Shown here: positions 1 to 64,000 of the stretch, piece after piece | Numbering within the stretch: the stretch's first letter is position 1 | Layout: each line of letters opens with the position of its first letter | Assembly: GCA_017549205.1 (NCBI GenBank) | Contig: JAFYVH010000009.1 | Span: forward strand, 1 to 64,000 | Reading direction: 5' to 3' | DNA from: Clostridia bacterium | Lineage (GTDB): Bacteria; Bacillota; Clostridia; UBA1381; UBA9506 | DNA: 64,000 bases | Program-made: the position numbers and the translations under genes | The notes under the pieces: generated by a model | What the model was told of the DNA's origin: nothing | The model's database searches: none | Seen by the model: only the letters and a program-made list of their open reading frames with translations

Positions 1-126
1 AAAGCAGCTAACAAGCTTGGCATTTTGATTGGTAATGCAGACGGAAGCTTTGCACCCAAGAAGAATGCTACAAGAGCAGAAGCAGCAGCACTTTTTGTAA
101 GACTTCTTGATGTCCTTGCGAAATAA
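1..126 (+). CDS. S-layer homology (SLH) domain protein, C-terminal end only
   Basis: The frame is open from the window edge to a TAA and encodes the last 41 residues of a protein. The stretch AANKLGILIGNADGSFAP followed by NATRAEAAALFVRLL is the second half of an SLH repeat, the module that binds secondary cell-wall polymer in the Gram-positive envelope. The rest of the gene lies outside the window, so its full architecture is unknown. A strong terminator follows directly, so it is not cotranscribed with spoIIID. A second SLH protein lies just downstream at 687-2504. Confidence 0.85.
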   Translation, partial: KAANKLGILIGNADGSFAPKKNATRAEAAALFVRLLDVLAK

Positions 127-144
127 TTAAATATTTCCGTATAT

Positions 145-174
145 AAAAAGGGAATCCTTCGGGATTCCCTTTTT
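145..174 (+). terminator. Rho-independent terminator after the SLH fragment
   Basis: A perfect 13-bp stem (145-157 paired with 162-174) encloses a TTCG tetraloop and ends in a T run. It closes the transcript of the partial SLH gene. Confidence 0.9.
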
Positions 175-276
175 GTGTTATAAAATGCTGTTCTGTCAAT
201 TTTTAATTTTTTTTCCATTTCTATTTCCGCTTTTCTTTGCATATAGATATACAAACTATATGTTTTGGGGTGGAGT

Positions 277-540
277 ATGAAAGGTTATATTGAAGAACGA
301 ACCATAGAACTTGCAAATTACATAATAAAAAACAAGTGTACAGTACGGGCAACCGCAAAGAAATTTAATATCTCAAAATCCACTGTTCACAAAGATATAA
401 CGGAACGGTTAATGGTAATTGATCCCGTTTTGGCGCAGGAAGCACAAGCAGTATTGGCTGAAAACAAAGCCAGCCGACACATCAGAGGGGGATTGGCAAC
501 AAAGCAAAAATATGAGGCTAAACGTTGCCAAAAAGCGTAA
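277..540 (+). CDS. spoIIID: Sporulation transcriptional regulator SpoIIID
   Basis: This 87-residue protein matches SpoIIID in size and sequence: an opening MKGYIEERTIELANYI, then TVRATAKKFNISKSTVHKD (helix-turn-helix with the recognition helix SKSTVHKD) and the C-terminal basic segment SRHIRGGLATKQKY. SpoIIID is a DNA-binding protein that switches mother-cell genes on or off after SigmaE becomes active and helps lead to SigmaK. I chose the ATG at 277 because GGGGTGG lies just upstream; the frame could be extended to a TTG at 265 but that has no ribosome site. The gene stands alone between two SLH genes. It is likely to act on the mother-cell genes elsewhere in the window (spoIIP, dpaA, the 58 kb recombinase), which is inference. 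Confidence 0.93.
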   Translation: MKGYIEERTIELANYIIKNKCTVRATAKKFNISKSTVHKDITERLMVIDPVLAQEAQAVLAENKASRHIRGGLATKQKYEAKRCQKA

Positions 541-617
541 ATATTTGTTAAATTAGGTCATATTTCACATTTTTATGGGCTGCTTATATTAATTTTTTGT
601 GACAATGCAAAAAGCTG

Positions 618-646
618 TTGAAATTTTTATCAAAAAGAGATATAAT
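618..646 (+). promoter_or_regulatory. SigmaA-type promoter of the SLH/repeat protein
   Basis: TTGAAA at 618-623 and a perfect TATAAT at 641-646 are 17 bp apart. The site lies about 40 bp before the start codon at 687. Confidence 0.85.
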
Positions 647-686
647 ATTTACAGAAAAATATGTATTTACAAAGGAGGACTTTATT

Positions 687-2504
687 ATGCTTAAAAAAGC
701 GTTGTCTCTCATGCTGGGTATGTTGCTGCTTTTGTTCGTAACAATGGTATCTGCAGCCGATTTTAGTGATATGACCAGCAGCTATAGTTGGGCAGAGGAG
801 GCTGTTAACACTTTAGCAGAAAACGGCATTATTAACGGCTATCCCGACGGAACTTTTAAACCCGGCAATAATATTACAAAAGAAGAAGCTATTTCATTAT
901 TTGCCAGAGCTTTAGGTTCAAGCGAAACTCTAAATGACTCGGTTGTTTCTTTAGCAAATGTTTTATATGAAGATGCTTTAGATAGCTATGATACATATGC
1001 AAAAGAAGCAGCGGCTTATTTACTTTATAAAAAAGTGCTTTCTGAAGATGAATTGTCAGATTATATCTCTTCATCCAACAAAAGTCAGCCTTTAAAGCGC
1101 TATGAAGCTGCAATTTTAATTGCAAAATGCTTAGGCGGCGAGGTATGGCTTAAGAGCAACCCTGATATTACATTAAGCTATGCTGATGCATCCAGCGTTC
1201 CTGCAGCGGCTAAAGGCTATGTTTATTTTGCATCGGAAGCAAAGATTATTCAAGGCATGGAAGACAACAAGTTTGTGCCCATGGGCAATGTAACCCGTGC
1301 ACAGATTGCAACCATGATTCACAGAATTTTTGAGCGTATGTCTTACTCCTATGCAAAAGGTGTAATTTCTCAAATTAACACCACATCAAACACAATCGTG
1401 TTGCGCGCAAATGACGATTCAACAGAGTCTTACCTTATCAATAAGAATGTTGCTGTTATGTTAGATGGTGTACAATCTCAGCTTGCATCACTTTCTGTCG
1501 GTCAGGAAGCAATTGTTACATTCTCAAATGATGCTCTTTATTCAATCGATGTTGTTGAACACGCTGTTGACGATGAGATTGAAGCTGTTTATAAAGGCAA
1601 ATCTACCGGCAGCACAGGTACAACGATTAAGATTAACCCCATGGATTCTGAAGAAACCATTTCTTATCCCTTGGCAGATGATGTGATTATTACATATGAT
1701 AATGCATCTGCATCCATAAGCAGTCTGTCTGTGGGTGATCATTTACAAGTTACCATTAAAGGCGGTAAAATTGTTGTTATTGAAGCTGAAGCAAAGACAA
1801 AGCAGGTTACAGGTGCTTCTGTTGTAAGCATTAGTTTTGATCCCGATGTTTTAATTACCGTTCGCACCGAAGATGGTGATGTGGTTGACTATTCTATCCG
1901 TTCCGGTGCTATCATTCGCAAAAATGGCTCACTTACTGATTTTTCTGAGTTGGCTATTGGCGATAAGGTTGATTTAACACTTGAATATGACCAGATTTCT
2001 GCTGTGGTTGCTATTGGTACATCCAAGAAAATCACCGGTCAAATTGAAGAGATCACAATTTCTAAAAAGACATCATCTTTAGTTATTAATACCGGTTCAT
2101 CAAGCACTTCTTACACCGTGAGTCAGGGTGTTGAAGTCACTTTAGATGGTGCAGCAGCTACATTGTACGACCTTCGTCTTGGATATACAGTTGAAATTGA
2201 AACTTCAAGTTCGACTGTTAAAGCTATTAAAGTTAAATCTGTTGCAGCTCCCATGCAGATTACCGGTCAAATCACTCTGGTTAATACAGCCTATGACATG
2301 ATTCGCGTAAGCTATGCAGATTATAACGGTAACATGCAAGATGCGACTGTATTCATCAAGAGCTCTGCTAAGATTTTAGACAGCAATGACGGTAAAATTA
2401 AAACTATCAGTCAGTTAAAAATTGGTCAGAATGTAACCGTGGCCGGCTCTGAAAATGTAGGCGTATTTGAAGCTAACTCCATTATGATTTTATCAAATAA
2501 ATAA
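687..2504 (+). CDS. Secreted SLH-domain protein with five tandem beta-type repeats
   Basis: The ATG at 687 follows AAAGGAGG; an upstream extension to 618 would start inside the promoter. The 605-residue protein begins with a signal peptide (MLKKALSLMLGMLLLLF, cleavage near VSAA). SLH motifs follow: residues about 24-75 (FSDM...GYPDGTFKPGNNITKEEA) and about 165-220 (YADASS...GNVTRAQIATMIHRIF), with a weaker one between. Residues about 225-605 hold five repeats of roughly 70 residues, each with a pattern like ITGQI...VTLDG...LRLGYTVEIE. This suggests an extracellular fibre or spacer anchored to the cell wall by the SLH domains. Its partner or ligand cannot be told from sequence. It has its own promoter and terminator and is monocistronic. 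Confidence 0.88.
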   Translation: MLKKALSLMLGMLLLLFVTMVSAADFSDMTSSYSWAEEAVNTLAENGIINGYPDGTFKPGNNITKEEAISLFARALGSSETLNDSVVSLANVLYEDALDSYDTYAKEAAAYLLYKKVLSEDELSDYISSSNKSQPLKRYEAAILIAKCLGGEVWLKSNPDITLSYADASSVPAAAKGYVYFASEAKIIQGMEDNKFVPMGNVTRAQIATMIHRIFERMSYSYAKGVISQINTTSNTIVLRANDDSTESYLINKNVAVMLDGVQSQLASLSVGQEAIVTFSNDALYSIDVVEHAVDDEIEAVYKGKSTGSTGTTIKINPMDSEETISYPLADDVIITYDNASASISSLSVGDHLQVTIKGGKIVVIEAEAKTKQVTGASVVSISFDPDVLITVRTEDGDVVDYSIRSGAIIRKNGSLTDFSELAIGDKVDLTLEYDQISAVVAIGTSKKITGQIEEITISKKTSSLVINTGSSSTSYTVSQGVEVTLDGAAATLYDLRLGYTVEIETSSSTVKAIKVKSVAAPMQITGQITLVNTAYDMIRVSYADYNGNMQDATVFIKSSAKILDSNDGKIKTISQLKIGQNVTVAGSENVGVFEANSIMILSNK

Positions 2505-2520
2505 TTAAAAGATTATAAAA

Positions 2521-2552
2521 CAGCCCAACGCAGTTTTGCGTTGGGCTGTTTG
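2521..2552. terminator. Bidirectional terminator
   Basis: A 12-bp stem (2521-2532 with 2537-2548, loop GTTT) has T-rich flanks on both strands. It serves the plus-strand SLH gene and the minus-strand proC unit. Confidence 0.9.
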
Positions 2553-2582
2553 CATTTTAATTATTAAAATATCATTTGTGAT

Positions 2583-2753
2583 TCATTTTGCAATCATAGC
2601 ATCTAAAACTGTGCCCATTGTTTTAAAAACAGAGTGGGTTCCTTTATGCAGTTTTCGACGCTGTCTGTCACTGATGGGATCCATCACCATAGTTAATGCT
2701 GAGCCAACGATTGCACCGGCGATAACGCCACCTAAAAAACCGAATTTCATCAT
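2583..2753 (-). CDS. Small single-span membrane protein, YtxH-like
   Basis: This 56-residue protein starts at the first of two ATGs after GGTGGAGG; the longer frame begins at a GTG inside that ribosome site. It has one glycine-rich membrane segment (FGFLGGVIAGAIVGSALTMV) followed by a basic, amphipathic tail (DRQRRKLHKG). This is the pattern of YtxH or gas-vesicle-like small membrane proteins, whose function is poorly known. It lies 70 bp behind proC on the same strand and is probably cotranscribed with it. The family call is tentative. Confidence 0.65.
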   Translation of the reverse strand: MMKFGFLGGVIAGAIVGSALTMVMDPISDRQRRKLHKGTHSVFKTMGTVLDAMIAK

Positions 2754-2824
2754 GTTTGCCTCCACCTTTCATTTTCGTACTCATAGTATGTGAAGGTGTT
2801 GGTTTTTTTATGCGGAGATTTATG

Positions 2825-3625
2825 TTACATTAAATCGGCTTTTTCGGTGCAGGCCTGCATAGCAGCCATAATTGCACTACGAAAACCACATTCTTCCAAT
2901 CGTTTAACAGCTTCAATGGTGGTGCCTTTTGGTGAGCAAACCATGTCTTTTAATTCGCCGGGATGTTTGCCTGTTTCAAGCATAAGTTTAGCAGCACCCA
3001 TCACAGATTGAGCCGCTAAACGATAAGCAGATTTTCGAGCAATACCGTCGCGAACAGCAGCATCAGCCATGGCTTCAATCATCATGAAAACATAGGCAGG
3101 GCTGCTGCCTGAAACAGCAATAACCGAGTTTAATAGCGATTCGGGTAAAATTTCAGTTTCGCCAACAGCTTTAAAAATGTTTACAGCAGAGGTAAATTCT
3201 TCAGGAGAGGCAGGCATGTGCTCTGCAGCAATAACACTCATGCCACAAAGCGCCATAGCCGGCGTGTTGGGCATTACACGAATCACTTTAGCATCAAAGC
3301 CAAGCACATCTTTAATTGCTGAAATTTCAACTCCCGCAGCGATGGTGATAAACACCTTATCTTTAATTTTAGAGGCATATTTTTCTCGCAATTCCGTCAA
3401 AACAGAAGGCAAAATGTAAGGTTTGACAGCTAAAATAATATAATCTGCCTGCAAGGCACCTGCATTTGAATCTTTAACAGATATGCCTAATTTTTTAAAT
3501 TTCTTTAAAGCATCTTGATTGGGGTCAGAGACGAATATTTCTTTTTCGGTGCAAAGCTCGGCAGCTAAAACACCACCACAAATTGCATAAGCCATGTTGC
3601 CGCCGCCAATAAAACCAAGTTTCAT
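2825..3625 (-). CDS. proC: Pyrroline-5-carboxylate reductase
   Basis: This 266-residue enzyme reduces pyrroline-5-carboxylate to proline with NAD(P)H, the last step of proline synthesis. The N-terminal Rossmann motif is MKLGFIGGGNMAYAI. AVKPYILPSVL and ITIAAGVEI are typical, as is VIRVMPNTPA. The C-terminal dimer domain carries AVSGSSPAYVFMMIEAMADAAV and the family signature near SPKGTTIEAVKRLEECGFR. Length is normal for the family (about 265-280). It lies downstream of asp23 with a weak hairpin between, and upstream of the small YtxH-like gene. No other proline genes are in the window. Confidence 0.96.
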   Translation of the reverse strand: MKLGFIGGGNMAYAICGGVLAAELCTEKEIFVSDPNQDALKKFKKLGISVKDSNAGALQADYIILAVKPYILPSVLTELREKYASKIKDKVFITIAAGVEISAIKDVLGFDAKVIRVMPNTPAMALCGMSVIAAEHMPASPEEFTSAVNIFKAVGETEILPESLLNSVIAVSGSSPAYVFMMIEAMADAAVRDGIARKSAYRLAAQSVMGAAKLMLETGKHPGELKDMVCSPKGTTIEAVKRLEECGFRSAIMAAMQACTEKADLM

Positions 3626-3658
3626 TTCTGTTTCACGACCTTTCTTCTTAAAATGAAT

Positions 3659-3683
3659 CCGTGCCTACGGAATGCAGGCACGG
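3659..3683 (-). terminator. Hairpin between asp23 and proC, probable weak terminator
   Basis: An 8-bp GC-rich stem (3659-3666 with 3676-3683) is followed on the minus strand by a short AT-rich stretch rather than a clean T run, so termination may be partial. Confidence 0.5.
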
Positions 3684-3699
3684 CTTATGGTTTTTAGTA

Positions 3700-4089
3700 T
3701 TATTCTGCATCTGAAGGTGCAGACGCTTTTTCAGCTTCTTTTACCGGATTCACACCCTCAACATAAATGGTCACATTGGTTGCTGTTAAATCAGTCATGT
3801 TTTCAAGATTGCGTTTAACAGCTTCTTGCAGTTCGGCTGAAACAGCCTGAATTTTTACGCCGTAATCAACAGTAACATGTAACTCAAGTGAAACTTCCTT
3901 TTCGGTCATTTCAATTTTGACAGTTTTATTATAGTTCTTTTTAACAAACTTTTCAACAAAACCATCGGCAAGTGATGTAGCAAGGCTTACGCCTTTAACT
4001 TCTGAAACAGCCATAGCGGCAATGGTCTGAACAACCTCATCAGAAATTTTAACGGCACTGCCATCGGTATATACTTTATTTTCATCCAT
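3700..4089 (-). CDS. Asp23/Gls24 family envelope stress protein
   Basis: The ATG at 4089 follows AAAGGAGG and yields 129 residues; the longer frame adds 14 residues over the promoter leader and is rejected. The family pattern is clear: VVQTIAAMAVSEVKGVSLA, then VSLELHVTVDYGVKIQAVSAELQEAVKRNLENMT. Asp23 proteins lie under the membrane and are linked to alkaline or cell-envelope stress; their biochemical role is not settled. It has its own SigmaA-type promoter at 4122-4150. The C-terminal tail is rich in Ala, Glu and Pro. Confidence 0.92.
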   Translation of the reverse strand: MDENKVYTDGSAVKISDEVVQTIAAMAVSEVKGVSLATSLADGFVEKFVKKNYNKTVKIEMTEKEVSLELHVTVDYGVKIQAVSAELQEAVKRNLENMTDLTATNVTIYVEGVNPVKEAEKASAPSDAE

Positions 4090-4121
4090 AACGAATAACC
4101 TCCTTTTATCTGTATAATAAT

Positions 4122-4150
4122 AGTATATCACTTTATAATTAAAAAATCAA
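4122..4150 (-). promoter_or_regulatory. SigmaA-type promoter of asp23
   Basis: Read on the minus strand, TTGATT (4145-4150) and TATACT (4122-4127) are 17 bp apart, directly ahead of the asp23 ribosome site. Confidence 0.75.
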
Positions 4151-4190
4151 GATTTTTACATAGATTCCCTTTATATTGTGGAGGATATTG

Positions 4191-4230
4191 AAAAGAGGAT
4201 GCAAAGCTTTAGCTTTTGCATCCTCTTTTT
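4191..4230. terminator. Strong hairpin terminator, likely bidirectional
   Basis: A stem of about 15 bp (AAAAGAGGATGC... paired with GCATCCTCTTTT) ends in T runs on both sides. On the minus strand it lies 38 bp after the stop of the Asn/Gln-rich peptide and would end that transcript. Confidence 0.85.
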
Positions 4231-4267
4231 GTGCCATCTCATAGAAGTCTGGCATCGTTAACCTACA

Positions 4268-4390
4268 TTATTTGTTGTTGTTAAATTGGTTGTTATTCTT
4301 ATTTTGCTGATTGTTCTGCTGGTTTTTGTTTTGCTGATTGTTGTTCTGCTGGTTATTCTGCTGATTGTTGTTCTGATTTTTGTTATTCAT
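4268..4390 (-). CDS. Asn/Gln-rich 40-residue peptide
   Basis: The ATG at 4390 is preceded by AGGAGG and the frame ends in TAA. Apart from the start Met, one Phe and five Lys, all 40 residues are Asn or Gln, beginning MNNKNQNNNQQNNQQNNN. This is no chance frame: it has an ideal ribosome site, an upstream leader and a terminator behind it. Composition recalls the Gln/Asn-rich gamma-type small acid-soluble spore proteins, which serve as amino-acid stores, but it lacks their repeats. Nearby folT, spoVAD and spoIIP show a sporulation neighbourhood. Function is unknown; spore protein is an inference. Confidence 0.7.
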   Translation of the reverse strand: MNNKNQNNNQQNNQQNNNQQNKNQQNNQQNKNNNQFNNNK

Positions 4391-4485
4391 GGTTGTATCC
4401 TCCTAAATTTTTGTGTTCCTCGTATGAGGGATTTGGATATGTGCTATCGTTAGTATCAGCAAAAATTCAGAGAATATACAAAAAT

Positions 4486-5007
4486 TTATAAAACATTTTG
4501 CGATGTTAACCGCTTGCCAATCATTTCCCATGTATATTTAATGCCAAAAATTTTAATGGGCAACATAACAAGGGCACTGACAGAACGGGCACTTAAAATG
4601 AGCCATACGGGATTTTTATATAAAATGTGGAGCCAAAATGTTCCCAAACCAATATCAATAATAACAGTTTGCAGCAAAACACAAAGAATAATAGAAATAA
4701 AGCTTTTTTTTCGGTTAAATAAAAAGAAACCATAGCTTAAGCCATAAAGGGCCTCGCTGATGCCAAAACCGGGGAAGTAGGCAAGACCTTTTGAATTAAC
4801 CAACATGCCTAAAAAATCGGACATAAAGGCAGAAACAGCGCCAATCCATGGTCCAAAAAGCATAGAGCAAAGTGATGTGGGAATAAAACCAAAGCTGATT
4901 CTGATTACTTCGGTTTGGATTGACAGAAACCGCACAATAACAATGTTCAGTGCAATTAAAACAGCTACTGTCACCAATGTTTTTGTTTTGTTAAACTTTT
5001 TTTGCAT
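4486..5007 (-). CDS. folT: ECF transporter S component, folate-specific (FolT)
   Basis: The ATG at 5007 follows AAAGGGCG and gives 173 residues, the normal length for FolT. The open frame continues upstream only because it runs into the riboswitch. Six hydrophobic segments are visible. The loop ISFGFIPTSLCSMLFGPWIGAV and the motif PGFGISEALYGLSYGFFLF are typical of folate-specific substrate-binding subunits of energy-coupling factor importers. The ATPase and EcfT parts are not in the window and are presumably shared. The tetrahydrofolate riboswitch in the leader fixes the substrate as a folate compound. Confidence 0.93.
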   Translation of the reverse strand: MQKKFNKTKTLVTVAVLIALNIVIVRFLSIQTEVIRISFGFIPTSLCSMLFGPWIGAVSAFMSDFLGMLVNSKGLAYFPGFGISEALYGLSYGFFLFNRKKSFISIILCVLLQTVIIDIGLGTFWLHILYKNPVWLILSARSVSALVMLPIKIFGIKYTWEMIGKRLTSQNVL

Positions 5008-5088
5008 AAAAATAACACGCCCTTTCATGTAGTGACACAATGCCTTCGGCAACTTCGCCACAAAAAAGAGGTGTTTCTCTGTTTTCGT

Positions 5089-5191
5089 GGCAGCGGAATG
5101 CAGTGATGATACCGCAAGCATGAAACATGCTTTTCGTACAGTGGCAACTTCCCGTCCAACTGTCACTTAACGCATCAAAACCTACTCTGCC
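5089..5191 (-). promoter_or_regulatory. Tetrahydrofolate (THF) riboswitch of folT
   Basis: On the minus strand the leader shows the conserved THF-I aptamer elements in order: GGCAGAGTAGG (5' strand of P1 and first core), GATGCGTTAAGTG, GGACGGGAAGTTGCC, then GCGGTATCATCA and GCATTCCGCTGCC, which closes P1. P1 pairs GGCAG with CTGCC. Between the aptamer and the start codon, GCCAC and GTGGC (flanking an A-rich and a T-rich stretch) can form another hairpin that shares bases with P1, so it may be the expression platform. No classical terminator is seen, so control of translation is more likely. It would shut off folate uptake when reduced folate is plentiful. Confidence 0.92.
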
Positions 5192-5216
5192 TATTTATTC
5201 AATTTGTATCAAGTTT

Positions 5217-5245
5217 AGTATAATACAAAATTATGTGTTTGTCTA
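5217..5245 (-). promoter_or_regulatory. SigmaA-type promoter of folT
   Basis: On the minus strand TAGACA (5240-5245) and TATACT (5217-5222) are 17 bp apart, about 20 bp before the riboswitch. Confidence 0.8.
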
Positions 5246-5261
5246 CTATTTTTTACTAAAA

Positions 5262-5292
5262 ATATAGATGAATTGCTATTTTGAGCATAATA
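5262..5292 (+). promoter_or_regulatory. Possible forespore (SigmaG-like) promoter of spoVAD
   Basis: CATAATA at 5286-5292 matches the forespore -10 consensus. ATATAG at 5262-5267 is a weak -35 at 18 bp. The position, about 48 bp before spoVAD, fits, and spoVA genes are SigmaG targets in Bacillus. Confidence 0.5.
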
Positions 5293-5339
5293 AAGTGTAA
5301 ATTATCAATACTAAATAAAAAATGAAAAGGAAGATGGAA

Positions 5340-6359
5340 ATGAGCCAATCGAAACGAAGGGGAAAACAAACGATTTTTTTTGAAAAACAACCGGTAATAT
5401 TAGGAACAGGTACAGTGGCAGGCAAAAAAGAAAGTGAGGGTCCCATCGCTTCTTATTTTGATGTGATTGCAAAAGATAATGTTTTAGGGCAAAATACATG
5501 GGAAAAGGCAGAAAGCGAATTTGCCAAAAGAGCAGGACAGGAGGCTTTTAAAAACAGCGGAATTTCGGCAGAACAAATTAAATATTTATTTGGTGGTGAT
5601 TTGCTTAATCAATGCACGGGAACAAGCTACGGCATTCGTGATTTTGGTATTCCGTTCATTGGCCTTTATGGCGCCTGTTCAACCATGGCATTAAGTCTTT
5701 CCATGGCAGCAAGCTTTATTGATGGTGGCTATGCTGATTATTGTGCTGCCGTTACTTCCAGCCATTTTTGTTCAGCAGAAAAGCAGTTTCGTTTTCCGTT
5801 GGAATATGGTGGACAGCGTCCACCCAGTGCCCAATGGACAGTAACCGGCTCAGCCTGCGCCGTTTTGGGCGAGTCAGGAGAGGGACCCCGGGTTGAATGT
5901 ATCACCACGGGCAAAATTGTGGATATGGGCATCACCGATGCCAACAATATGGGCGCTGCTATGGCACCTGCCGCTGGTGACACCATTTTGACTCATTTTA
6001 AAGATACAAACCGTGACCCGTCATATTATGATTTAATTGTTACAGGCGACTTGGGCTTTGTGGGTCACTCTGTTGTCATTGACTTTCTCTCTGAATCGGG
6101 CTATGACATGACAAACAATTATAATGATTGCGGGCTCATCATCTTTGACCGCAAAAAACAAGACACTCATGCAGGAGGCAGTGGTTGTGCCTGTGCAGGA
6201 TTAACCTTTTGCGGCTACCTTTATAAACAGCTTTTAGAAAGAAAAATCAACAAGCTGCTTTTTGTGGCAACAGGTGCACTGCAGAGCACTTTAAGTGTGC
6301 AACAAGGTGAAACCATGCCGGGCATTGCCCATGCAGTCAGCATCATAAATCCATCTTAA
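5340..6359 (+). CDS. spoVAD: Stage V sporulation protein AD
   Basis: The ATG at 5340 follows AAAAGGAAG and gives 339 residues (338 in B. subtilis); an ATG at 5322 overlaps that ribosome site. SpoVAD has a thiolase-like fold and binds dipicolinic acid for its uptake into the forespore. Family features are IASYFDVIAKDNVLGQNTWEKAE, the conserved GLYGACSTMALSLSMAA, VTSSHFCSAEKQFRFPLEYG and TVTGSACAVL. In most spore formers spoVAD sits between spoVAC and spoVAE; here both are absent and the neighbours are folT and spoIIP. It runs tail to tail into spoIIP with a one-base gap. With dpaA/dpaB it belongs to the dipicolinate pathway of the spore core. Confidence 0.95.
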   Translation: MSQSKRRGKQTIFFEKQPVILGTGTVAGKKESEGPIASYFDVIAKDNVLGQNTWEKAESEFAKRAGQEAFKNSGISAEQIKYLFGGDLLNQCTGTSYGIRDFGIPFIGLYGACSTMALSLSMAASFIDGGYADYCAAVTSSHFCSAEKQFRFPLEYGGQRPPSAQWTVTGSACAVLGESGEGPRVECITTGKIVDMGITDANNMGAAMAPAAGDTILTHFKDTNRDPSYYDLIVTGDLGFVGHSVVIDFLSESGYDMTNNYNDCGLIIFDRKKQDTHAGGSGCACAGLTFCGYLYKQLLERKINKLLFVATGALQSTLSVQQGETMPGIAHAVSIINPS

Positions 6360-6360
6360 A

Positions 6361-7455
6361 TCACCCTTTTCCGTGCTGAATCAGCATACTGGCAACAGCC
6401 TCTCCCACAAGCCGTCCGGCATTTTTTGCTTCGGCCAGCGTATTGACACCGGTGCCCACTTCAATAATCAATGACCCTTTTGTTGCATGCTGATTAAACC
6501 GTTCGGTCCGAAGATTAATCGAGCGACACAGTCCCGGTTGCTGATGATTCAATTCATTCTGGATTTTAACCGCAAAACTTAAATTATGGCGCCAATCGGG
6601 GTGGTACAGATTCATGTTATCTGTTCCCACTACAAACATGATTTGTGCTGCTTTTTCACCGTTTTTTAAGGTGATTGTTGGCTTTACCAATGTGCCGTCG
6701 TCTTTTTTCATATAATCCCGGTGGATATCCAAAATAACTTCAATAGTGGGGTGGGTGGTTAGATTTTTTTCGATTAAAGACATGGCTTTTTTATACGATT
6801 GATTGTATGACGGATAATCGTTTTGTGTGGTATCGTGAATGACTTCAATCCCTTCTTTTTTGAGTGCATCGGCAATTTCTTTGCCTACGCTGACCACATT
6901 CATTTTCGAATCTTCACTGCGGCTTTCGGGACTTTCAGCATATCCTTCAGATGTGTGGGTGTGTATAATGAGTACTCTTGGTCCGTTGTAGGGTGACGAA
7001 AATTTAAGCGGAGCATTTAAAAGGGTATCTGCATCAATATCATATCCCGGGCTGTTTATAAAGGACAGCCCTTTTGCCGAGACATCGGTCTCTAAAACAG
7101 GCCCCATATCATTTACATTTTTTATGGGTGAATTGATTTCTTTTTTTAAAACGCCGCCATATTTGGCGGCATATTTTTTACTCATTATGTATGAGGCACG
7201 AATGCTGGGAATAGACGAAGATAAAATATCATATGCCGAATATTGCCATGTCACTTTTTGCATTGTGCTAAAAGCCACAACGGCATTTTGCATGCTGTTT
7301 AAAACAAAGGACGCAGGCAGTTGCGGCAATGTAAAACCGGAACGTAGAATTAAGATGATAATTGTCATAAACATCGCTAAGTATATAAGCAAATGATTGA
7401 TGTGTTTACGAAGAGACAAAACTTGTCCAAAAAATCTTTTTCTGCTTCTTCTCAT
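6361..7455 (-). CDS. spoIIP: Stage II sporulation protein P (SpoIIP)
   Basis: The ATG at 7455 follows GGGAGG and gives 364 residues. SpoIIP is a membrane-anchored peptidoglycan amidase and endopeptidase that works with SpoIID and SpoIIM to drive engulfment. An N-terminal membrane span (LLIYLAMFMTIIILIL) is followed by a linker and the catalytic domain with VLIIHTHTSEGY, EVILDIHRDYM, MFVVGTDN and LIIEVGTGVNTLAEA. The gene has a good SigmaE-like promoter at 7487-7515, as expected for a mother-cell engulfment protein. No gpr gene lies beside it. It ends one base from spoVAD on the other strand. Confidence 0.94.
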   Translation of the reverse strand: MRRSRKRFFGQVLSLRKHINHLLIYLAMFMTIIILILRSGFTLPQLPASFVLNSMQNAVVAFSTMQKVTWQYSAYDILSSSIPSIRASYIMSKKYAAKYGGVLKKEINSPIKNVNDMGPVLETDVSAKGLSFINSPGYDIDADTLLNAPLKFSSPYNGPRVLIIHTHTSEGYAESPESRSEDSKMNVVSVGKEIADALKKEGIEVIHDTTQNDYPSYNQSYKKAMSLIEKNLTTHPTIEVILDIHRDYMKKDDGTLVKPTITLKNGEKAAQIMFVVGTDNMNLYHPDWRHNLSFAVKIQNELNHQQPGLCRSINLRTERFNQHATKGSLIIEVGTGVNTLAEAKNAGRLVGEAVASMLIQHGKG

Positions 7456-7486
7456 GTTAAAAATCCTCCCGTTATATTTTACTAAA

Positions 7487-7515
7487 AACCTATGCAATAA
7501 GCGGGCTAAATATGC
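7487..7515 (-). promoter_or_regulatory. SigmaE-type promoter of spoIIP
   Basis: On the minus strand GCATATT (7509-7515) fits the SigmaE -35 consensus KMATATW fully and CATAGGTT (7487-7494) is a fair -10, with 14 bp between. It acts as an internal standard for the recombinase promoter at 58194-58222. Confidence 0.7.
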
Positions 7516-7525
7516 CTAAAACTCC

Positions 7526-7554
7526 TTGACGAACAAGGGCTTTTGTAGTAATAT
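7526..7554 (+). promoter_or_regulatory. SigmaA-type promoter of birA
   Basis: TTGACG (7526-7531) and TAATAT (7549-7554) are 17 bp apart. Confidence 0.75.
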
Positions 7555-7585
7555 ATATATATGTATGACTATGAGGTGCAGCGAC

Positions 7586-8389
7586 ATGATTTGTGACGAT
7601 AAAACCGAAGAAATTTTGCGGTTCACTTTGGCGGATTGTGCCTTTTTTTCGGATATATACAGCTATGATACAGTGACCTCCACAAACGATATTTGTAAAG
7701 AACTTGCAGCTTCAGGCGCTAAAGAGGGCTCGTTGGTTATTGCAAAAAGCCAAACGGCTGGTCGAGGTCGCTTGGGACGGCGGTTTCATTCACCGTTAAA
7801 CAATGGGCTTTATATGAGTTTGTTGCTTCGTCCACAAGGCGAATCATTTGCTCCGGGCTTGTTGACAGCCTGTGGAGCCGTTGCAGTGCATCAGGCGATT
7901 TGTAAGCTATATCATGTTGCCCTTGATATTAAATGGGTGAATGATTTATATTTTGACGGCAAAAAGCTGTGCGGCATTTTGGCAGAGGGTCAGTTTGACA
8001 GTCAAGGCAAGCCCCTTTATGTAATAATGGGCATTGGTGTTAATCTGTACCCGCCCCAAGAAGGCTATGCTGAAGATATCAGACAGATAGCCACTTCGCT
8101 TTTTGATGCATGCCCGGAGTGCACCATTGACCGAAATGAGCTTTGTGCCGAAATTGTCCGACAGTTTGCAAACATTTATAAAGGGCTGCCAAATCGTGAT
8201 TTTTTACAAATTTATCGCAAGCATGCTTTTGTATTAGACAAAAAAGTTCGTTATGAAAAGCAAGGAAAAACCATGAACGGCACAGCCGTTTCCATTGATG
8301 ATGAGGCTCGTTTGATTGTTCGTGATGATGATGGCAATGATATTACGCTTGATTCAGGTGAAATAACGCTTTTAAGGCCGGTATTGTAA
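7586..8389 (+). CDS. birA: Biotin--[acetyl-CoA-carboxylase] ligase, catalytic form without repressor domain
   Basis: I chose the ATG at 7586 because GAGGTG precedes it; earlier in-frame starts lie in or near the promoter. The 267-residue protein activates biotin to biotinyl-AMP and attaches it to the biotin carrier protein. Motifs are TVTSTNDICKELA, SQTAGRGRLGRRFHSP (biotin/ATP loop), KWVNDLYFDGKKLCGILAE and a C-terminal SH3-like domain ending in GEITLLRPVL. The N-terminal helix-turn-helix found in BirA repressors is absent, so it should be a monofunctional ligase. It has its own promoter. Confidence 0.94.
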   Translation: MICDDKTEEILRFTLADCAFFSDIYSYDTVTSTNDICKELAASGAKEGSLVIAKSQTAGRGRLGRRFHSPLNNGLYMSLLLRPQGESFAPGLLTACGAVAVHQAICKLYHVALDIKWVNDLYFDGKKLCGILAEGQFDSQGKPLYVIMGIGVNLYPPQEGYAEDIRQIATSLFDACPECTIDRNELCAEIVRQFANIYKGLPNRDFLQIYRKHAFVLDKKVRYEKQGKTMNGTAVSIDDEARLIVRDDDGNDITLDSGEITLLRPVL

Positions 8390-8417
8390 AGTTTTTATGA
8401 CGATTTTGTCCCCATCA

Positions 8418-8446
8418 TTGCATTTAACCCTTGCATTGTGTACAAT
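8418..8446 (+). promoter_or_regulatory. SigmaA-type promoter of the DUF4340-recR unit
   Basis: TTGCAT (8418-8423) and TACAAT (8441-8446) are 17 bp apart, 34 bp before the DUF4340 start. Confidence 0.65.
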
Positions 8447-8480
8447 TAAATTATTGCACAATAGAAAGGATGGATAAAAA

Positions 8481-9848
8481 ATGAAACCCATCAGAAATAT
8501 ATTAATCATTTCAGGCATTATTGCTGTTTTAGCCGGCGGTTTTTATTTTGTGCAAAAACTTGAGCCGGTTGATAAAACACAAACGCCGCAAATATCGGTT
8601 TCTACTGTTTCTGTATACAAAACAGACATGACAAGTATTACGGATGTAACAGTGACCTTGCCGGATGAAAGCTTTACCATTTCAAAAAATTTAAATGATA
8701 ACACATGGCGTGTGGAAAATAATCCTCAAGTTAAAATAAATCAATCGCGTGTGGAAACTTTTTTATATGAATGTGCCATTATTTCTGCAAAAGAGCTTGT
8801 TGCAGAAAATGTTAATGACATAGCACAATATGGTCTGGATGCACCGCAAAAAACCGTTTTAATTAAACAGCAAAACGGTGAAACTGTGAAAGTGTTGATT
8901 GGCAACAGTGTGCTTGAGGGAACAGATCGTTATTTAATGCTTGAGGGTGACACAAGAGTATATTTAAAGTCCGCCCTGGGTTGTGAAAGCCTTGTCTGTT
9001 CCTTATCCGATTTGATGGATAAAACCATTTACAGCATGAATGCAGACGAGGTAGGTGGCATTATTTTAAATCGCACCGGTGCGAACAGCATTCATTTAAA
9101 CTGTATTAAAACTGCCGAAGATGAGGCAGGGGAGCCGGTTTATGAGTGGTATATGGAAAAGCCGCTGCAGAAGATGGCCAGCTCATATTCAGTTGATGAT
9201 AAATTGCTGCCGAATATTGTCAGCCAGACCGCAGAAAAGATTATTCCCGTCCCGGAGAAGAATTTTGACTATGGTTTTGGCAGACCGCGGGCTTCATACA
9301 GTTTATGGTCTTTGGACAACACAAAGCGTTACAATGTTTTAGTTGGTAAAGAAGAGGGAAAAAACACCTATATAAAGCTGGTCGGCGATGACACCATTTA
9401 TCTGGTAGCCACAGAAACCCTTGATTTTATTTCCTTGGGTTATCTTGACCTGGCTGATAAGCTGATTCATCTTGAAAACATTAAAGATGTTTCCGAAATC
9501 TATATTAATGGTCTGGGCCACTTTTATCATTTATCCATTAGTAACAAAGATGGTATCACAGCTTATAGCATTAATGATAAACCTGTTTCCGAATCAAAAT
9601 TTAAAAACGCATATAAATTTGTTATAGGCCTTACCCTTGATGATTTCATCATGGGAAGTGGTGCAGGCAAAACAGCTGTAACCATTCGGTATATTAAACA
9701 TGACGGCACCGAAACAAAGGTTGAATGTTTAGACTATAACGACAGAAACTATCTAATTAAGGTTAACGGAAAGGGTAATTTCCTTTCAAGAAAAAAACAA
9801 GTTGAAAACATGTTTAATGAGCTTGACGAAACCATATCTAATCAGTAA
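8481..9848 (+). CDS. DUF4340 domain protein, membrane anchored
   Basis: The 455-residue protein starts after GAAAGGATGG. It has an N-terminal membrane anchor (ILIISGIIAVLAGGFYFV) and an extracellular part rich in beta strands. The segment LPDESFTISKNLNDNTWRVENNP followed by INQSRVETFLYECAIISAKELV and QYGLDAPQKTVLIK is the DUF4340 pattern, which is often paired with gliding or ABC-export proteins in other bacteria. No such partners are nearby; the next gene starts 14 bp downstream and looks cotranscribed. Its function is unknown. Confidence 0.82.
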   Translation: MKPIRNILIISGIIAVLAGGFYFVQKLEPVDKTQTPQISVSTVSVYKTDMTSITDVTVTLPDESFTISKNLNDNTWRVENNPQVKINQSRVETFLYECAIISAKELVAENVNDIAQYGLDAPQKTVLIKQQNGETVKVLIGNSVLEGTDRYLMLEGDTRVYLKSALGCESLVCSLSDLMDKTIYSMNADEVGGIILNRTGANSIHLNCIKTAEDEAGEPVYEWYMEKPLQKMASSYSVDDKLLPNIVSQTAEKIIPVPEKNFDYGFGRPRASYSLWSLDNTKRYNVLVGKEEGKNTYIKLVGDDTIYLVATETLDFISLGYLDLADKLIHLENIKDVSEIYINGLGHFYHLSISNKDGITAYSINDKPVSESKFKNAYKFVIGLTLDDFIMGSGAGKTAVTIRYIKHDGTETKVECLDYNDRNYLIKVNGKGNFLSRKKQVENMFNELDETISNQ

Positions 9849-9862
9849 ACAGGCGGTGACTT

Positions 9863-10912
9863 ATGACAGCTTCACAATTACGCGAAATTTTAAAATCCAA
9901 TTTGCTTGTTATTGCCGGTGCAGGCAAAGATGCACCGGAGAATTCATCTGACTATGTTGAGGCAGGTGCTCACATTTTGTTGGCGCCCGTTTGCTACAAT
10001 ATGGACGAAGAAGATGAAAAAACTCTAAAAACTCTTATGCAGGCGGCATCTGACAAAGCCTTTGTTGCCGGGCAGATTGCTGCGCCTTGCGATTCTCTTG
10101 CAGAAGTGGGCGGCACATTGATTTACGACGCTTATTATGATGAGGTAATGGAGCAGGCAGCCTGGCTTTCTGACCAGGGCGTTTCCATGATTTTTTTAAA
10201 CGGCTTTTTCGATGCATGCACAGCAAAATGTGCCGCATATGCCGTTCGGGAAGCGGATATGGATATGCCGATTTGTGCCGGCATTTCAACAACGAACATC
10301 CCTGCAGCGCTTTCCATCTTAATCACCTTGCAATCTCTTAATATCTGTGCTTTTGGCTGTACAGACATGGACATTGACGACGCCTTGGAAGTTTTGAGTG
10401 AATTACAGGCATTTACCACTGTGCCATTTTATGCACTAACAAAAGGCGGCATGTTTTTAAGCCCTGATATGTATGGGGTCTATATTGCTTCTTTTGTTAA
10501 TCAAAAATGTGCATTATTTGGCATAGAAAAGAAAAGCCCCGCCTATGTGGCAGAAGCATCAAAGGCCACATGGCAGCTTTCACCTCTTGCGCCTGATTTT
10601 CCCATGGTGCATGCCATTTGCTCTCAGAATGAGATTATGTTTTTGGACTTTCAAGGCAAAATTGTCAGCCAAAACAAACAGTTGATTGAAATTAAAACAG
10701 AAAACGATGATGAGCTCTTACAGGCGTTAGAATTGTTTAACCGCCCCGGTGCAGCGCCTGTTTGCTTTAATATTAAAGACATTGATTTGCTTGAATATGC
10801 AATTAGCCATTATGCCGGCAGACCGGCTGTGCGCTCAGATGAATATGGCGAAATAACAGCTAAAGAATTTGGCGCCTATGTGATTAAAGAACCAAATGCA
10901 AGCGAAGAATAG
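9863..10912 (+). CDS. Degenerate homocysteine methyltransferase/pterin-domain-like protein
   Basis: This 349-residue protein starts 14 bp after the DUF4340 gene. Residues 1 to about 235 resemble the TIM barrel of homocysteine S-methyltransferases: VEAGAHILLAPV near the start, IYDAYYDEVMEQAAWLSDQG, then MIFLNGFFDACTAKCAAYAVREA and AFGCTDMDIDDALEVL. The GGCC zinc site of active enzymes is not seen; near its place stands QKCALFGIEKK. Residues about 290-349 (ALELFNRPGAAPVCFNIKDID, then EYAISHYAGRPAVRSD) resemble the opening of the MetH pterin domain, which then stops. It therefore looks like a truncated MetH relative without zinc chemistry, perhaps with a regulatory or binding role. The family call is by eye. 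Confidence 0.5.
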   Translation: MTASQLREILKSNLLVIAGAGKDAPENSSDYVEAGAHILLAPVCYNMDEEDEKTLKTLMQAASDKAFVAGQIAAPCDSLAEVGGTLIYDAYYDEVMEQAAWLSDQGVSMIFLNGFFDACTAKCAAYAVREADMDMPICAGISTTNIPAALSILITLQSLNICAFGCTDMDIDDALEVLSELQAFTTVPFYALTKGGMFLSPDMYGVYIASFVNQKCALFGIEKKSPAYVAEASKATWQLSPLAPDFPMVHAICSQNEIMFLDFQGKIVSQNKQLIEIKTENDDELLQALELFNRPGAAPVCFNIKDIDLLEYAISHYAGRPAVRSDEYGEITAKEFGAYVIKEPNASEE

Positions 10913-10973
10913 AGAAGTCTGAGCGATTTCCTTTAAAACCATGTCAACATTGATTGACAGAATGGAGTAGATT

Positions 10974-11570
10974 ATGTATGCAGTTCCCATCGCCCGCCTG
11001 ATAGAAGAATTTGCAAAAATGCCCGGTATCGGCAAACGGACAGCAGAACGGTTAGCTTATTATGTTTTAAAGCTGCCCAAAGATGAGGTGGCTGAATTTG
11101 CCAAGGTATTGATGAGTGCAAAAGAGAAAATAACTTTTTGCCCTGTTTGTCAATCCTTAACAGAGACAGTGCCTTGTGCCCTTTGCTCAGATGCACAGCG
11201 GGATTCATCTGTCATTTGTGTGGTTGAAAAACCGAAGGATGTTATTAAAATTGAAAAAACAAGAGAGTTTAAAGGTCTTTATCATGTGCTGCACGGGGTC
11301 ATTTCACCCATGGATGGCATAGGACCGGAAGACATTCGTTTAAAAGAGCTTTTGCATCGTATTCAGGATGGCAGCGTGCGTGAAGTCATCATGGCCACCA
11401 ATCCAAATTTAGAGGGTGAGACCACAGCTATGTATGTGGCAAAGCTCTTAAAGCCGTTTGATGTAACTGTCACCCGCCTGGCTCACGGCATTCCTGTTGG
11501 AGGCGACTTGGAGTATGCCGATGTGGTCACCTTAACGCGTGCGTTGGAGGGCCGACATGAAATCAACTGA
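10974..11570 (+). CDS. recR: Recombination protein RecR
   Basis: The 198-residue protein starts after TGGAG. RecR forms a ring-like clamp and with RecO loads RecA on gapped DNA. A helix-hairpin-helix ([21 protein letters not shown]), a zinc site (C56, C59, C68, C71 in [19 protein letters not shown]), a Toprim domain ([11 protein letters not shown] to the [12 protein letters not shown] stretch) and the C-terminal [20 protein letters not shown] are all in place. It lacks its common neighbours dnaX and ybaB. It overlaps the next methyltransferase gene by 14 bases. Confidence 0.97.
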
Positions 11571-12255
11571 TTACAGCTCAGAAAAATGTGACGAAACCAT
11601 TGAAAATTTAGGCAATGGCTATTTTCTCATTCAGGGCAAAGCTGAATTCCGTTTTGGCACCGATGCTGTTAAATTGGCCGATTTTGCCAATGTTAAACCG
11701 ACAGATACCGTTATGGATTTATGCACTGGTACAGGTATCATTCCCATTTTGTTACATAAAAAGGCACCCGGCATTCATGTGACGGGACTTGAGCTGCAAC
11801 CACAAATGTGCGAAATGGCTCAAAGAAGTGTAAAGCTAAATAACTTAACAGATAATATTTCCATCATGCAAGGTGACCTTTGTCAAATTCGGTCACTATT
11901 TCCGGCAGAAAGCTTTCAGGTTGTGACCTGCAATCCACCATATATGAAAGATGCAACGGGCAAGCAAAATGAGCTGGATGCTGTGACCATTGCGCGCCAT
12001 GAGGTGTGCTGCACCTTGGAAGATTGCATTAGTGCAGCCGCATATTTATTGCCCAGCGGCGGCAGACTTTGCATGGTTCATCGCCCCGAAAGGCTTGCCG
12101 ATATCATTGCATCGATGCGTGCCTATCGTATCGAGCCAAAGCGTTTAACCCTATTTGCTGCCAAAAACAGACCCCCTCGGCTTTTGGTAATTGAGGGGCA
12201 AAAGAATAGAAACAGTGGCCTCATTGTTGAGCTAAAAACAGGAGAAAAATCATGA
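11557..12255 (+). CDS. tRNA1(Val) adenine-N6 methyltransferase-like protein (TrmN6/YabB family)
   Basis: The ATG at 11557 lies inside the end of recR, behind GGAGGG; the GTG at 11539 has no better site. The 232-residue protein is a class I SAM methyltransferase: [31 protein letters not shown] (SAM loop), [16 protein letters not shown] and the catalytic CNPPYM typical of N6-adenine enzymes. Family members modify A37 of a tRNA, but the exact substrate in Clostridia is not established. It is directly followed by rsmI with an ATGA overlap, a common pairing in Firmicutes. Confidence 0.87.
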
Positions 12256-13172
12256 CGACAGAAGAAATGACATATGAAGAACAGGCTTTTGACGGGCAAC
12301 TGTGTCAATCTGCCGAAAAGCCATTAACTGGTGGCACGCTTTATTTGGTTGCCACGCCTATTGGTAATTTGGAAGATATGACTCTTCGCGGCATTCGCGT
12401 TCTTCGTGATGCTGATTTGATTGCAGCAGAAGACACCCGCAGAACTGCCGGGCTTTTAAATCATTTAGGCATTAAAACCCCTTTAACCAGCTATTTTCAA
12501 CATAACGAAAAGATCAAGGGTGCCTTTATAATTGAGAAGTTGAAAGAGGGAGCAGCCGTTGCTTTGGTTTCTGATGCCGGAACACCTGCCATTTCAGACC
12601 CGGGTGAAGAGCTTGTGCGGCTTTGTGCCGAAAAGAACATTCCCGTTGTGCCCGTTCCCGGTGCTACGGCGGCTATTTCTGCATTGATTAGCTCAGGTCT
12701 GCCAACCGGACGGTTTTCTTTTGAGGGTTTTTTAAGCGTGAATAAAAAAAGCAGACGCGACCATCTTCTTGAAATTCAACACAATCCTCACACCATGATT
12801 TTTTATGAAGCACCTCACAAGCTGCGGCGTACACTGCGGGATTTGCGTGATTTTTTAGGTGACCGCAAAATTGTTTTAGCAAGAGAAATAACCAAAATTC
12901 ATGAAGAAATGATTCGCACAACTCTTTCCGGTGCTATAGCACTTTATGAAAAACAAGAGCCAAAAGGGGAGTATGTTCTTGTTTTAGAGGGTGCTCAAGT
13001 GGCAGAGGAAGAATTTAATGATTTAAATAATTTATCTGTTTTAGAGCATATTAATCATTACACGGCCATGGGATTAGATGTTAAAGCCGCACAAAAAGCC
13101 GTGGCAGCTGACCGGGGCATTAGTAAGCGGGAAGTTTATGCCGCTGCACTTTTAGAAAAAGAAGAAAAGTAA
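12252..13172 (+). CDS. rsmI: 16S rRNA (cytidine-1402-2'-O)-methyltransferase
   Basis: The start overlaps the previous stop as ATGA. RsmI methylates the ribose of C1402 in the decoding centre. The 306-residue protein has the tetrapyrrole-methylase-type motifs LYLVATPIGNLEDMTLR, IAAEDTRRTAGLL, LVSDAGTPAISDPGEEL, VPGATAAISALISSGLP and FYEAPHKLRRTLRDL. The first 27 residues before the core are longer than usual and probably unstructured. It is part of the plus-strand translation/repair run from recR to lgt. Confidence 0.96.
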   Translation: MTTEEMTYEEQAFDGQLCQSAEKPLTGGTLYLVATPIGNLEDMTLRGIRVLRDADLIAAEDTRRTAGLLNHLGIKTPLTSYFQHNEKIKGAFIIEKLKEGAAVALVSDAGTPAISDPGEELVRLCAEKNIPVVPVPGATAAISALISSGLPTGRFSFEGFLSVNKKSRRDHLLEIQHNPHTMIFYEAPHKLRRTLRDLRDFLGDRKIVLAREITKIHEEMIRTTLSGAIALYEKQEPKGEYVLVLEGAQVAEEEFNDLNNLSVLEHINHYTAMGLDVKAAQKAVAADRGISKREVYAAALLEKEEK

Positions 13173-13201
13173 GCCATGGGTCACTTGAAAGGACGGAAAG
13201 C

Positions 13202-14473
13202 ATGAACGCAATAAAAACTTATGAAGTTAAACCGGGCATTCGCCTTCATCATATTCCTGCAGAACAATTTAAAACTGTTTCTGTTGGCATTCATTTTCAC
13301 AGACAGTTAACAAAAAGCGAAGCAGCATCCAATGCTTTGCTTACGGATGTTATGCAGCGTGGCAGCAGCAAATTGAAGGACATGGCAGCCATCAACCGCT
13401 ACATGCAGGCATTATATGGTGCTTATTTTGATGCTGACATCAGACGAAAAGGCGAGGACCAGATTTTGTCTTTTGTCATCAGCACGGTTGAAGATACTTT
13501 TTTGCCGGATGGCGACACCTGTGTTTTAAAGGCAGTTGCAACACTGCTTGATATGGTGCTATGCCCTCAGGTAGCAGATAATGCTTTTCGTGCTGATTAT
13601 GTTAAGCAGGAAAAGGTTAACCTGATTAACGATATTGAAGCTATAATGAATGACAAACGTAGCTATGCTTTGTGGCGCTTGATTGAAAACATGTGCACCG
13701 GCGATGCTTACAGTGTTTATGAACTGGGTGATGTGGAATCGGTCGAAAAAATCACACCCAAAAGCCTTTTTGAGCAGTATAACACGGTTCTGCATCATAG
13801 CCCCATCGATATTTTTGTAACTGGCAACACGGATATTGACGCTATTTTAGACATGATGAATAAGCGTTTTGTCAATGTCACGCCCGATGTTTTAGAATAC
13901 CCGAAAGCGACTCTCTATAAGAGTGCAGACACCTATCGTGAAGTTGAAGAAAAGTATGATATAACCCAGGCTAAGCTTTCGATGGGTTTTTATACCGGTA
14001 TCGCACCTTGTGACCCCCGCTATAGTGCCTTGATGGTTTTTAACAGCATTTTTGGCAGCGGAGCACATTCTAAGCTCTTTAATAATGTTCGGGAAAAGCT
14101 GAGCCTTGCTTATTATGCGGCATCACGCCTTGAACGTTATAAGGGAATGATGCTGGTTTCTTCCGGCATTGAGTTCAAAAACAAACAAAAGGCCGAAGAT
14201 GAAATTTTAGCACAGCTTTCTGCTATGAAGGTGGGAGATATCTCTGATTATGAATTTGATGTTTCAGTTAAGAGCATCATTAATTCACTTCGCTCTTTGC
14301 AGGATTCAGCAGCCTATCTCTCTGATTATTATTTAGGACAGATTGTAAGTGGCACATCCATCAGCTTAGAGGAACAGTGCGACTTAATCAGCAAAGTCAC
14401 AAAGAACGATGTGGTTTCTGTTGCGCAGGAAATTAAACCTGAAATGGTTTATGTAATGAGAGGAGATAACTGA
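13202..14473 (+). CDS. M16 peptidase-like protein YfmF, catalytically inactive partner
   Basis: The 423-residue protein has the M16 (pitrilysin/processing peptidase) fold, for instance ITQAKLSMGFYTGIAPCDPRYSALMVFNSIFGSGAHSKLF. At the place of the zinc motif HxxEH it reads NALLTDVMQRGSSKLK, so it cannot bind zinc. It overlaps its active partner gene by one base in a TGATG. In Bacillus the equivalent pair has been linked to completion of the aminopentanol modification of elongation factor P; the same role here is inference. It lies behind rsmI and starts after GAAAGGACGG. Confidence 0.88.
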   Translation: MNAIKTYEVKPGIRLHHIPAEQFKTVSVGIHFHRQLTKSEAASNALLTDVMQRGSSKLKDMAAINRYMQALYGAYFDADIRRKGEDQILSFVISTVEDTFLPDGDTCVLKAVATLLDMVLCPQVADNAFRADYVKQEKVNLINDIEAIMNDKRSYALWRLIENMCTGDAYSVYELGDVESVEKITPKSLFEQYNTVLHHSPIDIFVTGNTDIDAILDMMNKRFVNVTPDVLEYPKATLYKSADTYREVEEKYDITQAKLSMGFYTGIAPCDPRYSALMVFNSIFGSGAHSKLFNNVREKLSLAYYAASRLERYKGMMLVSSGIEFKNKQKAEDEILAQLSAMKVGDISDYEFDVSVKSIINSLRSLQDSAAYLSDYYLGQIVSGTSISLEEQCDLISKVTKNDVVSVAQEIKPEMVYVMRGDN

Positions 14474-15768
14474 TGAAGTTTAATCGAATATATAACGAAA
14501 CACTGCGCGAAACCATATATTGCGCTACCCATGAAAGCGGTCTTAAAGTTGCCATTATGCCCAAAAAAGGTTATAGCAAAAGCTATGCAGTTTTTGGCAC
14601 AAACTTTGGATCGGTTGATAATGAATTTATTGCCCCAGGCAGCACAAAAAAAATAAATCTACCAGACGGCATTGCTCATTTTTTAGAGCATAAACTTTTT
14701 GAACAGCCCGATGGCTCCAATGTTTTTGAAAGCTATGCTCGCCACGGCGCTAACGCCAATGCTTACACAAGCTTTCATGTGACTGCTTATTTGTTTGAAA
14801 GCACACAAGACATTCAGGAAAATTTAGGCATTTTACTTGATTTTGTTCAAAAGCCATATTTTACTGATGAAAATGTGGCAAAAGAGCAGGGTATCATTGG
14901 CCAGGAAATCGGCATGTATGATGACGACCCGGGCTGGCGGTTAATGATGGGCTTTTTAGGAGCTATGTTCCATCGTCATCCTGTACGGATTGATATTGCC
15001 GGCACAACCGAATCCATCTCGCATATCACAAAAGAAACCCTATATAATTGCTATAATACTTTTTATCATCTTTCTAACATGTGCCTGTTCATTATTGGCG
15101 ATGTGGAGCCGGAGTCACTTGGCACATTCATTGAGGGTCATCTGCTTAATAAAGACGGCGCAAAAGGCGAAATCAAGCGCTTTTACGGCACAGAGCCACA
15201 AACAGTTTATCAGAGTGAAACAAGCTGCTCGCTTGATGTCAGCGTGCCTATGTTCATGTTTGGGTTTAAAGACCCTGACTGCGGATATGACGGCAAAAAG
15301 CTTTTAAAGAAAGATACGGAGCTTTCTATTATTTGTGAGCTTCTTTTTGGAAAAAGTGCACCGTTATATGCAAAGCTTTATGATGAAGGTTATATTTTAG
15401 GTGGCATGGAAACAGAACTCACCTGCGAAAGGGAATATGGCTTTGTTGCTTTATCCGGCGATAGCTGTGAGCCTGAAAAAGTGAGAGAAATCATTTTAGA
15501 AGGCGTTAAAAAAGCACAGGAAACCGGCTTTAATGAAGCGGATTTTGAACGGGAGCGCCGGGCTATGAGCGGTCAGTATATCAAGCAATTTAACAATTTA
15601 AATGCCGTGGCACATCAATATATGAGTCAGGTGTTTAATAATATTGGTTTGTTTGATTTTTCAGAAGTTATTAAGGAGATAACTTTAGAGGATATTAATG
15701 CGCGATTGAGGTCTTATTTCGATGAAAATCGTTCGGTTTTATCAGTTGTTCGCCCTAAAAACGCATAA
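14473..15768 (+). CDS. M16 zinc peptidase YfmH, active partner
   Basis: The 431-residue protein carries the full inverted zinc motif HFLEHKLFE (HxxEH) near residue 73, with the distal glutamate expected in ENVAKEQGIIGQEIGMYDDDP. The C-terminal M16 domain includes ELLFGKSAPLYAKLYDEG. It is translationally coupled to the inactive partner upstream, which suggests a heterodimer like the mitochondrial processing peptidase. An EF-P-related or peptide-processing role is known for the Bacillus homologue. lgt follows after 26 bp. Confidence 0.92.
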   Translation: MKFNRIYNETLRETIYCATHESGLKVAIMPKKGYSKSYAVFGTNFGSVDNEFIAPGSTKKINLPDGIAHFLEHKLFEQPDGSNVFESYARHGANANAYTSFHVTAYLFESTQDIQENLGILLDFVQKPYFTDENVAKEQGIIGQEIGMYDDDPGWRLMMGFLGAMFHRHPVRIDIAGTTESISHITKETLYNCYNTFYHLSNMCLFIIGDVEPESLGTFIEGHLLNKDGAKGEIKRFYGTEPQTVYQSETSCSLDVSVPMFMFGFKDPDCGYDGKKLLKKDTELSIICELLFGKSAPLYAKLYDEGYILGGMETELTCEREYGFVALSGDSCEPEKVREIILEGVKKAQETGFNEADFERERRAMSGQYIKQFNNLNAVAHQYMSQVFNNIGLFDFSEVIKEITLEDINARLRSYFDENRSVLSVVRPKNA

Positions 15769-15794
15769 ATTGACAACTAAAGGAGCAAAAAAAC

Positions 15795-16595
15795 ATGAGA
15801 CACACCGTTTTGTTCCCCGGTCTGGGCATTGGTCCCTTATCAATCAAAAACAACTTTAAATTTTTTGGACTAACCATTCATTGGTATGGCATTTTAATTG
15901 CACTTGGTCTTGTGCTTGCTTATTTATTTGCAAGCAAAAAGGCAAAAAAAAGAGGCATCAGCCAGGATACACTTTTAGATGTTGTTCTGTGGGGATTGCC
16001 TTCTGCCGTGGTTTGTGCCAGAATATATTATGTTGTTTTCAGTTGGGATAGCTATAAGGATAATTTGCTGGATGTTTTTAAAATATGGGGTGGCGGTATT
16101 GCCATCTATGGCGCTATTATCGGGGCATGTATTTCCACATTGATCTATTGCCATATAAAGAAAATTTCCTTTAAAAGTGTTTTTGATGTCGGTTCCTTTG
16201 GCTTGCTCATTGGTCAGATAGTGGGGCGGTGGGGCAATTTTATTAATGCCGAGGCCTATGGCAGCCGGACAGAAACCGCACTTTTCAGAATGAAACTTGT
16301 TGAAAAGGGCATCACCGTTCATCCAACATTTTTATATGAATCATTTTTTAATCTTTTGTTGTTTATATTTTTAAATATTTATGAAAAGCATCAAAAATTT
16401 GACGGCGAGCTGTTTTTGGTGTATATTACTTTATATGGACTTGGTCGATTTTTTATTGAAGGCATGCGTGCAGACAGCTTGATGTGGGGACCTGTACGCG
16501 TTTCGCAAATCTTGGCTCTGCTTTGCGTTTTGATTGGACTGGCTCTTATCATTACAGGCAGAATAAAACATAAAAATAATATTGTTAATAATTAG
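15795..16595 (+). CDS. lgt: Prolipoprotein diacylglyceryl transferase
   Basis: The 266-residue membrane enzyme moves a diacylglyceryl group from phosphatidylglycerol to the lipobox cysteine of prolipoproteins. Seven hydrophobic segments are visible. The Lgt signature GRWGNFINAEAYG is intact, and HWYGILIALGLVLAYL and RFFIEGMRADSLMWGPVRVSQ fit the family. It starts after AAAGGAG, 26 bp behind the peptidase gene, and may be the end of the plus-strand unit before glnN. Confidence 0.96.
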   Translation: MRHTVLFPGLGIGPLSIKNNFKFFGLTIHWYGILIALGLVLAYLFASKKAKKRGISQDTLLDVVLWGLPSAVVCARIYYVVFSWDSYKDNLLDVFKIWGGGIAIYGAIIGACISTLIYCHIKKISFKSVFDVGSFGLLIGQIVGRWGNFINAEAYGSRTETALFRMKLVEKGITVHPTFLYESFFNLLLFIFLNIYEKHQKFDGELFLVYITLYGLGRFFIEGMRADSLMWGPVRVSQILALLCVLIGLALIITGRIKHKNNIVNN

Positions 16596-16648
16596 CTTTA
16601 TGCTATTAAAGATACGCTATGATAAGATGATTTCTTCAGGAGGTACAT

Positions 16649-18760
16649 ATGTTAAACACAAATTTTCATGAAAACTTTGGTTGTCATGTCTTTAGTGAAA
16701 CGATTATGCGTGAGCGTTTGCCCAAAGATATTTTTCAAGAATTGAAAAATACCATTGATAAAGGCACACCGCTTTCTGCTAAGGTTGCAGAGGTTGTGGC
16801 AGGTGCCATGAAGGAATGGGCTATGGAAAACGGTGCCACCCATTACACCCATTGGTTTCAACCTTTAAATGGCTTCACTGCAGAAAAACACGACTCCTTT
16901 TTACGCATTGATAAAGATGGACATGCTTTATCTGACTTTTCAGGCAAAGCACTCATAAAAGGTGAGCCTGATGCCTCCAGTTTCCCCTCGGGCGGTTTGC
17001 GTGCCACCTTTGAGGCTCGTGGCTACACTGCGTGGGATTGTACATCTCCTGCATTTTTAAAGGAAGATTCAAGCGGCTTAACCCTGTGTATCCCCACAGC
17101 GTTTTGTTCATATAACGGAGAAGCACTGGATAAAAAAACACCGCTTTTGCGTTCTGTTGAAGCGCTGTCCCAACAAGTTGTCCGCATCTTACGTCTGTTT
17201 GGTGATGAAGAGACAAATCGCGTATCTGTCAGCTGCGGTGCTGAGCAGGAATATTTTTTAATTGATAAAAAAATGTGGAAAGAGCGTCCTGATTTGGTGT
17301 TTACCGGTCGCACACTGCTGGGTGCTAAACCCCCAAAAACACAAGAAATGGATGACCATTATTTTGGTACATTAAAAGAGCGTGTTTCTGCCTATATGAA
17401 GGAGCTAGACATGGCACTTTGGAAGGTAGGCGTGCCCTCAAAAACCAAGCACAATGAGGCAGCACCGGCTCAGCACGAGCTTGCTCCCATTTTTGAAACT
17501 GTTAACATAGCCTGTGACCACAATCAGATTACCATGGAATTGATGAAAAAGATTGCAGACCATCACGGCATGGTATGTCTTTTACATGAAAAACCCTTTG
17601 CCGGCTTAAATGGTTCCGGCAAGCATAACAACTGGTCCATCACAACACCGGACGGCGTTAATCTTTTAAATCCGGGTAAAACTCCACGGGAAAATGCACA
17701 GTTTTTAGTATTTTTGTGTGCAGTTATCAGCGCTATTGATGACCATGCAGCCCTGATTCGTGCTTCAGCTGCCAATGCCGGTAACGATTATCGCTTAGGC
17801 GCTTTAGAAGCACCACCTGCCATTATTTCCATTTTCTTAGGCGATGAACTGACCGAAATTTTAGGACAAATCGAAAGCGGAGAAGAGCGCCCCACACACT
17901 TTGGCGGTGTCCTTGATATCGGCGTGCCCGGGTTGCCGAATCTTTCATTAGATACAACCGATCGCAACAGAACCTCTCCCTTTGCCTTTACAGGAAATAA
18001 ATTTGAGTTTAGAATGGTGCCTTCTTCTGCATCCATCGCAGGACCTAACACTGTTTTAAACACAGTTGTGGCTGAAGCACTCAGCGATATTGCCGATACA
18101 TTAGAAAATGCCAAAGATTTTAACAGAGAACTCAATGAACTCTTGGCTAAAATCATTAAAAAGCACAAGCGCGTTATCTTTAATGGCAACGGCTATGGTG
18201 AAGAATGGATTGCAGAAGCCAAACGCCGCGGCTTGCCTAACATTAATAACTCTGTTGACTCTTACAAAGCCTTTATTTATCCTGAGTCTATTGCCATGTT
18301 CGAAAAACATCATGTTTATTCTGAAACAGAGCTTCGTGCACGGTATGAGATTAAAATGGAGAAATACAGCAAAATTGTAGGCATTGAGGCACAAACCATG
18401 CTGCAGATGCTAAACAAACAAATCATTCCCGCCTGCATGGCATATAGCGATAAGATTGCACAGGGTATCGTGAACATTAAGGCAACGGCTCTTAATTGTA
18501 ACACTTTGCCGGCTGAAGAGCGCCTGCGACAGTTAACAAACGGCATTGCAGCTCTTTATAAATCCATGAAAAAGCTTGAAAAAGCCGTTCACAAGGCAGA
18601 GAACTTTAATGAAAACTTTATAAGCCATGCTGAATTTGCCCGTGATAACCTGGTGGCAGTGATGGATGAAATCAGAACACATGCCGACAGCTTAGAAACC
18701 ATTGTAGATAAAGATTTTTGGCCAATTCCTACTTATAATGACCTGATTTACAGCGTGTAA
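16649..18760 (+). CDS. glnN: Type III glutamine synthetase
   Basis: The 703-residue enzyme makes glutamine from glutamate and ammonia. It is of the long GSIII type, typical of anaerobes and Bacteroidetes, not the short GlnA. Signatures are FGCHVFSETIMRERLPKDIF, GATHYTHWFQPLNGFTAEKHD, the GAEQEYFLID active-site strand, KHNEAAPAQHELAPIFE, GLNGSGKHNNWSI and NRTSPFAFTGNKFEFRM. The start follows CAGGAGG. It stands alone, 53 bp behind lgt, and ends at a strong terminator shared with tlyA. No GlnR or PII gene is near. Confidence 0.96.
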   Translation: MLNTNFHENFGCHVFSETIMRERLPKDIFQELKNTIDKGTPLSAKVAEVVAGAMKEWAMENGATHYTHWFQPLNGFTAEKHDSFLRIDKDGHALSDFSGKALIKGEPDASSFPSGGLRATFEARGYTAWDCTSPAFLKEDSSGLTLCIPTAFCSYNGEALDKKTPLLRSVEALSQQVVRILRLFGDEETNRVSVSCGAEQEYFLIDKKMWKERPDLVFTGRTLLGAKPPKTQEMDDHYFGTLKERVSAYMKELDMALWKVGVPSKTKHNEAAPAQHELAPIFETVNIACDHNQITMELMKKIADHHGMVCLLHEKPFAGLNGSGKHNNWSITTPDGVNLLNPGKTPRENAQFLVFLCAVISAIDDHAALIRASAANAGNDYRLGALEAPPAIISIFLGDELTEILGQIESGEERPTHFGGVLDIGVPGLPNLSLDTTDRNRTSPFAFTGNKFEFRMVPSSASIAGPNTVLNTVVAEALSDIADTLENAKDFNRELNELLAKIIKKHKRVIFNGNGYGEEWIAEAKRRGLPNINNSVDSYKAFIYPESIAMFEKHHVYSETELRARYEIKMEKYSKIVGIEAQTMLQMLNKQIIPACMAYSDKIAQGIVNIKATALNCNTLPAEERLRQLTNGIAALYKSMKKLEKAVHKAENFNENFISHAEFARDNLVAVMDEIRTHADSLETIVDKDFWPIPTYNDLIYSV

Positions 18761-18767
18761 ACATAAT

Positions 18768-18803
18768 AAAACCCCTTAGCCACAAGACTAAGGGGTTTTT
18801 GTT
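18768..18803. terminator. Terminator between glnN and tlyA
   Basis: Stem AAAACCCCTTAG with CTAAGGGGTTTT and a long T run on plus; the minus flank is also T-rich, so it may serve both convergent genes. Confidence 0.9.
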
Positions 18804-18806
18804 TTG

Positions 18807-19607
18807 TTAAGCGTCTAGGGCACCATGGGCGCGCTTGACAACTTCATTAATAGATTCTTCTAAAACTGTTCCCGGCAGATTTTTCTTTAAATAAATTAAA
18901 TATTCAATATTGCCTTCAGGACCTTTAATAGGGGAGTGGTCAAGACCAAAAACGCCAAAACCGGCATCTGTGGCAAGGGTCATAATTTTCTCAATGACCT
19001 CAACATGCACCGCAGGGTCACGAACAACACCTTTTTTCCCCACTTTTTCACGACCGGCTTCAAACTGGGGTTTAATCAGCAAAACCGCCGAGCAACCATC
19101 CTTTAAACGATTATAAATGATAGGGATGACATGATATAAAGAGATGAAAGAAACATCAGCCGATGCAAAATCTAAAGGCTCGGGGACTTGCTCATCGGTC
19201 AGATAGCGTATATTTGTCCGTTCTAAATTCACAACGCGGGGGTCGTTTCGCAGTTTCCAGGCGAGCTGACCATAACCCACATCAACAGCATAAACTTTTT
19301 TGGCGCCACCAAGCAGCATAACATCGGTAAAACCGCCGGTTGATGCACCTGTATCCATGCAGACCAAATCGCTAAAATCAAGGCCGAATACCTTTTGTGC
19401 TTTTTCAAGCTTTAAGCCGCCACGACTCACATAGGGCAGCGTTTTGCCGCGGATCTCGACTGTTTGTGTTTCTTCAATCATAGTGCCGGGTTTATCACAC
19501 TTTTGATTGTCGACATACACAATGCCGGTCATGATAATGGCTTTGGCTTTTTCACGGCTTTCTGCCATATTTTTTTCAGTTAAGATGATATCTAGACGCT
19601 TTTTCAA
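18807..19607 (-). CDS. tlyA: TlyA-family rRNA (cytidine-2'-O)-methyltransferase
   Basis: The 266-residue protein joins an N-terminal S4 RNA-binding domain (RLDIILTEKNMAESREKAKAI...GIVYVDNQ) to an FtsJ-type methyltransferase (VCMDTGASTGGFTDVML, YAVDVGYGQLAWKLRNDPRV, ADVSFISLYHVIPI, LIKPQFEAGREKV). TlyA methylates 16S or 23S rRNA ribose and was long called a hemolysin; the rRNA role is better supported. The start is a TTG seven bases after GGAG. It lies 14 bp behind nth and is probably cotranscribed with it. Confidence 0.93.
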   Translation of the reverse strand: MKKRLDIILTEKNMAESREKAKAIIMTGIVYVDNQKCDKPGTMIEETQTVEIRGKTLPYVSRGGLKLEKAQKVFGLDFSDLVCMDTGASTGGFTDVMLLGGAKKVYAVDVGYGQLAWKLRNDPRVVNLERTNIRYLTDEQVPEPLDFASADVSFISLYHVIPIIYNRLKDGCSAVLLIKPQFEAGREKVGKKGVVRDPAVHVEVIEKIMTLATDAGFGVFGLDHSPIKGPEGNIEYLIYLKKNLPGTVLEESINEVVKRAHGALDA

Positions 19608-19621
19608 TGCATTTCTCCTTA

Positions 19622-20260
19622 TTATTTCACAGTTTTCTGATAGTAATCACATAGATTCTGCAAACCGCAACAAGAGCATTTGGGCGCTCTTGCTGTGCAA
19701 AGAGCACGACCGTGATATACAAATTGATGGCACAAATCACTGCCAATTTCTTCCGGCACAAATTTTCTTAAATCCATTTCGATTTTCGTTGGGTCGGTGT
19801 TTTTGGTGAGCCCTAAACGATTTGTGATGCGTTTTGCATGGGTATCAATGACAATAGCCGGTTTTCCAAAGGCGTCACCAAGCAGCAAATTAGCGGTTTT
19901 GCGACCAACACCCGGGAGAGACAACAGTTCTTCCATGGTGTCCGGCACAATGCCGCCAAAGTCAGATAGCAGCTTTTGTGCGCAGGCGATTAAGTTTCTT
20001 GCTTTGTTATGATAAAAGCCGGTAGATTTAATGGCTTCTTCCATTTCGATGGTATCGGCTTCTGCAAAGGCCTTAATGGTAGGGAATTTAGCAAATAGAG
20101 AAGGGGTTACCAAATTCACACGGGCATCGGTACATTGTGCAGCAAGCTGCGTTGCAACCAAAAGCTGAAACGGGTCACGGTAACGAAGTGAACAGGTTGC
20201 ATCAGGATAAGCTGCATCAAAAAAATCTTTAATTTTTAAAACTTTATCTTTTTTAGTCAT
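19622..20260 (-). CDS. nth: Endonuclease III
   Basis: The 212-residue DNA glycosylase/AP lyase removes oxidised pyrimidines. The helix-hairpin-helix LSLPGVGRKTANLLLGDAF carries the catalytic lysine, the catalytic aspartate is in VIDTHAKRITNRLG, and the C-terminal iron-sulfur loop has the exact C-x6-C-x2-C-x5-C spacing (CTARAPKCSCCGLQNLC). The start ATG follows AGGTGA. It is the first gene of the nth-tlyA pair. Confidence 0.97.
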   Translation of the reverse strand: MTKKDKVLKIKDFFDAAYPDATCSLRYRDPFQLLVATQLAAQCTDARVNLVTPSLFAKFPTIKAFAEADTIEMEEAIKSTGFYHNKARNLIACAQKLLSDFGGIVPDTMEELLSLPGVGRKTANLLLGDAFGKPAIVIDTHAKRITNRLGLTKNTDPTKIEMDLRKFVPEEIGSDLCHQFVYHGRALCTARAPKCSCCGLQNLCDYYQKTVK

Positions 20261-20426
20261 AAAAGTTCACCTGTAAGTTATTTCTAATTAAATAAATCGG
20301 AATAATCTCATATCATTATACAACAATTTAATTTAATTCGCAAGAGCATAGAATTCATTTAAAATTAAAAAAGAATGAAAAACACTATTTTTTGGCATAT
20401 TTTTTCGTTTTTTATAAGAGTAGGGC

Positions 20427-20455
20427 TTGACTTATTCTCATTAACGTGCTATAAT
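20427..20455 (+). promoter_or_regulatory. SigmaA-type promoter of the Xer-like recombinase
   Basis: TTGACT (20427-20432) and TATAAT (20450-20455) are 17 bp apart, a near-consensus site. Confidence 0.88.
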
Positions 20456-20467
20456 TTCAATAGAATG

Positions 20468-20497
20468 AGTTATACAAAATAAGAATTTTGTATAACT
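20468..20497 (+). repeat. Perfect inverted repeat at the start of the recombinase transcript
   Basis: Two 13-base arms, AGTTATACAAAAT and its exact complement ATTTTGTATAACT, flank the 4-base spacer AAGA. It begins about 12 bp after the -10 box and ends at the ribosome site GGGAGGAGG. It could be an operator, a binding site for the recombinase itself, or an RNA hairpin that affects translation. Confidence 0.85.
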
Positions 20498-20512
20498 GGG
20501 AGGAGGAGAAAA

Positions 20513-21481
20513 ATGAATATAAATCATCAAGAGGCCCCCTTTTTTCTAAAAGACTTTATTACCTATATGGAGGCAATCCGCGGAAAATCAAAAAACACCG
20601 TTAAAGAATATTATTTTGACCTGCGTACTTTCTTTCGTTACATGAAGGTTTTACGAAACCAAGCTCAATTAGATGATTTTGAATCAATTACAATTGATGA
20701 TATTGATATTAAATTTATTCAATCTATCACGCTGCATGATTTGTATGAGTTCTTAGCGTATACTTCTTCAGAGCGATTAAACAATGCAAACTCTCGCGCG
20801 CGTAAAGTTGCTGCGCTTCGTTCGTTTTTTAAATATATGAATGTTAAAGCAAAACTCATTCCTGATAATCCTGCCAAGGATTTAGATTCACCTAAAATCC
20901 CAAAATCGTTGCCTAAATATCTTACATTAGACGAAAGCCGCGATTTACTCTCGCACATTGATGGTAATGATAAATTGCGTGACTACGCTATTATTACCTT
21001 ATTTTTAAATTGCGGCATGCGATTATCCGAGTTAGCGGCGACTAACTTAAAAGATATCCGTGATGGAAAACTGACTGTTGTTGGTAAAGGTAACAAAGAA
21101 CGAGTCATTTATTTAAATAAAGCTTGTTTAAATGCTATTGAGGCATATGTACAAAATGAACGCCCCAAAGAAGGCATTAAACCCCCTCATCAGCAGGCGT
21201 TATTTATTAGTCGTCACAAGCAGCGCCTCAGTGTTAAAACCATTCAGGCTTTAGTTAAAAAACATTTAAAGGCAGCTGGTCTTGATGATAGCAAGTTCTC
21301 AGTGCATAAATTAAGACACACAGCTGCCACGCTCATGTATCAACATGGCCATGTGGATGTTCGTGTTTTGCAGGAAATCCTGGGACACACAAACCTGGCT
21401 ACAACCCAGATTTATACCCATTTAGACAGCGAACAACTGCGCTCGGCAGCTGACAGCAATCCCCTTGCAGATATTGACTGA
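20513..21481 (+). CDS. Site-specific tyrosine recombinase, XerC/XerD-like
   Basis: The 322-residue protein has an N-terminal SAM-like DNA-binding domain (FITYMEAIRGKSKNTVKEYYFDLRTFFRYM) and a catalytic domain with all expected residues: Arg in LNCGMRLSELAA, Lys in VVGKGNKER, HKLRHTAATLMYQHG, the LGHTNLATTQIYTH segment with its His and the nucleophilic Tyr. It stands alone with its own promoter and no flanking att-like repeats or phage genes, so a chromosome-dimer-resolution or housekeeping role is more likely than an integrase. Which Xer it is cannot be decided without a second copy. The start follows GGGAGGAGG. Confidence 0.88.
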   Translation: MNINHQEAPFFLKDFITYMEAIRGKSKNTVKEYYFDLRTFFRYMKVLRNQAQLDDFESITIDDIDIKFIQSITLHDLYEFLAYTSSERLNNANSRARKVAALRSFFKYMNVKAKLIPDNPAKDLDSPKIPKSLPKYLTLDESRDLLSHIDGNDKLRDYAIITLFLNCGMRLSELAATNLKDIRDGKLTVVGKGNKERVIYLNKACLNAIEAYVQNERPKEGIKPPHQQALFISRHKQRLSVKTIQALVKKHLKAAGLDDSKFSVHKLRHTAATLMYQHGHVDVRVLQEILGHTNLATTQIYTHLDSEQLRSAADSNPLADID

Positions 21482-21482
21482 A

Positions 21483-22235
21483 TCATTTTAATAATAAGCC
21501 AACGGGACAATGGTCGCTGCCTATAATATCAGTATAAATAACAGAATCCTGCACCTTATCTTTAAGGCAATCTGAAATGATAAAATAATCAATGCGCCAG
21601 CCAATGTTTTTTTCCCGTGCCCGAAAACGATAGGACCACCAGCTGTAAACATCGGTTACATCCGGATATAAATAACGGAAAGAATCGGTAAACCCTGCGT
21701 TTAAAAGTGCTGTCATTTTTTCGCGCTCTTCATCGGAAAAACCGGGATTTCCGCGGTTGGCTTTTGGATTTTTTAAATCGATTTCATTGTGAGCCACATT
21801 CAAGTCACCGCACAAAATTACAGGCTTATTTTTTGAAAGCTCTTTTAAATAGGCTCTGAAATCGTCTTCCCATTCCATGCGATATGAAAGGCGCTTAAGC
21901 TCGGACTGTGCATTTGGTGTGTAGCAATTTACCAAATAGAAATTATCAAATTCTAATGTTATGGTGCGTCCTTCGTGACTATGCACCTCGATACCGATAT
22001 CGTAGATGACAGATATCGGTTTTATTTTTGTAAAAATAGCTGTGCCTGAATATCCTTTTTTATCAGCGCTGTTCCAGAACTGTTCATAACCATCAAGGAT
22101 TATTTCGGCTTGATTAGGCTGCATTTTTGTTTCTTGCACACAAAAAATATCAGGCTGCTCCTGATTAAAAAAATCTAAAAAACCTTTTGTTAAACAAGCT
22201 CGTAAGCCATTTACATTCCAGGATATCAGTTTCAT
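21483..22235 (-). CDS. xthA: Exodeoxyribonuclease III
   Basis: The 250-residue AP endonuclease/3'-exonuclease opens with MKLISWNVNGLRACL and has the metal-binding glutamate in IFCVQETKMQ, CGDLNVAHNEIDL, YSWWSYRFRAREKNIGWRIDYF and GSDHCPVGLLL at the end. It acts in base excision repair, as does nth nearby. It ends one base from the recombinase stop on the other strand. The start follows GGGGAG. It lies 23 bp behind fmt on the same strand and may be the end of that operon. Confidence 0.96.
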   Translation of the reverse strand: MKLISWNVNGLRACLTKGFLDFFNQEQPDIFCVQETKMQPNQAEIILDGYEQFWNSADKKGYSGTAIFTKIKPISVIYDIGIEVHSHEGRTITLEFDNFYLVNCYTPNAQSELKRLSYRMEWEDDFRAYLKELSKNKPVILCGDLNVAHNEIDLKNPKANRGNPGFSDEEREKMTALLNAGFTDSFRYLYPDVTDVYSWWSYRFRAREKNIGWRIDYFIISDCLKDKVQDSVIYTDIIGSDHCPVGLLLK

Positions 22236-22258
22236 AGCACTACTCCCCTATTTTTATC

Positions 22259-23188
22259 TTAAATTAGCTTTTCGCCGATTGTAAAGCTGTTTCCCTTTAC
22301 ATATTCTGCGACAGACATTCGTTTTTTGCCTTCCATTTGTATCTCGTCGATTAACAGAGCGTCTTCTCCACATTTAACCACTAAAAAGCCGTTCTTTACG
22401 GATAAAATCGTGCCAGTTTCTCCAATAAAATCGCCTTTTAAAGCCTTTGCACTAATAATTTTCATCAATTTTCCCTCATAAGTCGTCTGTGCCATTGGAT
22501 AGGAATACATGGCGCGAACAAGTCTTGCAATTTCATCGGCAGAACGGGTAAAATCAATTTTTGCTGTCTCTTTTGTAATCATTGTAGCATAGCAAGCAAG
22601 CTCATCTTTTTGCTTTTTGGGGGTTAATGTTCCATTTTGGATAGCATTTAAGGTTTCGGACAGGGCTTCTTTGCCTAAAATACTAAGTTTATCATGAATG
22701 GATTCAGTTGTATCTTTAACCGTTATGTCAATTTCCTTTTTTATGAGCATATCGCCTGTATCAAGTCCCACATCCATCTGCATGGTGGTGACACCGGTTT
22801 TGCGCTCACCGTCCATGATACAGTGTTGCATGGGTGCTGCACCGCGATATTTAGGCAGTAGCGATGCATGGACATTAATACAACCATATGTGGGCAGATT
22901 TAATATTCTTTCCGGCAAAATTTTACCAAAAGCCACTACAACAAAAACATCGGCATTGACATCTTTTAATACATTAAATGTTTCATCGTCTTTCATTTTT
23001 TCTGGCTGATAAACAGGAATGTTATGAGCAAGTGCACAAACCTTAACCGGCGGCGGCGTCAGTTTGTGACCGCGACCTTTTGGTTTGTCGGCTTGTGTTA
23101 CAACCAAAGCCACTTCATGTCCATCTTCCAGCAGTCCCTCAAGGCATGGAACTGAAAAATCGGGAGTACCCATAAAAACAATTTTCAA
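22259..23188 (-). CDS. fmt: Methionyl-tRNA formyltransferase
   Basis: The 309-residue enzyme formylates initiator Met-tRNA. Motifs are MGTPDFSVPCLEGLL, QADKPKGRGHKLTPPPVK, the catalytic INVHASLLPKYRGAAPMQ and MQMDVGLDTGDMLIK. The start is a TTG nine bases after GGAGG. It lies two bases from def, so the two enzymes that put on and take off the formyl group are coupled. Together with priA this is the common Firmicute order priA-def-fmt. Confidence 0.97.
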   Translation of the reverse strand: MKIVFMGTPDFSVPCLEGLLEDGHEVALVVTQADKPKGRGHKLTPPPVKVCALAHNIPVYQPEKMKDDETFNVLKDVNADVFVVVAFGKILPERILNLPTYGCINVHASLLPKYRGAAPMQHCIMDGERKTGVTTMQMDVGLDTGDMLIKKEIDITVKDTTESIHDKLSILGKEALSETLNAIQNGTLTPKKQKDELACYATMITKETAKIDFTRSADEIARLVRAMYSYPMAQTTYEGKLMKIISAKALKGDFIGETGTILSVKNGFLVVKCGEDALLIDEIQMEGKKRMSVAEYVKGNSFTIGEKLI

Positions 23189-23190
23189 TT

Positions 23191-23673
23191 TTATTTACCT
23201 CCCTTTGCTGCACCGTCCTGGTCAACATATTCAATCACTTTATCTGTGTACAATGTGCCGTTTAAGTGGTCAATTTCATGGCAAAGCGCAACGGCAAGCA
23301 AGCCCTCACCCTCTACTTCAACCTCCTCGCCCTCCGGTGTTGTGCCACGAACAATTACATGGGTGGGACGCTCTACAATACCCCAAACACCAGGTACGGA
23401 AAGGCAGCCTTCCATCTCTTTTTGTGAGCCTTTCTGATAGACAATAACGGGATTGATTAAAACAATAGGTCCATCGCCTATATCAATGACAATCAGACGC
23501 TTTAAAACGCCAACCTGAGGCGCTGCTAAACCAACACCATTCTGGGCATACATTGTCTCTTTCATATCTTCAATAAGTGTTAAAATTTTCTCGTTTATCT
23601 CGGTAATTTCACGGGATTTTTTGCGCAAGGTTTCATTATCGTCATCTCTGATTAAAACATTTCTCAGTGCCAT
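23191..23673 (-). CDS. def: Peptide deformylase
   Basis: The 160-residue metalloenzyme removes the formyl group from new proteins. All three motifs are present: [18 protein letters not shown] with the metal cysteine, and HEIDHLNG with two metal histidines and the catalytic glutamate. The start ATG follows GGAAAGGA. It lies between priA and fmt on the minus strand. Confidence 0.97.
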
Positions 23674-23710
23674 TTTTTTATCCTTTCCTGTTCATTTTTC
23701 GTAAAGTATA

Positions 23711-25951
23711 TTATAAAATATGTACCGGGTTTGTTTCAGCTGATACAGTAACAAATTTACTCTCTTTGCTTTTATAATGCCGGGCGAGATAATCTGATAC
23801 TGTCCGTATTATTGTATCATTTAATTTACATTTTATCAAGATTCGTTTTCGGTATTTGTTGTTGATTTTATAAAAGCTGCAAGGGCTTGGTCCTAATATA
23901 TCGGCCTGCTCTTTTTTAAATTCTTTTTGTAAAAATGTAGCAAACTGTTTAGCACAGCTTGTTGCAGCGTTTTCATTAAATGAAGTAAAAACAATGGAAA
24001 GCAGGTCGCATAACGGCGGATATAAAAGTGCTTGCCGCAGTGAAATTTCTTCTTTATAAAATGCAGAATAATCCTGCATGCAAGCAAGGTTTAAAACCGA
24101 ATTTTCAGGCATATATGTCTGAATAACGGCTCGGCCTGCATGAGCACCCCTGCCCGCTCTTCCGCTAACCTGTGTGATAATGTCAAAGGTTTTTTCGTTA
24201 GCACGGTAATCGTCTTGATTGAGGCTCATATCGGCAGCTAAAACACCAACCAGCGTCACATTTTCAAAATCCAGGCCCTTGGTAACCATTTGTGTGCCAA
24301 TTAAAATATCAATCTTCTCTTTTTCAAACTGTTCCAGAATTTTTTGATGTGAATTTTTGGCAGAAACGGTGTCCAAATCCATGCGCAGAATCGAAGCCTC
24401 GGGAAACAAAGCCAAAAGCTCTTCTTCCACTTTCTGTGTGCCTGTGCCAAAATGTTTTATGTAATTGCTGGAGCATTCGGGGCAGGCATTCAGATTTCGC
24501 TGTGTATAGCCACAATAATGACAGGTCAGGTGATTTTTGTTTTTATGATATGTCAGCGCAATATTGCACCGAGGGCATTTAACCACATAACCGCAACTGC
24601 GGCATGATATAAAGGTGGAAAAACCGCGCCTGTTTAAAAACAGAATGGTCTGTCGTCCGGCATCTAAATTCGCCCTGATTTCATTTGCAAGCTGCTGTGA
24701 AAATAAAGAGCGGTTTCCGTCAGCCAGTTCGCGCCGCATGTCAACAATTTGAACATTTGGCATAGATGCCGACTCTTTGGCTCGGGTGTTTAAGGTTAAT
24801 AATTCATACTTGCCCTTTTGGGCCTTATAATAGCTCTCAACCGAGGGTGTTGCAGAGGCAAGCACCAGCGGCACACCACTCTGCTTTGCACGCACAGCGG
24901 CGATTTCCCGGGTATGATAAGCCGGCACAGTTTGTGATTTATAGGATGTTTCATGCTCTTCATCCATCACAATCAGTCCTAAATTTTGAACCGGAGCAAA
25001 AACGGCAGAACGCACACCAATCACAACTTTGGCTTCTCCGCTTTTGATACGCTTATATTCATCGTTGCGTTCACCAAGCGATAGTCTTGAATGTAATACG
25101 GCAATTTTTTTGCCAAATCGTCCGGCAAAACGACTAATCATTTGCGGGGTTAATGAGATTTCAGGTACTAAGACAATAGCAGATTGACCCTTTGACAAAA
25201 CCATATCAATACATTGCAAAAATACCTCTGTTTTACCGCTGCCTGTAACGCCATGGAGCAAGAACACATGAAAGTCGGAAAGTGATTTGGCAATGCGGTT
25301 TATGGCAATTGCTTGTTCTTTTGTGGGCACAAGAGCTTTTGTGGGCTCGATTTTTGAATAATCCACCGGATTTCTGAAAACTTCAATTTCAGTTAACTCA
25401 ATAACGCCTTTTTTTTCTAAGCTTTTAATGGCAGAAATTCCACATCCCAAAATCATTTGAATATCGCAATTTGCCACAAAATCGTTTTGCATTAATAGCT
25501 CGATAATTCTGGCCTGCATGGGCGCCTTATCACGAATGTTTTCTAAAACATCAAAGGCATCATCTTGTGAAATGGCAAGCTGTGAGCCTTTTAAAAGTTT
25601 GCCTGCATCCTGCCTTGTTGACAAGCCAAGGCCGTATGGTACAACGGTTTTTAAGGCTAATAAATAGGTAGAAAAATACCGCTTTTTCATAAAATAGATT
25701 AAATCTAAAAGAGACTGGTCAAACAGCGGTTCATTTGAAAGTAATGATGCTATCTCTTTTAAATTTTCAACATTTGAACTTTCGGGAAAATCAACAACAT
25801 ATCCTTCAATGAGCGTGTTGCCTTTTCCAAAGGGCACATTGACAACCATGCCGATTTGCAAAACATCCCTTAATGCTTCAGGAACAATATAATCAAACAA
25901 ACGGTCTACTGCTCTTGCTGTTTTATTAACAATCACTCTTGCAATTTTCAT
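23711..25951 (-). CDS. priA: Primosomal protein N' (replication restart helicase PriA)
   Basis: I chose the ATG at 25951 because AAAGGGG is well placed; the GTG at 25960 is too near it. The 746-residue helicase has the N-terminal DNA 3'-end-binding domain (RVIVNKTARAVDRLFDYIVP), Walker A LLHGVTGSGKTEVFLQ, the DEEH box in IVMDEEHETSYKSQ, LASATPSVES and a zinc domain with CRSCGYVVKCPRCN and CHYCGYTQ. The C-terminal helicase part has IGTQMVTKGLDFENVTLVGV and QVSGRAGRG. It restarts stalled replication forks. It heads the priA-def-fmt group. Confidence 0.96.
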   Translation of the reverse strand: MKIARVIVNKTARAVDRLFDYIVPEALRDVLQIGMVVNVPFGKGNTLIEGYVVDFPESSNVENLKEIASLLSNEPLFDQSLLDLIYFMKKRYFSTYLLALKTVVPYGLGLSTRQDAGKLLKGSQLAISQDDAFDVLENIRDKAPMQARIIELLMQNDFVANCDIQMILGCGISAIKSLEKKGVIELTEIEVFRNPVDYSKIEPTKALVPTKEQAIAINRIAKSLSDFHVFLLHGVTGSGKTEVFLQCIDMVLSKGQSAIVLVPEISLTPQMISRFAGRFGKKIAVLHSRLSLGERNDEYKRIKSGEAKVVIGVRSAVFAPVQNLGLIVMDEEHETSYKSQTVPAYHTREIAAVRAKQSGVPLVLASATPSVESYYKAQKGKYELLTLNTRAKESASMPNVQIVDMRRELADGNRSLFSQQLANEIRANLDAGRQTILFLNRRGFSTFISCRSCGYVVKCPRCNIALTYHKNKNHLTCHYCGYTQRNLNACPECSSNYIKHFGTGTQKVEEELLALFPEASILRMDLDTVSAKNSHQKILEQFEKEKIDILIGTQMVTKGLDFENVTLVGVLAADMSLNQDDYRANEKTFDIITQVSGRAGRGAHAGRAVIQTYMPENSVLNLACMQDYSAFYKEEISLRQALLYPPLCDLLSIVFTSFNENAATSCAKQFATFLQKEFKKEQADILGPSPCSFYKINNKYRKRILIKCKLNDTIIRTVSDYLARHYKSKESKFVTVSAETNPVHIL

Positions 25952-25991
25952 GGTTATCACCCCTTTTTAATATATTGTATGGCAGCAGGCG

Positions 25992-26633
25992 TTATATCGT
26001 CTCGTTACTGCTACTCTCTTCTTCAGTTTTTTGCATAGCATGGTCAATGCTATCGACAGAAAACCCGCGTGACAGCAGATATCGCTTGGCTTTCATTTTG
26101 TTTTGAAAAGAATAATCGCCCCTTAGTTTTTTTTGCAAAATGGGCATGATGGCGACCATTTCATCAAATTCTTCTTCTGATAGCTCCGAGATGACCGTTT
26201 CGATTATATCTTTGTCAACGCCCTTGCCTACCAGGTCATATTGAATCTTCTTCAAACCGCTTTTTCCTGCATGGAGGGCGGCTTTTATGTAACGACGGGC
26301 ATAATCTTCGTCGTCAATATAATGGTATCCCTTTAAAAATGAAATGACATTTAAAATGGTTTCTTCATCAGTGCCACGGTCGCGCAATTTGCGGCACATG
26401 GCGGCTTCGGTGTAACTGTGGCGGTCTAATAAATGCAGGGCATATTGGCGGCTGTCTGCAAGGAGAATATCCTGGCGAATGGCTGCAACATCAGCCTCTG
26501 TCAATGTTTTTCCAACCTTTAAATGTAGGCGCAGCACATCAAAATCTGATAAACCAAAGGCAAAGGAATCATCAATATATACAGAACTGCGACCTTTGTT
26601 TTTCTTTTGTGATTCAATTTTGGTGATAATCAA
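25992..26633 (-). CDS. recX: Regulatory protein RecX
   Basis: About 213 residues. Two starts are possible: a GTG at 26639 directly abutting GGGGTGA, or the TTG at 26633 with normal spacing, which I prefer. RecX modulates RecA filaments. The family pattern of three-helix repeats is seen: ALHLLDRHSYTEAAMCRKLRDRG, FLKGYHYIDDEDYARRYIKAALH, IQYDLVGKGVDKDIIETVI and AKRYLLSRGFSVDSIDHAM. The N-terminal ITKIESQKKNKGRSSVYIDD is typical of the Firmicute form. recA is not near. It follows the oxidoreductase operon after a terminator and lies upstream of priA. Confidence 0.9.
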   Translation of the reverse strand: MIITKIESQKKNKGRSSVYIDDSFAFGLSDFDVLRLHLKVGKTLTEADVAAIRQDILLADSRQYALHLLDRHSYTEAAMCRKLRDRGTDEETILNVISFLKGYHYIDDEDYARRYIKAALHAGKSGLKKIQYDLVGKGVDKDIIETVISELSEEEFDEMVAIMPILQKKLRGDYSFQNKMKAKRYLLSRGFSVDSIDHAMQKTEEESSSNETI

Positions 26634-26656
26634 GAACACTCACCCCGCATGATAAA

Positions 26657-26718
26657 AAAACAGACTGCTGCCAATCAGGAGGCAGATGGGTGCGTCCATT
26701 TCGGCAACAGCCTGTTTC
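26657..26718 (-). terminator. Terminator of the oxidoreductase operon
   Basis: On the minus strand AAACAGGCTGTTGCC pairs with GGCAGCAGTCTGTTT across a loop of about 30 bases, followed by seven Ts. It closes the operon right after the beta-subunit gene, so nothing more of the operon lies downstream. Confidence 0.8.
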
Positions 26719-26724
26719 TTAATA

Positions 26725-27468
26725 TTATTTAGATGTCTTATCGCAATAAACACCTAAGGGATAATAAGGCAGCATGTTTTCACGCAGCCAATTCATTGCC
26801 TCTTCAGGAGACAAGCCCCAGTTTGTCGGACAGGTTGAAACAACCTCTACCAATGAAAAGCCTTTCTTTTCTACCTGACAGGTAAACGCTTTTTTAATGG
26901 CACGCTTTGCCATGTTAATGTTTTTAACACAGTCAACGGCAACACGCTCGATGTAAGCGGGACCATCTAATGTGGCAAGCATTTCACTGACACGAATGGG
27001 AAAGCCCTGTGTTTCAGTGTTACGGCCATAGGGTGAAGTTTGTGTCACCTGACCGGGCAAGGTTGTAGGCGCCATCTGTCCGCCAGTCATACCATAAATG
27101 GCATTATTGATAAAGATAATGGTGATGTTTTCACCACGGGCGGCAGCGTGAACGGTTTCGGCTGTACCAATGGCAGCCAAGTCACCATCACCCTGATAGG
27201 TAAATACAATGTTATCTAAATTTGTGCGCTTAATACCTGTTGCAACAGCCGGAGCACGACCGTGAGCCGCCTCTACCATGTCACAATTAAAGTAATCATA
27301 AGCAAAAACGGAGCAACCAACAGGTGCAACGCCAATGGTTTTGCCCTCAATACCCAATTCATCAATAACCTCGGCAACTAACCGATGCACGATACCATGG
27401 GTGCAACCGGGACAATAATGAAGCGGCACATCGCAAAGAGCTGCGGGCTTTTTAAATACCTGTTTCAT
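26725..27468 (-). CDS. 2-oxoacid:ferredoxin oxidoreductase, beta (TPP-binding) subunit
   Basis: The 247-residue subunit binds thiamine diphosphate: HYCPGCTHGIVHRLVAEV at the N-terminus, VAPVGCSVFAYDYF, the pyrophosphate/Mg loop YQGDGDLAAIGTAE and INNAIYGMTGGQMAPTTLPG. With the alpha and ferredoxin subunits it forms a VOR/OGOR-type enzyme that oxidises a 2-oxoacid to the acyl-CoA and reduces ferredoxin. The exact substrate (branched-chain 2-oxoacid or 2-oxoglutarate) cannot be told by eye. It overlaps the alpha gene by one base. The gamma subunit expected after it is missing. Confidence 0.9.
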   Translation of the reverse strand: MKQVFKKPAALCDVPLHYCPGCTHGIVHRLVAEVIDELGIEGKTIGVAPVGCSVFAYDYFNCDMVEAAHGRAPAVATGIKRTNLDNIVFTYQGDGDLAAIGTAETVHAAARGENITIIFINNAIYGMTGGQMAPTTLPGQVTQTSPYGRNTETQGFPIRVSEMLATLDGPAYIERVAVDCVKNINMAKRAIKKAFTCQVEKKGFSLVEVVSTCPTNWGLSPEEAMNWLRENMLPYYPLGVYCDKTSK

Positions 27469-28532
27469 TATGCTATACCTCCTGCGATTTCCTTCATTTT
27501 CTGGATAATTTCATTGGGATACGGAATGTTACCGCCGCAACGGCCGTAAAAATGAACGGGAACTTTAGACTCAACGGCAAGTTTAACATCGTCAACCATT
27601 TGTCCTAAGCTCATTTCAACGCTTAAAATAGCCTTAACCTGACCAACATACTGCTTATATGTTTCTTCGGGGAAAGGCCACAGAGTGATAGGACGAATAA
27701 GACCTGCCTTAATGCCCTGCTCGCGCAGTTCATCCACTGCGTTTTTAGCAATACGGGCAGTTGAGCCATAGGCGGTAATCATATACTCTGCATCTTCCAT
27801 GCAGTAGGTTTCAGCTTTTGCTTCAGTTTCCTGAATCTGCTGATACTTTTTATTACGCTCAAGCACAATTCTCTCCAAATCATTGGGTTGAATGTACAGA
27901 GAGTTAACAACATTATGAGGACGCTTCATACCTGTTCCGTTGGTTGCCCATGTTTTTTCAGGTAGTTTTCTGCCTTCGGGCAGTTCAAATGTTACAGGTT
28001 CCATCATCTGACCCAGCATGCCGTCGCCGATAATCATAACAGGCATTCTGTAAAAGTCAGCAAGGTCAAAAGCCTCTGCTGTTAAGTTGATGATTTCCTG
28101 AACAGAAGAAGGCGCTAAAACAATCATTTTATAATCGCCGTGACCTAAACCCTTAGTAGCCTGATGATAGTCAGACTGTGCAGGTTGAATACCGCCCAGA
28201 CCCGGGCCCGCACGTACGATGTTAACAACCACTGCAGGCAAATCAGCACCTGCAATGTATGAAATGGCTTCGGCCTTTAAGCTGATACCCGGGCTTGATG
28301 ATGAGGTCATCACGCGAGCGCCGGCAGCAGCGGCACCATACACCATGTTACAAGCTGAAATTTCACTTTCGGCTTGCAGAAAAACGCCACCGATTTTCGG
28401 CATGCGCTTTGCCATATAGGCGGAAATTTCCGTCTGTGGCGTAATCGGGTAACCGAAGAAATACCGACAGCCTGATAAAATTGCTGCTTCGGCAATGGCT
28501 TCGTTACCTTTTAACAATACTTTTTCAGCCAT
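27468..28532 (-). CDS. vorB: 2-oxoacid:ferredoxin oxidoreductase, alpha subunit (VorB-like)
   Basis: The 354-residue subunit begins KVLLKGNEAIAEAAILSG and CRYFFGYPITPQTEISAYM, the pyrimidine-binding region of the alpha chain. QAESEISACNMVYGAAAAGARVMTSSSSPG and the later MITAYGSTARIAKNAVDELR and PITLWPFPEETY fit the same family. The start follows TTGGAGTG. It lies between the ferredoxin subunit and beta subunit genes, in the usual order. VorB naming is by similarity to annotated clostridial proteins. Confidence 0.9.
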   Translation of the reverse strand: MAEKVLLKGNEAIAEAAILSGCRYFFGYPITPQTEISAYMAKRMPKIGGVFLQAESEISACNMVYGAAAAGARVMTSSSSPGISLKAEAISYIAGADLPAVVVNIVRAGPGLGGIQPAQSDYHQATKGLGHGDYKMIVLAPSSVQEIINLTAEAFDLADFYRMPVMIIGDGMLGQMMEPVTFELPEGRKLPEKTWATNGTGMKRPHNVVNSLYIQPNDLERIVLERNKKYQQIQETEAKAETYCMEDAEYMITAYGSTARIAKNAVDELREQGIKAGLIRPITLWPFPEETYKQYVGQVKAILSVEMSLGQMVDDVKLAVESKVPVHFYGRCGGNIPYPNEIIQKMKEIAGGIA

Positions 28533-28550
28533 GCTTTACACTCCAATCTA

Positions 28551-28757
28551 TTATTTAAACACTTCAATAACGCAGTCAGGACAAATTGTAGCACACATAG
28601 CGCAACCAATGCACTTATCCTGCTCTAAAACTTCAACAGGACGAAAGCCCTTTGCATTCATTCTGTCTTCAGCAATTTTGATAATTTTGTTTGGGCATGC
28701 TGTAACACATAAATAGCAGCCCTTACATTTTTCTTCAAAAAAGACTACCTTGGCCAT
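28551..28757 (-). CDS. Ferredoxin-type delta subunit of the 2-oxoacid oxidoreductase
   Basis: The ATG at 28757 follows GGAGAGAATC; a longer frame upstream has no ribosome site. The 68-residue protein holds two complete 4Fe-4S motifs, CKGCYLCVTACPNK and CIGCAMCATICPDC. It passes electrons from the TPP centre to external ferredoxin. It is the first subunit gene in the operon, 18 bp before vorB. Confidence 0.93.
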   Translation of the reverse strand: MAKVVFFEEKCKGCYLCVTACPNKIIKIAEDRMNAKGFRPVEVLEQDKCIGCAMCATICPDCVIEVFK

Positions 28758-28836
28758 GATTCTCTCCATTTCTGCCTGTGCTGCTGCACAAGCTAAATAA
28801 AATATATAAGCAGCTACCCTGCTGCATGTATGCAAT

Positions 28837-29499
28837 TTAAAAATTTAATGCCATAAACCGTTTAATGATAAAAAGTGACTCACGGTTTTCTTCAGGCAGC
28901 GTCTCTGCCACTTCTTTTGTCACGGTTGTATATCGAAGAGGGATACCGGTAATGCGCGAGGCCTCTTTGGTTATTCCCTGCCCTTTAATAACCTCTTCTT
29001 TGGTGGTTAAACCTGCCAGATTTGAACTGTTGACAAGTGCCGTAACTTTTTGACGGCTGGTGGCTTCAATATCGGCTACCATATCTTTAATCTGTTCGGC
29101 TGTGGCTGTCATGGGGCGAAATACATTCATGACAAAAAGCATTTCAGGCTCTTCTTTATCAAAAAACTGTTTATAGCGCCCCAGGGCTATTGCCCCATCA
29201 TCATCGCCACCTACATCAAAAACAACTGCAGCATCCCGGTCAGCAAAAACACGGTGAATATCTGACGGCAAAGAGGGAACATCAACATTGCTGCTGGCAT
29301 AAGGCGAAGCAATAACAGAAAGACCCATAGCTTCTAACTTCTCTTTAACATCATTTGTTCGAAAGTAAGGATTCACAATGTCTAAATCCACAAGATAAAC
29401 ACGGGCATAACACTCACGCAAGCCTAAGGCATAATTAATGGCAAATTCTGTTTTTCCGCTGCCGTAATGACCGACAATAATGTGAATTCTTGCTTCCAT
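28837..29499 (-). CDS. P-loop NTPase linked to the oxidoreductase operon
   Basis: The 220-residue protein opens with a Walker A loop in IIVGHYGSGKTEFAINYAL and continues in a MinD/CobQ-like manner (VYLVDLDIVNPYFRTNDV, VVFDVGGDDDGAIALGRY, TALVNSSNLAG). Such NTPases are often found just ahead of 2-oxoacid oxidoreductase genes in Clostridia; a role in cofactor insertion or assembly is a guess. It is the first gene of the unit, behind a promoter at 29539-29567, and starts after GAGGAACC. Confidence 0.85.
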   Translation of the reverse strand: MEARIHIIVGHYGSGKTEFAINYALGLRECYARVYLVDLDIVNPYFRTNDVKEKLEAMGLSVIASPYASSNVDVPSLPSDIHRVFADRDAAVVFDVGGDDDGAIALGRYKQFFDKEEPEMLFVMNVFRPMTATAEQIKDMVADIEATSRQKVTALVNSSNLAGLTTKEEVIKGQGITKEASRITGIPLRYTTVTKEVAETLPEENRESLFIIKRFMALNF

Positions 29500-29538
29500 A
29501 CCGGTTCCTCGCTAACCTTTCTTGTAAATAACATAATA

Positions 29539-29567
29539 ATTATAACATATAAAGCGACATTTGTACA
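29539..29567 (-). promoter_or_regulatory. Promoter of the NTPase-oxidoreductase operon
   Basis: On the minus strand TGTACA (29562-29567) and a perfect TATAAT (29539-29544) are 17 bp apart, 40 bp before the NTPase start. Confidence 0.7.
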
Positions 29568-29639
29568 GAAAAATTATAAAAAAAACCGATAAATCTTCAA
29601 TTTTTTTAGAAAATCTGTAAATATCTTAAAGTATATCTG

Positions 29640-29750
29640 TCAGAGCAAACCATAAATGCCGAGAATAACAGAAAAAAGAACGGTAAAAAGCATAGCAACT
29701 GCACATATAATGGCAACAATCCGCAAGAAATTTTTATTGATTTTAAGCAT
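29640..29750 (-). CDS. 36-residue membrane peptide, possibly Prli42/DUF4044-like
   Basis: The ATG follows AAAGGAG and the frame ends in TGA. A basic start (MLKINKNFLR) leads to one membrane span of about 23 residues (IVAIICAVAMLFTVLFSVIL). Size and layout recall Prli42, the tiny stressosome-linked membrane peptide of Firmicutes, but there is too little sequence to be sure. It fills most of the gap between the NTPase operon and the DUF421 gene. Confidence 0.6.
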   Translation of the reverse strand: MLKINKNFLRIVAIICAVAMLFTVLFSVILGIYGLL

Positions 29751-29888
29751 AATTTTCTCCTTTTTGCAGAATTTGATTTCAGTATATCATAATTTTATTA
29801 CAAAAATATGAAATTCCGTTGTCAATACATAAAAATTGCTGCTTGACTCATAATACTATCAAATAAATTTTATCAAAAGGTGAATAAA

Positions 29889-30581
29889 ATGCTGGTAATT
29901 TTAATTCGAACACTAATTATTTACATAGTGGTTGTTTTAGCGATCAGGCTTATGGGCAAGCGTCAAATCGGTCAATTGCAGCCCTCTGAGCTTGTAGTAG
30001 CTATGATGCTCTCTGAACTTGCCTCCATCCCTTTGGAAAACAACGGAACGCCACTTTTAACAGGCATTATTCCAGTTCTCACTCTTTTGGTTGCCGAAAC
30101 AACTTTCTCTTTTTTGACTTTAAAAAGCCGTCGAATCCGCAAAATTCTCTCAGGCGTTCCCACCATTGTGGTGGAAAAGGGAAAAATTCAGGAAAAAGAG
30201 CTGGAACGACTTCGATATAACATCGATGATTTGCTTGAAGAATTGCGCACAAGCGGTTTTGCTGATATTTTAGATGTAGAATATGCCATCATTGAGTCAA
30301 ACGGCAATTTAAGTGTTTTTCCCAAGTCGAATAAGCGGGCTGTAACACCTGATGATTTAAACATATGTCCGGCATATGAAGGCATTCCATATGTACTGGT
30401 TATCGATGGTGTTATCAATCAAAAAAATATGGACTATGCCGAGGTGACATTCGAATGGCTTTTAGATAAACTGAAAGAATATGATATTTATGACATTTCA
30501 GATGCTTTTTTAGTCACCTTGGACTCATCCGGCAAGTTATTTGTACAAAAAAAGGAGAAAGCAAAGGTGAAAAACAAATGA
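29889..30581 (+). CDS. DUF421/YetF-family membrane protein
   Basis: The ATG at 29889 follows AAAAGGTGA; the GTG at 29880 is inside that site. About 230 residues with three N-terminal membrane spans (LIIYIVVVLAIRLMGKRQIG, then LLTGIIPVLTLLVAETTFSFL) and the cytoplasmic YetF domain (RKILSGVPTIVVEKGKI, LLEELRTSGFADILDVEYAI, NGNLSVFPKSNKR). DUF421 proteins occur in spore inner membranes of several Bacillus species and one has been tied to spore heat resistance. A CATAATA box at 29849-29855 hints at forespore control. It overlaps the next gene as ATGA. Confidence 0.9.
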   Translation: MLVILIRTLIIYIVVVLAIRLMGKRQIGQLQPSELVVAMMLSELASIPLENNGTPLLTGIIPVLTLLVAETTFSFLTLKSRRIRKILSGVPTIVVEKGKIQEKELERLRYNIDDLLEELRTSGFADILDVEYAIIESNGNLSVFPKSNKRAVTPDDLNICPAYEGIPYVLVIDGVINQKNMDYAEVTFEWLLDKLKEYDIYDISDAFLVTLDSSGKLFVQKKEKAKVKNK

Positions 30582-30958
30582 AAGCGTTTATTGTGGCAAT
30601 GCTTATTTTAAGCGTCATGGTTGGCGGGTCATATTTTTATGCTCAGTGGTTAGAAACAAAAGTTTATGAATTATTTGATATGGCAAAGGTAATGGATGCC
30701 TATATTTTTGCTGATGATTGGTCTTCGTGCCGTGAAATGTTAGGGTTTTTTAATCAAAAATGGACGACGGCTTATCCTAAACTGTCATATTTTATGTATC
30801 ACAATGACCTGGATATAATCAATCAAGCTATTTATGAATTAAACCGGTGCATCGAAATGAAAAATAAAGACATTTTTCTTTTAAAAAATAAAAAGCTACA
30901 GGAACTGCTTCTGCGATTGCCCAGCGGAGAACAACTGAGTATTAAAAATATTTTATAA
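30578..30958 (+). CDS. DUF4363 family protein
   Basis: The 126-residue protein has an N-terminal membrane anchor or signal (FIVAMLILSVMVGGSYFYA) and a helical domain with W-rich sites (DDWSSCREMLGFFNQKWTTAYPKLSYF, IINQAIYELNRCIEMKN) typical of DUF4363. It is translationally coupled to the DUF421 gene; this pair is frequent in Clostridia and suggests a common complex on the outer face of the membrane. Function is unknown. Confidence 0.85.
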   Translation: MKAFIVAMLILSVMVGGSYFYAQWLETKVYELFDMAKVMDAYIFADDWSSCREMLGFFNQKWTTAYPKLSYFMYHNDLDIINQAIYELNRCIEMKNKDIFLLKNKKLQELLLRLPSGEQLSIKNIL

Positions 30959-31044
30959 TAGAGCATCAATCAGGGCACCGTCTATTTGTGTATATCATAG
31001 AATATTATATACCGGTAAAGCGTTGCTTTGCCGTTTATATAAAC

Positions 31045-31085
31045 AGGAGGCCACCACAGTTATGCTATGGGGCCTCCTTATGTTT
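31045..31085 (+). terminator. Probable terminator of the DUF421-DUF4363 pair
   Basis: AGGAGGCC (31045-31052) pairs with GGCCTCCT (31071-31078), followed by a short T-rich stretch. The tail is weak. Confidence 0.5.
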
Positions 31086-31107
31086 TAGAATGAAAGGATG
31101 TATCTTT

Positions 31108-31254
31108 TTGACAAATATAAATTGTTCCAAGCCCTGTCAATTTCAAGAAGATGGAAAATGTTGCTGTGACAGCGTGCTGATGTCAGCAGCAAATGAGGCT
31201 GAGGAAAAAGACCCCGAATGTCCCTATTGGGCACCACTCTGCTCTTTAACTTAA
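31108..31254 (+). CDS. Cysteine-rich 48-residue protein
   Basis: A TTG start with AAAGGATG seven bases ahead is the best choice; an in-frame ATG at 31090 has no ribosome site. The protein carries seven cysteines in the pattern INCSKPCQFQEDGKCCCD and later CPYWAPLC. This resembles a family of tiny clostridial proteins, often misnamed hydroxymyristoyl-ACP dehydratase, that probably bind a metal or iron-sulfur cluster. It stands alone and ends seven bases from rlmH on the other strand. Confidence 0.65.
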   Translation: MTNINCSKPCQFQEDGKCCCDSVLMSAANEAEEKDPECPYWAPLCSLT

Positions 31255-31261
31255 TTTTAAA

Positions 31262-31741
31262 TTATTTATGATAGTTTTCGCCGGCGTTAATTTTAAAAGC
31301 ACGATACACTTGCTCAAGCAAAACAACACGCATTAATTGATGGGGAAAAGTCATGGGTGAAAAAGAAAGTTTAAAATCAGAACGCTTTTTAATGCTGTCA
31401 GATAAGCCGTGAGAACCACCAATGATTAAAACCATCCGCCCTGAGCCGATTTGCTGTATGTTGGCAAGTTTTTCAGCCAGTTTTTCAGAAGCAAGCATTT
31501 TCCCTTCAACGCAGAGAGAAATGATATAGTCACGGGGCATTAAACATGCCGCAATACGCTCTGCTTCTTTTTCTAGTGCCTGCTCAATCTGGGTGTTTGA
31601 TGCACGCTCGTTCACCGCTTCATCTTTAATCTCTGTTATGTGCAGATGACAAAACCGCGATAAACGCTTTACATATTCATTGCAGGCTTCTGTCCAAAAT
31701 TTTTCTTTTAATTTTCCGACGCATATGATTTCAATTTGCAT
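31262..31741 (-). CDS. rlmH: 23S rRNA (pseudouridine-1915-N3)-methyltransferase
   Basis: The ATG at 31741 follows AAGGAG and gives exactly 159 residues, the family length; the longer frame overlaps walJ. RlmH is a SPOUT methyltransferase acting on the 70S ribosome. QIEIICVGKLKEKFW at the start, MVLIIGGSHGLSDSIKKR and SFSPMTFPHQLMRVVLLEQVYRA (knot and SAM site) are diagnostic. It follows walJ on the same strand, as in many Firmicutes. Confidence 0.97.
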   Translation of the reverse strand: MQIEIICVGKLKEKFWTEACNEYVKRLSRFCHLHITEIKDEAVNERASNTQIEQALEKEAERIAACLMPRDYIISLCVEGKMLASEKLAEKLANIQQIGSGRMVLIIGGSHGLSDSIKKRSDFKLSFSPMTFPHQLMRVVLLEQVYRAFKINAGENYHK

Positions 31742-31775
31742 AAACAGAGCTCCTTTTTTTAACAAACTGTCTGCT

Positions 31776-32549
31776 TTAAGACTCAATCCAATATCGTGGT
31801 AAAACATTTACATTTATGCCGTTTCCTACCTGAAAATCATTGGAACGCAATATGTTCGTCACTGTTTCATAAGCCAGCGTGGGTGTGTTATTTTCTGCCG
31901 ACAAATGTCCCAGCCAGAAATCGGTTGTTCCGCTTTCGGCAAGCCGTACACAAAGGTCACCGCATCCTTCGTTAGATAAATGACCCTTATCCCCTGCTAT
32001 TCTCTTTTTCAGCGGGTAAGGATAGCGTCCGTTTTGCAGCATTTGTGCATCGTGATTTGCCTCTATAATAACAGATATGCTGCCTTTTAAAGCATTCATC
32101 ACTGCATCGGTTATATAGCCGATATCCGTTGCAATGGTAAGCTTTTCATCGTCAGTTAAAAAGCTGTATCCCACAGGCTCTGCCGCGTCATGAGGAATGG
32201 GAAAAGATTGAACCACAAGGCTTTTAATCATCATATTTTTTTTAGTTATTTTATGGTTTTCGGGACTAATTACACCCAAGACACCTTCCATGGCCTGCCA
32301 GGTTTTTGCCGTTGCATAAATGGGTAAATTAAATTTTCGTGAAATGATACCTGCACCGGCTATGTGGTCTCTATGTTCGTGGGTTATTAAAATGCCGGAT
32401 ACATCCTTGGGCGTAACACCAATCCGACGCATACATTCAGTTATATATTTGCCCCCTGCTCCGCAATCAACCAACAGATGCGTTGTTCCGTCAGTGATGA
32501 AAGTGCAATTGCCGGAGGAACCACTTAAAAAGGATTGAAAACGAATCAC
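31776..32549 (-). CDS. walJ: MBL-fold metallohydrolase, WalJ/YycJ family
   Basis: The 257-residue protein has the metallo-beta-lactamase motif ILITHEHRDHIAGAGI, further ligands in FPIPHDAAEPVGY and IATDIGYITDAV, and the YycJ-type SFLSGSSGNCTFI start. In Bacillus the gene lies by walRK, whereas here it is only with rlmH; WalJ has been linked to cell-wall/replication coordination or nuclease activity. The start is a GTG after AGAGGTGC, behind a promoter at 32584-32612. Confidence 0.9.
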   Translation of the reverse strand: MIRFQSFLSGSSGNCTFITDGTTHLLVDCGAGGKYITECMRRIGVTPKDVSGILITHEHRDHIAGAGIISRKFNLPIYATAKTWQAMEGVLGVISPENHKITKKNMMIKSLVVQSFPIPHDAAEPVGYSFLTDDEKLTIATDIGYITDAVMNALKGSISVIIEANHDAQMLQNGRYPYPLKKRIAGDKGHLSNEGCGDLCVRLAESGTTDFWLGHLSAENNTPTLAYETVTNILRSNDFQVGNGINVNVLPRYWIES

Positions 32550-32583
32550 AAAAGCACCTCTGTTTTTATAAAAATACGAATAT

Positions 32584-32612
32584 ATTATACATGATTTAAA
32601 TAAAAACTACAA
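32584..32612 (-). promoter_or_regulatory. SigmaA-type promoter of walJ-rlmH
   Basis: On the minus strand TTGTAG (32607-32612) and TATAAT (32584-32589) are 17 bp apart. Confidence 0.8.
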
Positions 32613-32673
32613 GAGAAAAAACAGTTAAATCTCTTTGTGGGTTTTATTTTTTTATAATTCTTTTGCAAAAAAC

Positions 32674-32702
32674 TTGTTTAATCAAAAATTTTATGTTATA
32701 AT
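32674..32702 (+). promoter_or_regulatory. SigmaA-type promoter of the SNF2 helicase gene
   Basis: TTGTTT (32674-32679) and TATAAT (32697-32702) are 17 bp apart, 38 bp before the start codon. Confidence 0.8.
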
Positions 32703-32740
32703 AAGCAGATATGCAATGCGTAGTGAAAGGAGGGTTTTCT

Positions 32741-35700
32741 ATGTCGATTCCAAGAGGATTTATCAGAAAACTGGCAGATAATGACCAGGTTTACTCTCGT
32801 GGTCTGTCATTACATGCCACGCCCTTTTCCTATCAGATTGAACCATTAAGGTTTACGGAACTATATTCTGTTTCAGCGGACTTTTCACAAGACAAATGTC
32901 GTTCATTTGTTGAAATTGATAATGCGCATGAGTGGTTTGAAAACTTTTCGTGTTCTTGCGATTATTTTACCGAAAAAGGTACAATTTGTGAACACCTTGT
33001 TGCTCTTCTTTTGAAAATAGAAAATGATTTCTTTAGTGTAGATTTTGGCAGAACGGATAGCCGAAAATTCACACTGCAAACAGACGATAGTTGTCGTGAA
33101 TTGCTATCTGAACGCACTTCTCTTTTGCAGGCAAGGGCAAAACAGAGAGCAATGTTTGAAAAAGCAACATTATCCCCTCAAATTCACATTAAAAAAGGCT
33201 GTTTTGAATTAGGTCTAAAAATTGGTGTGGGTCGCGGTTATATTGTAAGGGATTTGGAAGAGCTTTATCAGCTTTTTCTTTACGGAAAAACAGCTCCTTG
33301 CGGACAAGCAAAGTCCTTTTTGTATGCACCTGAAAACTTTCAAAATGAAGAGTTTGTCCGCTTTTTCATAGCTTATTATCCCTTATGCCGAAGTGAAGAA
33401 AACAGCAAGACCATGCGTTTGACACCGGAAGCAATTGATGCCTTTTTTTATGTGTTTTCACAAGGTAAAATTACAACCAGTTCCGGTATATTAAGCATAA
33501 CAGATACCTTACCCACTCTTAGTGTTTGGATTAAACAGGCAAAAGGGTTTTATCGCCTTAGTTTGAGTCGACGCGATTTTGAAGTGATACGCGGACAAAA
33601 GCAATGTTATATCATTATGGATGGAAATTTACATGTATGCCATGAGGCTTTCACAGATGCCTGCAGTGGTCTGCTTTATGGGTTCATACAAAATAAGGCT
33701 GATTTAATTGTGGCAGATAGTGATATGCCGTCATTTTATACTTTGGTTTTGCGACCGGCATCTAAATTCATTCACACAGAAAGTGAAGATGACAGCTTCA
33801 TTCCCCCTGCTCTTAAGACAAAAATATACTTGGATATGGTTGACAAAATCATATCTGCCCGTACCCAGTTTTTCTATGATGAGCAAATGTATTATGCCTT
33901 TTCGCAAGAGCGTGATTTTAAAACCGTGTGGGATATTGAAGAGGAAACACTAATCGAAAACATGGTTAAAGACTATTTTCCAAAGCTTTCAAAAGAAAAG
34001 GGCACAGCGCTTTTAGAAGCTGATGACGAATCGCTATATACTCTTTTATCAGAAGGCATTCCCCGGCTTTCCCGCCATGCAGTTTTATACATCAGCTCAT
34101 CTTTAAAGGATGTTCGCATGCATTCGTTTTCCATGCCGCGAATTGGCTTGCGTGTAAAGTCGAATCTCTTGGAAATGGATGTTTCAAGCGATGTTTTTTC
34201 TCCGTCTGTTCTGGCTGAAGCCCTAAGTGCATATAGACAGAAAAAGAAATATATCAGGCTGAAAAATGGGTCCTTTTTAACGCTGACAAACGATGCAATC
34301 CATCGATTCAGCCACATGGCTGACGGCGTCGATATCTCCTCTTCGGACCTGAAAAAAACAACCTTTACCTTGCCTGCCTACAGAGCGCTATACTTAGATG
34401 CCGTTTCTGACATAAGAATTGTAAAGGAGAATAGCTTTACAAATTTAATGGAGGTATTTAACAACCTGCAACATGATAAAATGCAGATTCCATCAGGTTT
34501 TCGAAATGTTTTAAGAGATTATCAAAAATATGGTTTACGATGGATGCATGCCCTTTCTTCCTGTGGATTTGGTGGTATTTTAGCTGATGACATGGGTCTA
34601 GGAAAGACAATTCAGGTGTTAAGCCTTTTAACTTTACACAAAGAAACCCATGGCAGTTGCTTTGCCTTGGTGGTCTGCCCTGCTTCTTTGGTTTTAAACT
34701 GGGAACAAGAGGCCAGGCGTTTTGCTCAAAATCTTAAAACTTTATGTATTATGGGTAGTAATGCCGAGCGCCAGGCTATATTATCTAAGTCAAAGGATTA
34801 TGATGTGCTCATCACCTCTTATGATTTGTTAAAGCGAGATATTGAAAGCTATCGTGCGTTAGAATTTGATTATGAAATTATCGATGAGGCACAATATATA
34901 AAAAATCATAGCACAAAAAATGCCCGTGCGGTCAAAGCCATCGCGTCGCGTTGTCGCTTTGCCTTAACAGGCACGCCCATTGAAAACACCATTTCTGAAC
35001 TTTGGTCGATTTTTGACTATTTAATGCCCGGCTATTTATATAAATACAGCCGTTTTCGCACGCGATTTGAAATTCCTATTTTAAGGGATGAAGATAGCAT
35101 TGCTCTTTCAGAACTCAAAAAAATGGTTTCACCTTTTATTTTAAGGCGTTTAAAACGGGATGTGTTAACAGAGCTGCCGGAAAAAAATGAATCTGTTCTA
35201 TATGTCAATATGGCGCCTGAACAACACAAGCTTTATGCCGCAAATTTGGCAACCATGCAAAAAGATTTAGATTTGGAACTGTCAGGATATACTTCTCAGA
35301 ACAAACTGGTTATTTTAGCCATGCTCATGCGCCTCAGACAGCTTTGTTGCGACCCGGCTATTTTGTATGAAAATTATAAAGAAGATAGTGCAAAACTGGA
35401 TTTATGTATGAATCTGGTTGAAACCTCTGTTGCAGCAGGTCATAAGATTTTAATTTTTTCACAGTTTACTTCTATGCTGTCGCGCATAGCTTTAAAGCTT
35501 AAAAAAAGGCATTTATCCTATTATCTCATTGAAGGTGCAACCAAAAAAGAAGACCGTCTGGCGCAGGTAAATGCCTTTAATCAAGACGAAACGCCGGTGT
35601 TTTTGGTTTCGTTAAAGGCTGGTGGTACAGGGCTGAATCTGACGGGGGCTGATGTTGTCATTCACTATGACCCGTGGTGGAACCAAAGCGTACAAAATCA

Positions 35701-35899
35701 GGCGACAGACCGTTCTCACAGAATTGGCCAAAAGAAAAGCGTTTCGGTTTATAAGCTCATTGCAAAAGATACAATCGAAGAAAAAATTATGGCACTGGCT
35801 AATAAAAAACAAAGTCTGGCAGAAGCTGTTCTGCCAGACGATCAAAACATATTCAAAAATTTAACAAAAGAAGAATTGCTTGATTTATTCAGGTTGTGA
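32741..35899 (+). CDS. SWI2/SNF2-family ATPase with SWIM zinc finger
   Basis: The ATG at 32741 follows AAAGGAGGG; 1052 residues. The N-terminus has a SWIM finger (FSCSCDYFTEKGTICEHLVALLL: CxC...CxH) near residues 65-90. A long linker follows, then the helicase core from about residue 600: LRDYQKYGLRWMHAL, the P-loop LADDMGLGKTIQVLSLL, the box II variant YEIIDEAQYIKN, FALTGTPIENTISELW, and the C-terminal lobe with LIFSQFTSML, SLKAGGTGLNLTGADVV and QATDRSHRIGQ. These proteins move on double-stranded DNA; bacterial members act in transcription recycling or DNA repair. No restriction or defence genes flank it, so a housekeeping role is more likely. Its last 15 bases overlap tmcAL on the other strand. 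Confidence 0.93.
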   Translation: MSIPRGFIRKLADNDQVYSRGLSLHATPFSYQIEPLRFTELYSVSADFSQDKCRSFVEIDNAHEWFENFSCSCDYFTEKGTICEHLVALLLKIENDFFSVDFGRTDSRKFTLQTDDSCRELLSERTSLLQARAKQRAMFEKATLSPQIHIKKGCFELGLKIGVGRGYIVRDLEELYQLFLYGKTAPCGQAKSFLYAPENFQNEEFVRFFIAYYPLCRSEENSKTMRLTPEAIDAFFYVFSQGKITTSSGILSITDTLPTLSVWIKQAKGFYRLSLSRRDFEVIRGQKQCYIIMDGNLHVCHEAFTDACSGLLYGFIQNKADLIVADSDMPSFYTLVLRPASKFIHTESEDDSFIPPALKTKIYLDMVDKIISARTQFFYDEQMYYAFSQERDFKTVWDIEEETLIENMVKDYFPKLSKEKGTALLEADDESLYTLLSEGIPRLSRHAVLYISSSLKDVRMHSFSMPRIGLRVKSNLLEMDVSSDVFSPSVLAEALSAYRQKKKYIRLKNGSFLTLTNDAIHRFSHMADGVDISSSDLKKTTFTLPAYRALYLDAVSDIRIVKENSFTNLMEVFNNLQHDKMQIPSGFRNVLRDYQKYGLRWMHALSSCGFGGILADDMGLGKTIQVLSLLTLHKETHGSCFALVVCPASLVLNWEQEARRFAQNLKTLCIMGSNAERQAILSKSKDYDVLITSYDLLKRDIESYRALEFDYEIIDEAQYIKNHSTKNARAVKAIASRCRFALTGTPIENTISELWSIFDYLMPGYLYKYSRFRTRFEIPILRDEDSIALSELKKMVSPFILRRLKRDVLTELPEKNESVLYVNMAPEQHKLYAANLATMQKDLDLELSGYTSQNKLVILAMLMRLRQLCCDPAILYENYKEDSAKLDLCMNLVETSVAAGHKILIFSQFTSMLSRIALKLKKRHLSYYLIEGATKKEDRLAQVNAFNQDETPVFLVSLKAGGTGLNLTGADVVIHYDPWWNQSVQNQATDRSHRIGQKKSVSVYKLIAKDTIEEKIMALANKKQSLAEAVLPDDQNIFKNLTKEELLDLFRL

Positions 35900-37093
35900 T
35901 TGAATCACCATGGGGGAACGGTAAAAATCCATGCCGTTCTTCCCTTTATTTTTTTCAGGATATAAAAGACTGTATAAATCAGTTGCAGTGCAATCCAAAG
36001 CAAACATTCGCTTTGCATTTTCATCTTTTAATGATGCATCAGCTGTTTTGGTAATAATGGGAATTGCTGATTTTTCACGGAGCTGTTTTAAAATAGCTCC
36101 GCTATTTTCATTCATGCCAAGCACTCTGGCATAGGCGGGTGAAAGAGCTGCATCACCTTTGGTGATGCCTAAAAGTATATTTATCATCGCCCGCTGCAAG
36201 CGTGTTTGTGGATATCGCTTGGTTTTAGCAGCTTGTGCAACCTCATAAAAATCGTGCAGCTTTGCTGCTGCATCAACAATTCTGTTTTCAAGCCCCTCCG
36301 AAATGCCGCAAATGTCACAAAGGTCAGACTTGTCAGCACGCAAAAGTGCATATTGTAAAAGTTTTGTGAGACCATCAGGCGTAACCGGTGCACGCCCCTC
36401 TTTTATTTCCTGTTGCAAGATGGCATGTGCCTTTGGGGGCATATAGGGACGAATGTCCTCCCCTGCTGAAATTTTTTGGCGTATCCCTGTCGCACTTAAA
36501 AAGTTATCCACAGGCTCCCGGCTGTTATAATCGCCAATGCGACGGATGGCAAGCGGCGTAAGAGGTGCATTTGCCTTGTTAATTGCCCTTATATATTCAA
36601 TGCCTAAAATATCGTTTGGTTGTTCGGCTAAATTGGCAGATAATTCGGGATTTGATGCAAAAGCCAAAGAACATGCTGCCGGATAACTTAACCCGCTTAA
36701 AAGGGCATTTTTAAGGCTGTTTTGATAACTCTCTGTTTCACTATATGCTGCAACATCCTGCAGCAGCTTAACATCACCACATTCACTGCCAAAGGCAAGA
36801 TATCCCTCGGCACCAAGCTCTTTTAAAAGCGTCACTGCACCACGGGCAAAGCCTTCAGCAGATTGCAAACTGTAAATAACAGGCAGTTCAAGGACTAAAT
36901 CGCATCCACAGGCAAGCGCCATTTCAGCCCGTGCCCATTTATCACAAATGGCAGGCTCGCCGCGTTGCACAAAAGAACCGCTCATGAGGCAAATAACGCC
37001 ATCACAAGACAAAGCCTTCTTTTGTTCGTTTAGCTGATAGGCATGTCCGTTGTGAAAAGGATTATATTCACAAATCACTGCCATTATTTTCAT
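35885..37093 (-). CDS. tmcAL: tRNA(Met) cytidine acetate ligase
   Basis: The 402-residue protein belongs to the YlbM/TmcAL nucleotidyltransferase family, which makes N4-acetylcytidine at the wobble position of elongator tRNA-Met from acetate and ATP. The start MKIMAVICEYNPFHNGHAYQL holds the HxGH-type nucleotide motif; MSGSFVQRGEPAICDKWARAEMAL and LELPVIYSLQSAEGFARG are typical. The C-terminal helical domain runs to residue 402. It is the last gene of the minus-strand group downstream of hisIE, 12 bp away. Confidence 0.93.
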   Translation of the reverse strand: MKIMAVICEYNPFHNGHAYQLNEQKKALSCDGVICLMSGSFVQRGEPAICDKWARAEMALACGCDLVLELPVIYSLQSAEGFARGAVTLLKELGAEGYLAFGSECGDVKLLQDVAAYSETESYQNSLKNALLSGLSYPAACSLAFASNPELSANLAEQPNDILGIEYIRAINKANAPLTPLAIRRIGDYNSREPVDNFLSATGIRQKISAGEDIRPYMPPKAHAILQQEIKEGRAPVTPDGLTKLLQYALLRADKSDLCDICGISEGLENRIVDAAAKLHDFYEVAQAAKTKRYPQTRLQRAMINILLGITKGDAALSPAYARVLGMNENSGAILKQLREKSAIPIITKTADASLKDENAKRMFALDCTATDLYSLLYPEKNKGKNGMDFYRSPMVIQSQPE

Positions 37094-37105
37094 GGTTTCA
37101 CCTGC

Positions 37106-37726
37106 TTACCGACGCTTATTCAGTTCAGACATAAGGTTTTCCCAGGTTAAACCCCGCTCTACCATGACAACCATGAGATGATAAAGCAAGTCACAAGCTT
37201 CATATTCAAGCTCGCTCACATCGGGATTTTTAGCTGCAATAATAACCTCAGCTGATTCTTCGCCAATCTTTTTAAGCTGTTTATCAATACCTTTTGTGAA
37301 AAGATAATTGGTGTAAGAGCCTTCTTTGGGGTTAACTTTTCTATCTGTTATCACATCAAAAACATCTTTTAAAACAGATAAAGAAACGGTTTCTTTTTTC
37401 CAGTCGACTAAAGAGCCATCCTTCTCCATTTTGCGATAGAAACAAGTTTTTTCACCTGTGTGACAAGCCGGACCTGCCGGGTCAACCTTAATAATCAAAG
37501 CATCTTCATCACAATCAACTAAAATATCTTTAACCCATAAAATGTTGCCGGAATGTTCACCTTTTACCCACAGAGATTGACGAGAGCGAGAAAAAAAAGT
37601 TGCTTTTCCGGTTTCAAGTGTCAGTCGCAAAGATTCTTCATTCATATAAGCTAGCATTAAAACGCGGCCGGATATGTAATCTTGTGCAACTGCAGGGATT
37701 AAGCCTTTTTCATCAAACTTCAGCAT
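37106..37726 (-). CDS. hisIE: Bifunctional phosphoribosyl-AMP cyclohydrolase / phosphoribosyl-ATP pyrophosphatase
   Basis: The ATG at 37726 follows AAAGGATGG and gives 206 residues. It carries out steps two and three of histidine synthesis. The HisI half (residues 1 to about 110) has [32 protein letters not shown] and the metal site around [12 protein letters not shown] and [10 protein letters not shown]. The HisE half (about 115-206) has [13 protein letters not shown] and [10 protein letters not shown]. It follows hisF by 21 bp, in the order hisA-hisF-hisIE. Confidence 0.96.
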
Positions 37727-37747
37727 AATAAAATCCATCCTTTCATA

Positions 37748-38506
37748 TTATAAGCGCACCGGAATTGATAAATCCTGCAAATACGCTTTAAGCTCGTGTA
37801 TTGTTAATTCTTTATAGTGAAACAAGGAAGCTGCTAAAACAGCATCAGCACCTGCTTTTGTGATAGCATCAGCAAAATGAGATTTTGTGCCGGCACCACC
37901 TGATGCGATAACAGGAATAGAAACCGCATCAGAAATAGCCTTGGTAATGGTCAGATCATAACCTGCTTTTGTGCCGTCGGCATCCATACTGGTAAGCAGA
38001 ATTTCGCCTGCGCCCAGTGCCTCGGCTTTCATTGCCCATTCAACTGCATCAAGACCCGTATCCACTCTGCCGCCATTTAAATAAACGGTATAGTTGCCAT
38101 CCGGCTTTCTTTTAGCATCAATGGCCACAACCACGCATTGTGAACCAAATTTGTATGCGGCCTCTGAAATGAGTTCGGGCCGTTTTATAGCTGCAGAATT
38201 AACGGAAATTTTATCAGCGCCTGCTTTTAAAATCTCTTTAAAATCGTCAACTGTTCGAATGCCACCGCCCACAGTAAAGGGAATAAAAACCTGTTCAGCC
38301 GTTTTTTCGACTAAGTTCACAATGATGTTACGAGCATCAGACGAGGCAGTGATATCCAAAAAAACCAGCTCGTCAGCCCCTGCTTCGTCATATGCTTTTG
38401 CAATTTCCACAGGGTCGCCTGCATCTTTCAAATCAACAAAGTTAACTCCCTTAACAACGCGCCCACGATGAACATCAAGACACGGTATAATTCTCTTTGT
38501 CAGCAT
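37748..38506 (-). CDS. hisF: Imidazole glycerol phosphate synthase, cyclase subunit
   Basis: The 252-residue TIM-barrel enzyme opens with [20 protein letters not shown] holding the catalytic aspartate. [49 protein letters not shown] (second catalytic Asp) and [13 protein letters not shown] are all present. It makes imidazole glycerol phosphate and AICAR from PRFAR using ammonia from HisH, which is not encoded in this window. It overlaps the end of hisA by seven bases and starts after GGAGGACG. Confidence 0.97.
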
Positions 38507-39228
38507 GAAGCGTCCTCCTGTTCTAACTGTACGGCGGCTGTTAAATCGACACTGCCGGTATATAATGCCTTGCCCACAATGGCGCCGCTCACACCGGTTT
38601 TTGTCAGGGCTTTTAAATCCTCTAAAGTTCCAACACCACCGGAGGCAATAACGCCCTCTCCAAAAGCTGCAACCATCTCGGTCATAGCCGCAAGGTTTGG
38701 TCCTGTGAGCATGCCGTCTGTGGCAATATCGGTATATATAATGTGTTTCACACCGTTTTTCTTCATCAGTTTTGCCAGCTCAACTGCTTTCCACTTGCTT
38801 ACAGCTTCCCAACCGGAAACAGCAGCAAAACCATCTTTTGCATCAATGCCCACGGCAATTTTATCGTCATATGCTTTAACAGCCTCGGCAACAAAATCGG
38901 GATTTTCTACGGCAATGGTGCCCAATATAACACGAGATACACCATGGCTTATCAATTCGTCAATATCACCCATGGTGCGAATGCCGCCACCTGTTTGCAC
39001 AGGGATGGATAATTTGCCTGCAATATCACATATAATGGCACGATTATCACCGGCTTCTTGCCGAGCGCCGTCTAAATCAACAAGATGCAGCCAGGAAGCG
39101 CCACAACTTGCCCACTTTTTTGCAGTTTCAAGCGGTGCATCAGAATAAACTGTGGTCTGATTGAAATCACCTTGTAAAAGCCGCACACACTGGCCGCCAC
39201 GCAAATCAATGGCCGGATAGATAATCAT
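38500..39228 (-). CDS. hisA: Phosphoribosylformimino-AICAR ribotide isomerase
   Basis: I chose the ATG at 39228 after GGAG; a TTG two codons earlier is too close. The 242-residue TIM-barrel isomerase has [70 protein letters not shown] and [15 protein letters not shown]. It supplies the substrate for HisF and is the first of three adjacent his genes. The remaining his genes (G, D, B, C, H) must be elsewhere. Confidence 0.96.
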
Positions 39229-39353
39229 AGTCAAACTCCATTCTAAATATTTTATGAATAATTATACATTAACTTGTATACTGCAATAGTATACCACAAA
39301 ATCCCTTTAAATGCAATAGATAAAGGAAAAATATGAGTAATATATATTCCTAT

Positions 39354-39382
39354 TTGCATTTTATAAAATGATGTGATATACT
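39354..39382 (+). promoter_or_regulatory. SigmaA-type promoter of the YdcF-like gene
   Basis: TTGCAT (39354-39359) and TATACT (39377-39382) are 17 bp apart. Confidence 0.7.
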
Positions 39383-39427
39383 CATGTTAAAATAACAGGA
39401 CGAGAAAGGGATATTTTAGATATAGAT

Positions 39428-40183
39428 ATGATAAAAAAGTTTTTTAAAATTTTATTCATAATGCTGGGGTTAGTTCTTCTCGGTAATGCCGGCTATCTGT
39501 GGCTTGTTTCAAATTATAATCTTGGGTTGCTTTTAACCACGATTTTAGGCGGTTTTTTGGTTATTTATCCTCTTATATACCGTTGGATACATCCTTTGTT
39601 TGAAAATCCTTTTGGTGCGTTTATAAGAGTCTGCCTGGTTATAGGGGCGGCGGCATTCCTTTTTATTGCTACTTTAATCACTGTTTCTGGAAGAAATGAT
39701 ACGGTTACATACAAAGAAGACGCAGTTATCATTTTAGGCGCTGGCATTCATGGAGAAACAGTTTCACAAGCCCTTGCCTATCGGCTTGATGCCGCTCTTA
39801 TGTATCACAAAATGAACCCTGATGCGCTTTTAGTTGTTTCCGGCGGACAAGGACCGCAGGAACAGATAACAGAAGCAAAAGCCATGGAGCGCTATCTCGT
39901 CTCCCGTGGTGCTGCGCCTGAAAAGATTGTTCGTGAAGAAAAAGCCACATCCACATTTCAAAATTTTCAATTTAGCAAAGAACTTTTGGACCAGCGGTTC
40001 ACTACCCCTTATAAAACGGCCTATATCACCAACAGCTTTCATGTGTTTCGTGCCGGACGAATTGCTAAAAATGCTGGTATTATTTCCGCTCGTTTCCACG
40101 CCCAAAACGCCATATTGACTGTTATTCCCGATTATCTTCGTGAATGTTGTGCCATTATAAAATTTTGGTTTTGCGGTGCATGA
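39428..40183 (+). CDS. YdcF/DUF218 family membrane protein
   Basis: The 251-residue protein has three N-terminal membrane spans (IMLGLVLLGNAGYLWLV; LLLTTILGGFLVIYPLIY; VCLVIGAAAFLFIATLITV) and then the DUF218 domain: DAVIILGAGIHGETVSQALAYRLDAALM, LLVVSGGQGPQEQITEAKAM and ATSTFQNFQFSKELL, with the conserved TNSFHVFRA segment. Relatives include SanA and ElyC, tied to envelope barrier functions; the reaction is not known. The ribosome site is weak. It is monocistronic. Confidence 0.88.
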   Translation: MIKKFFKILFIMLGLVLLGNAGYLWLVSNYNLGLLLTTILGGFLVIYPLIYRWIHPLFENPFGAFIRVCLVIGAAAFLFIATLITVSGRNDTVTYKEDAVIILGAGIHGETVSQALAYRLDAALMYHKMNPDALLVVSGGQGPQEQITEAKAMERYLVSRGAAPEKIVREEKATSTFQNFQFSKELLDQRFTTPYKTAYITNSFHVFRAGRIAKNAGIISARFHAQNAILTVIPDYLRECCAIIKFWFCGA

Positions 40184-40196
40184 GAGTTATAACAAA

Positions 40197-40241
40197 TAAA
40201 GCGTTGTTTCTCTGTTTAAACAGTTGAAACAACGCTTTTTT
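40197..40241. terminator. Terminator between the YdcF-like gene and glyA
   Basis: Stem AAAGCGTTGTTTC with GAAACAACGCTTT, ending in Ts on plus and A/T-rich on minus; likely serves both convergent genes. Confidence 0.88.
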
Positions 40242-40252
40242 ATTGCTTTTAG

Positions 40253-41491
40253 TTATTTGTATAAGGGATATTTGCTGCAAAGGTTTGCAACGCGGTCTGC
40301 CACTTCACCTTTCTTGGCATCAAAGTCAGTTAAGGTCATGTAAATCAGTTTTGCAATTTCGGCCATATCTGCTTCTTTCATGCCGCGGGTTGTGGATGCC
40401 GGCGTGCCGATGCGAATACCGCTTGTGATGAAGGGACTTTGTGTTTCAAAAGGAATGGTGTTTTTGTTAACAGTAATGTGCACTTCATCCAGCATGTGCT
40501 CGGCATCTTTACCGGTAACACCGATATTTGTTAAATCAACAAGCATCAGGTGGTTATCTGTGCCACCGGAAACAAGATTCAACCCCTCGGACATTAAGCC
40601 CTCAGACAATGCTTTTGCATTGCTTACCACCTGCTTTTGATATGCTTTAAAATCATCTTGCAGCGCTTCACCCAAGCAAACAGCTTTTGCCGCAATCACA
40701 TGCATTAACGGTCCGCCCTGGATACCGGGGAAAATGGCCTTATCAATCATTTTTGCGTGCTCTTCTTTGCAGAGAATCAAGCCACCTCTTGGACCACGCA
40801 GGGTTTTATGGGTGGTGGTTGTCACAAAGTCGGCATAAGGAACCGGATTGGGATGAAGACCGGCTGCCACAAGACCTGCAATGTGCGCCATATCAACCAT
40901 GAAATATGCCCCTACTTCTTTTGCGATTTCTGCAAATTTAGCAAAGTCAATTACACGGGGATAGGCGCTGGCGCCTGCCAGAATCAGCTTGGGTTTATGT
41001 TCTTGCGCCAAACGGCGAACTTCATCATAGTTAATGGTGTTGGTGTCTTCTGTTACGCCGTAAGGAATGATGTTAAAATATTTACCGGAAATGTTAACCG
41101 GGCTGCCGTGAGATAAATGACCACCATGGGATAAGTTCATACCCAATACAGTATCACCGGGTTTTAAAGCAGCAAAAAATACAGCCAGATTGGCCTGTGC
41201 GCCTGAATGAGCCTGCACATTGGCGTGTTCTGCGCCAAACAGCTCTTTGGCACGATTGATTGCAATACTTTCGGCAATATCAACAAACTGACAACCGCCG
41301 TAATAACGCTTGCCAGGATAACCCTCAGCATATTTATTGGTCAAGGGTGAACCCATAGCTGCCATAACTGCCGGTGAAACAAAATTTTCAGAGGCGATCA
41401 ATTCAATATTCTGATTTTGTCTGCCGATTTCCAGAGTAATCGCTTCGGCAATTTGCGGGTCTTGCTTCATAATGTCGTCAAATGAAAACAT
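40253..41491 (-). CDS. glyA: Serine hydroxymethyltransferase
   Basis: The 412-residue PLP enzyme interconverts serine and glycine with tetrahydrofolate, the main source of one-carbon units. [38 protein letters not shown] is typical of the N-terminus (residues about 28-66), and the PLP lysine lies in [14 protein letters not shown]. The start follows AAAAGGAG. Folate use ties it to folT in this window. It is the last gene of the rsmE-membrane protein-glyA run. Confidence 0.97.
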
Positions 41492-41529
41492 ATTTATTAA
41501 CTCCTTTTCTTCTGTGATTAAAAATGTTT

Positions 41530-42000
41530 TTATTTTCTTTTTTTCTTCTTTTTACCGGCCATTTGTTTTGCGCGGGCTAAAAGCTCTGCTTCTGACTTAA
41601 TGGTGGGTTTACGCAGCTGAATGGATGTAATGATTGAAAGCACAATAAAATATACAGCCATGGCAATGTAAACCGAAATAACAGCCACGGTCTTTGTGTA
41701 AGCGGGAACCAGATTTAAGCCGGAAAAATAAATCATGGCACAACCAATGAAAACACCCAGACACACAGCGCTGTAATTCTTTACAGCCGGTTTTTTCTTT
41801 TTACCCCATACAAAGAGGAAAATTCCAAGCAAAACACATAAAACAGCAACAATAAGCATTATTGTATAAGTAATTCCTGCAGCTCTGAAACCGCCGCGCA
41901 GTGCTGAATTAACATAAAGTAAAACCAAACCTGCAGCCAGTAAAATGCCAAAATTAAGCACCAAACGATTGGATAATTTTTCTTTTTGTTCTTTTGTCAT
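41530..42000 (-). CDS. Uncharacterised four-span membrane protein
   Basis: I do not recognise this 156-residue protein. Four hydrophobic segments can be seen ([77 protein letters not shown]), with a basic loop after the second (GKKKKPAVK) and a Lys-rich C-terminus ([10 protein letters not shown]), which points to a cytoplasmic C-terminus. It starts after AGGAGCG and lies between rsmE and glyA on the same strand. Confidence 0.8.
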
Positions 42001-42054
42001 GATGAAACACGCTCCTATGTATAAATGTTTACCACTGCAAACAGCAGTGAATTT

Positions 42055-42792
42055 TTAACAAGTCAAATCGCCCCATTCATAAAGCAAAACAGAAAGAGCA
42101 ACAAGTCCTGCTGTCTCTGTTCGTAAAATGCGAGGACCTAATGTTACACTTTGTGCACCTAACGCTTCTAAATGCACAACCTCTTCCGGTGCAAATCCAC
42201 CCTCGGGACCAATGAAAATACCAACTGAACCGGCCTTGTTTCCGGTTAATGCCTGTTTTATTGATTGAGAGCATTCCCCTTCATAAAGCAGTAACAAAAA
42301 TTCGGGCGTTATGTCTTTTGTTATGTCATAAAGCCTAATCGGCATGTGCACTTCAGGAATTTTGCCACGACTACACTGCTTGGCGGCAGCTTCGGCTGTT
42401 TTTTGCCACCGCTCCAGTTTTTTAACAGCTTGTTCGGCAGAAAGCTGCACAACGCTGCGCTCCATTTGCACAGGCACAATGGCATCGATGCCCATTTCGA
42501 CGCATTTTTCAATAATCCATTCCATTTTGCCCTGTTTCGGCAAACCCTGATAAAGCGTTACCTTGGTTTTAGGCTCATTAAGACAGGCAGCAGACCGCAA
42601 TAAATCCACATGTACTTCATCTCGATTAAAGGATGCGATGGTGGCTTCATAGTCTGTCCCTTCTCCATCGCAAATGGTAATGGAATCGCCAATATTTGCA
42701 CGCAAAACTTTAATAAGATGATTCACATCTGCACCTTTTATGACTGCATGCTTATTTGTTATCTGATTTTTACTAACAAAAAATTTTGACAT
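42055..42792 (-). CDS. rsmE: 16S rRNA (uracil-1498-N3)-methyltransferase
   Basis: The ATG at 42792 is eight bases behind GGAG; another ATG two codons earlier is too close. The 245-residue SPOUT enzyme has an N-terminal PUA-like domain (HLIKVLRANIGDSITICDGEGTDYEATI) and the knot with LLYEGECSQSI, IGPEGGFAPEEVVHLEALGAQ and LGPRILRTETAGLVALSVLLY. prmA, its common partner, is not present. Confidence 0.95.
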   Translation of the reverse strand: MSKFFVSKNQITNKHAVIKGADVNHLIKVLRANIGDSITICDGEGTDYEATIASFNRDEVHVDLLRSAACLNEPKTKVTLYQGLPKQGKMEWIIEKCVEMGIDAIVPVQMERSVVQLSAEQAVKKLERWQKTAEAAAKQCSRGKIPEVHMPIRLYDITKDITPEFLLLLYEGECSQSIKQALTGNKAGSVGIFIGPEGGFAPEEVVHLEALGAQSVTLGPRILRTETAGLVALSVLLYEWGDLTC

Positions 42793-42877
42793 AGGCATAA
42801 CTCCGACAATTCATTACTCACAGTATACCATTTTTTATCGTAAATGTCAAGGTATATCGGCACTTTGGGAAATTTAT

Positions 42878-43210
42878 TTACCTTTTATTACCCGCCAGAA
42901 ACAAATATCCCAATATGAGCAGCATAAAATAATCATCACAGTTATTTAATAATAAAATCAAAAGCACACCCAAAATCAAAAAGTCATCCTGATTGTTGAT
43001 AAGATTATTAAAAGGCGTTGTTTTTTCATTACAAACAGGCGTTGTTTCAACCGGTTCTTCGGCACGTTCTTCTGCATCCGGTTTGTACTCTTTTGGCGCC
43101 TGCGGAATAATAATTTCTGCCTCGTGATAAACAGGCGGACGATAGGGTTTGGGCTCTCGCTTTATGGGTGCTTTAAACTGATTGCTCGGATTATAATATT
43201 TCATTTCCAT
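42878..43210 (-). CDS. Small protein with Pro-rich body and hydrophobic Asn/Asp tail (module gene 3)
   Basis: I do not recognise a named family. The 110-residue protein starts after AAAGGATG. Residues 1-60 are Pro-, Glu- and Lys-rich and likely unstructured; residues 70-110 (NNQDDFLILGVLLILLLNNCD and DYFMLLILGYLFLAG) form two short hydrophobic runs split by acidic/Asn residues. Similar DDxLLILGLxLLLL tails are common in small clostridial proteins near sporulation genes, as I recall them. It is the third gene of a minus-strand cluster of small proteins. Confidence 0.75.
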   Translation of the reverse strand: MEMKYYNPSNQFKAPIKREPKPYRPPVYHEAEIIIPQAPKEYKPDAEERAEEPVETTPVCNEKTTPFNNLINNQDDFLILGVLLILLLNNCDDYFMLLILGYLFLAGNKR

Positions 43211-43249
43211 ATTTATCGCATCCTTTGCTGTAAAATTTATATTGGCGCA

Positions 43250-43618
43250 TTACAGCAGTTCTTTAAATAAATCCATTTCTTGTGCGGTTTTAGCAAGGCT
43301 TGATAACCGAAGAAATTTAATCATTTGGTCAATTTGCGGTCTGCGTTCTTCACTTAAAAAAGGTTTTATGGCATAAAGGAGGGCGCTGCGTTCATCCTTA
43401 TTTTGATTGTTTAGTTGTCCCATTAAGCTTTGCAGTTTTAATAACATGGCAGGATCAAAGGTGCCTATTGTGTCGTGGGTTTCTGTTTTTGGCTCTTCTT
43501 TTTTCTCTTCGCTGTTATTTTCTGTCAGCGCAGAAAGCATTTCACCTAATTTTTCTGTTGGGTTATCCCCTAACATGCCCATTATGTTTTCTAAAAGCTT
43601 GCTACCATCCTCTGCCAT
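43250..43618 (-). CDS. Small helical protein (module gene 2)
   Basis: The ATG at 43618 (12 bases behind GAAAGG) gives 122 residues; a TTG at 43630 sits on the ribosome site. The middle is acidic and low complexity (ENNSEEKKEEPKTE). The C-terminal part, ALLYAIKPFLSEERRPQIDQMIKFLRL, is a pattern I associate with uncharacterised clostridial proteins of the form LRPYLSEERRxRVDxAIKLLRL. No function is known. It lies between two other small genes behind one promoter. Confidence 0.75.
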   Translation of the reverse strand: MAEDGSKLLENIMGMLGDNPTEKLGEMLSALTENNSEEKKEEPKTETHDTIGTFDPAMLLKLQSLMGQLNNQNKDERSALLYAIKPFLSEERRPQIDQMIKFLRLSSLAKTAQEMDLFKELL

Positions 43619-43635
43619 AGCTTGTTCCAACCTTT

Positions 43636-43887
43636 CTATTGTTTTGGATTGATTTCATGAATTAAATCCGGATTTTTCTTTAAATTTTCAACCATATTCT
43701 CCACCTGTTCAATGCCGTCCAAATTCATTTTCTCTGCAACCTGCTTTATTTTTTGTGTATCTACCTGCTTTAATGCCTTTTTAATGCTTTCTTCGTCTTT
43801 TAATAGGCCGGATAAAGCATTTTTTTGTTTATCACTCAACTGATTAAACAGACTATTAATTTTTTGTGCTATTTTTTTATCGTTCAT
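43636..43887 (-). CDS. Small helical, charged protein (module gene 1)
   Basis: The ATG at 43887 follows AAAGGAG and gives 83 residues with no membrane segment or cysteine. It is all-helical in appearance (KIAQKINSLFNQLSDKQKNAL, SIKKALKQVDTQKIKQVAEKM). I do not recognise it. As first gene of the cluster it lies directly behind a SigmaE-like promoter, so the three genes may be made in the mother cell. Confidence 0.75.
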   Translation of the reverse strand: MNDKKIAQKINSLFNQLSDKQKNALSGLLKDEESIKKALKQVDTQKIKQVAEKMNLDGIEQVENMVENLKKNPDLIHEINPKQ

Positions 43888-43920
43888 AAACAATTCTCCT
43901 TTCTGTTTAGCTCCCCTATC

Positions 43921-43948
43921 AGTATATGATGCATCTTAAAAAACATGA
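43921..43948 (-). promoter_or_regulatory. SigmaE-like promoter of the three-gene small-protein cluster
   Basis: On the minus strand TCATGTT (43942-43948, one mismatch to KMATATW) and CATATACT (43921-43928, one mismatch to CATACANT) are 13 bp apart, 34 bp before the first start codon. Confidence 0.5.
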
Positions 43949-44002
43949 CTGTAACAAGCCTGAACTTTATATCATACAATACATTAAAAAGGAGGATTCT
44001 AC

Positions 44003-45130
44003 ATGGTTTATTTTGATTATGCCGCCACATCTTTTATAAAGCCGGACTGTGTTTACAGGTCGGTCTATGAAGCGATGTGTTACAATAGCGCAAATCCGGG
44101 ACGCGGTGGGCACTTTGCATCGGTGCAGGCTGCCGAAAAAATATATGAAGCAAGAGAAAAAATATGCAAACTATTTCAAATTGCCACGCCGGAACGGCTC
44201 GCATTTTTTCCAAATACTACACAGGGTTTAAATGTCGGCATTAAAGGTGTTTTAAACCATGGCGACCATGTTGTCATCAGCGGTATGGAACACAATTCTG
44301 TGGCAAGACCCATAGAAGCGCTAAAGCACAAAGGTCTTATCACCTGCACTATCGTTAAGCCGGATAAAGATGGAAACATGGAGCCGGAGCAGTTTGTTAA
44401 AGCAATGAATCATAACACCAAACTGGTTGTTTGCAGCCATGCCTCTAATGTTTGCGGTAATGTGTATGATATTGCCTCCATCGGTCGCTTGGTGCATCAA
44501 AAAGAGGCATATTTTATGGTCGATGCTGCTCAAAGTGCCGGCGTTATTCCCATTTGTGCCGATGATGTGGATTTATTGGCTTTCCCCGGTCATAAGAGCC
44601 TTTACGGCCCTCAAGGCAGCGGCGGCTTATATGTCCGCGAAGGAATTCGTCTGCAAACCATTACAGAGGGTGGCACCGGAAGCAGTTCAGAGCTTTTAAC
44701 ACAGCCTGATGAAATGCCTGACAGATTGGAAAGCGGCACACAGAATGTGCCGGCTATTGTTGGTTTAGGTGCGGCTGCTGATTTTATATTAGACAAAGGA
44801 ATTGACACAATCTCAAACCACGATAAAGCTCTATGCACGCGTTTTAAAAACGGTATTTTAAATATGCCAAAAATAACAGTATACGGCAACGACACAAGTG
44901 TGAATGTAGTGGCTTTAAACATTGATGATATGGACTGTGTCGAAGTCAGCGAACGTTTAGACAAGGAATTTGGTATTGCCACAAGAAGTGGTTTGCATTG
45001 TGCCGTCTTAGCGCATAAAGCTTTAGGCACGCTCGGCACGGGCTGTGTCAGATTCAGCTTTGGATGTTTTAACACAACAAAAGAGGTTGACTATGCTTTA
45101 GATGCGCTTTATTATCTTATAAATCATTAA
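44003..45130 (+). CDS. Class V aminotransferase, cysteine desulfurase family
   Basis: The 375-residue PLP enzyme has YFDYAATSFIKPD, FFPNTTQGLNVGIKG, SGMEHNSVARPIEALK, VVCSHASNVCGNVYDI, the PLP lysine in LAFPGHKSLYGPQGSGGLYV and a cysteine in TRSGLHCAVLAH at the place of the persulfide residue. This is the group near CsdA/SufS and the clostridial 'aminotransferase class V' proteins. No iscU or nifU follows, so the sulfur acceptor is unknown. It starts after AAAGGAGG. A perfect CATACAAT box at 43973-43980 suggests mother-cell expression, though the -35 is poor. Confidence 0.88.
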   Translation: MVYFDYAATSFIKPDCVYRSVYEAMCYNSANPGRGGHFASVQAAEKIYEAREKICKLFQIATPERLAFFPNTTQGLNVGIKGVLNHGDHVVISGMEHNSVARPIEALKHKGLITCTIVKPDKDGNMEPEQFVKAMNHNTKLVVCSHASNVCGNVYDIASIGRLVHQKEAYFMVDAAQSAGVIPICADDVDLLAFPGHKSLYGPQGSGGLYVREGIRLQTITEGGTGSSSELLTQPDEMPDRLESGTQNVPAIVGLGAAADFILDKGIDTISNHDKALCTRFKNGILNMPKITVYGNDTSVNVVALNIDDMDCVEVSERLDKEFGIATRSGLHCAVLAHKALGTLGTGCVRFSFGCFNTTKEVDYALDALYYLINH

Positions 45131-45220
45131 AAAATTTTTGAATTATTTTTTAAAACCTGGTCAAACTATTCTTGGACAAAAGGACATCAGATGAAACAGA
45201 ATGTGAAAGGAGTTCATACT

Positions 45221-45385
45221 ATGAACACAGGAAAACAAACCATTAAATGCACCGTGCAGCAATGCAGCTATAACGATTGTTCAGAACAGTATTGCACTTT
45301 GGATTCAATCACCGTCGGCACCCATGAAAACAACCCGACAGACCAGCAGTGCACAGATTGTAAGTCATTTAAGAAAAAGGCCTGA
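45221..45385 (+). CDS. DUF1540 cysteine-rich protein
   Basis: The ATG at 45221 follows AAAGGAG and gives 54 residues; the longer frame covers the ribosome site. Six cysteines occur in IKCTVQQCSYNDCSEQYC and QQCTDCKSF, the DUF1540 pattern, presumably metal-binding. DUF1540 proteins are frequent in spore formers, with unknown function. It ends two bases from a strong terminator. Confidence 0.88.
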   Translation: MNTGKQTIKCTVQQCSYNDCSEQYCTLDSITVGTHENNPTDQQCTDCKSFKKKA

Positions 45386-45386
45386 T

Positions 45387-45430
45387 TAAAAATATAAAGC
45401 GGTGGCATTTGCCACCGCTTTATATTTTTA
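45387..45430. terminator. Very strong bidirectional terminator
   Basis: A perfect 21-bp stem (45387-45407 with 45410-45430) with a GC-rich core GCGGTGGCA and A/T arms. It separates the DUF1540 gene from the convergent recJ-to-exonuclease operon. Confidence 0.93.
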
Positions 45431-45434
45431 ATAA

Positions 45435-46283
45435 TTATTCACTTATTTTGCTGATGTCTTTTATTTTGTCAACAAACCGCAATCTTCTTTTATAATGAAT
45501 CCGTGCGCCTTTACTGCGGAAAAGTTCAACAGTCGAAAAAACATCTCTCTTGCATTTTTTACAAAACATAAAGGCGAAAAACTGTGTGCCGCCTGTGTTG
45601 CGAAACCATCCACTTTTATTTTTTAACGGTTTGCCACATTCCGGACATGCCAAGGCAAATTGCCATTTATCTATCTTTGTGGTTTTAGGCACAGGTTTTT
45701 GTTCTTCTAAAATATTATAGACCGTTTCAACAAATGATTTTTTATCAAATATATCGGCAAAAACCTTGCCGGAAATATCTGCATCAACATGGGCGTCGTG
45801 AAGAGTTTCTGGCTCATAGGATATCTGGCATAAATCAGCAGCTGTTTTAAGACCCATTTGTTGCTTTTCGTCGGTATTTAAGCGTTTGGCGGCATATTTT
45901 TGTAAATCAGAAAACCGCTCCATAAATGAAAGCTTAACATTTTTATTGTAATATTGAGCGTTGGTTCTCAAAATTTGTATATCCTGCACGCCCCAGGACA
46001 TGAGCACAGCATCATGGCCTACAAAGGCTTTGAATTCGCGAAACGCCTGCATAAACGGAATGCCAAAGCGCAACAAATGTTCTTTCGTGATCCCGGTTAT
46101 TTGTGCAACACGATTATCAATCCGGTCATAAACGCCGGGTTTTATAAAGCGGTTAAAGCTGCCTTTATACTGCAGATTTTTGTCATATTTCACAGCGCCT
46201 ATCTGAATAATTTCATCAGGACAACCCGGGATAACTTTTCTTATGTTTCTGGACCATTCTAAGTCGAAAATAATGTAATCCAT
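45435..46283 (-). CDS. DEDDh 3'-5' exonuclease with C-terminal zinc ribbon
   Basis: The 282-residue protein begins MDYIIFDLEWS, exonuclease motif I with its Asp and Glu. IIQIGAVKYDKN, the motif II region around LMSWGVQDIQILRTN and HDAHVDADISGKVF (motif III, H and D) follow, so the active site is complete. The C-terminal 80 residues add a zinc ribbon (CPECGKPLKNKSGW and MFCKKCKRD). It resembles the KapD-like sporulation/nuclease group; substrate is unknown. It ends the recJ-relA operon. Confidence 0.85.
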   Translation of the reverse strand: MDYIIFDLEWSRNIRKVIPGCPDEIIQIGAVKYDKNLQYKGSFNRFIKPGVYDRIDNRVAQITGITKEHLLRFGIPFMQAFREFKAFVGHDAVLMSWGVQDIQILRTNAQYYNKNVKLSFMERFSDLQKYAAKRLNTDEKQQMGLKTAADLCQISYEPETLHDAHVDADISGKVFADIFDKKSFVETVYNILEEQKPVPKTTKIDKWQFALACPECGKPLKNKSGWFRNTGGTQFFAFMFCKKCKRDVFSTVELFRSKGARIHYKRRLRFVDKIKDISKISE

Positions 46284-46309
46284 TAAAATTTAACCTTTCA
46301 CATGTAAAT

Positions 46310-46975
46310 TTAAAGTTGCCAACAAATAGGCTCTTTGCCCTGTCTTGTTAAAATTTCATTGGCTTTGCTGAAATGCCGGCAACCAAAAAAGCCACGGGAC
46401 GCAGACAATGGACTAGGATGTGGCGCAGATAAAACATAATGTTGCGGATTGGTTATCAGTGGCAACTTTTCTTTGGCATTAGCGCCCCACAGCATAAATA
46501 TGACAGGGTCTTTGCGCTCATTAAGTGCCGAAATAACGCTGTCCGTAAACTGAATCCAGCCCATTTTTTTGTGTGAATTTGGTTCTGACTCCCGCACAGT
46601 TAAAACCGTGTTTAAAAGCATAACGCCCTGCTCTGCCCAAGGAATCAGGCAGCCGGTTTGGGGCATATTGATACCAACATCACTCACAAGCTCTTTGTAC
46701 ATATTCTTAAGCGATGGTGGCAGGTCCACACCGGGCTGAACAGAAAAAGCAAGGCCGTGTGCCTGACCATAACCATGGTATGGGTCCTGACCCAAGAGCA
46801 AAATTTTTACATCATGATAGGGCGTATATCGAAGAGCGTTAAAAATATTCTCTTTAGCAGGATAAACCGGACCCCTATCATACTCTGCTTCGACCTGTTT
46901 CCACAGTTCAGCAAAATAAGGCGCCGAAAATTCGTTTTCTAAAACTTTTTCCCAATCCGGACTCATTCCAAACAT
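46310..46975 (-). CDS. ung: Uracil-DNA glycosylase
   Basis: The ATG at 46975, behind GGTGA that sits in the end of nrdR, gives 221 residues. It cuts uracil out of DNA. LLLGQDPYHGYGQAHGLAFSV (catalytic Asp), LLNTVLTVRESEPNSH and SAPHPSPLSASRGFFG (catalytic His) are the family signatures. It is cotranscribed with nrdR and the exonuclease, a DNA-metabolism grouping. Confidence 0.97.
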   Translation of the reverse strand: MFGMSPDWEKVLENEFSAPYFAELWKQVEAEYDRGPVYPAKENIFNALRYTPYHDVKILLLGQDPYHGYGQAHGLAFSVQPGVDLPPSLKNMYKELVSDVGINMPQTGCLIPWAEQGVMLLNTVLTVRESEPNSHKKMGWIQFTDSVISALNERKDPVIFMLWGANAKEKLPLITNPQHYVLSAPHPSPLSASRGFFGCRHFSKANEILTRQGKEPICWQL

Positions 46976-46988
46976 AGCAATCACCGAT

Positions 46989-47441
46989 TTATTTCTTTAA
47001 AAGTTTGTTCACTTCTTCAACAAAAGTGTTTAAATCACGAAATTCACGATAAACAGAGGCAAAACGGACATAAGCAACGCCATCTAAATCCCGAAGCTTG
47101 TCCATCACCATTTCGCCCAGCGTATCACTTTTAATTTCACGCTCCATTAAGTTTTGAGCCGCTGTTTCAATTTCATAAACAACCCGCTCCATTTCGTCAG
47201 CAGAAACAGGTCTTTTTTCACAAGCACGCATAATGCCGTTTAAAAGCTTTTGGCTGTCAAACATCTGGCGTGAACCATCTTTTTTAATAACCATCAAAGG
47301 AATGTTTTCCACTTTTTCATAGGTGGTAAATCGTTTGCCGCAGGATAGACACTCTCTGCGACGACGAATGGCTTCATTTTCGTCGGTAGGTCTTGAGTCA
47401 ATAACTTTGCTTTCTTCATATTCGCAATAGGGACATTTCAT
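46989..47441 (-). CDS. nrdR: Transcriptional repressor NrdR
   Basis: The 150-residue regulator of ribonucleotide reductase genes has a zinc ribbon ([18 protein letters not shown] and [13 protein letters not shown]) and an ATP cone ([30 protein letters not shown]). It senses ATP/dATP and binds NrdR boxes. nrd genes are not in the window. Start after AGGAGGTT. Length is standard. Confidence 0.97.
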
Positions 47442-47468
47442 TGTGTAAAACCTCCTGCTTCATTAAAT

Positions 47469-48101
47469 TTAATTGCAATGCTTTTCCCATACATAGACTT
47501 CGTTGTGCTGTTTTTCATATCCAATGGTTGTTTTAGGACCGTGACCGGGATAAACCACAACAGAATCCGGCAAGGTAAACAGTTTTTCTTTAATGCTTTT
47601 TATAAGTGTTTTCAAGCTGCCTGTGGGAAAGTCGGCTCGTCCGATAGATAGGTAAAAAAGTGTGTCGCCTGAAAACAGTGTATCATCACACAATAAACAC
47701 AAAGAGCCGCTTGTGTGTCCCGGGGTTGTAATAACCTTAAAAGTGCAATTTCCTACGGTGAAAGTGTCACCATCTTTTAAAAGTTTGTCCGGCTCATCTA
47801 AAATTGGTTTTGGTGCAAAATAGCCGCAAAAGCTCACATGCCGGTCAAAATAATTGTCTTTTTCCGCTGCGCCGATTAAAAGCTCTGCACCGGTGGCACT
47901 TAACACATCATGCACCGCACCAACATGGTCATAATGACAATGCGTCAGCACAACATAGCGCACTTTGTAGTTTTTTTCGTTGATGTGTTTAATAATTTTT
48001 TCAGCCTCATCGCCCGGGTCAATCACAATCATTGCCTCAGGCTCACCCACTAAGTAACAGTTTTCTTCAATCGAACCAACCACAATTGTATCTATGATCA
48101 T
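47469..48101 (-). CDS. MBL-fold hydrolase, glyoxalase II-like
   Basis: The 210-residue protein has the five metallo-beta-lactamase motifs: YVVLTHCHYDHVGAV, ITTPGHTSGSLCLL, LFSGDTLFYLSIGRAD and VVYPGHGPKTTIGYEK. It belongs to the short YcbL-type glyoxalase II relatives, which hydrolyse thioesters, but the substrate here is unknown. It lies between relA and nrdR and is cotranscribed with them. Confidence 0.9.
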   Translation of the reverse strand: MIIDTIVVGSIEENCYLVGEPEAMIVIDPGDEAEKIIKHINEKNYKVRYVVLTHCHYDHVGAVHDVLSATGAELLIGAAEKDNYFDRHVSFCGYFAPKPILDEPDKLLKDGDTFTVGNCTFKVITTPGHTSGSLCLLCDDTLFSGDTLFYLSIGRADFPTGSLKTLIKSIKEKLFTLPDSVVVYPGHGPKTTIGYEKQHNEVYVWEKHCN

Positions 48102-48130
48102 TTCCTTGTTCCTTTCACAGCATCAAATAC

Positions 48131-50302
48131 TCAGGCATTGCTTCTTGATACATCAAAAACACCACCCAAACGGGAAAACTTTTTTACAACCGTATCAAGT
48201 TGTTCTTTGGAATTGATTTCGATGGTAATGTTCAAAACGGCAACCTGGTCTTTGGTGGTTTTTGTGTGTAGTGATGTGATTAAAATCTTCATGTCATACA
48301 AAATAGCAGTTATTTCTGCAAGCAGACCCTGACGGTCATAAGCAGAAATCTGTAATTCTGTTAAATATGACGAGCTGCCTGTCTGACTCTCCCAATATAC
48401 ATGAATCAAACGACCATTATGTGAAGGTTGTTTCTCTTCAGCCTTAATGTTTGGGCAATCGCTTCTGTGAACAGAAACACCACGACCACGGGTGATGTAA
48501 CCGATAATATCGTCACCCGGCACAGGGTTACAGCAGCGCGAAAGACGCACCAGACAGTTATCAATCCCCTCCACCACAATGCCATTAGAGGATGACTTTT
48601 GTTTTTTCTGTGCACTGGCAATTACATGCTGCATACCTTCATTTTTGTGTGCCAACCGATATTCTTCTTTTAAGCGGGATAAAATCTTATTAACCGTAAT
48701 ACCGCCATATCCAACGGCAGCAAACATATCATCAACGCTTTGAATTCCATATTTTTTCAGCAAAAGTTCAATCCATTCAGGTTTAAAGAGCTGGCTGTGG
48801 GTATAGCCAAGACGCTTTAATTCCTTATCAATCATATCCTTTCCGCGCAAAATGTTTTCTTCGCGCTTTTCTTTTTTGTACCATTGATTGATTTTGGTGC
48901 GAGCCTGAGAGGTTTTACAAATCTTCAGCCAGTCAAGGCTGGGGCCATGCACAGCAGACGATGTCATAACTTCTACAATATCGCCGTTTTGCAAGGCATA
49001 ATCTAAAGTGGCAATTTTGCCGTTAACACGAACACCCGCCATGCGACAACCAATAGCGGTGTGAATGGCGAAAGCAAAGTCAATGGGCGTTGAGCCGGCA
49101 GGCAGATTGATAACATCACCTTTTGGCGTGAAAACAAAAACCTCATCGGCAAATAAATCAATTTTCAGCGTGCGCATGAAATCGTCAGAATCAACAGTTT
49201 CATTCTGAATTTCCAAAATTTTGCCTATCCATGCAAGCTTTTCATCCATGTCCGTTGTGCCGGATACACCCTCTTTATATTTCCAATGGGCTGCGATACC
49301 ATATTCTGCAACCTTGTGCATTTCCTGTGTTCTGATTTGAATTTCAAAAGGTATGCCGTGAGGACCCATAACCGTTGTATGCAAGGATTGATACATGTTC
49401 GGCTTTGGCATGGCAATATAGTCTTTAAAACGACCAGGAATGGGATAATACTGCTCGTGCACCATGCCTAACACAGCATAACAATCCTTCACGCTGTCTA
49501 CAATGGCACGAACGGCAAATAAATCATAAATTTCATCAATGCTTTTATTTTGGGTATACATTTTACGGAAAATGCTGTAAAAATGTTTGGCTCGACCCAT
49601 CAATTGCGCATGTATGCCCAGTTCATCCAGCTTTTGGCGAAAGGTTTGGATAATATCATCAATATATTGTTCTCGCTCTTGTCTTTTCTGGCTGATGGAT
49701 TCGGTAATTTCACGATATGCTATAGGGTCTAAATACCGCAGGGATAAATCTTCAAGTTCCCATTTAATTTTAGACATACCAAGTCGATGAGCCAAGGCTG
49801 CATATACCTCAAGGGTTTCTCTTGCCTTTTCTCTCTGCTTTTCTTCTGACATAAACCGAATGGTGCGCATATTATGCAAACGGTCAGCCAGTTTAATCAA
49901 GATAACGCGAATGTCTTTTGCCATAGCCAAAAACATTTTACGAAGATTTTCAATTTGTTGCTCTTCTTTATTGGTATATTGAATTTTGCTCAGCTTTGTA
50001 ACGCCGTCAACAATAATAGCGACACCGTCACCAAATTCCCGGGCAATATCCGTCACGGAATAGTCGGTATCTTCAACCACATCGTGCAAAAGCGCACCCA
50101 CAATGCTGTCACAATCAAGCTCTAATTCTGCTAAAATCTGCGCAACGGCCAAGGGGTGAATGATGTAAGGTTCACCCGTGTTTCTAAGTTGTGTTGCATG
50201 AGCCTCTTTTGCAAGGTCGTATGCTCTTGCAATTTTATCAAAATCCATATTTGGATTATAACATTTAATCGTTTCTAATAATTTGTCAAATGTCTGCTCC
50301 AT
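48131..50302 (-). CDS. relA: Bifunctional (p)ppGpp synthetase/hydrolase
   Basis: The 723-residue Rel protein makes and destroys the alarmone (p)ppGpp. The HD hydrolase domain is intact (HATQLRNTGEPYIIHPLAV; ALLHDVVEDTDYSV; LIKLADRLHNMRTI). The synthetase has FKDYIAMPKPNMYQSLHTTVMG and EIQIRTQEMHKVAEYGIAAHWKYK. TGS (VFTPKGDVINLPAGSTPIDFAF), a zinc-finger/helical region with RCCNPVPGDDIIGYITRGRG, and a C-terminal ACT domain follow. It lies downstream of recJ, a classical Firmicute order, and starts after GGGAGG. Confidence 0.97.
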   Translation of the reverse strand: MEQTFDKLLETIKCYNPNMDFDKIARAYDLAKEAHATQLRNTGEPYIIHPLAVAQILAELELDCDSIVGALLHDVVEDTDYSVTDIAREFGDGVAIIVDGVTKLSKIQYTNKEEQQIENLRKMFLAMAKDIRVILIKLADRLHNMRTIRFMSEEKQREKARETLEVYAALAHRLGMSKIKWELEDLSLRYLDPIAYREITESISQKRQEREQYIDDIIQTFRQKLDELGIHAQLMGRAKHFYSIFRKMYTQNKSIDEIYDLFAVRAIVDSVKDCYAVLGMVHEQYYPIPGRFKDYIAMPKPNMYQSLHTTVMGPHGIPFEIQIRTQEMHKVAEYGIAAHWKYKEGVSGTTDMDEKLAWIGKILEIQNETVDSDDFMRTLKIDLFADEVFVFTPKGDVINLPAGSTPIDFAFAIHTAIGCRMAGVRVNGKIATLDYALQNGDIVEVMTSSAVHGPSLDWLKICKTSQARTKINQWYKKEKREENILRGKDMIDKELKRLGYTHSQLFKPEWIELLLKKYGIQSVDDMFAAVGYGGITVNKILSRLKEEYRLAHKNEGMQHVIASAQKKQKSSSNGIVVEGIDNCLVRLSRCCNPVPGDDIIGYITRGRGVSVHRSDCPNIKAEEKQPSHNGRLIHVYWESQTGSSSYLTELQISAYDRQGLLAEITAILYDMKILITSLHTKTTKDQVAVLNITIEINSKEQLDTVVKKFSRLGGVFDVSRSNA

Positions 50303-50334
50303 AGAAACCTCCCAACCGGCTCAAGGCTGTTGCT

Positions 50335-52050
50335 TTACGATAATTTGGCAGCTGCAGGACGAACATCCTTAAGTAAAATTTGCGCCTGTCTTTCACCGTG
50401 ATACACATTAGAATCAAGCGAAAAGACAATATCTACCATGTCTTTTGTACCAATCGTTTTTCCCAGTTCACCCATAGAAAAACCAATGGCGTTAATGGTG
50501 CATCGCCCATCTGAAAGTGTAAGCTTGATATGTTTGCCTTCGCTTAACAGACGAACGGCCGTAACCCGCAGATTGCGACAAACAAAAACAGGACTTGCAT
50601 TCCCCATGCCATAAGGCGCCATAACCGCAATTTTATCAATGGTGTTTAAGTTTAAATAAGAAATAGGCAATTCCGCATCAATCACGATTTCAGGAATATA
50701 ATCTTCAGGCTGCAAAACTTCTTTAGCATAGGCATTAATTTTTTGTCTGAAAAGTTCAATCTGATCTCTTGCCACTGTAAGACCGGCAGCAAGCTCGTGT
50801 CCGCCAAATTTAACCAAATGCTCCTGACATTCTGAAAGTGCAGTAAAAAGATTAAAGTTCTTAATGCTTCTGCCTGAGCCTTTTCCTGTGGTTTCATCGA
50901 GTGAAATCAAAATGCAGGGCTTGTGGAACCGTTCCGTTATTTTAGAGGCAACAATCCCGATAATGCCATGATGCCATTCTTCGTGTGCAAGCACAATAAC
51001 GGCTTCTTCTTTGAGCTGCGGGTCGCCCTCCAGCATGGCAAGAGCCTCTTTAAAAATATCTTGCTCGCTATTCTGACGGCTGCGGTTTGACTCATCTAAA
51101 AATAAGGCATACTCTTCTGCTGATTTATCCACTTCAGAAAGCAAAAGTTCAACGGCACATTTAGGGTCGCCCACTCTACCGGCCGCATTAATGCGCGGTG
51201 CTAAAACAAAACCGATTGTGCCTGCCGTGATGGGATTTGCCCCAATATCCGCCTGTTGAATTAAGGCTTTGAGCCCTTTGTTTTCTGTATATGTTAGTCG
51301 TTCTAATCCATTTTTTAAAATCATGCGATTTTCGCTCATTAAGGGCATCACATCGGCAACTGTTCCAATGGCTGTAATATCCAAATAGGCATCAAACAAG
51401 GTTTGCATGTGAATTTTTAACTCAATAAAAAGGGCTTGCAACAGTTTAAAAACCACGCCGACGCCGGCTAATTGTTTAAAAGGATAGTCACAATCGGGAC
51501 GCTTGGGATTTAAAACTGCAATGGCATCAGGGAGTACATCTTTACATTCATGGTGATCTGTTATGATAACATCAAGACCAACAGTCTTTGCTTTCTCCAC
51601 TTCATTGACAGAACTGATGCCGCAATCAACCGTTATTAAAAGTGTAGCACCACGGGCAGCAATTTCTTCAATGGCATTGCAATTAACACCATAACCCTCT
51701 TGCAAACGGTCAGGAATGTAATATGATGCCGGTACCCCTTGACTACGAAGAAAGTGCGTTAAAATAGCTGTTGAGGTAATGCCGTCAACATCATAATCGC
51801 CATAGACATAAACCGTTTCTTTATTTTGTATGGCACTTACAATTCTTTTAACAGCCTGTTCCATGTCTTTCATTAAAAACGGGTCATAGAGCTTATCAAG
51901 TCCCGGTACAATATATTCATTTAAATCCAAAACGCCACGCTTTGACAAAATTGAAGCAACCAAAGGGGGAATTCCGTACTTGCGACTTCGCTCTATGATT
52001 TGCTCCTGGGGCTCAAGTGCCGGGCGCAGCTTCCATCTTTTTTTCTGCAT
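50335..52050 (-). CDS. recJ: Single-stranded-DNA-specific exonuclease RecJ
   Basis: The 571-residue 5'-3' exonuclease has the DHH phosphoesterase motifs VYVYGDYDVDGITSTAIL, LITVDCGISSVNEVEKA, VIITDHHECKDVLPDAIAVLNP and the DHHA1 part with HGIIGIVASKITERFHKP and GSGRSIKNFNLFTALSEC. It is of the short form without the long C-terminal domain of Bacillus RecJ. It heads the recJ-relA-MBL-nrdR-ung-exonuclease operon, behind a promoter at 52182-52210. Confidence 0.96.
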   Translation of the reverse strand: MQKKRWKLRPALEPQEQIIERSRKYGIPPLVASILSKRGVLDLNEYIVPGLDKLYDPFLMKDMEQAVKRIVSAIQNKETVYVYGDYDVDGITSTAILTHFLRSQGVPASYYIPDRLQEGYGVNCNAIEEIAARGATLLITVDCGISSVNEVEKAKTVGLDVIITDHHECKDVLPDAIAVLNPKRPDCDYPFKQLAGVGVVFKLLQALFIELKIHMQTLFDAYLDITAIGTVADVMPLMSENRMILKNGLERLTYTENKGLKALIQQADIGANPITAGTIGFVLAPRINAAGRVGDPKCAVELLLSEVDKSAEEYALFLDESNRSRQNSEQDIFKEALAMLEGDPQLKEEAVIVLAHEEWHHGIIGIVASKITERFHKPCILISLDETTGKGSGRSIKNFNLFTALSECQEHLVKFGGHELAAGLTVARDQIELFRQKINAYAKEVLQPEDYIPEIVIDAELPISYLNLNTIDKIAVMAPYGMGNASPVFVCRNLRVTAVRLLSEGKHIKLTLSDGRCTINAIGFSMGELGKTIGTKDMVDIVFSLDSNVYHGERQAQILLKDVRPAAAKLS

Positions 52051-52181
52051 AGTTAACTCCTATCCGATATGTCAATCCGGCAGCAGATGTGCCGACATAT
52101 AAGTCATTTTTGAGCTGTCATTTGCTCAGTTTAGCAACAGTCTTTTATCGATTATAATTCATGATGATACAATTATATTAC

Positions 52182-52210
52182 ATTGTAACATATCTTTACT
52201 TAATTTTCAA
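52182..52210 (-). promoter_or_regulatory. SigmaA-type promoter of the recJ-relA operon
   Basis: On the minus strand TTGAAA (52205-52210) and TACAAT (52182-52187) are 17 bp apart. The 339-bp gap between recJ and dpaA holds this and the dpaA promoter and no gene that I can see. Confidence 0.75.
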
Positions 52211-52288
52211 GTAAAATATCAAAACTAACCGCAAAATACTGTGGATAATTATTGAGATATACTAAATATTGCGTCAAAAACTCCATGA

Positions 52289-52316
52289 ACTGTTACGCCG
52301 CCGGCGGCATACTATA
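52289..52316 (+). promoter_or_regulatory. SigmaK-like promoter of dpaA
   Basis: AC at 52289-52290 and CATACTATA at 52308-52316 (a full match to CATAnnnTA) are 17 bp apart, the SigmaK arrangement. The -10 also resembles SigmaE. The spacer ends in the palindrome GCCGCCGGCGGC (52297-52308). The spoVF operon of Bacillus is SigmaK-dependent, so this fits. Confidence 0.65.
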
Positions 52317-52389
52317 TAATGTGATGTATGAAAAAGATACAACGCACGCTGCTTTAGGTCTGATTTTATGAATGTAAAGGAGAGCATCC

Positions 52390-53172
52390 ATGAATGAATA
52401 TGATAAAAACAAGCCACGCCGGGAAAGATTTTCTGTAATCGGCGGTGACCAAAGAAGTCTTGTAACAGCAGAACAACTTTATAAATTTGGCTATGAAGTA
52501 ACCCTTTTTGGCTTTGATGACAAAGTTAAGTGTAATGAGACGCTGCATCGCGCAAAAACCCTTCAGGATGCCATACATTGTGCAGACAACATTATTCTTC
52601 CACTGCCCTGCTCAATTAACGGTAGCGATGTTAACACGCCGTTATATGACGGCACTATTTTATTACAGGATATTTTAGTGCATGTAAATAAAAAACAAAG
52701 AATTTTAGGCGGCAAACTGGATAAAGTTTTTTGTGCAGAATTAGAAACAAAGGGTATTTCTTATAACGACTATACTAAGCGTGAAGAATTTTCTGTTTTA
52801 AATGCCATTCCTACAGCAGAGGGCGCCATTGAGATCGCTCTGCATGAACTGCCGGTTACATTAAACGGCACCCATGCTCTGGTTATAGGTTTTGGGCGAA
52901 TTGGCAAAGCCTTGTCTGCTGCATTAAAGGGTATGGGAACAATCGTTACTGTCTCTGCAAGACGCCACAGCGACCTTGCATGGATTAAGTCCTATGGTTA
53001 CACACCATTATCCTACAATAACTTTAATGAACAACTTAATAAATTTCATGTTATATTCAACACAGTGCCCCAGCTTATATTAGACAGAAAAGCACTGCAA
53101 TCCATATCAAAAAATTGTTTGATTATTGACCTTGCCTCAATGCCCGGCGGGGCGGACGACACAATTGGATAA
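52390..53172 (+). CDS. dpaA: Dipicolinate synthase subunit A, 5' part of an interrupted gene
   Basis: DpaA (SpoVFA) with DpaB makes dipicolinic acid in the mother cell. This part starts after AAAGGAG and reads FSVIGGDQRSLVTAEQLYKFGYEVTLFG, VLNAIPTAEGAIEIAL, VIGFGRIGKALSAALKGMG (Rossmann loop) and IIDLASMPGG, in good colinearity with Bacillus SpoVFA. After residue 254 homology stops: the next codons ADDTIG run to a stop, where the family continues with V/TDF and a 45-residue tail. That tail is found at 58252-58395, 5.1 kb away, in front of dpaB. As it stands the product lacks the conserved LPG-x-VAP-x-TAG region and should be inactive. Confidence 0.95.
   Translation: MNEYDKNKPRRERFSVIGGDQRSLVTAEQLYKFGYEVTLFGFDDKVKCNETLHRAKTLQDAIHCADNIILPLPCSINGSDVNTPLYDGTILLQDILVHVNKKQRILGGKLDKVFCAELETKGISYNDYTKREEFSVLNAIPTAEGAIEIALHELPVTLNGTHALVIGFGRIGKALSAALKGMGTIVTVSARRHSDLAWIKSYGYTPLSYNNFNEQLNKFHVIFNTVPQLILDRKALQSISKNCLIIDLASMPGGADDTIG
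53143..53157. other. Left attachment site (attL) of the dpaA element
   Basis: The dpaA codons CCC GGC GGG GCG GAC surround the core GGGG (53149-53152). Left of it is dpaA; right of it the sequence no longer encodes DpaA. GCGGA at 53152-53156 would form half of a dyad in the excised circle. Confidence 0.7.
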
Positions 53173-53199
53173 ATTTAGCAAAAATTATTTTAAAAGCTA

Positions 53200-53228
53200 T
53201 TCACATTTTTTAAAATTTATGGTAAAAT
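53200..53228 (+). promoter_or_regulatory. SigmaA-type promoter of nadE inside the element
   Basis: TTCACA (53200-53205) and TAAAAT (53223-53228) are 17 bp apart. nadE can be expressed in growing cells independently of dpaA. Confidence 0.6.
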
Positions 53229-53279
53229 AAAGAAAATGCGAATAATTAAATTTTACGGATATATAACGGAGTGATTAAT

Positions 53280-55181
53280 ATGAATCAACATGGTTTTTTA
53301 AAAGTCGCCATGGCTGTGCCGAAAGTGAAAATTGCAGACCCGCATGAAAATGTTAACGAAATCGTTTCGTTAACAAAAACGGCTGTTGAGAACGGTGCTG
53401 ACCTTGTGCTCTTCCCTGAACTGTCTTTAACGGCATATTCCTGTGGTGATTTATTTTTGCATTCTTCCCTGCTTCTGGGTGCCGAGCAGGCACTTGCAAA
53501 GCTGCTTTCGGCAACAAAAAAGGTGTCGGCTTTAGTTGTTGTCGGCATGCCCGTATCTGACAACAGATGTGCTTATAACGCTTCTGTTATCATACAAAAC
53601 GGAACAATTTGCGGTGTTGTACCCAAATATAACATTCCGAATTACGGTGAGTACAGCGAGGGTCGTTGGTTTGCATCAGGGATGGCTGCAACTTCAAATG
53701 AAATAACCCTTTGCGGTCAAAAAGTGCCTTTTGGTCAAATGATTTTCAAAAATGACCAGGCTGCAATCGGCGTTGAAATTTGCGAGGATTTAATGGTCAG
53801 CAATTCTCCATCCGGCAATCTTTCGCTTTATGGTGCTGAAGTTATTTGCAATCTTTCTGCAAGCAATGCTGTTGTAGGCAAAAGAAACACCCGAAAAATG
53901 TTGGTGCAAAATCGTTCGTTTTTATCTCATTGTGCGTATGTATATACCTCTGCAGGCCCCAGCGAAAGCACAACGGACACGGTGTATAGCGGTCATGTTT
54001 TAGTTGCCGAAAACGGCGCTCTTTTGCTTGATGAACAGGATATGCAATTTGAAAGTGCATTGTATTATACAGATATTGATATTGAATGCATTCAGGGGGA
54101 CAGAAAACGGTTAAACACTTTCACCGCTTCTAAAGAAGACATTTTAACCGTCGAGCTTCGTCCCTTCCCTGTTAAAGATGTGTGCCTGTCCCGCGCCATT
54201 CCCTCTCATCCCTTTGTGCCGGAAGATGTTCAATCAAAAAATGAGCGTTTTAGTGAAATTTATCAAACCCTTGCCACCGCTTTGGCAAGACGGCTTATGC
54301 ACACAAAGGCTAAAACGGCTGTTATCGGCATTTCGGGCGGCTTGGATTCTACATTGGCTCTCTTGGTTGCAGCACACGCTATGGACATTTTAAAAAGGCC
54401 CAGAACAGACATTTTGGCTTTGACCATGCCCGGCTTTGGTACAACGGACAGAACTTTGCAAAATGCTAAAAAACTGATGGACCATTTAGGAACAACCAGT
54501 CGTGAGATTTCGATTGCCGATGCCTGCCTGCAGCATTTTAAAGATATTGGTCACGACCCCAAGGTCACCGATGTGACCTATGAAAACACACAAGCAAGAG
54601 AACGGACACAAATTTTGATGGATGTAGCCAATCAAACAGGTGGTCTTGTGATTGGAACAGGCGATTTATCTGAACTTGCGTTAGGCTGGGCAACCTATGC
54701 CGGCGACCACATTTCAATGTATGGCGTAAATGCCGGTGTTCCTAAAACCTTAGTTCGTCATTTGGTGGATTGGATTGCACAAAACAAATACGAAGGTGAA
54801 ATTAAAACTGTTTTGGCAGATGTTTTAGACACCCCGGTTTCACCTGAATTGCTCCCCGCCAATGAACAAACCATTGCACAGAAAACAGAAGAAATAATTG
54901 GTAATTATGAATTACATGACTTTTTCCTCTACTATTTTCTGCGGTTTGGTTTTTCAAAAGAAAAAATACTCTATCTTGCCACCTGCGCTTTTGGTGATAA
55001 GTACAACTCTGATTCCATTGAAAAGGTTTTAACGACATTTCTTCGTCGGTTTTTCCAGAATCAGTTTAAGCGCTCTTGCCTGCCTGATGGACCCAAAATC
55101 GGTTCTGTGAGCCTTTCACCAAGAACGGATTTGCATCTGCCGTCAGATGCTTCGGCAGACTTATGGTTACAACAAAAGTAA
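53280..55181 (+). CDS. nadE: Glutamine-dependent NAD+ synthetase
   Basis: The ATG at 53280 follows GGAGTGA; 633 residues. The N-terminal nitrilase-like glutaminase domain has its triad in LVLFPELSLTAYSCGD (Glu), GVVPKYNIPNYGEYSEGRWF (Lys) and AAIGVEICEDLMV (Cys). The C-terminal synthetase has VIGISGGLDSTLALLVAAHA (ATP loop) and VIGTGDLSELALGWATYAGDH. It makes NAD+ from nicotinate adenine dinucleotide, an essential step. It looks intact, full length and normally composed, yet it lies wholly inside the element that splits dpaA. It has its own promoter and shares a terminator with sulP. Confidence 0.96.
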   Translation: MNQHGFLKVAMAVPKVKIADPHENVNEIVSLTKTAVENGADLVLFPELSLTAYSCGDLFLHSSLLLGAEQALAKLLSATKKVSALVVVGMPVSDNRCAYNASVIIQNGTICGVVPKYNIPNYGEYSEGRWFASGMAATSNEITLCGQKVPFGQMIFKNDQAAIGVEICEDLMVSNSPSGNLSLYGAEVICNLSASNAVVGKRNTRKMLVQNRSFLSHCAYVYTSAGPSESTTDTVYSGHVLVAENGALLLDEQDMQFESALYYTDIDIECIQGDRKRLNTFTASKEDILTVELRPFPVKDVCLSRAIPSHPFVPEDVQSKNERFSEIYQTLATALARRLMHTKAKTAVIGISGGLDSTLALLVAAHAMDILKRPRTDILALTMPGFGTTDRTLQNAKKLMDHLGTTSREISIADACLQHFKDIGHDPKVTDVTYENTQARERTQILMDVANQTGGLVIGTGDLSELALGWATYAGDHISMYGVNAGVPKTLVRHLVDWIAQNKYEGEIKTVLADVLDTPVSPELLPANEQTIAQKTEEIIGNYELHDFFLYYFLRFGFSKEKILYLATCAFGDKYNSDSIEKVLTTFLRRFFQNQFKRSCLPDGPKIGSVSLSPRTDLHLPSDASADLWLQQK

Positions 55182-55184
55182 TAT

Positions 55185-55224
55185 AAAAAAAAGGGCTGTA
55201 AACTACTGTTTACAGCCCTTTTTC
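55185..55224. terminator. Bidirectional terminator between nadE and sulP
   Basis: Stem AAGGGCTGTAAAC with GTTTACAGCCCTT and runs of A and T on either side. Confidence 0.92.
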
Positions 55225-55237
55225 ACTTTAAAGTAAA

Positions 55238-56878
55238 TTATGCAAGCTCTTCGCCTCTTGAAAGTGCCGCATCAATATTGGGACAGAAGTTTTCCTTTTT
55301 AACCAAATTATAAAGACCGGATTTATGCATAGCGCGCAGGGGCTGCGCATTCACATGAGAGAAAACAACGGTGATGCCCTTTTTCTCGCATTTTTTAACA
55401 AACTGTTCTAACATGCGCAGAGCATCGGTATCCACAGAGGGAACAGAACGCATGCGCAAAATAACGCATTTTGTGTAGCTCTTTGATTTAATCTCTAAAA
55501 TCTGACTTGCCACAGCAAAAAACAGCGGACCGGAAAGTTCATAAACGCTAATGTGTTTTGACACCTGTCTCAGTTCCAAGCTGTCGGGGTCGCTTTCCTT
55601 TTCAATGTATTTCCAGCTTTCAATTTTAGCTTCTTCACTTTCCCGGCGCATAAATAAAATGCAAGCAACAATCAAACCAATTTCAATGGCAATAACCAAG
55701 TCAAAAATCACCGTGAGCAAGAAAGTCAAAACAAGGACCAAAACATCACTTTTTGGCGAGGTTTTAACCAGATATACAAATGTACGCCATTGGCACATGT
55801 TATATGCCACATGAATCAAAATAGCCGCAATAGCCGGCATGGGAATGAAAGCTGCATAAGGCATTAAAACTGCCAGAACAATTAAAAGCAAAATTGAATG
55901 AACAATGGCAGCTACCGGTGTTCTTCCGCCGTTTTTTACATTGGCTGCAGTTCTTGCAATAGCACCAGTTGCGGGAATACCGCCAAAGAGCGCCGAACAG
56001 ATGTTACCAAGACCCTGACCCATCAATTCTGCATTAGAACGATGTTTCTTTTGTACCATGCCATCGGCCACAACACAAGATAACAATGATTCGATACCTG
56101 CCAAAAGGGCTATCGTCACGGCATCGGGCAAAACGGCAACCATATTGCCTATAGAAAACGCCGGCATGTTAAAGGTTGGCAATCCACTTGTTACGGTGTA
56201 CAAATCACCAATGGTGTTTACATCCATCCCAAGTCCCTTCACCATAGCGATACCAACAGCAACAGCTAGCAAAGATGCAGGAATTTTTTCATAAATCTTT
56301 GGCCAGATAATGAGAACAGCCAGGCAGACCAAACCCACTAAAAGTGCCTGCCAGTTCACTGTGGCAATATTTTGAAAAAAGGCTGCAGCTTTTTCCAGTG
56401 TTTCAATGGGTGCTTCATTGTTTAAATATGTAACACCAAAAAAGTCTTTTAATTGACCGATAACCAAAGTGACGGCAATACCTGCAGTGAAACCGGTTGT
56501 GATGGTAAAAGGAATAAATTTAATTAAATTACCAAGCTTTAAAAAGCCCATCACAATCAATAACACGCCGGCTAATATGGTGGCCATAGCCAAGCCGTCT
56601 AATCCACTTTTAGCAACAATACCGGCAACAATTGTTGCAAAAGCAGCTGTGGGACCGGTAATCTGAACGCTGCTTCCGCCAAATAAAGCTGCGATGAATC
56701 CTGCTACAATCGCTGTGTAAATACCTGCCTCAGGGCCAACGCCCGATGCAATGGCAAGAGCAATTGAAAGCGGCAGCGCAATAATGGCAACAATGACACC
56801 GGCAATTAAATCCTGAACAAATTGCTTACCGCTGTACTTGCGCAAATCTGTTATGAGCATAGGTTTAAAATTTGACAC
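55238..56878 (-). CDS. SulP/SLC26-family anion transporter with STAS domain
   Basis: I chose the GTG at 56878, behind AAGGGAAG; the frame extends 25 residues upstream over the promoter. About 546 residues: 10-12 hydrophobic segments from LIAGVIVAIIALPLSIALAIASGVGPEAGIY and LFGGSSVQITGPTAAFATIVA (the SulP signature) to about residue 410, then a STAS domain (ISVYELSGPLFFAVASQIL, MRSVPSVDTDALRMLEQFVKKCEKKGI). Substrate could be sulfate or bicarbonate; sequence does not decide. It is cargo of the dpaA element, with a vegetative-type promoter. Confidence 0.93.
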   Translation of the reverse strand: MSNFKPMLITDLRKYSGKQFVQDLIAGVIVAIIALPLSIALAIASGVGPEAGIYTAIVAGFIAALFGGSSVQITGPTAAFATIVAGIVAKSGLDGLAMATILAGVLLIVMGFLKLGNLIKFIPFTITTGFTAGIAVTLVIGQLKDFFGVTYLNNEAPIETLEKAAAFFQNIATVNWQALLVGLVCLAVLIIWPKIYEKIPASLLAVAVGIAMVKGLGMDVNTIGDLYTVTSGLPTFNMPAFSIGNMVAVLPDAVTIALLAGIESLLSCVVADGMVQKKHRSNAELMGQGLGNICSALFGGIPATGAIARTAANVKNGGRTPVAAIVHSILLLIVLAVLMPYAAFIPMPAIAAILIHVAYNMCQWRTFVYLVKTSPKSDVLVLVLTFLLTVIFDLVIAIEIGLIVACILFMRRESEEAKIESWKYIEKESDPDSLELRQVSKHISVYELSGPLFFAVASQILEIKSKSYTKCVILRMRSVPSVDTDALRMLEQFVKKCEKKGITVVFSHVNAQPLRAMHKSGLYNLVKKENFCPNIDAALSRGEELA

Positions 56879-56921
56879 ATTACGTCTTCCCTTCTTAACC
56901 TTATTTAAGCTAACCTTGTAT

Positions 56922-56950
56922 ATTATAGCACTATATATGGCAAGACGCAA
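56922..56950 (-). promoter_or_regulatory. SigmaA-type promoter of sulP
   Basis: On the minus strand TTGCGT (56945-56950) and TATAAT (56922-56927) are 17 bp apart. The site lies in the short gap after the recombinase stop. Confidence 0.75.
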
Positions 56951-56970
56951 CAATAAAAAGTAACAAATTT

Positions 56971-58170
56971 TTACATTTTTTTCGGTTTGAAACTAATGAA
57001 TATTTCTTTGTTTTTATCTATGCAAATCTGTTTGATTTCGTGGAAATAAGGATTGATTATGCTGCTGTTTTCAATATAACAAATTTGATTTAACTTCTTC
57101 ATCACATACTTTTCGACAAACTCTTCACGAATGCAATGAGATGTGCACCGCCCCTGTCCTTTCCGCCACTTACTGCAAACGATGTAACAATGGTTGCCAC
57201 TATACATAAAACTCATTTTGCTGCCGCAATCAGCACAATAAACCACGCCGGATAAAAGATGATTTTCTTTACCTCTGTTTCTGTTATTATAATGCCTGTT
57301 CCCCAGCCTTTTTGCTGCCGTTTCAAATTCCCTTTGGCTTATAATGGCCTCGTGCGTACCCTCTACCGTAATCCATGTCTCTTTTGGCAGGGTAATCTTT
57401 TGATTGAGCTTATAATTAATTTTACGGCTTTTATTTTGCGTTAAATGTCCCGCATAAGTGGGACTGGATAATATACGCCGAATGGTTGTTGTGTTCCATT
57501 TGTTGTTTTTACTGCTTAGTGATGGAGTTTCAACGCCTTTTTCTGTCAGAGCTTGTGCAATCATGTTCATGCTCTCGCCCCTGTTATAACGGCGATATAT
57601 CTCTTGTACTATGAGAGCCTGACTTTCAACCGGCACTAATTTATTTTTATCAAAAGCTGATTTTTTGTATCCGTAAGGTGCTTTAGAGCCGATAAAACGA
57701 CCGTTTAGCTTTTTGGTTTGCAGGGCTGTTCTAACTTTTAAGCTTATATCTCGTGCATACATATCATTAAACACAGCACGAAAAGGCGAAAGGTCATTGC
57801 CAACACCTCCCGCTTCTGTATCTATGCCATCATTCACCGCAATATATCGCACACGATGCAGAGGGAAATATTGTTCTATGTAATAGCCGGTTTGAATGTA
57901 ATCTCGACCAAGACGCGACAAATCTTTGGTAATCACAACATTAACTTCTTTTCTTTCAATCATGGCCAAAAGCTTTAAAAAATCGGGTCTATGAAAGCTT
58001 GTACCGGAATAGCCGTCATCGGCTAAAATTGCAACCACGGTAAAGTTATGTTTTTTTGCATAAGCAAGCAAAAAATCTCTTTGATTGACAATGCTTTCCG
58101 ATTCTGCGCTTTTCTCATCATCCCGCGAAAGTCTTAAATATAGTGCTGCTTGATTTTTTATCCTCTCCAC
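56971..58170 (-). CDS. Serine recombinase of the dpaA element
   Basis: The 399-residue protein is a large-type serine recombinase. The catalytic domain holds ALYLRLSRDDEKSAES with the nucleophilic serine, DDGYSGTSFHRPDF and ITKDLSRLGRDYIQTG. The recombinase domain follows (KAPYGYKKSAFDKNKLV, IYRRYNRGESMNMIAQAL, TTTIRRILSSPTYAGHL), then a zinc ribbon (YCADCGSKMSFMY...CYIVCSKWRKGQGRC). It ends about 45 residues later, so the long coiled-coil tail of phage integrases (500-550 residues) is missing. Start GTG, with only a weak ribosome site GGGCG. It lies beside the 3' part of dpaA, transcribed away from it, as spoIVCA lies by sigK in skin. A SigmaE-like promoter precedes it. It most likely cuts out the element. 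Confidence 0.92.
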   Translation of the reverse strand: MERIKNQAALYLRLSRDDEKSAESESIVNQRDFLLAYAKKHNFTVVAILADDGYSGTSFHRPDFLKLLAMIERKEVNVVITKDLSRLGRDYIQTGYYIEQYFPLHRVRYIAVNDGIDTEAGGVGNDLSPFRAVFNDMYARDISLKVRTALQTKKLNGRFIGSKAPYGYKKSAFDKNKLVPVESQALIVQEIYRRYNRGESMNMIAQALTEKGVETPSLSSKNNKWNTTTIRRILSSPTYAGHLTQNKSRKINYKLNQKITLPKETWITVEGTHEAIISQREFETAAKRLGNRHYNNRNRGKENHLLSGVVYCADCGSKMSFMYSGNHCYIVCSKWRKGQGRCTSHCIREEFVEKYVMKKLNQICYIENSSIINPYFHEIKQICIDKNKEIFISFKPKKM

Positions 58171-58216
58171 CGCCCGTTCTTTTTGTATAATTTAACTTAT
58201 GTACAAAAACAGGGCG
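58171..58216. repeat. Imperfect inverted repeat in front of the recombinase
   Basis: CGCCC (58171-58175) and TTTTTGTA (58180-58187) are mirrored by TACAAAAA (58202-58209) and GGGCG (58212-58216). The repeat surrounds the -10 of the recombinase promoter and may bind a regulator, the recombinase, or form a leader hairpin. Confidence 0.6.
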
Positions 58217-58222
58217 ATATGA
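58194..58222 (-). promoter_or_regulatory. SigmaE-like promoter of the recombinase
   Basis: On the minus strand TCATATC (58216-58222; six of seven positions of KMATATW) and CATAAGTT (58194-58201) are 14 bp apart. The spoIIP promoter here (GCATATT, 14 bp, CATAGGTT) has the same form. The -35 lies 27 bp from the attR core, so it stays with the recombinase on the excised circle. Confidence 0.6.
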
Positions 58223-58395
58223 ACTTATTATCTAAAAATACATCCGCGGGGGTAGATATTGATGTGGCAAAGAATTTAGGCATTAAAGTGATTCATGCCT
58301 TATCTCTGCCCGGTAAAGTTGCTCCTTTAACAGCGGGAAAAATCATTTGTGATACAGTTTTAAACATCGTCGGTGAAATGGAGGTGAAAGAATGA
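58219..58395 (+). CDS. dpaA: Dipicolinate synthase subunit A, 3' part of the interrupted gene
   Basis: From 58252 the frame reads VDIDVAKNLGIKVIHALSLP then GKVAPLTAGKIICDTVLNIV, the conserved C-terminus of DpaA (SpoVFA ends ...GIKALLAPGLPGIVAPKTAG...). The 10 codons before the junction (MNLLSKNTSA) come from the element and have no family match. Joined at GGGG to the 5' part it completes 301 residues (297 in B. subtilis). Its TGA overlaps the ATG of dpaB. In the unexcised state there is no promoter or good ribosome site for it, so it is a gene fragment, not a separate gene. Confidence 0.93.
   Translation: MNLLSKNTSAGVDIDVAKNLGIKVIHALSLPGKVAPLTAGKIICDTVLNIVGEMEVKE
58243..58257. other. Right attachment site (attR) of the dpaA element
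   Basis: TCCGC (58243-58247) precedes a run of five Gs that contains the core GGGG (58249-58252). Right of the core the DpaA reading frame resumes as GTA GAT. In the excised circle TCCGC-GGGG-GCGGA would form a perfect dyad. Confidence 0.7.
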
Positions 58396-58964
58396 AAGAT
58401 AAAAAAATTGGCTTTGCCATGACGGGCTCTTTTTGCACTTTCAGACGGGTTATTGATGAACTTCGTATTCTGGCAGAAACAGGTGCAACCATTTTGCCTA
58501 TCATGTCTCCTATTGCCTATGAAACAGACACGCGATTTGGCAAAGCGCAAGATTTTATTAATGAAATTAAAGCCATAACAGGCCATGATATTATCCATAC
58601 CATTGTAGATGCCGAGCCCATTGGCCCGAAAAATCTGTTCGATGCTCTCGTCATTGCTCCCTGCACCGGCAACACCTTGGCAAAGCTTGCCGGTGGCATT
58701 ACAGATACTTCTGTGACCATGGCAGCAAAAGCAACCCTGCGCAATCAAAAGCCGGTGATTGTCGCTGTCTCCACAAATGACGGTTTAGGCGGCAGCGGCA
58801 AAAACATAGGTCATTTATTAAATGTTCAAAATCTTTATTTTGTTCCATATGGGCAAGATGACCCTGTTCATAAAACAAATTCTTTGGTGGCTGATATGTC
58901 ACAAATCACAGAAACCGTTCATGATGCACTCATGGGCACGCAACGGCAACCCGTTATTTTTTAA
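58392..58964 (+). CDS. dpaB: Dipicolinate synthase subunit B
   Basis: The 190-residue flavoprotein-like subunit (SpoVFB) has KKIGFAMTGSFCTFRRVIDELR, ATILPIMSPIAYETDTRFGKA, ALVIAPCTGNTLAKLAGGITD and VAVSTNDGLGGSGKNIGHLL. It works with DpaA to make dipicolinate from the lysine-pathway intermediate. It is intact, starts after GGAGGTGAAAG and overlaps the end of dpaA as ATGA, so translation is coupled to dpaA. In the present arrangement it is cut off from the SigmaK promoter by 5.1 kb and a convergent recombinase and sulP, and would be expressed only after excision. Confidence 0.95.
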   Translation: MKDKKIGFAMTGSFCTFRRVIDELRILAETGATILPIMSPIAYETDTRFGKAQDFINEIKAITGHDIIHTIVDAEPIGPKNLFDALVIAPCTGNTLAKLAGGITDTSVTMAAKATLRNQKPVIVAVSTNDGLGGSGKNIGHLLNVQNLYFVPYGQDDPVHKTNSLVADMSQITETVHDALMGTQRQPVIF

Positions 58965-58972
58965 CAGACTAC

Positions 58973-59001
58973 AAAAAAAGGAGGGTTTTAACCCTCCTTT
59001 T
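58973..59001. terminator. Terminator after dpaB
   Basis: Stem AAAAGGAGGGTT with AACCCTCCTTTT, with A and T runs on both sides; it also closes the YolD gene on minus. Confidence 0.9.
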
Positions 59002-59011
59002 TTATATGCAC

Positions 59012-59446
59012 TTACAGTTCACAAAAATTTTCAGCATCAATAAATATATCACTTTGAATGTCTATAATCATGGGAATTTCAACTTGAAAAAAGTCCGTAA
59101 ACAAAATTGTCCGTTCATAGTCATTAATTTTTTTAATTCGACCTGTGTGTTCTAAATAGGCACCGCCCTCTTTTTTCTCATCAGGCTTAAAAAATGTAAT
59201 TGAAACCGTCGGTTTTTCGTCAATGCGTTCTTTAAGCATTAAAATTTTGCCATTTAAAATTTCAATCATGTTTTCACTTAATTCAATATGACTGTCTGTA
59301 ATTCTGGCCGTTTCTTCAACCGCCTCTTCATGACCAGACAGCGCCCTAAAGGCGCCAAATTGAGCCGCACGACTCTCTAAAGATGCCCGTTTATGTTTTT
59401 TAGGCTCGGGATGCGGCAAATTTATAATGTCATCATATGGATTCAT
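59012..59446 (-). CDS. YolD-like protein
   Basis: The 144-residue protein has the YolD pattern: SLESRAAQFGAFRALSGHEEAVEE near the N-terminus, ETARITDSHIELSENM and a C-terminal beta region (YLEHTGRIKKINDYERTILF). YolD proteins travel with Y-family polymerases and are thought to control them. It overlaps the polymerase gene as ATGA and starts after GGAGGGCA. Confidence 0.88.
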   Translation of the reverse strand: MNPYDDIINLPHPEPKKHKRASLESRAAQFGAFRALSGHEEAVEETARITDSHIELSENMIEILNGKILMLKERIDEKPTVSITFFKPDEKKEGGAYLEHTGRIKKINDYERTILFTDFFQVEIPMIIDIQSDIFIDAENFCEL

Positions 59447-60945
59447 GCCTTGTGCCCTCCAATTTGTTCGTTACGATCCTTTGCCGTAGCCCCTTCTTCT
59501 AAGTTGATGCCCTTTAAGATTGCATTTTTACCAAATTGTTTTTTTATAAGCAAAACAGCCTCTTGAATTTTTCGTTCCTTTTCAAGTGCTATGGTTTTCT
59601 TTTCTTCATCAGCTTCTAAGGTTTCATAATCGGTAAAAAAGTCTAATTGACCGCCTTTTTTCTCTTTTGAAACGGCACTTTCAGGCAAAACATTGCCTGC
59701 GGTGATATTAATTCTGCGAATTGACAAAGAGGGGGCAACAATGCGGTCATAAAGCTCCATAACCGCCTTGGTTATTAACTTTGTTGAAGATGTTTCAAAG
59801 TCTAAATTTGTAGTGCCGTGGGCATGTTTTGGCACCTTTCTGCCATAGGCATCAACAGTAATTTCGCCTTTGTAGCTACGCCCGTCCTTTAAATTATCAA
59901 TATCGTACCCCACCGTTAACACAAACTGTTTGGAAACCAGCTTTTTTTCAACTAGTTCAAGCACTAAAAGCTCTGTCATTTCCCATGCTATAATCTTTGC
60001 CTTTTCAAAAGAATAAGGACAGTGAAGCACTTGACCTGAGCCGATGCTTTTGGTTTCCGGTTGATACTTTCTGATGTGGTCAAGTTCGCAGGGCTCCCAA
60101 CCCCACGCATGATCAATCAAAAATTCAGCACCCACGCCAAAGAGCTTATACAATCTATCTTCGCCATATTCCGTCAACGATTCACGGGCAACATCGCCCA
60201 TGGTATGAAGCCCAGCTGCTTCTAACTTTTTGGCAATACCTTTTCCCACACGCCAAAAATCAGTTAATGGTCTGTGTTGCCACAAGATTTTCCGATAAGA
60301 CATTTCATCAAGTTCTGCAATGCGAACACCATCTTTGGTCGCTTCTTGTTTTTTCGCCACAATATCCATAGCAACCTTTGCAAGATACATATTGGTTCCA
60401 ATACCCGCCGTTGCGGTAATGCCTGTTTCTTTTAACACATCTAAAATCATGGTCATGGCAAGCTGGCGAGGTGTTTTTTTATAGGTTTTTAAATATCGGG
60501 TGATGTCAATGAAAACCTCATCAATTGAATAAACATGAATGTCCTCAGGGGCAATATATTTTAAATAAATTTCGTAAATTCTGGTGCTGTATGCCGTGTA
60601 ATATGCCATTCTCGGTGGCGCAACAAGGTAGGATACCGCCATATCTTTGTGTTCATTCAGCTGGCAGATATCGTAAGACTCCCCTTGTAATTTGCCGGAG
60701 GGAGCATTTTTTTGCCGTTCCTTGTTCACCCTTTTAACCTGCTCAATCACTTCGTAAAGTCGTGGGCGTCCCGGAATGCCAAAGGATTTTAAAGAAGGCG
60801 AAACAGCCAGACAAATTGTTTTTTCTGTCCGGCTGTTATCGGCAACGACCAAATTGGTGGTCATGGCATCAAGACCACGCTCAATACATTCGACAGAAGC
60901 ATAAAAGGATTTTAAATCTATACAAAGATATATTTTTTGTTGCAT
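59443..60945 (-). CDS. Y-family DNA polymerase (UvrX/ImpB-MucB-SamB type)
   Basis: The ATG at 60945 follows GGGAGGGG; 500 residues. The catalytic acids are in YLCIDLKSFYASVECIERGLD and VYSIDEVFIDITRYL. AGIGTNMYLAKVAMDIVAKK and FWRVGKGIAKKLEAAGLHTMGDVA belong to the palm and helix-hairpin-helix. It is a lesion-bypass polymerase of the kind usual on phages and plasmids of Firmicutes, paired with YolD. I see no LexA box in front. No beta-clamp motif was looked for in detail. Confidence 0.92.
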   Translation of the reverse strand: MQQKIYLCIDLKSFYASVECIERGLDAMTTNLVVADNSRTEKTICLAVSPSLKSFGIPGRPRLYEVIEQVKRVNKERQKNAPSGKLQGESYDICQLNEHKDMAVSYLVAPPRMAYYTAYSTRIYEIYLKYIAPEDIHVYSIDEVFIDITRYLKTYKKTPRQLAMTMILDVLKETGITATAGIGTNMYLAKVAMDIVAKKQEATKDGVRIAELDEMSYRKILWQHRPLTDFWRVGKGIAKKLEAAGLHTMGDVARESLTEYGEDRLYKLFGVGAEFLIDHAWGWEPCELDHIRKYQPETKSIGSGQVLHCPYSFEKAKIIAWEMTELLVLELVEKKLVSKQFVLTVGYDIDNLKDGRSYKGEITVDAYGRKVPKHAHGTTNLDFETSSTKLITKAVMELYDRIVAPSLSIRRINITAGNVLPESAVSKEKKGGQLDFFTDYETLEADEEKKTIALEKERKIQEAVLLIKKQFGKNAILKGINLEEGATAKDRNEQIGGHKA

Positions 60946-60996
60946 CAAATCCCCTCCCATGCATTCTGTCTATTAGCTTTAACTTATCTCTGTTTT

Positions 60997-62409
60997 TTAT
61001 GCTTGCATAACTTTTAAGACGAAATATCCCATATCGCCGGAAACCGTCAACACGCCGTTTTGTTCACTTGAGGCAATGTTTTCGCTCTTTTCAACCACAC
61101 AGAACTGTTTGCCTTTAACATCAATGGTCAGGCTGTCCTTTGCAAAAAAGTCAATATAGTAATATGTAGCACCGTCGTAATCTATGGTGTATAAAGAACT
61201 GTTGTTTTTTCTGCAATCAAAATATTTTCTGTAGCCTACACCATGTGTATGCTTCATAAACTCAAGATTTGCAAAAATGGGATAGGCTTTGTTGGTTTCG
61301 ACCACCATGTTTGAATATCTTAAATTGTCTTTTCTGACTTCGCCCACACCGTCATAAACGGGCAGATATCCGCCTGCAAATCCTGCCACATTGTCGTTGT
61401 TTAAGTCTTTGAAATAATCAACCACACGGTCCGGCGGCATCAAGGGGTTTTCCCAATATTCAGGGGTCAGATTTAAATCAGGGAACGGCTGCACAGCATA
61501 ATCGTGCGGTTTTCTGCAATCGTATTGGTAACCGCCGCTTTCAAAAGGCAGGGTCTTGGGTATATAGCGGCAAACACCACCCATAAAGGAGTTGCATTTT
61601 TCCTGGAACATAAGCCCCATACACATGCTGTAGTTCACATCCTGCAACAGATTGTTTTCAAATTCGCAGGTGATGGTGCCATCGTTTAAAATACGATAGC
61701 AAATTTTGCAATTTATTATGGCTTCGCCGTCTTTTTTATATTCATCTGTGCTTGCATCAAAGAAAGATGCAGGATTTAAAACATCATATTCTTCTTCAAT
61801 ACGGCCTTCAACACAATCAGAAACACTGGTGTTATAAAGCTCTGTGCCGTCTGCCATGGTGGCAACAAGCTGTTTCTTTTTCATACGGATAATCGGGGTA
61901 TAGTCATAGAGGCTCTGTTTAAAATCACAGATTGCTTCAACATTTTTTGTATTTTTATAAGCAGTAAGCTTGCCTGTAATCTTTTTCTTAAACTGAAAAT
62001 TGGTTTTTGTGCCCAGGTTCTCTGAAATAAATACAAGAGCATTGTTAAATGTTTTTAACAGCATCCATTTTGTACCCTCATCATCCAACCACACAGAGCC
62101 AATTTCGTAATCCTCTTCACAAATATCACCCGACTGAACACAAACACAAAAAGGTGCACCATGGTTGCCACCCATATAGTTTTTATTAAGTTGTTGCGGT
62201 GGACATTCATCTGTGGAAACCGCCAAGGCAATGTCCATGTGCCAAATGTCCATGTGTCCTTTTCGTTGCAGACCAGCTGCTTTAAAATCGGTTGCTGCAT
62301 GATATGTTATATCTTCCATATCGATCGCACGAAAATATTGCAACAGGTCAAACTTTTCATTAAACTCCGTTTTAAAAACCACCATACCTTTATAAGTTGA
62401 AATTTCCAT
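60997..62409 (-). CDS. Uncharacterised 470-residue soluble protein
   Basis: I do not recognise this protein. It starts after GGGGGG and has no signal peptide or membrane segment. It seems rich in beta structure and aromatic residues. Notable segments are LLQYFRAIDMEDITYHAATDF, GGNHGAPFCVCVQSGD, GSVWLDDEGTKWMLLKTF, NYSMCMGLMFQEKCN and HTHGVGYRKYFDCRKN. The many Cys, His, Trp and Tyr and the way it reads remind me of carbohydrate-active proteins of gut Clostridia, but I cannot name a family. It lies between the polymerase and DUF896 genes on the same strand. Confidence 0.75.
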   Translation of the reverse strand: MEISTYKGMVVFKTEFNEKFDLLQYFRAIDMEDITYHAATDFKAAGLQRKGHMDIWHMDIALAVSTDECPPQQLNKNYMGGNHGAPFCVCVQSGDICEEDYEIGSVWLDDEGTKWMLLKTFNNALVFISENLGTKTNFQFKKKITGKLTAYKNTKNVEAICDFKQSLYDYTPIIRMKKKQLVATMADGTELYNTSVSDCVEGRIEEEYDVLNPASFFDASTDEYKKDGEAIINCKICYRILNDGTITCEFENNLLQDVNYSMCMGLMFQEKCNSFMGGVCRYIPKTLPFESGGYQYDCRKPHDYAVQPFPDLNLTPEYWENPLMPPDRVVDYFKDLNNDNVAGFAGGYLPVYDGVGEVRKDNLRYSNMVVETNKAYPIFANLEFMKHTHGVGYRKYFDCRKNNSSLYTIDYDGATYYYIDFFAKDSLTIDVKGKQFCVVEKSENIASSEQNGVLTVSGDMGYFVLKVMQA

Positions 62410-62427
62410 ATATAGCCCCCCGTTAAA

Positions 62428-62628
62428 TTATTTTCTCTTTTCCACTTTTCTTTTATTACCCTTTTCATCCATTATGTAAACACTTTTTAAGGTGTTTTCC
62501 ATGCCTTGTCTGAATTTTTTTAAATATTCTTGCCTGAGTGTATTTTGCTCGATTTTTTCTTCGTCGCTAAGCCCCTGCTCTCTTGACTTTTTTGCAAGTT
62601 CATTAATTCTTTTTAAGAGTTTTTCCAC
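62428..62628 (-). CDS. DUF896 family protein (YnzC-like)
   Basis: The 66-residue protein starts with a GTG eight bases after GGGAGG. LLKRINELAKKSREQGLSDEE and EYLKKFRQGMENTLKSVYIMD are the DUF896 helical hairpin and tail. B. subtilis YnzC is in the SOS-linked sosA operon, and the function is not clear. It lies 17 bp behind the sulfatase-type gene. Confidence 0.93.
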   Translation of the reverse strand: MEKLLKRINELAKKSREQGLSDEEKIEQNTLRQEYLKKFRQGMENTLKSVYIMDEKGNKRKVEKRK

Positions 62629-62645
62629 TTATCTTCCTCCCAATT

Positions 62646-64000
62646 TCATTGGCTATTTGCAACCATAAACTTTTTAATGTAATAATTTGAGCTGTAAAGC
62701 AGCTTATGGTCAAATTCTTCATAACCCATCTCTTCGGCAAGTGTCTGTCTTTCTGAAAAGAGATTGGTTCCAAGTCCAAGGCGCTCACCCCTTATATCGC
62801 AGCCTATAGCAGCCAACGTTGTGGGGAAAATATCTAGACTTGTAAAGGTTCTGTTTTTATAATTTGTGCCCTCGGCTATAGGGTTAATAAAGCAGTTATA
62901 ACCTTTTCTTTCATAGTCATTTTGGATGTTTCTTTCGATATATTGGTTGTCCATACTGAGGTGGTCGCCACAAATGACAATGGTTGTGTTATCATAAAAG
63001 CTTTGCCTTGTAAGCCACTTGATAAAATCTGCAACCTGTCTGCTTGCACAGGACAAAACATTATTATATTGTTCGCTGAATGTATCATCACAACGGCTGC
63101 ACACAAACCCTTCGGGGAAATGGGTGTCCGCCGTGAGAATTGTGCAGGCAAAAGGCTCGCTACCCTTTGCCAATGCCCTGATTTTTTCTTTGGCATAGTC
63201 AAAAAGATATTTGTCCTCCATGCCCCACCAAACATAATAATCCTTGTCTATAATTCCCTCTTCTTGCGCCGAAAAATAGTCATAAATCTCATCTGTTTTG
63301 TGTTGCTTAAAGTAAACATCTCTGTTGGCATATGATGCATCCGAGCCAACAATCAAAGCCTGTTTATAACCATTTTCATTTAAAATATCAGATAAAGTTA
63401 TTACGCCGGGCAAAAAGCTATCTTTGCCATATTCATTATTTTCTAAAACGCCTGCAGAGCCTTTTAAGGGCACGCCTGATGTTTGTGCCACCATGCCTGC
63501 AACAGTCCAGCCCGTTCCGCTAGGGGTTGAAAATCCGCCTACACTTTCGTTATGGGAAAAGTTAGTGTTTTCAACCGCAAGCTTTGTAAGCTCAGGAATC
63601 ACATTTAAAGAGCACGCGCCACCCTCTGCTTCTGACATATAGGTGGTTTCCATAGATTCTAAAAATATGTAAATTAAATTGCGTTTCTTTTCAGGAAATT
63701 GAATATTTTCACTGCTTGGCTCAACAAAATAATCTTCATATAGTGTTGTTTGCAGAGCGATTTTTTGAATGTACCCAAAAACATTCACTTTTGTTCCCGC
63801 AAGAATAAAAAACAAAATCACAAGTAATAACAAAAACAAGGTTTTATGCCAAAATTTAATTTTTTTAACCCACGCTTTTTTGATGTTTAAACCATACACA
63901 AGAAAAATCAGCACCGCACCGATTAAAACCGTCGGCAAAACACTCTCAAGACAAAAACCGCTTAATAAACCTTTGCTCACGCCACCTAAATTGGAAAAAA
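62646..64000 (-). CDS. LTA synthase-family sulfatase-fold membrane protein, 5' end outside window
   Basis: The frame stays open to the window edge (FSNLGG before the GTG at 63980), so the first membrane spans are missing. At least two spans are visible (PTVLIGAVLIFLVYGLNI; TLFLLLLVILFFILAGT). The extracellular sulfatase domain has LIYIFLESMETTYMSEAEGG, NFSHNESVGGFSTPSGTGWT, ILTADTHFPEG and IVICGDHLSMDNQ with metal-binding Asp and His. LTA synthases and related phosphoglycerol transferases decorate lipids or wall polymers with glycerol phosphate; which one this is cannot be decided. Confidence 0.9.
   Translation of the reverse strand, partial: FSNLGGVSKGLLSGFCLESVLPTVLIGAVLIFLVYGLNIKKAWVKKIKFWHKTLFLLLLVILFFILAGTKVNVFGYIQKIALQTTLYEDYFVEPSSENIQFPEKKRNLIYIFLESMETTYMSEAEGGACSLNVIPELTKLAVENTNFSHNESVGGFSTPSGTGWTVAGMVAQTSGVPLKGSAGVLENNEYGKDSFLPGVITLSDILNENGYKQALIVGSDASYANRDVYFKQHKTDEIYDYFSAQEEGIIDKDYYVWWGMEDKYLFDYAKEKIRALAKGSEPFACTILTADTHFPEGFVCSRCDDTFSEQYNNVLSCASRQVADFIKWLTRQSFYDNTTIVICGDHLSMDNQYIERNIQNDYERKGYNCFINPIAEGTNYKNRTFTSLDIFPTTLAAIGCDIRGERLGLGTNLFSERQTLAEEMGYEEFDHKLLYSSNYYIKKFMVANSQ

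Follow-up and report, generated by a model that had tools for sequence, protein, structure and literature searches.

Three small genes for proteins of no named family lie side by side in the genome of a Clostridia bacterium, and the question they raise is when these proteins are made and what they do. The locus was studied within a window of 64,000 nucleotides (contig JAFYVH010000009.1, positions 1 to 64,000), which is the whole stretch of DNA analysed. The first-pass annotation had described one unit of three genes encoding proteins of 83, 122 and 110 residues behind a SigmaE-like promoter, and considered a conserved, unnamed sporulation module possible. The three genes are present at these lengths, on the minus strand (which the annotation omitted). 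The features of the locus are:

43942-43948, minus strand: TCATGTT, a -35-like element (6/7 match to KMATATT), separated from the -10 box by 13 nt
43921-43928, minus strand: CATATACT, a putative mother-cell (SigmaE/SigmaK-type) -10 box (8/8 match to CATAYAMT)
43896-43901, minus strand: AAGGAG, the predicted ribosome-binding site of P1, a good match read from the sequence
43636-43887, minus strand: P1, the first gene, an open reading frame for a charged, helical protein of 83 residues
43250-43618, minus strand: P2, 122 residues, with N-terminal helices, an acidic linker and a C-terminal helical hairpin bearing the signature LLxAIKPFLSxxRxxxID
42878-43210, minus strand: P3, 110 residues, with an N-terminal KYYNxSNxFxAPI motif, a Pro-rich linker and a short hydrophobic C-terminal helical hairpin, DDFLILGVLLILLL-NNCDD-YFMLLILGYLFL
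42822-42850, minus strand: TTGACA-17-TATACT, resembling a sigma-70-type promoter (an 11/12 consensus match only), directly behind P3 and before rsmE
42055-42798: rsmE, the gene behind P3

The promoter-like arrangement reported ahead of the first gene, TCATGTT followed after 13 nt by CATATACT, is found at 43948-43921 on the minus strand, and the -10 box begins 41 nt ahead of the P1 ATG. Both motifs singled out by the annotation are also present, KPFLSEERRPQIDQMIKFLRL within P2 and NNQDDFLILGVLLILLL within P3. The genes are separated by gaps of 17 nt (P1/P2) and 39 nt (P2/P3), which is compatible with a single transcription unit. The sigma-70-like site between P3 and rsmE suggests that rsmE is transcribed separately, probably starting from this site. 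When the genes were compared with those of relatives, codon position 2 differed least and position 3 most in 8/8 comparisons (in P2 against locus L003, for example, the differences at positions 1, 2 and 3 were 0.38, 0.18 and 0.53). This pattern indicates that the protein sequences are under selection and that the P1-P3 genes are coding.

The annotation had stated that the two motifs recur as pairs in other Clostridia, and the linkage of the genes is indeed kept across the order, the class sample and the named loci. A single-sequence search with P2 through 61 relatives in the order, own genome included, gave a match in 53. Of 31 loci of the order (L001 and L002 among them being one and the same place), all have both P2 and P3, and 30 have P1 ahead of P2, with the gene order unchanged. 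In 40 further loci, one per genome and drawn from many families, P2 has P3 as its neighbour in 37 (E up to 0.05) and is preceded by P1 in 28. Among 66 named loci, which overlap partly with the other genome samples, P2 was found in 65, P3 in 65, P1 in 35 and P2 together with P3 in 64. P1 is the fastest evolving of the trio, with no invariant column and weak conservation across the class. A homologous P2-P3 pair is present in Ruminococcus bromii YE282, and R. bromii has been shown to form spores according to the passages of PMC5814915 used here. One genome of the window's own family (G011) carries two P2-like genes (C55:11625-11903 and C64:605-991). Clustering of the outer open reading frames in the 40 loci gave no group common to more than seven, so the outer neighbours change between families and the trio moves as a unit of its own. 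A functional link to the flanking aminotransferase gene or to rsmE was rejected on the same count.

The DNA ahead of P1 was compared across modules. The sequence CATAYAMT, which we take to be the mother-cell -10 consensus, was chosen beforehand and was not fitted to the module data. Upstream regions of 56 distinct modules were compared with those of 395 other genes from the same loci, counting only loci in which P1 was found and identical upstream regions once. An exact CATAYAMT was present in 24/56 modules and 9/395 control genes (p 2e-17, from 56 promoters that include close relatives and so are not independent), and a match of at least 7/8 in 42/56 and 96/395, respectively. Controls matched for A+T content had the exact box in 6/274. 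SigmaA and SigmaF/G patterns showed no enrichment upstream of the modules, and a SigmaA or forespore (SigmaF/G) promoter was rejected for this reason. In the positive control, spoIVA, the box matched at 7/8 or better in 8 of 13 upstream regions and exactly in one, after 7 of the 20 regions had been left out because no start was found.

The -35 element is less uniform. In a set of 82 module upstream regions, 56 had a -10 box matching at least 7/8 and 26 did not; at the usual spacing, the 56 boxed regions carried a SigmaK-type AC element (18), ATA (7), AT (14) or none of these (17). Members of the window's own family mostly have an AT-type -35 and never AC. The pattern GTMA-N15-18 occurred in 17/56 modules and 0/395 controls, although it was framed after the promoter alignment had been viewed. 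In C. difficile, SigmaE and SigmaK share a common -10 box and differ in the -35 (ATA versus AC), as described in the passages of PMC3789822 drawn on here. Since the -10 box is common to both sigma factors and relatives have ATA/AT-type and AC-type -35 elements, "mother-cell type" is a safer description than "SigmaE". Thus, a promoter of SigmaE/SigmaK mother-cell type, as judged by sequence pattern, is strongly enriched ahead of the module, as the annotation's SigmaE-like reading would have it, with SigmaK as a further candidate.

A link with sporulation is further indicated by the distribution of P2. The module, mostly one per genome, is found in about half of the class-wide sample, uncultured gut lineages included. 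The P2 profile matched 124 of 255 class genomes, but one match (G234) is a frame with three stops in a genome with no spore marker and was removed as spurious. In the fourfold count, P2 and SpoIVA occurred together in 111 genomes, P2 only in 13, SpoIVA only in 70 and neither in 61 (Fisher p 9e-11). Of the 13 P2-only genomes, 10 have SpoIIIAH (the co-occurrence check proposed by the annotation) and 9 have Spo0A, with one or both in 11. Consequently SpoIVA, SpoIIIAH or Spo0A is present in 122 of the 123 genuine P2-positive class genomes; the remaining genome (G270, 82% complete) has P2 and none of the three. A wider profile (A5, E up to 1e-3) detected P2-like proteins in 16 of the 70 SpoIVA-only genomes and in 1 of the 61 with neither, and SpoIVA is present in two other genomes of the genus to which that one (G159, 78% complete) belongs. 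In a phylum sample, P2-like proteins were found in 22/249 genomes and SpoIVA in 211/249; 21 of the 22 carriers have SpoIVA, the other being G423 (80% complete). Within the order, SpoIVA is present in 59/61 genomes and SpoIIIAH in 57/61. The eight genomes of the order without a P2 match in the single-sequence search all have SpoIVA and include a 93% complete member of the same genus (G005) as well as G015 and G037; one 67% complete genome (G012) has P2 and neither SpoIVA nor SpoIIIAH.

These counts from the class, phylum and order samples mean that P2 implies sporulation genes but that the reverse does not hold. SpoIVA-positive class genomes without P2 number 70/181 by the first profile (A1) and 54/181 by both profiles, so sporulation works without detectable P2 in many lineages. 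The trio as a core part of all spore-formers was rejected, P2 being absent from those 54 genomes and from most of the phylum sample. In the class sample, the confinement of P2 to genomes with spore genes is a strong link with sporulation, and the presence of the module in non-spore-formers, which the annotation had named as contrary evidence, was not found there. Its reading is therefore supported, with the corrections that either SigmaE or SigmaK may be at work and that not every spore-former has the module.

The genome itself carries SpoIVA and SpoIIIAH, and the window encodes SpoVAD and SpoIIP, at 5322-6359 and 6361-7497, in adjoining genes of opposite strand. The same window holds, in two parts, a dpaA gene, which encodes dipicolinate synthase subunit A:

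52390-53172: N-terminal part of dpaA (PF16924)
56971-58170, minus strand: serine recombinase gene, adjoining the right junction of the dpaA insert
from about 58250: C-terminal coding remainder of dpaA
58392-58964: flavoprotein gene, probably dpaB

The approximately 5 kb between the two parts contain genes for a NAD synthase, a SulP-type transporter and the serine recombinase. The insert is a candidate for a developmentally excised element, similar to skin or vfbin. Known elements of this sort split sigK, spsM, spoVFB, gerE and yabG, and the passages of PMC10747680 and PMC5595907 relied on here do not mention dpaA among the split genes.

What the proteins might do must be read mainly from their own features, as family libraries offered little. 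P1-P3 gave no match above the curated cut-off in Pfam and NCBIfam, in keeping with the annotation's description of them as unnamed, and no meaningful match in PHROGs. Of 40 P2 members, no more than one matched any given Pfam family, and none of 37 P3 members matched one; sequence profiles of solved structures gave no meaningful match to P2 or P3. Scattered weak matches to helical proteins were dismissed because a common theme was absent. AlphaFold2 models were built from alignments of the window and named-locus proteins. The P2 model has a C-terminal hairpin (helices 74-87 and 93-114) with block pLDDT values of 94, 94 and 87 over residues 81-110, within a poor whole model (mean pLDDT 69, pTM 0.37). 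The P3 model has helices at 74-88 and 94-109 with a block pLDDT of 95 over residues 81-100, in a whole model of mean pLDDT 78 and pTM 0.36. Given the low pTM of both models, the hairpins alone are usable. A Foldseek search of the PDB with the P2 and P3 models returned nothing with E below 0.5 (best E 0.67). The hydrophobic runs of P3 are about 12 and 14 residues long and acidic residues ahead of them recur across the class, while the low-complexity linkers of P2 and P3 vary in length. A search of the open-access literature found no paper describing the trio, which is no proof of absence. We regard P1, P2 and P3 as families not described before that belong to a type of system already known.

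Variant proteins in other lineages bear on the relation between P2 and P3. In families missed by the first profile, the wider one picked up P2-like hairpins within longer proteins that gave as many as five domain hits each. By sequence reading, a P3-like segment stands at the end, after the P2 hairpin, in L170 and L182, and at the start, joined to a P2-like part, in L197. L172, L177 and L197, from other families, carry P2-like repeats together with hydrophobic segments at the N-terminus. These fusion and tandem-repeat relations come from small local searches (E about 1e-3 to 1e-12) and motif reading and are suggestive; the fusions, if right, imply that P2 and P3 act together. Proteins L222-L229, L232, L234, L235 and L239 are P2-like, 187 to 376 residues long, with 2 to 5 P2-profile domain hits each. 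For most of the long tandem-repeat proteins there is no clear -10 box; L228 and L229, both from one family, have CATATAAT as an exact match. Ten long P2-like proteins gave no meaningful match in Pfam or NCBIfam.

On the evidence of promoter and distribution, P1-P2-P3 is very probably a sporulation operon that would be switched on in the mother cell by SigmaE and/or SigmaK RNA polymerase. A tentative mechanism, possible though short of probable, would have P3 hold P2 and P1 at the forespore envelope. P3 would be a small membrane-surface anchor whose C-terminal hydrophobic helices, with runs too short to cross a membrane singly, dip as a hairpin into one leaflet. The target would most likely be the outer forespore membrane, on the side facing the mother cell, with the Pro-rich flexible part and conserved N-terminal motif of P3 extending into the mother-cell cytoplasm. 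P2 would bind P3 and serve as an adaptor through its C-terminal hairpin and N-terminal helices and, with the helical P1, would collect proteins of the coat, or of other parts of the spore envelope, on the forespore. We infer expression in the mother cell, contact between P2 and P3, insertion into the membrane, placement at the forespore and participation in coat assembly. The explanation as a whole, in which a mother-cell operon supplies a P3 anchor and a P2 adaptor that organise the spore envelope, is given a little less than an even chance.

Other readings share parts of the same evidence. P3 and P2 could be late structural proteins of the coat or crust, of the SigmaK class, that polymerise in the spore coat and have no part as a morphogenetic anchor. 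Low-complexity linkers of variable length, such as those of P2 and P3, are common in coat proteins, and the AC element at SigmaK spacing in 18 of the 56 boxed promoters points the same way. However, the window's own family never has this element, and a hydrophobic hairpin with conserved acidic residues, as in P3, would be unusual for a soluble coat protein; a purely structural role is thus considered unlikely. The pair of hydrophobic helices at the end of P3, linked by a conserved acidic turn, could instead suggest that P3 oligomers form a small pore or fusion aid in the forespore or mother-cell membranes, regulated by P1 and P2, and the N-terminal hydrophobic segments on some P2-like repeats would fit such a role. 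Engulfment, metabolite transfer or mother-cell lysis would be the processes served. This reading is improbable, because each P3 helix falls short of the length needed to cross a bilayer by itself and searches of Pfam, NCBIfam and PHROGs matched P3 to no known channel or holin.

It is also conceivable that the trio is a housekeeping or envelope module that tracks spore-formers merely through common ancestry. Many genes disappear when a lineage gives up sporulation, which keeps co-occurrence from counting as independent evidence, and the incomplete genome G270 has P2 with no marker found. Yet a spore marker accompanies P2 in every other genuine P2-positive class genome, and the promoter signal is independent of marker co-occurrence; shared ancestry is accordingly the most doubtful of these explanations.

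The anchor-and-adaptor reading has parallels in known systems. SpoVM is a 26-residue amphipathic helix of the outer forespore membrane and its partner is SpoIVA. P3 resembles SpoVM as a small, presumed mother-cell sporulation protein that is predicted to be membrane-associated and would recruit a soluble partner to the forespore, but its hydrophobic hairpin of two helices and its long linker set it apart, and the family libraries showed no sequence relation. SafA, SpoVID and SipL are coat-assembly adaptors, comparable to P2 in its proposed role between the forespore surface and the coat, whereas the trio lacks a LysM domain and any sequence relation to them in Pfam. The SigmaE and SigmaK regulons of C. 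difficile include genes of unknown function that are similar in promoter type and in encoding conserved hypothetical proteins, and the passages of PMC3789822 drawn on here name no homologue of the trio among them.

The list of spore-building genes is known mostly from Bacillus subtilis and C. difficile, and the trio would fill a gap in the account of how gut anaerobes make the spores that spread them. Forespore anchors other than SpoVM could exist. It is conceivable, though somewhat unlikely, that the trio is an undescribed spore-envelope scaffold of Clostridia, with P3 as leaflet hairpin anchor and P2 as adaptor, replaced elsewhere by P2-P3 fusions or membrane-tethered tandem P2 hairpins. If true, it would provide a second, independent means of tying coat to forespore wherever SpoVM is of little importance. 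A P2 hairpin next to a P3 hairpin may also serve as a sequence marker for spore-forming genomes.
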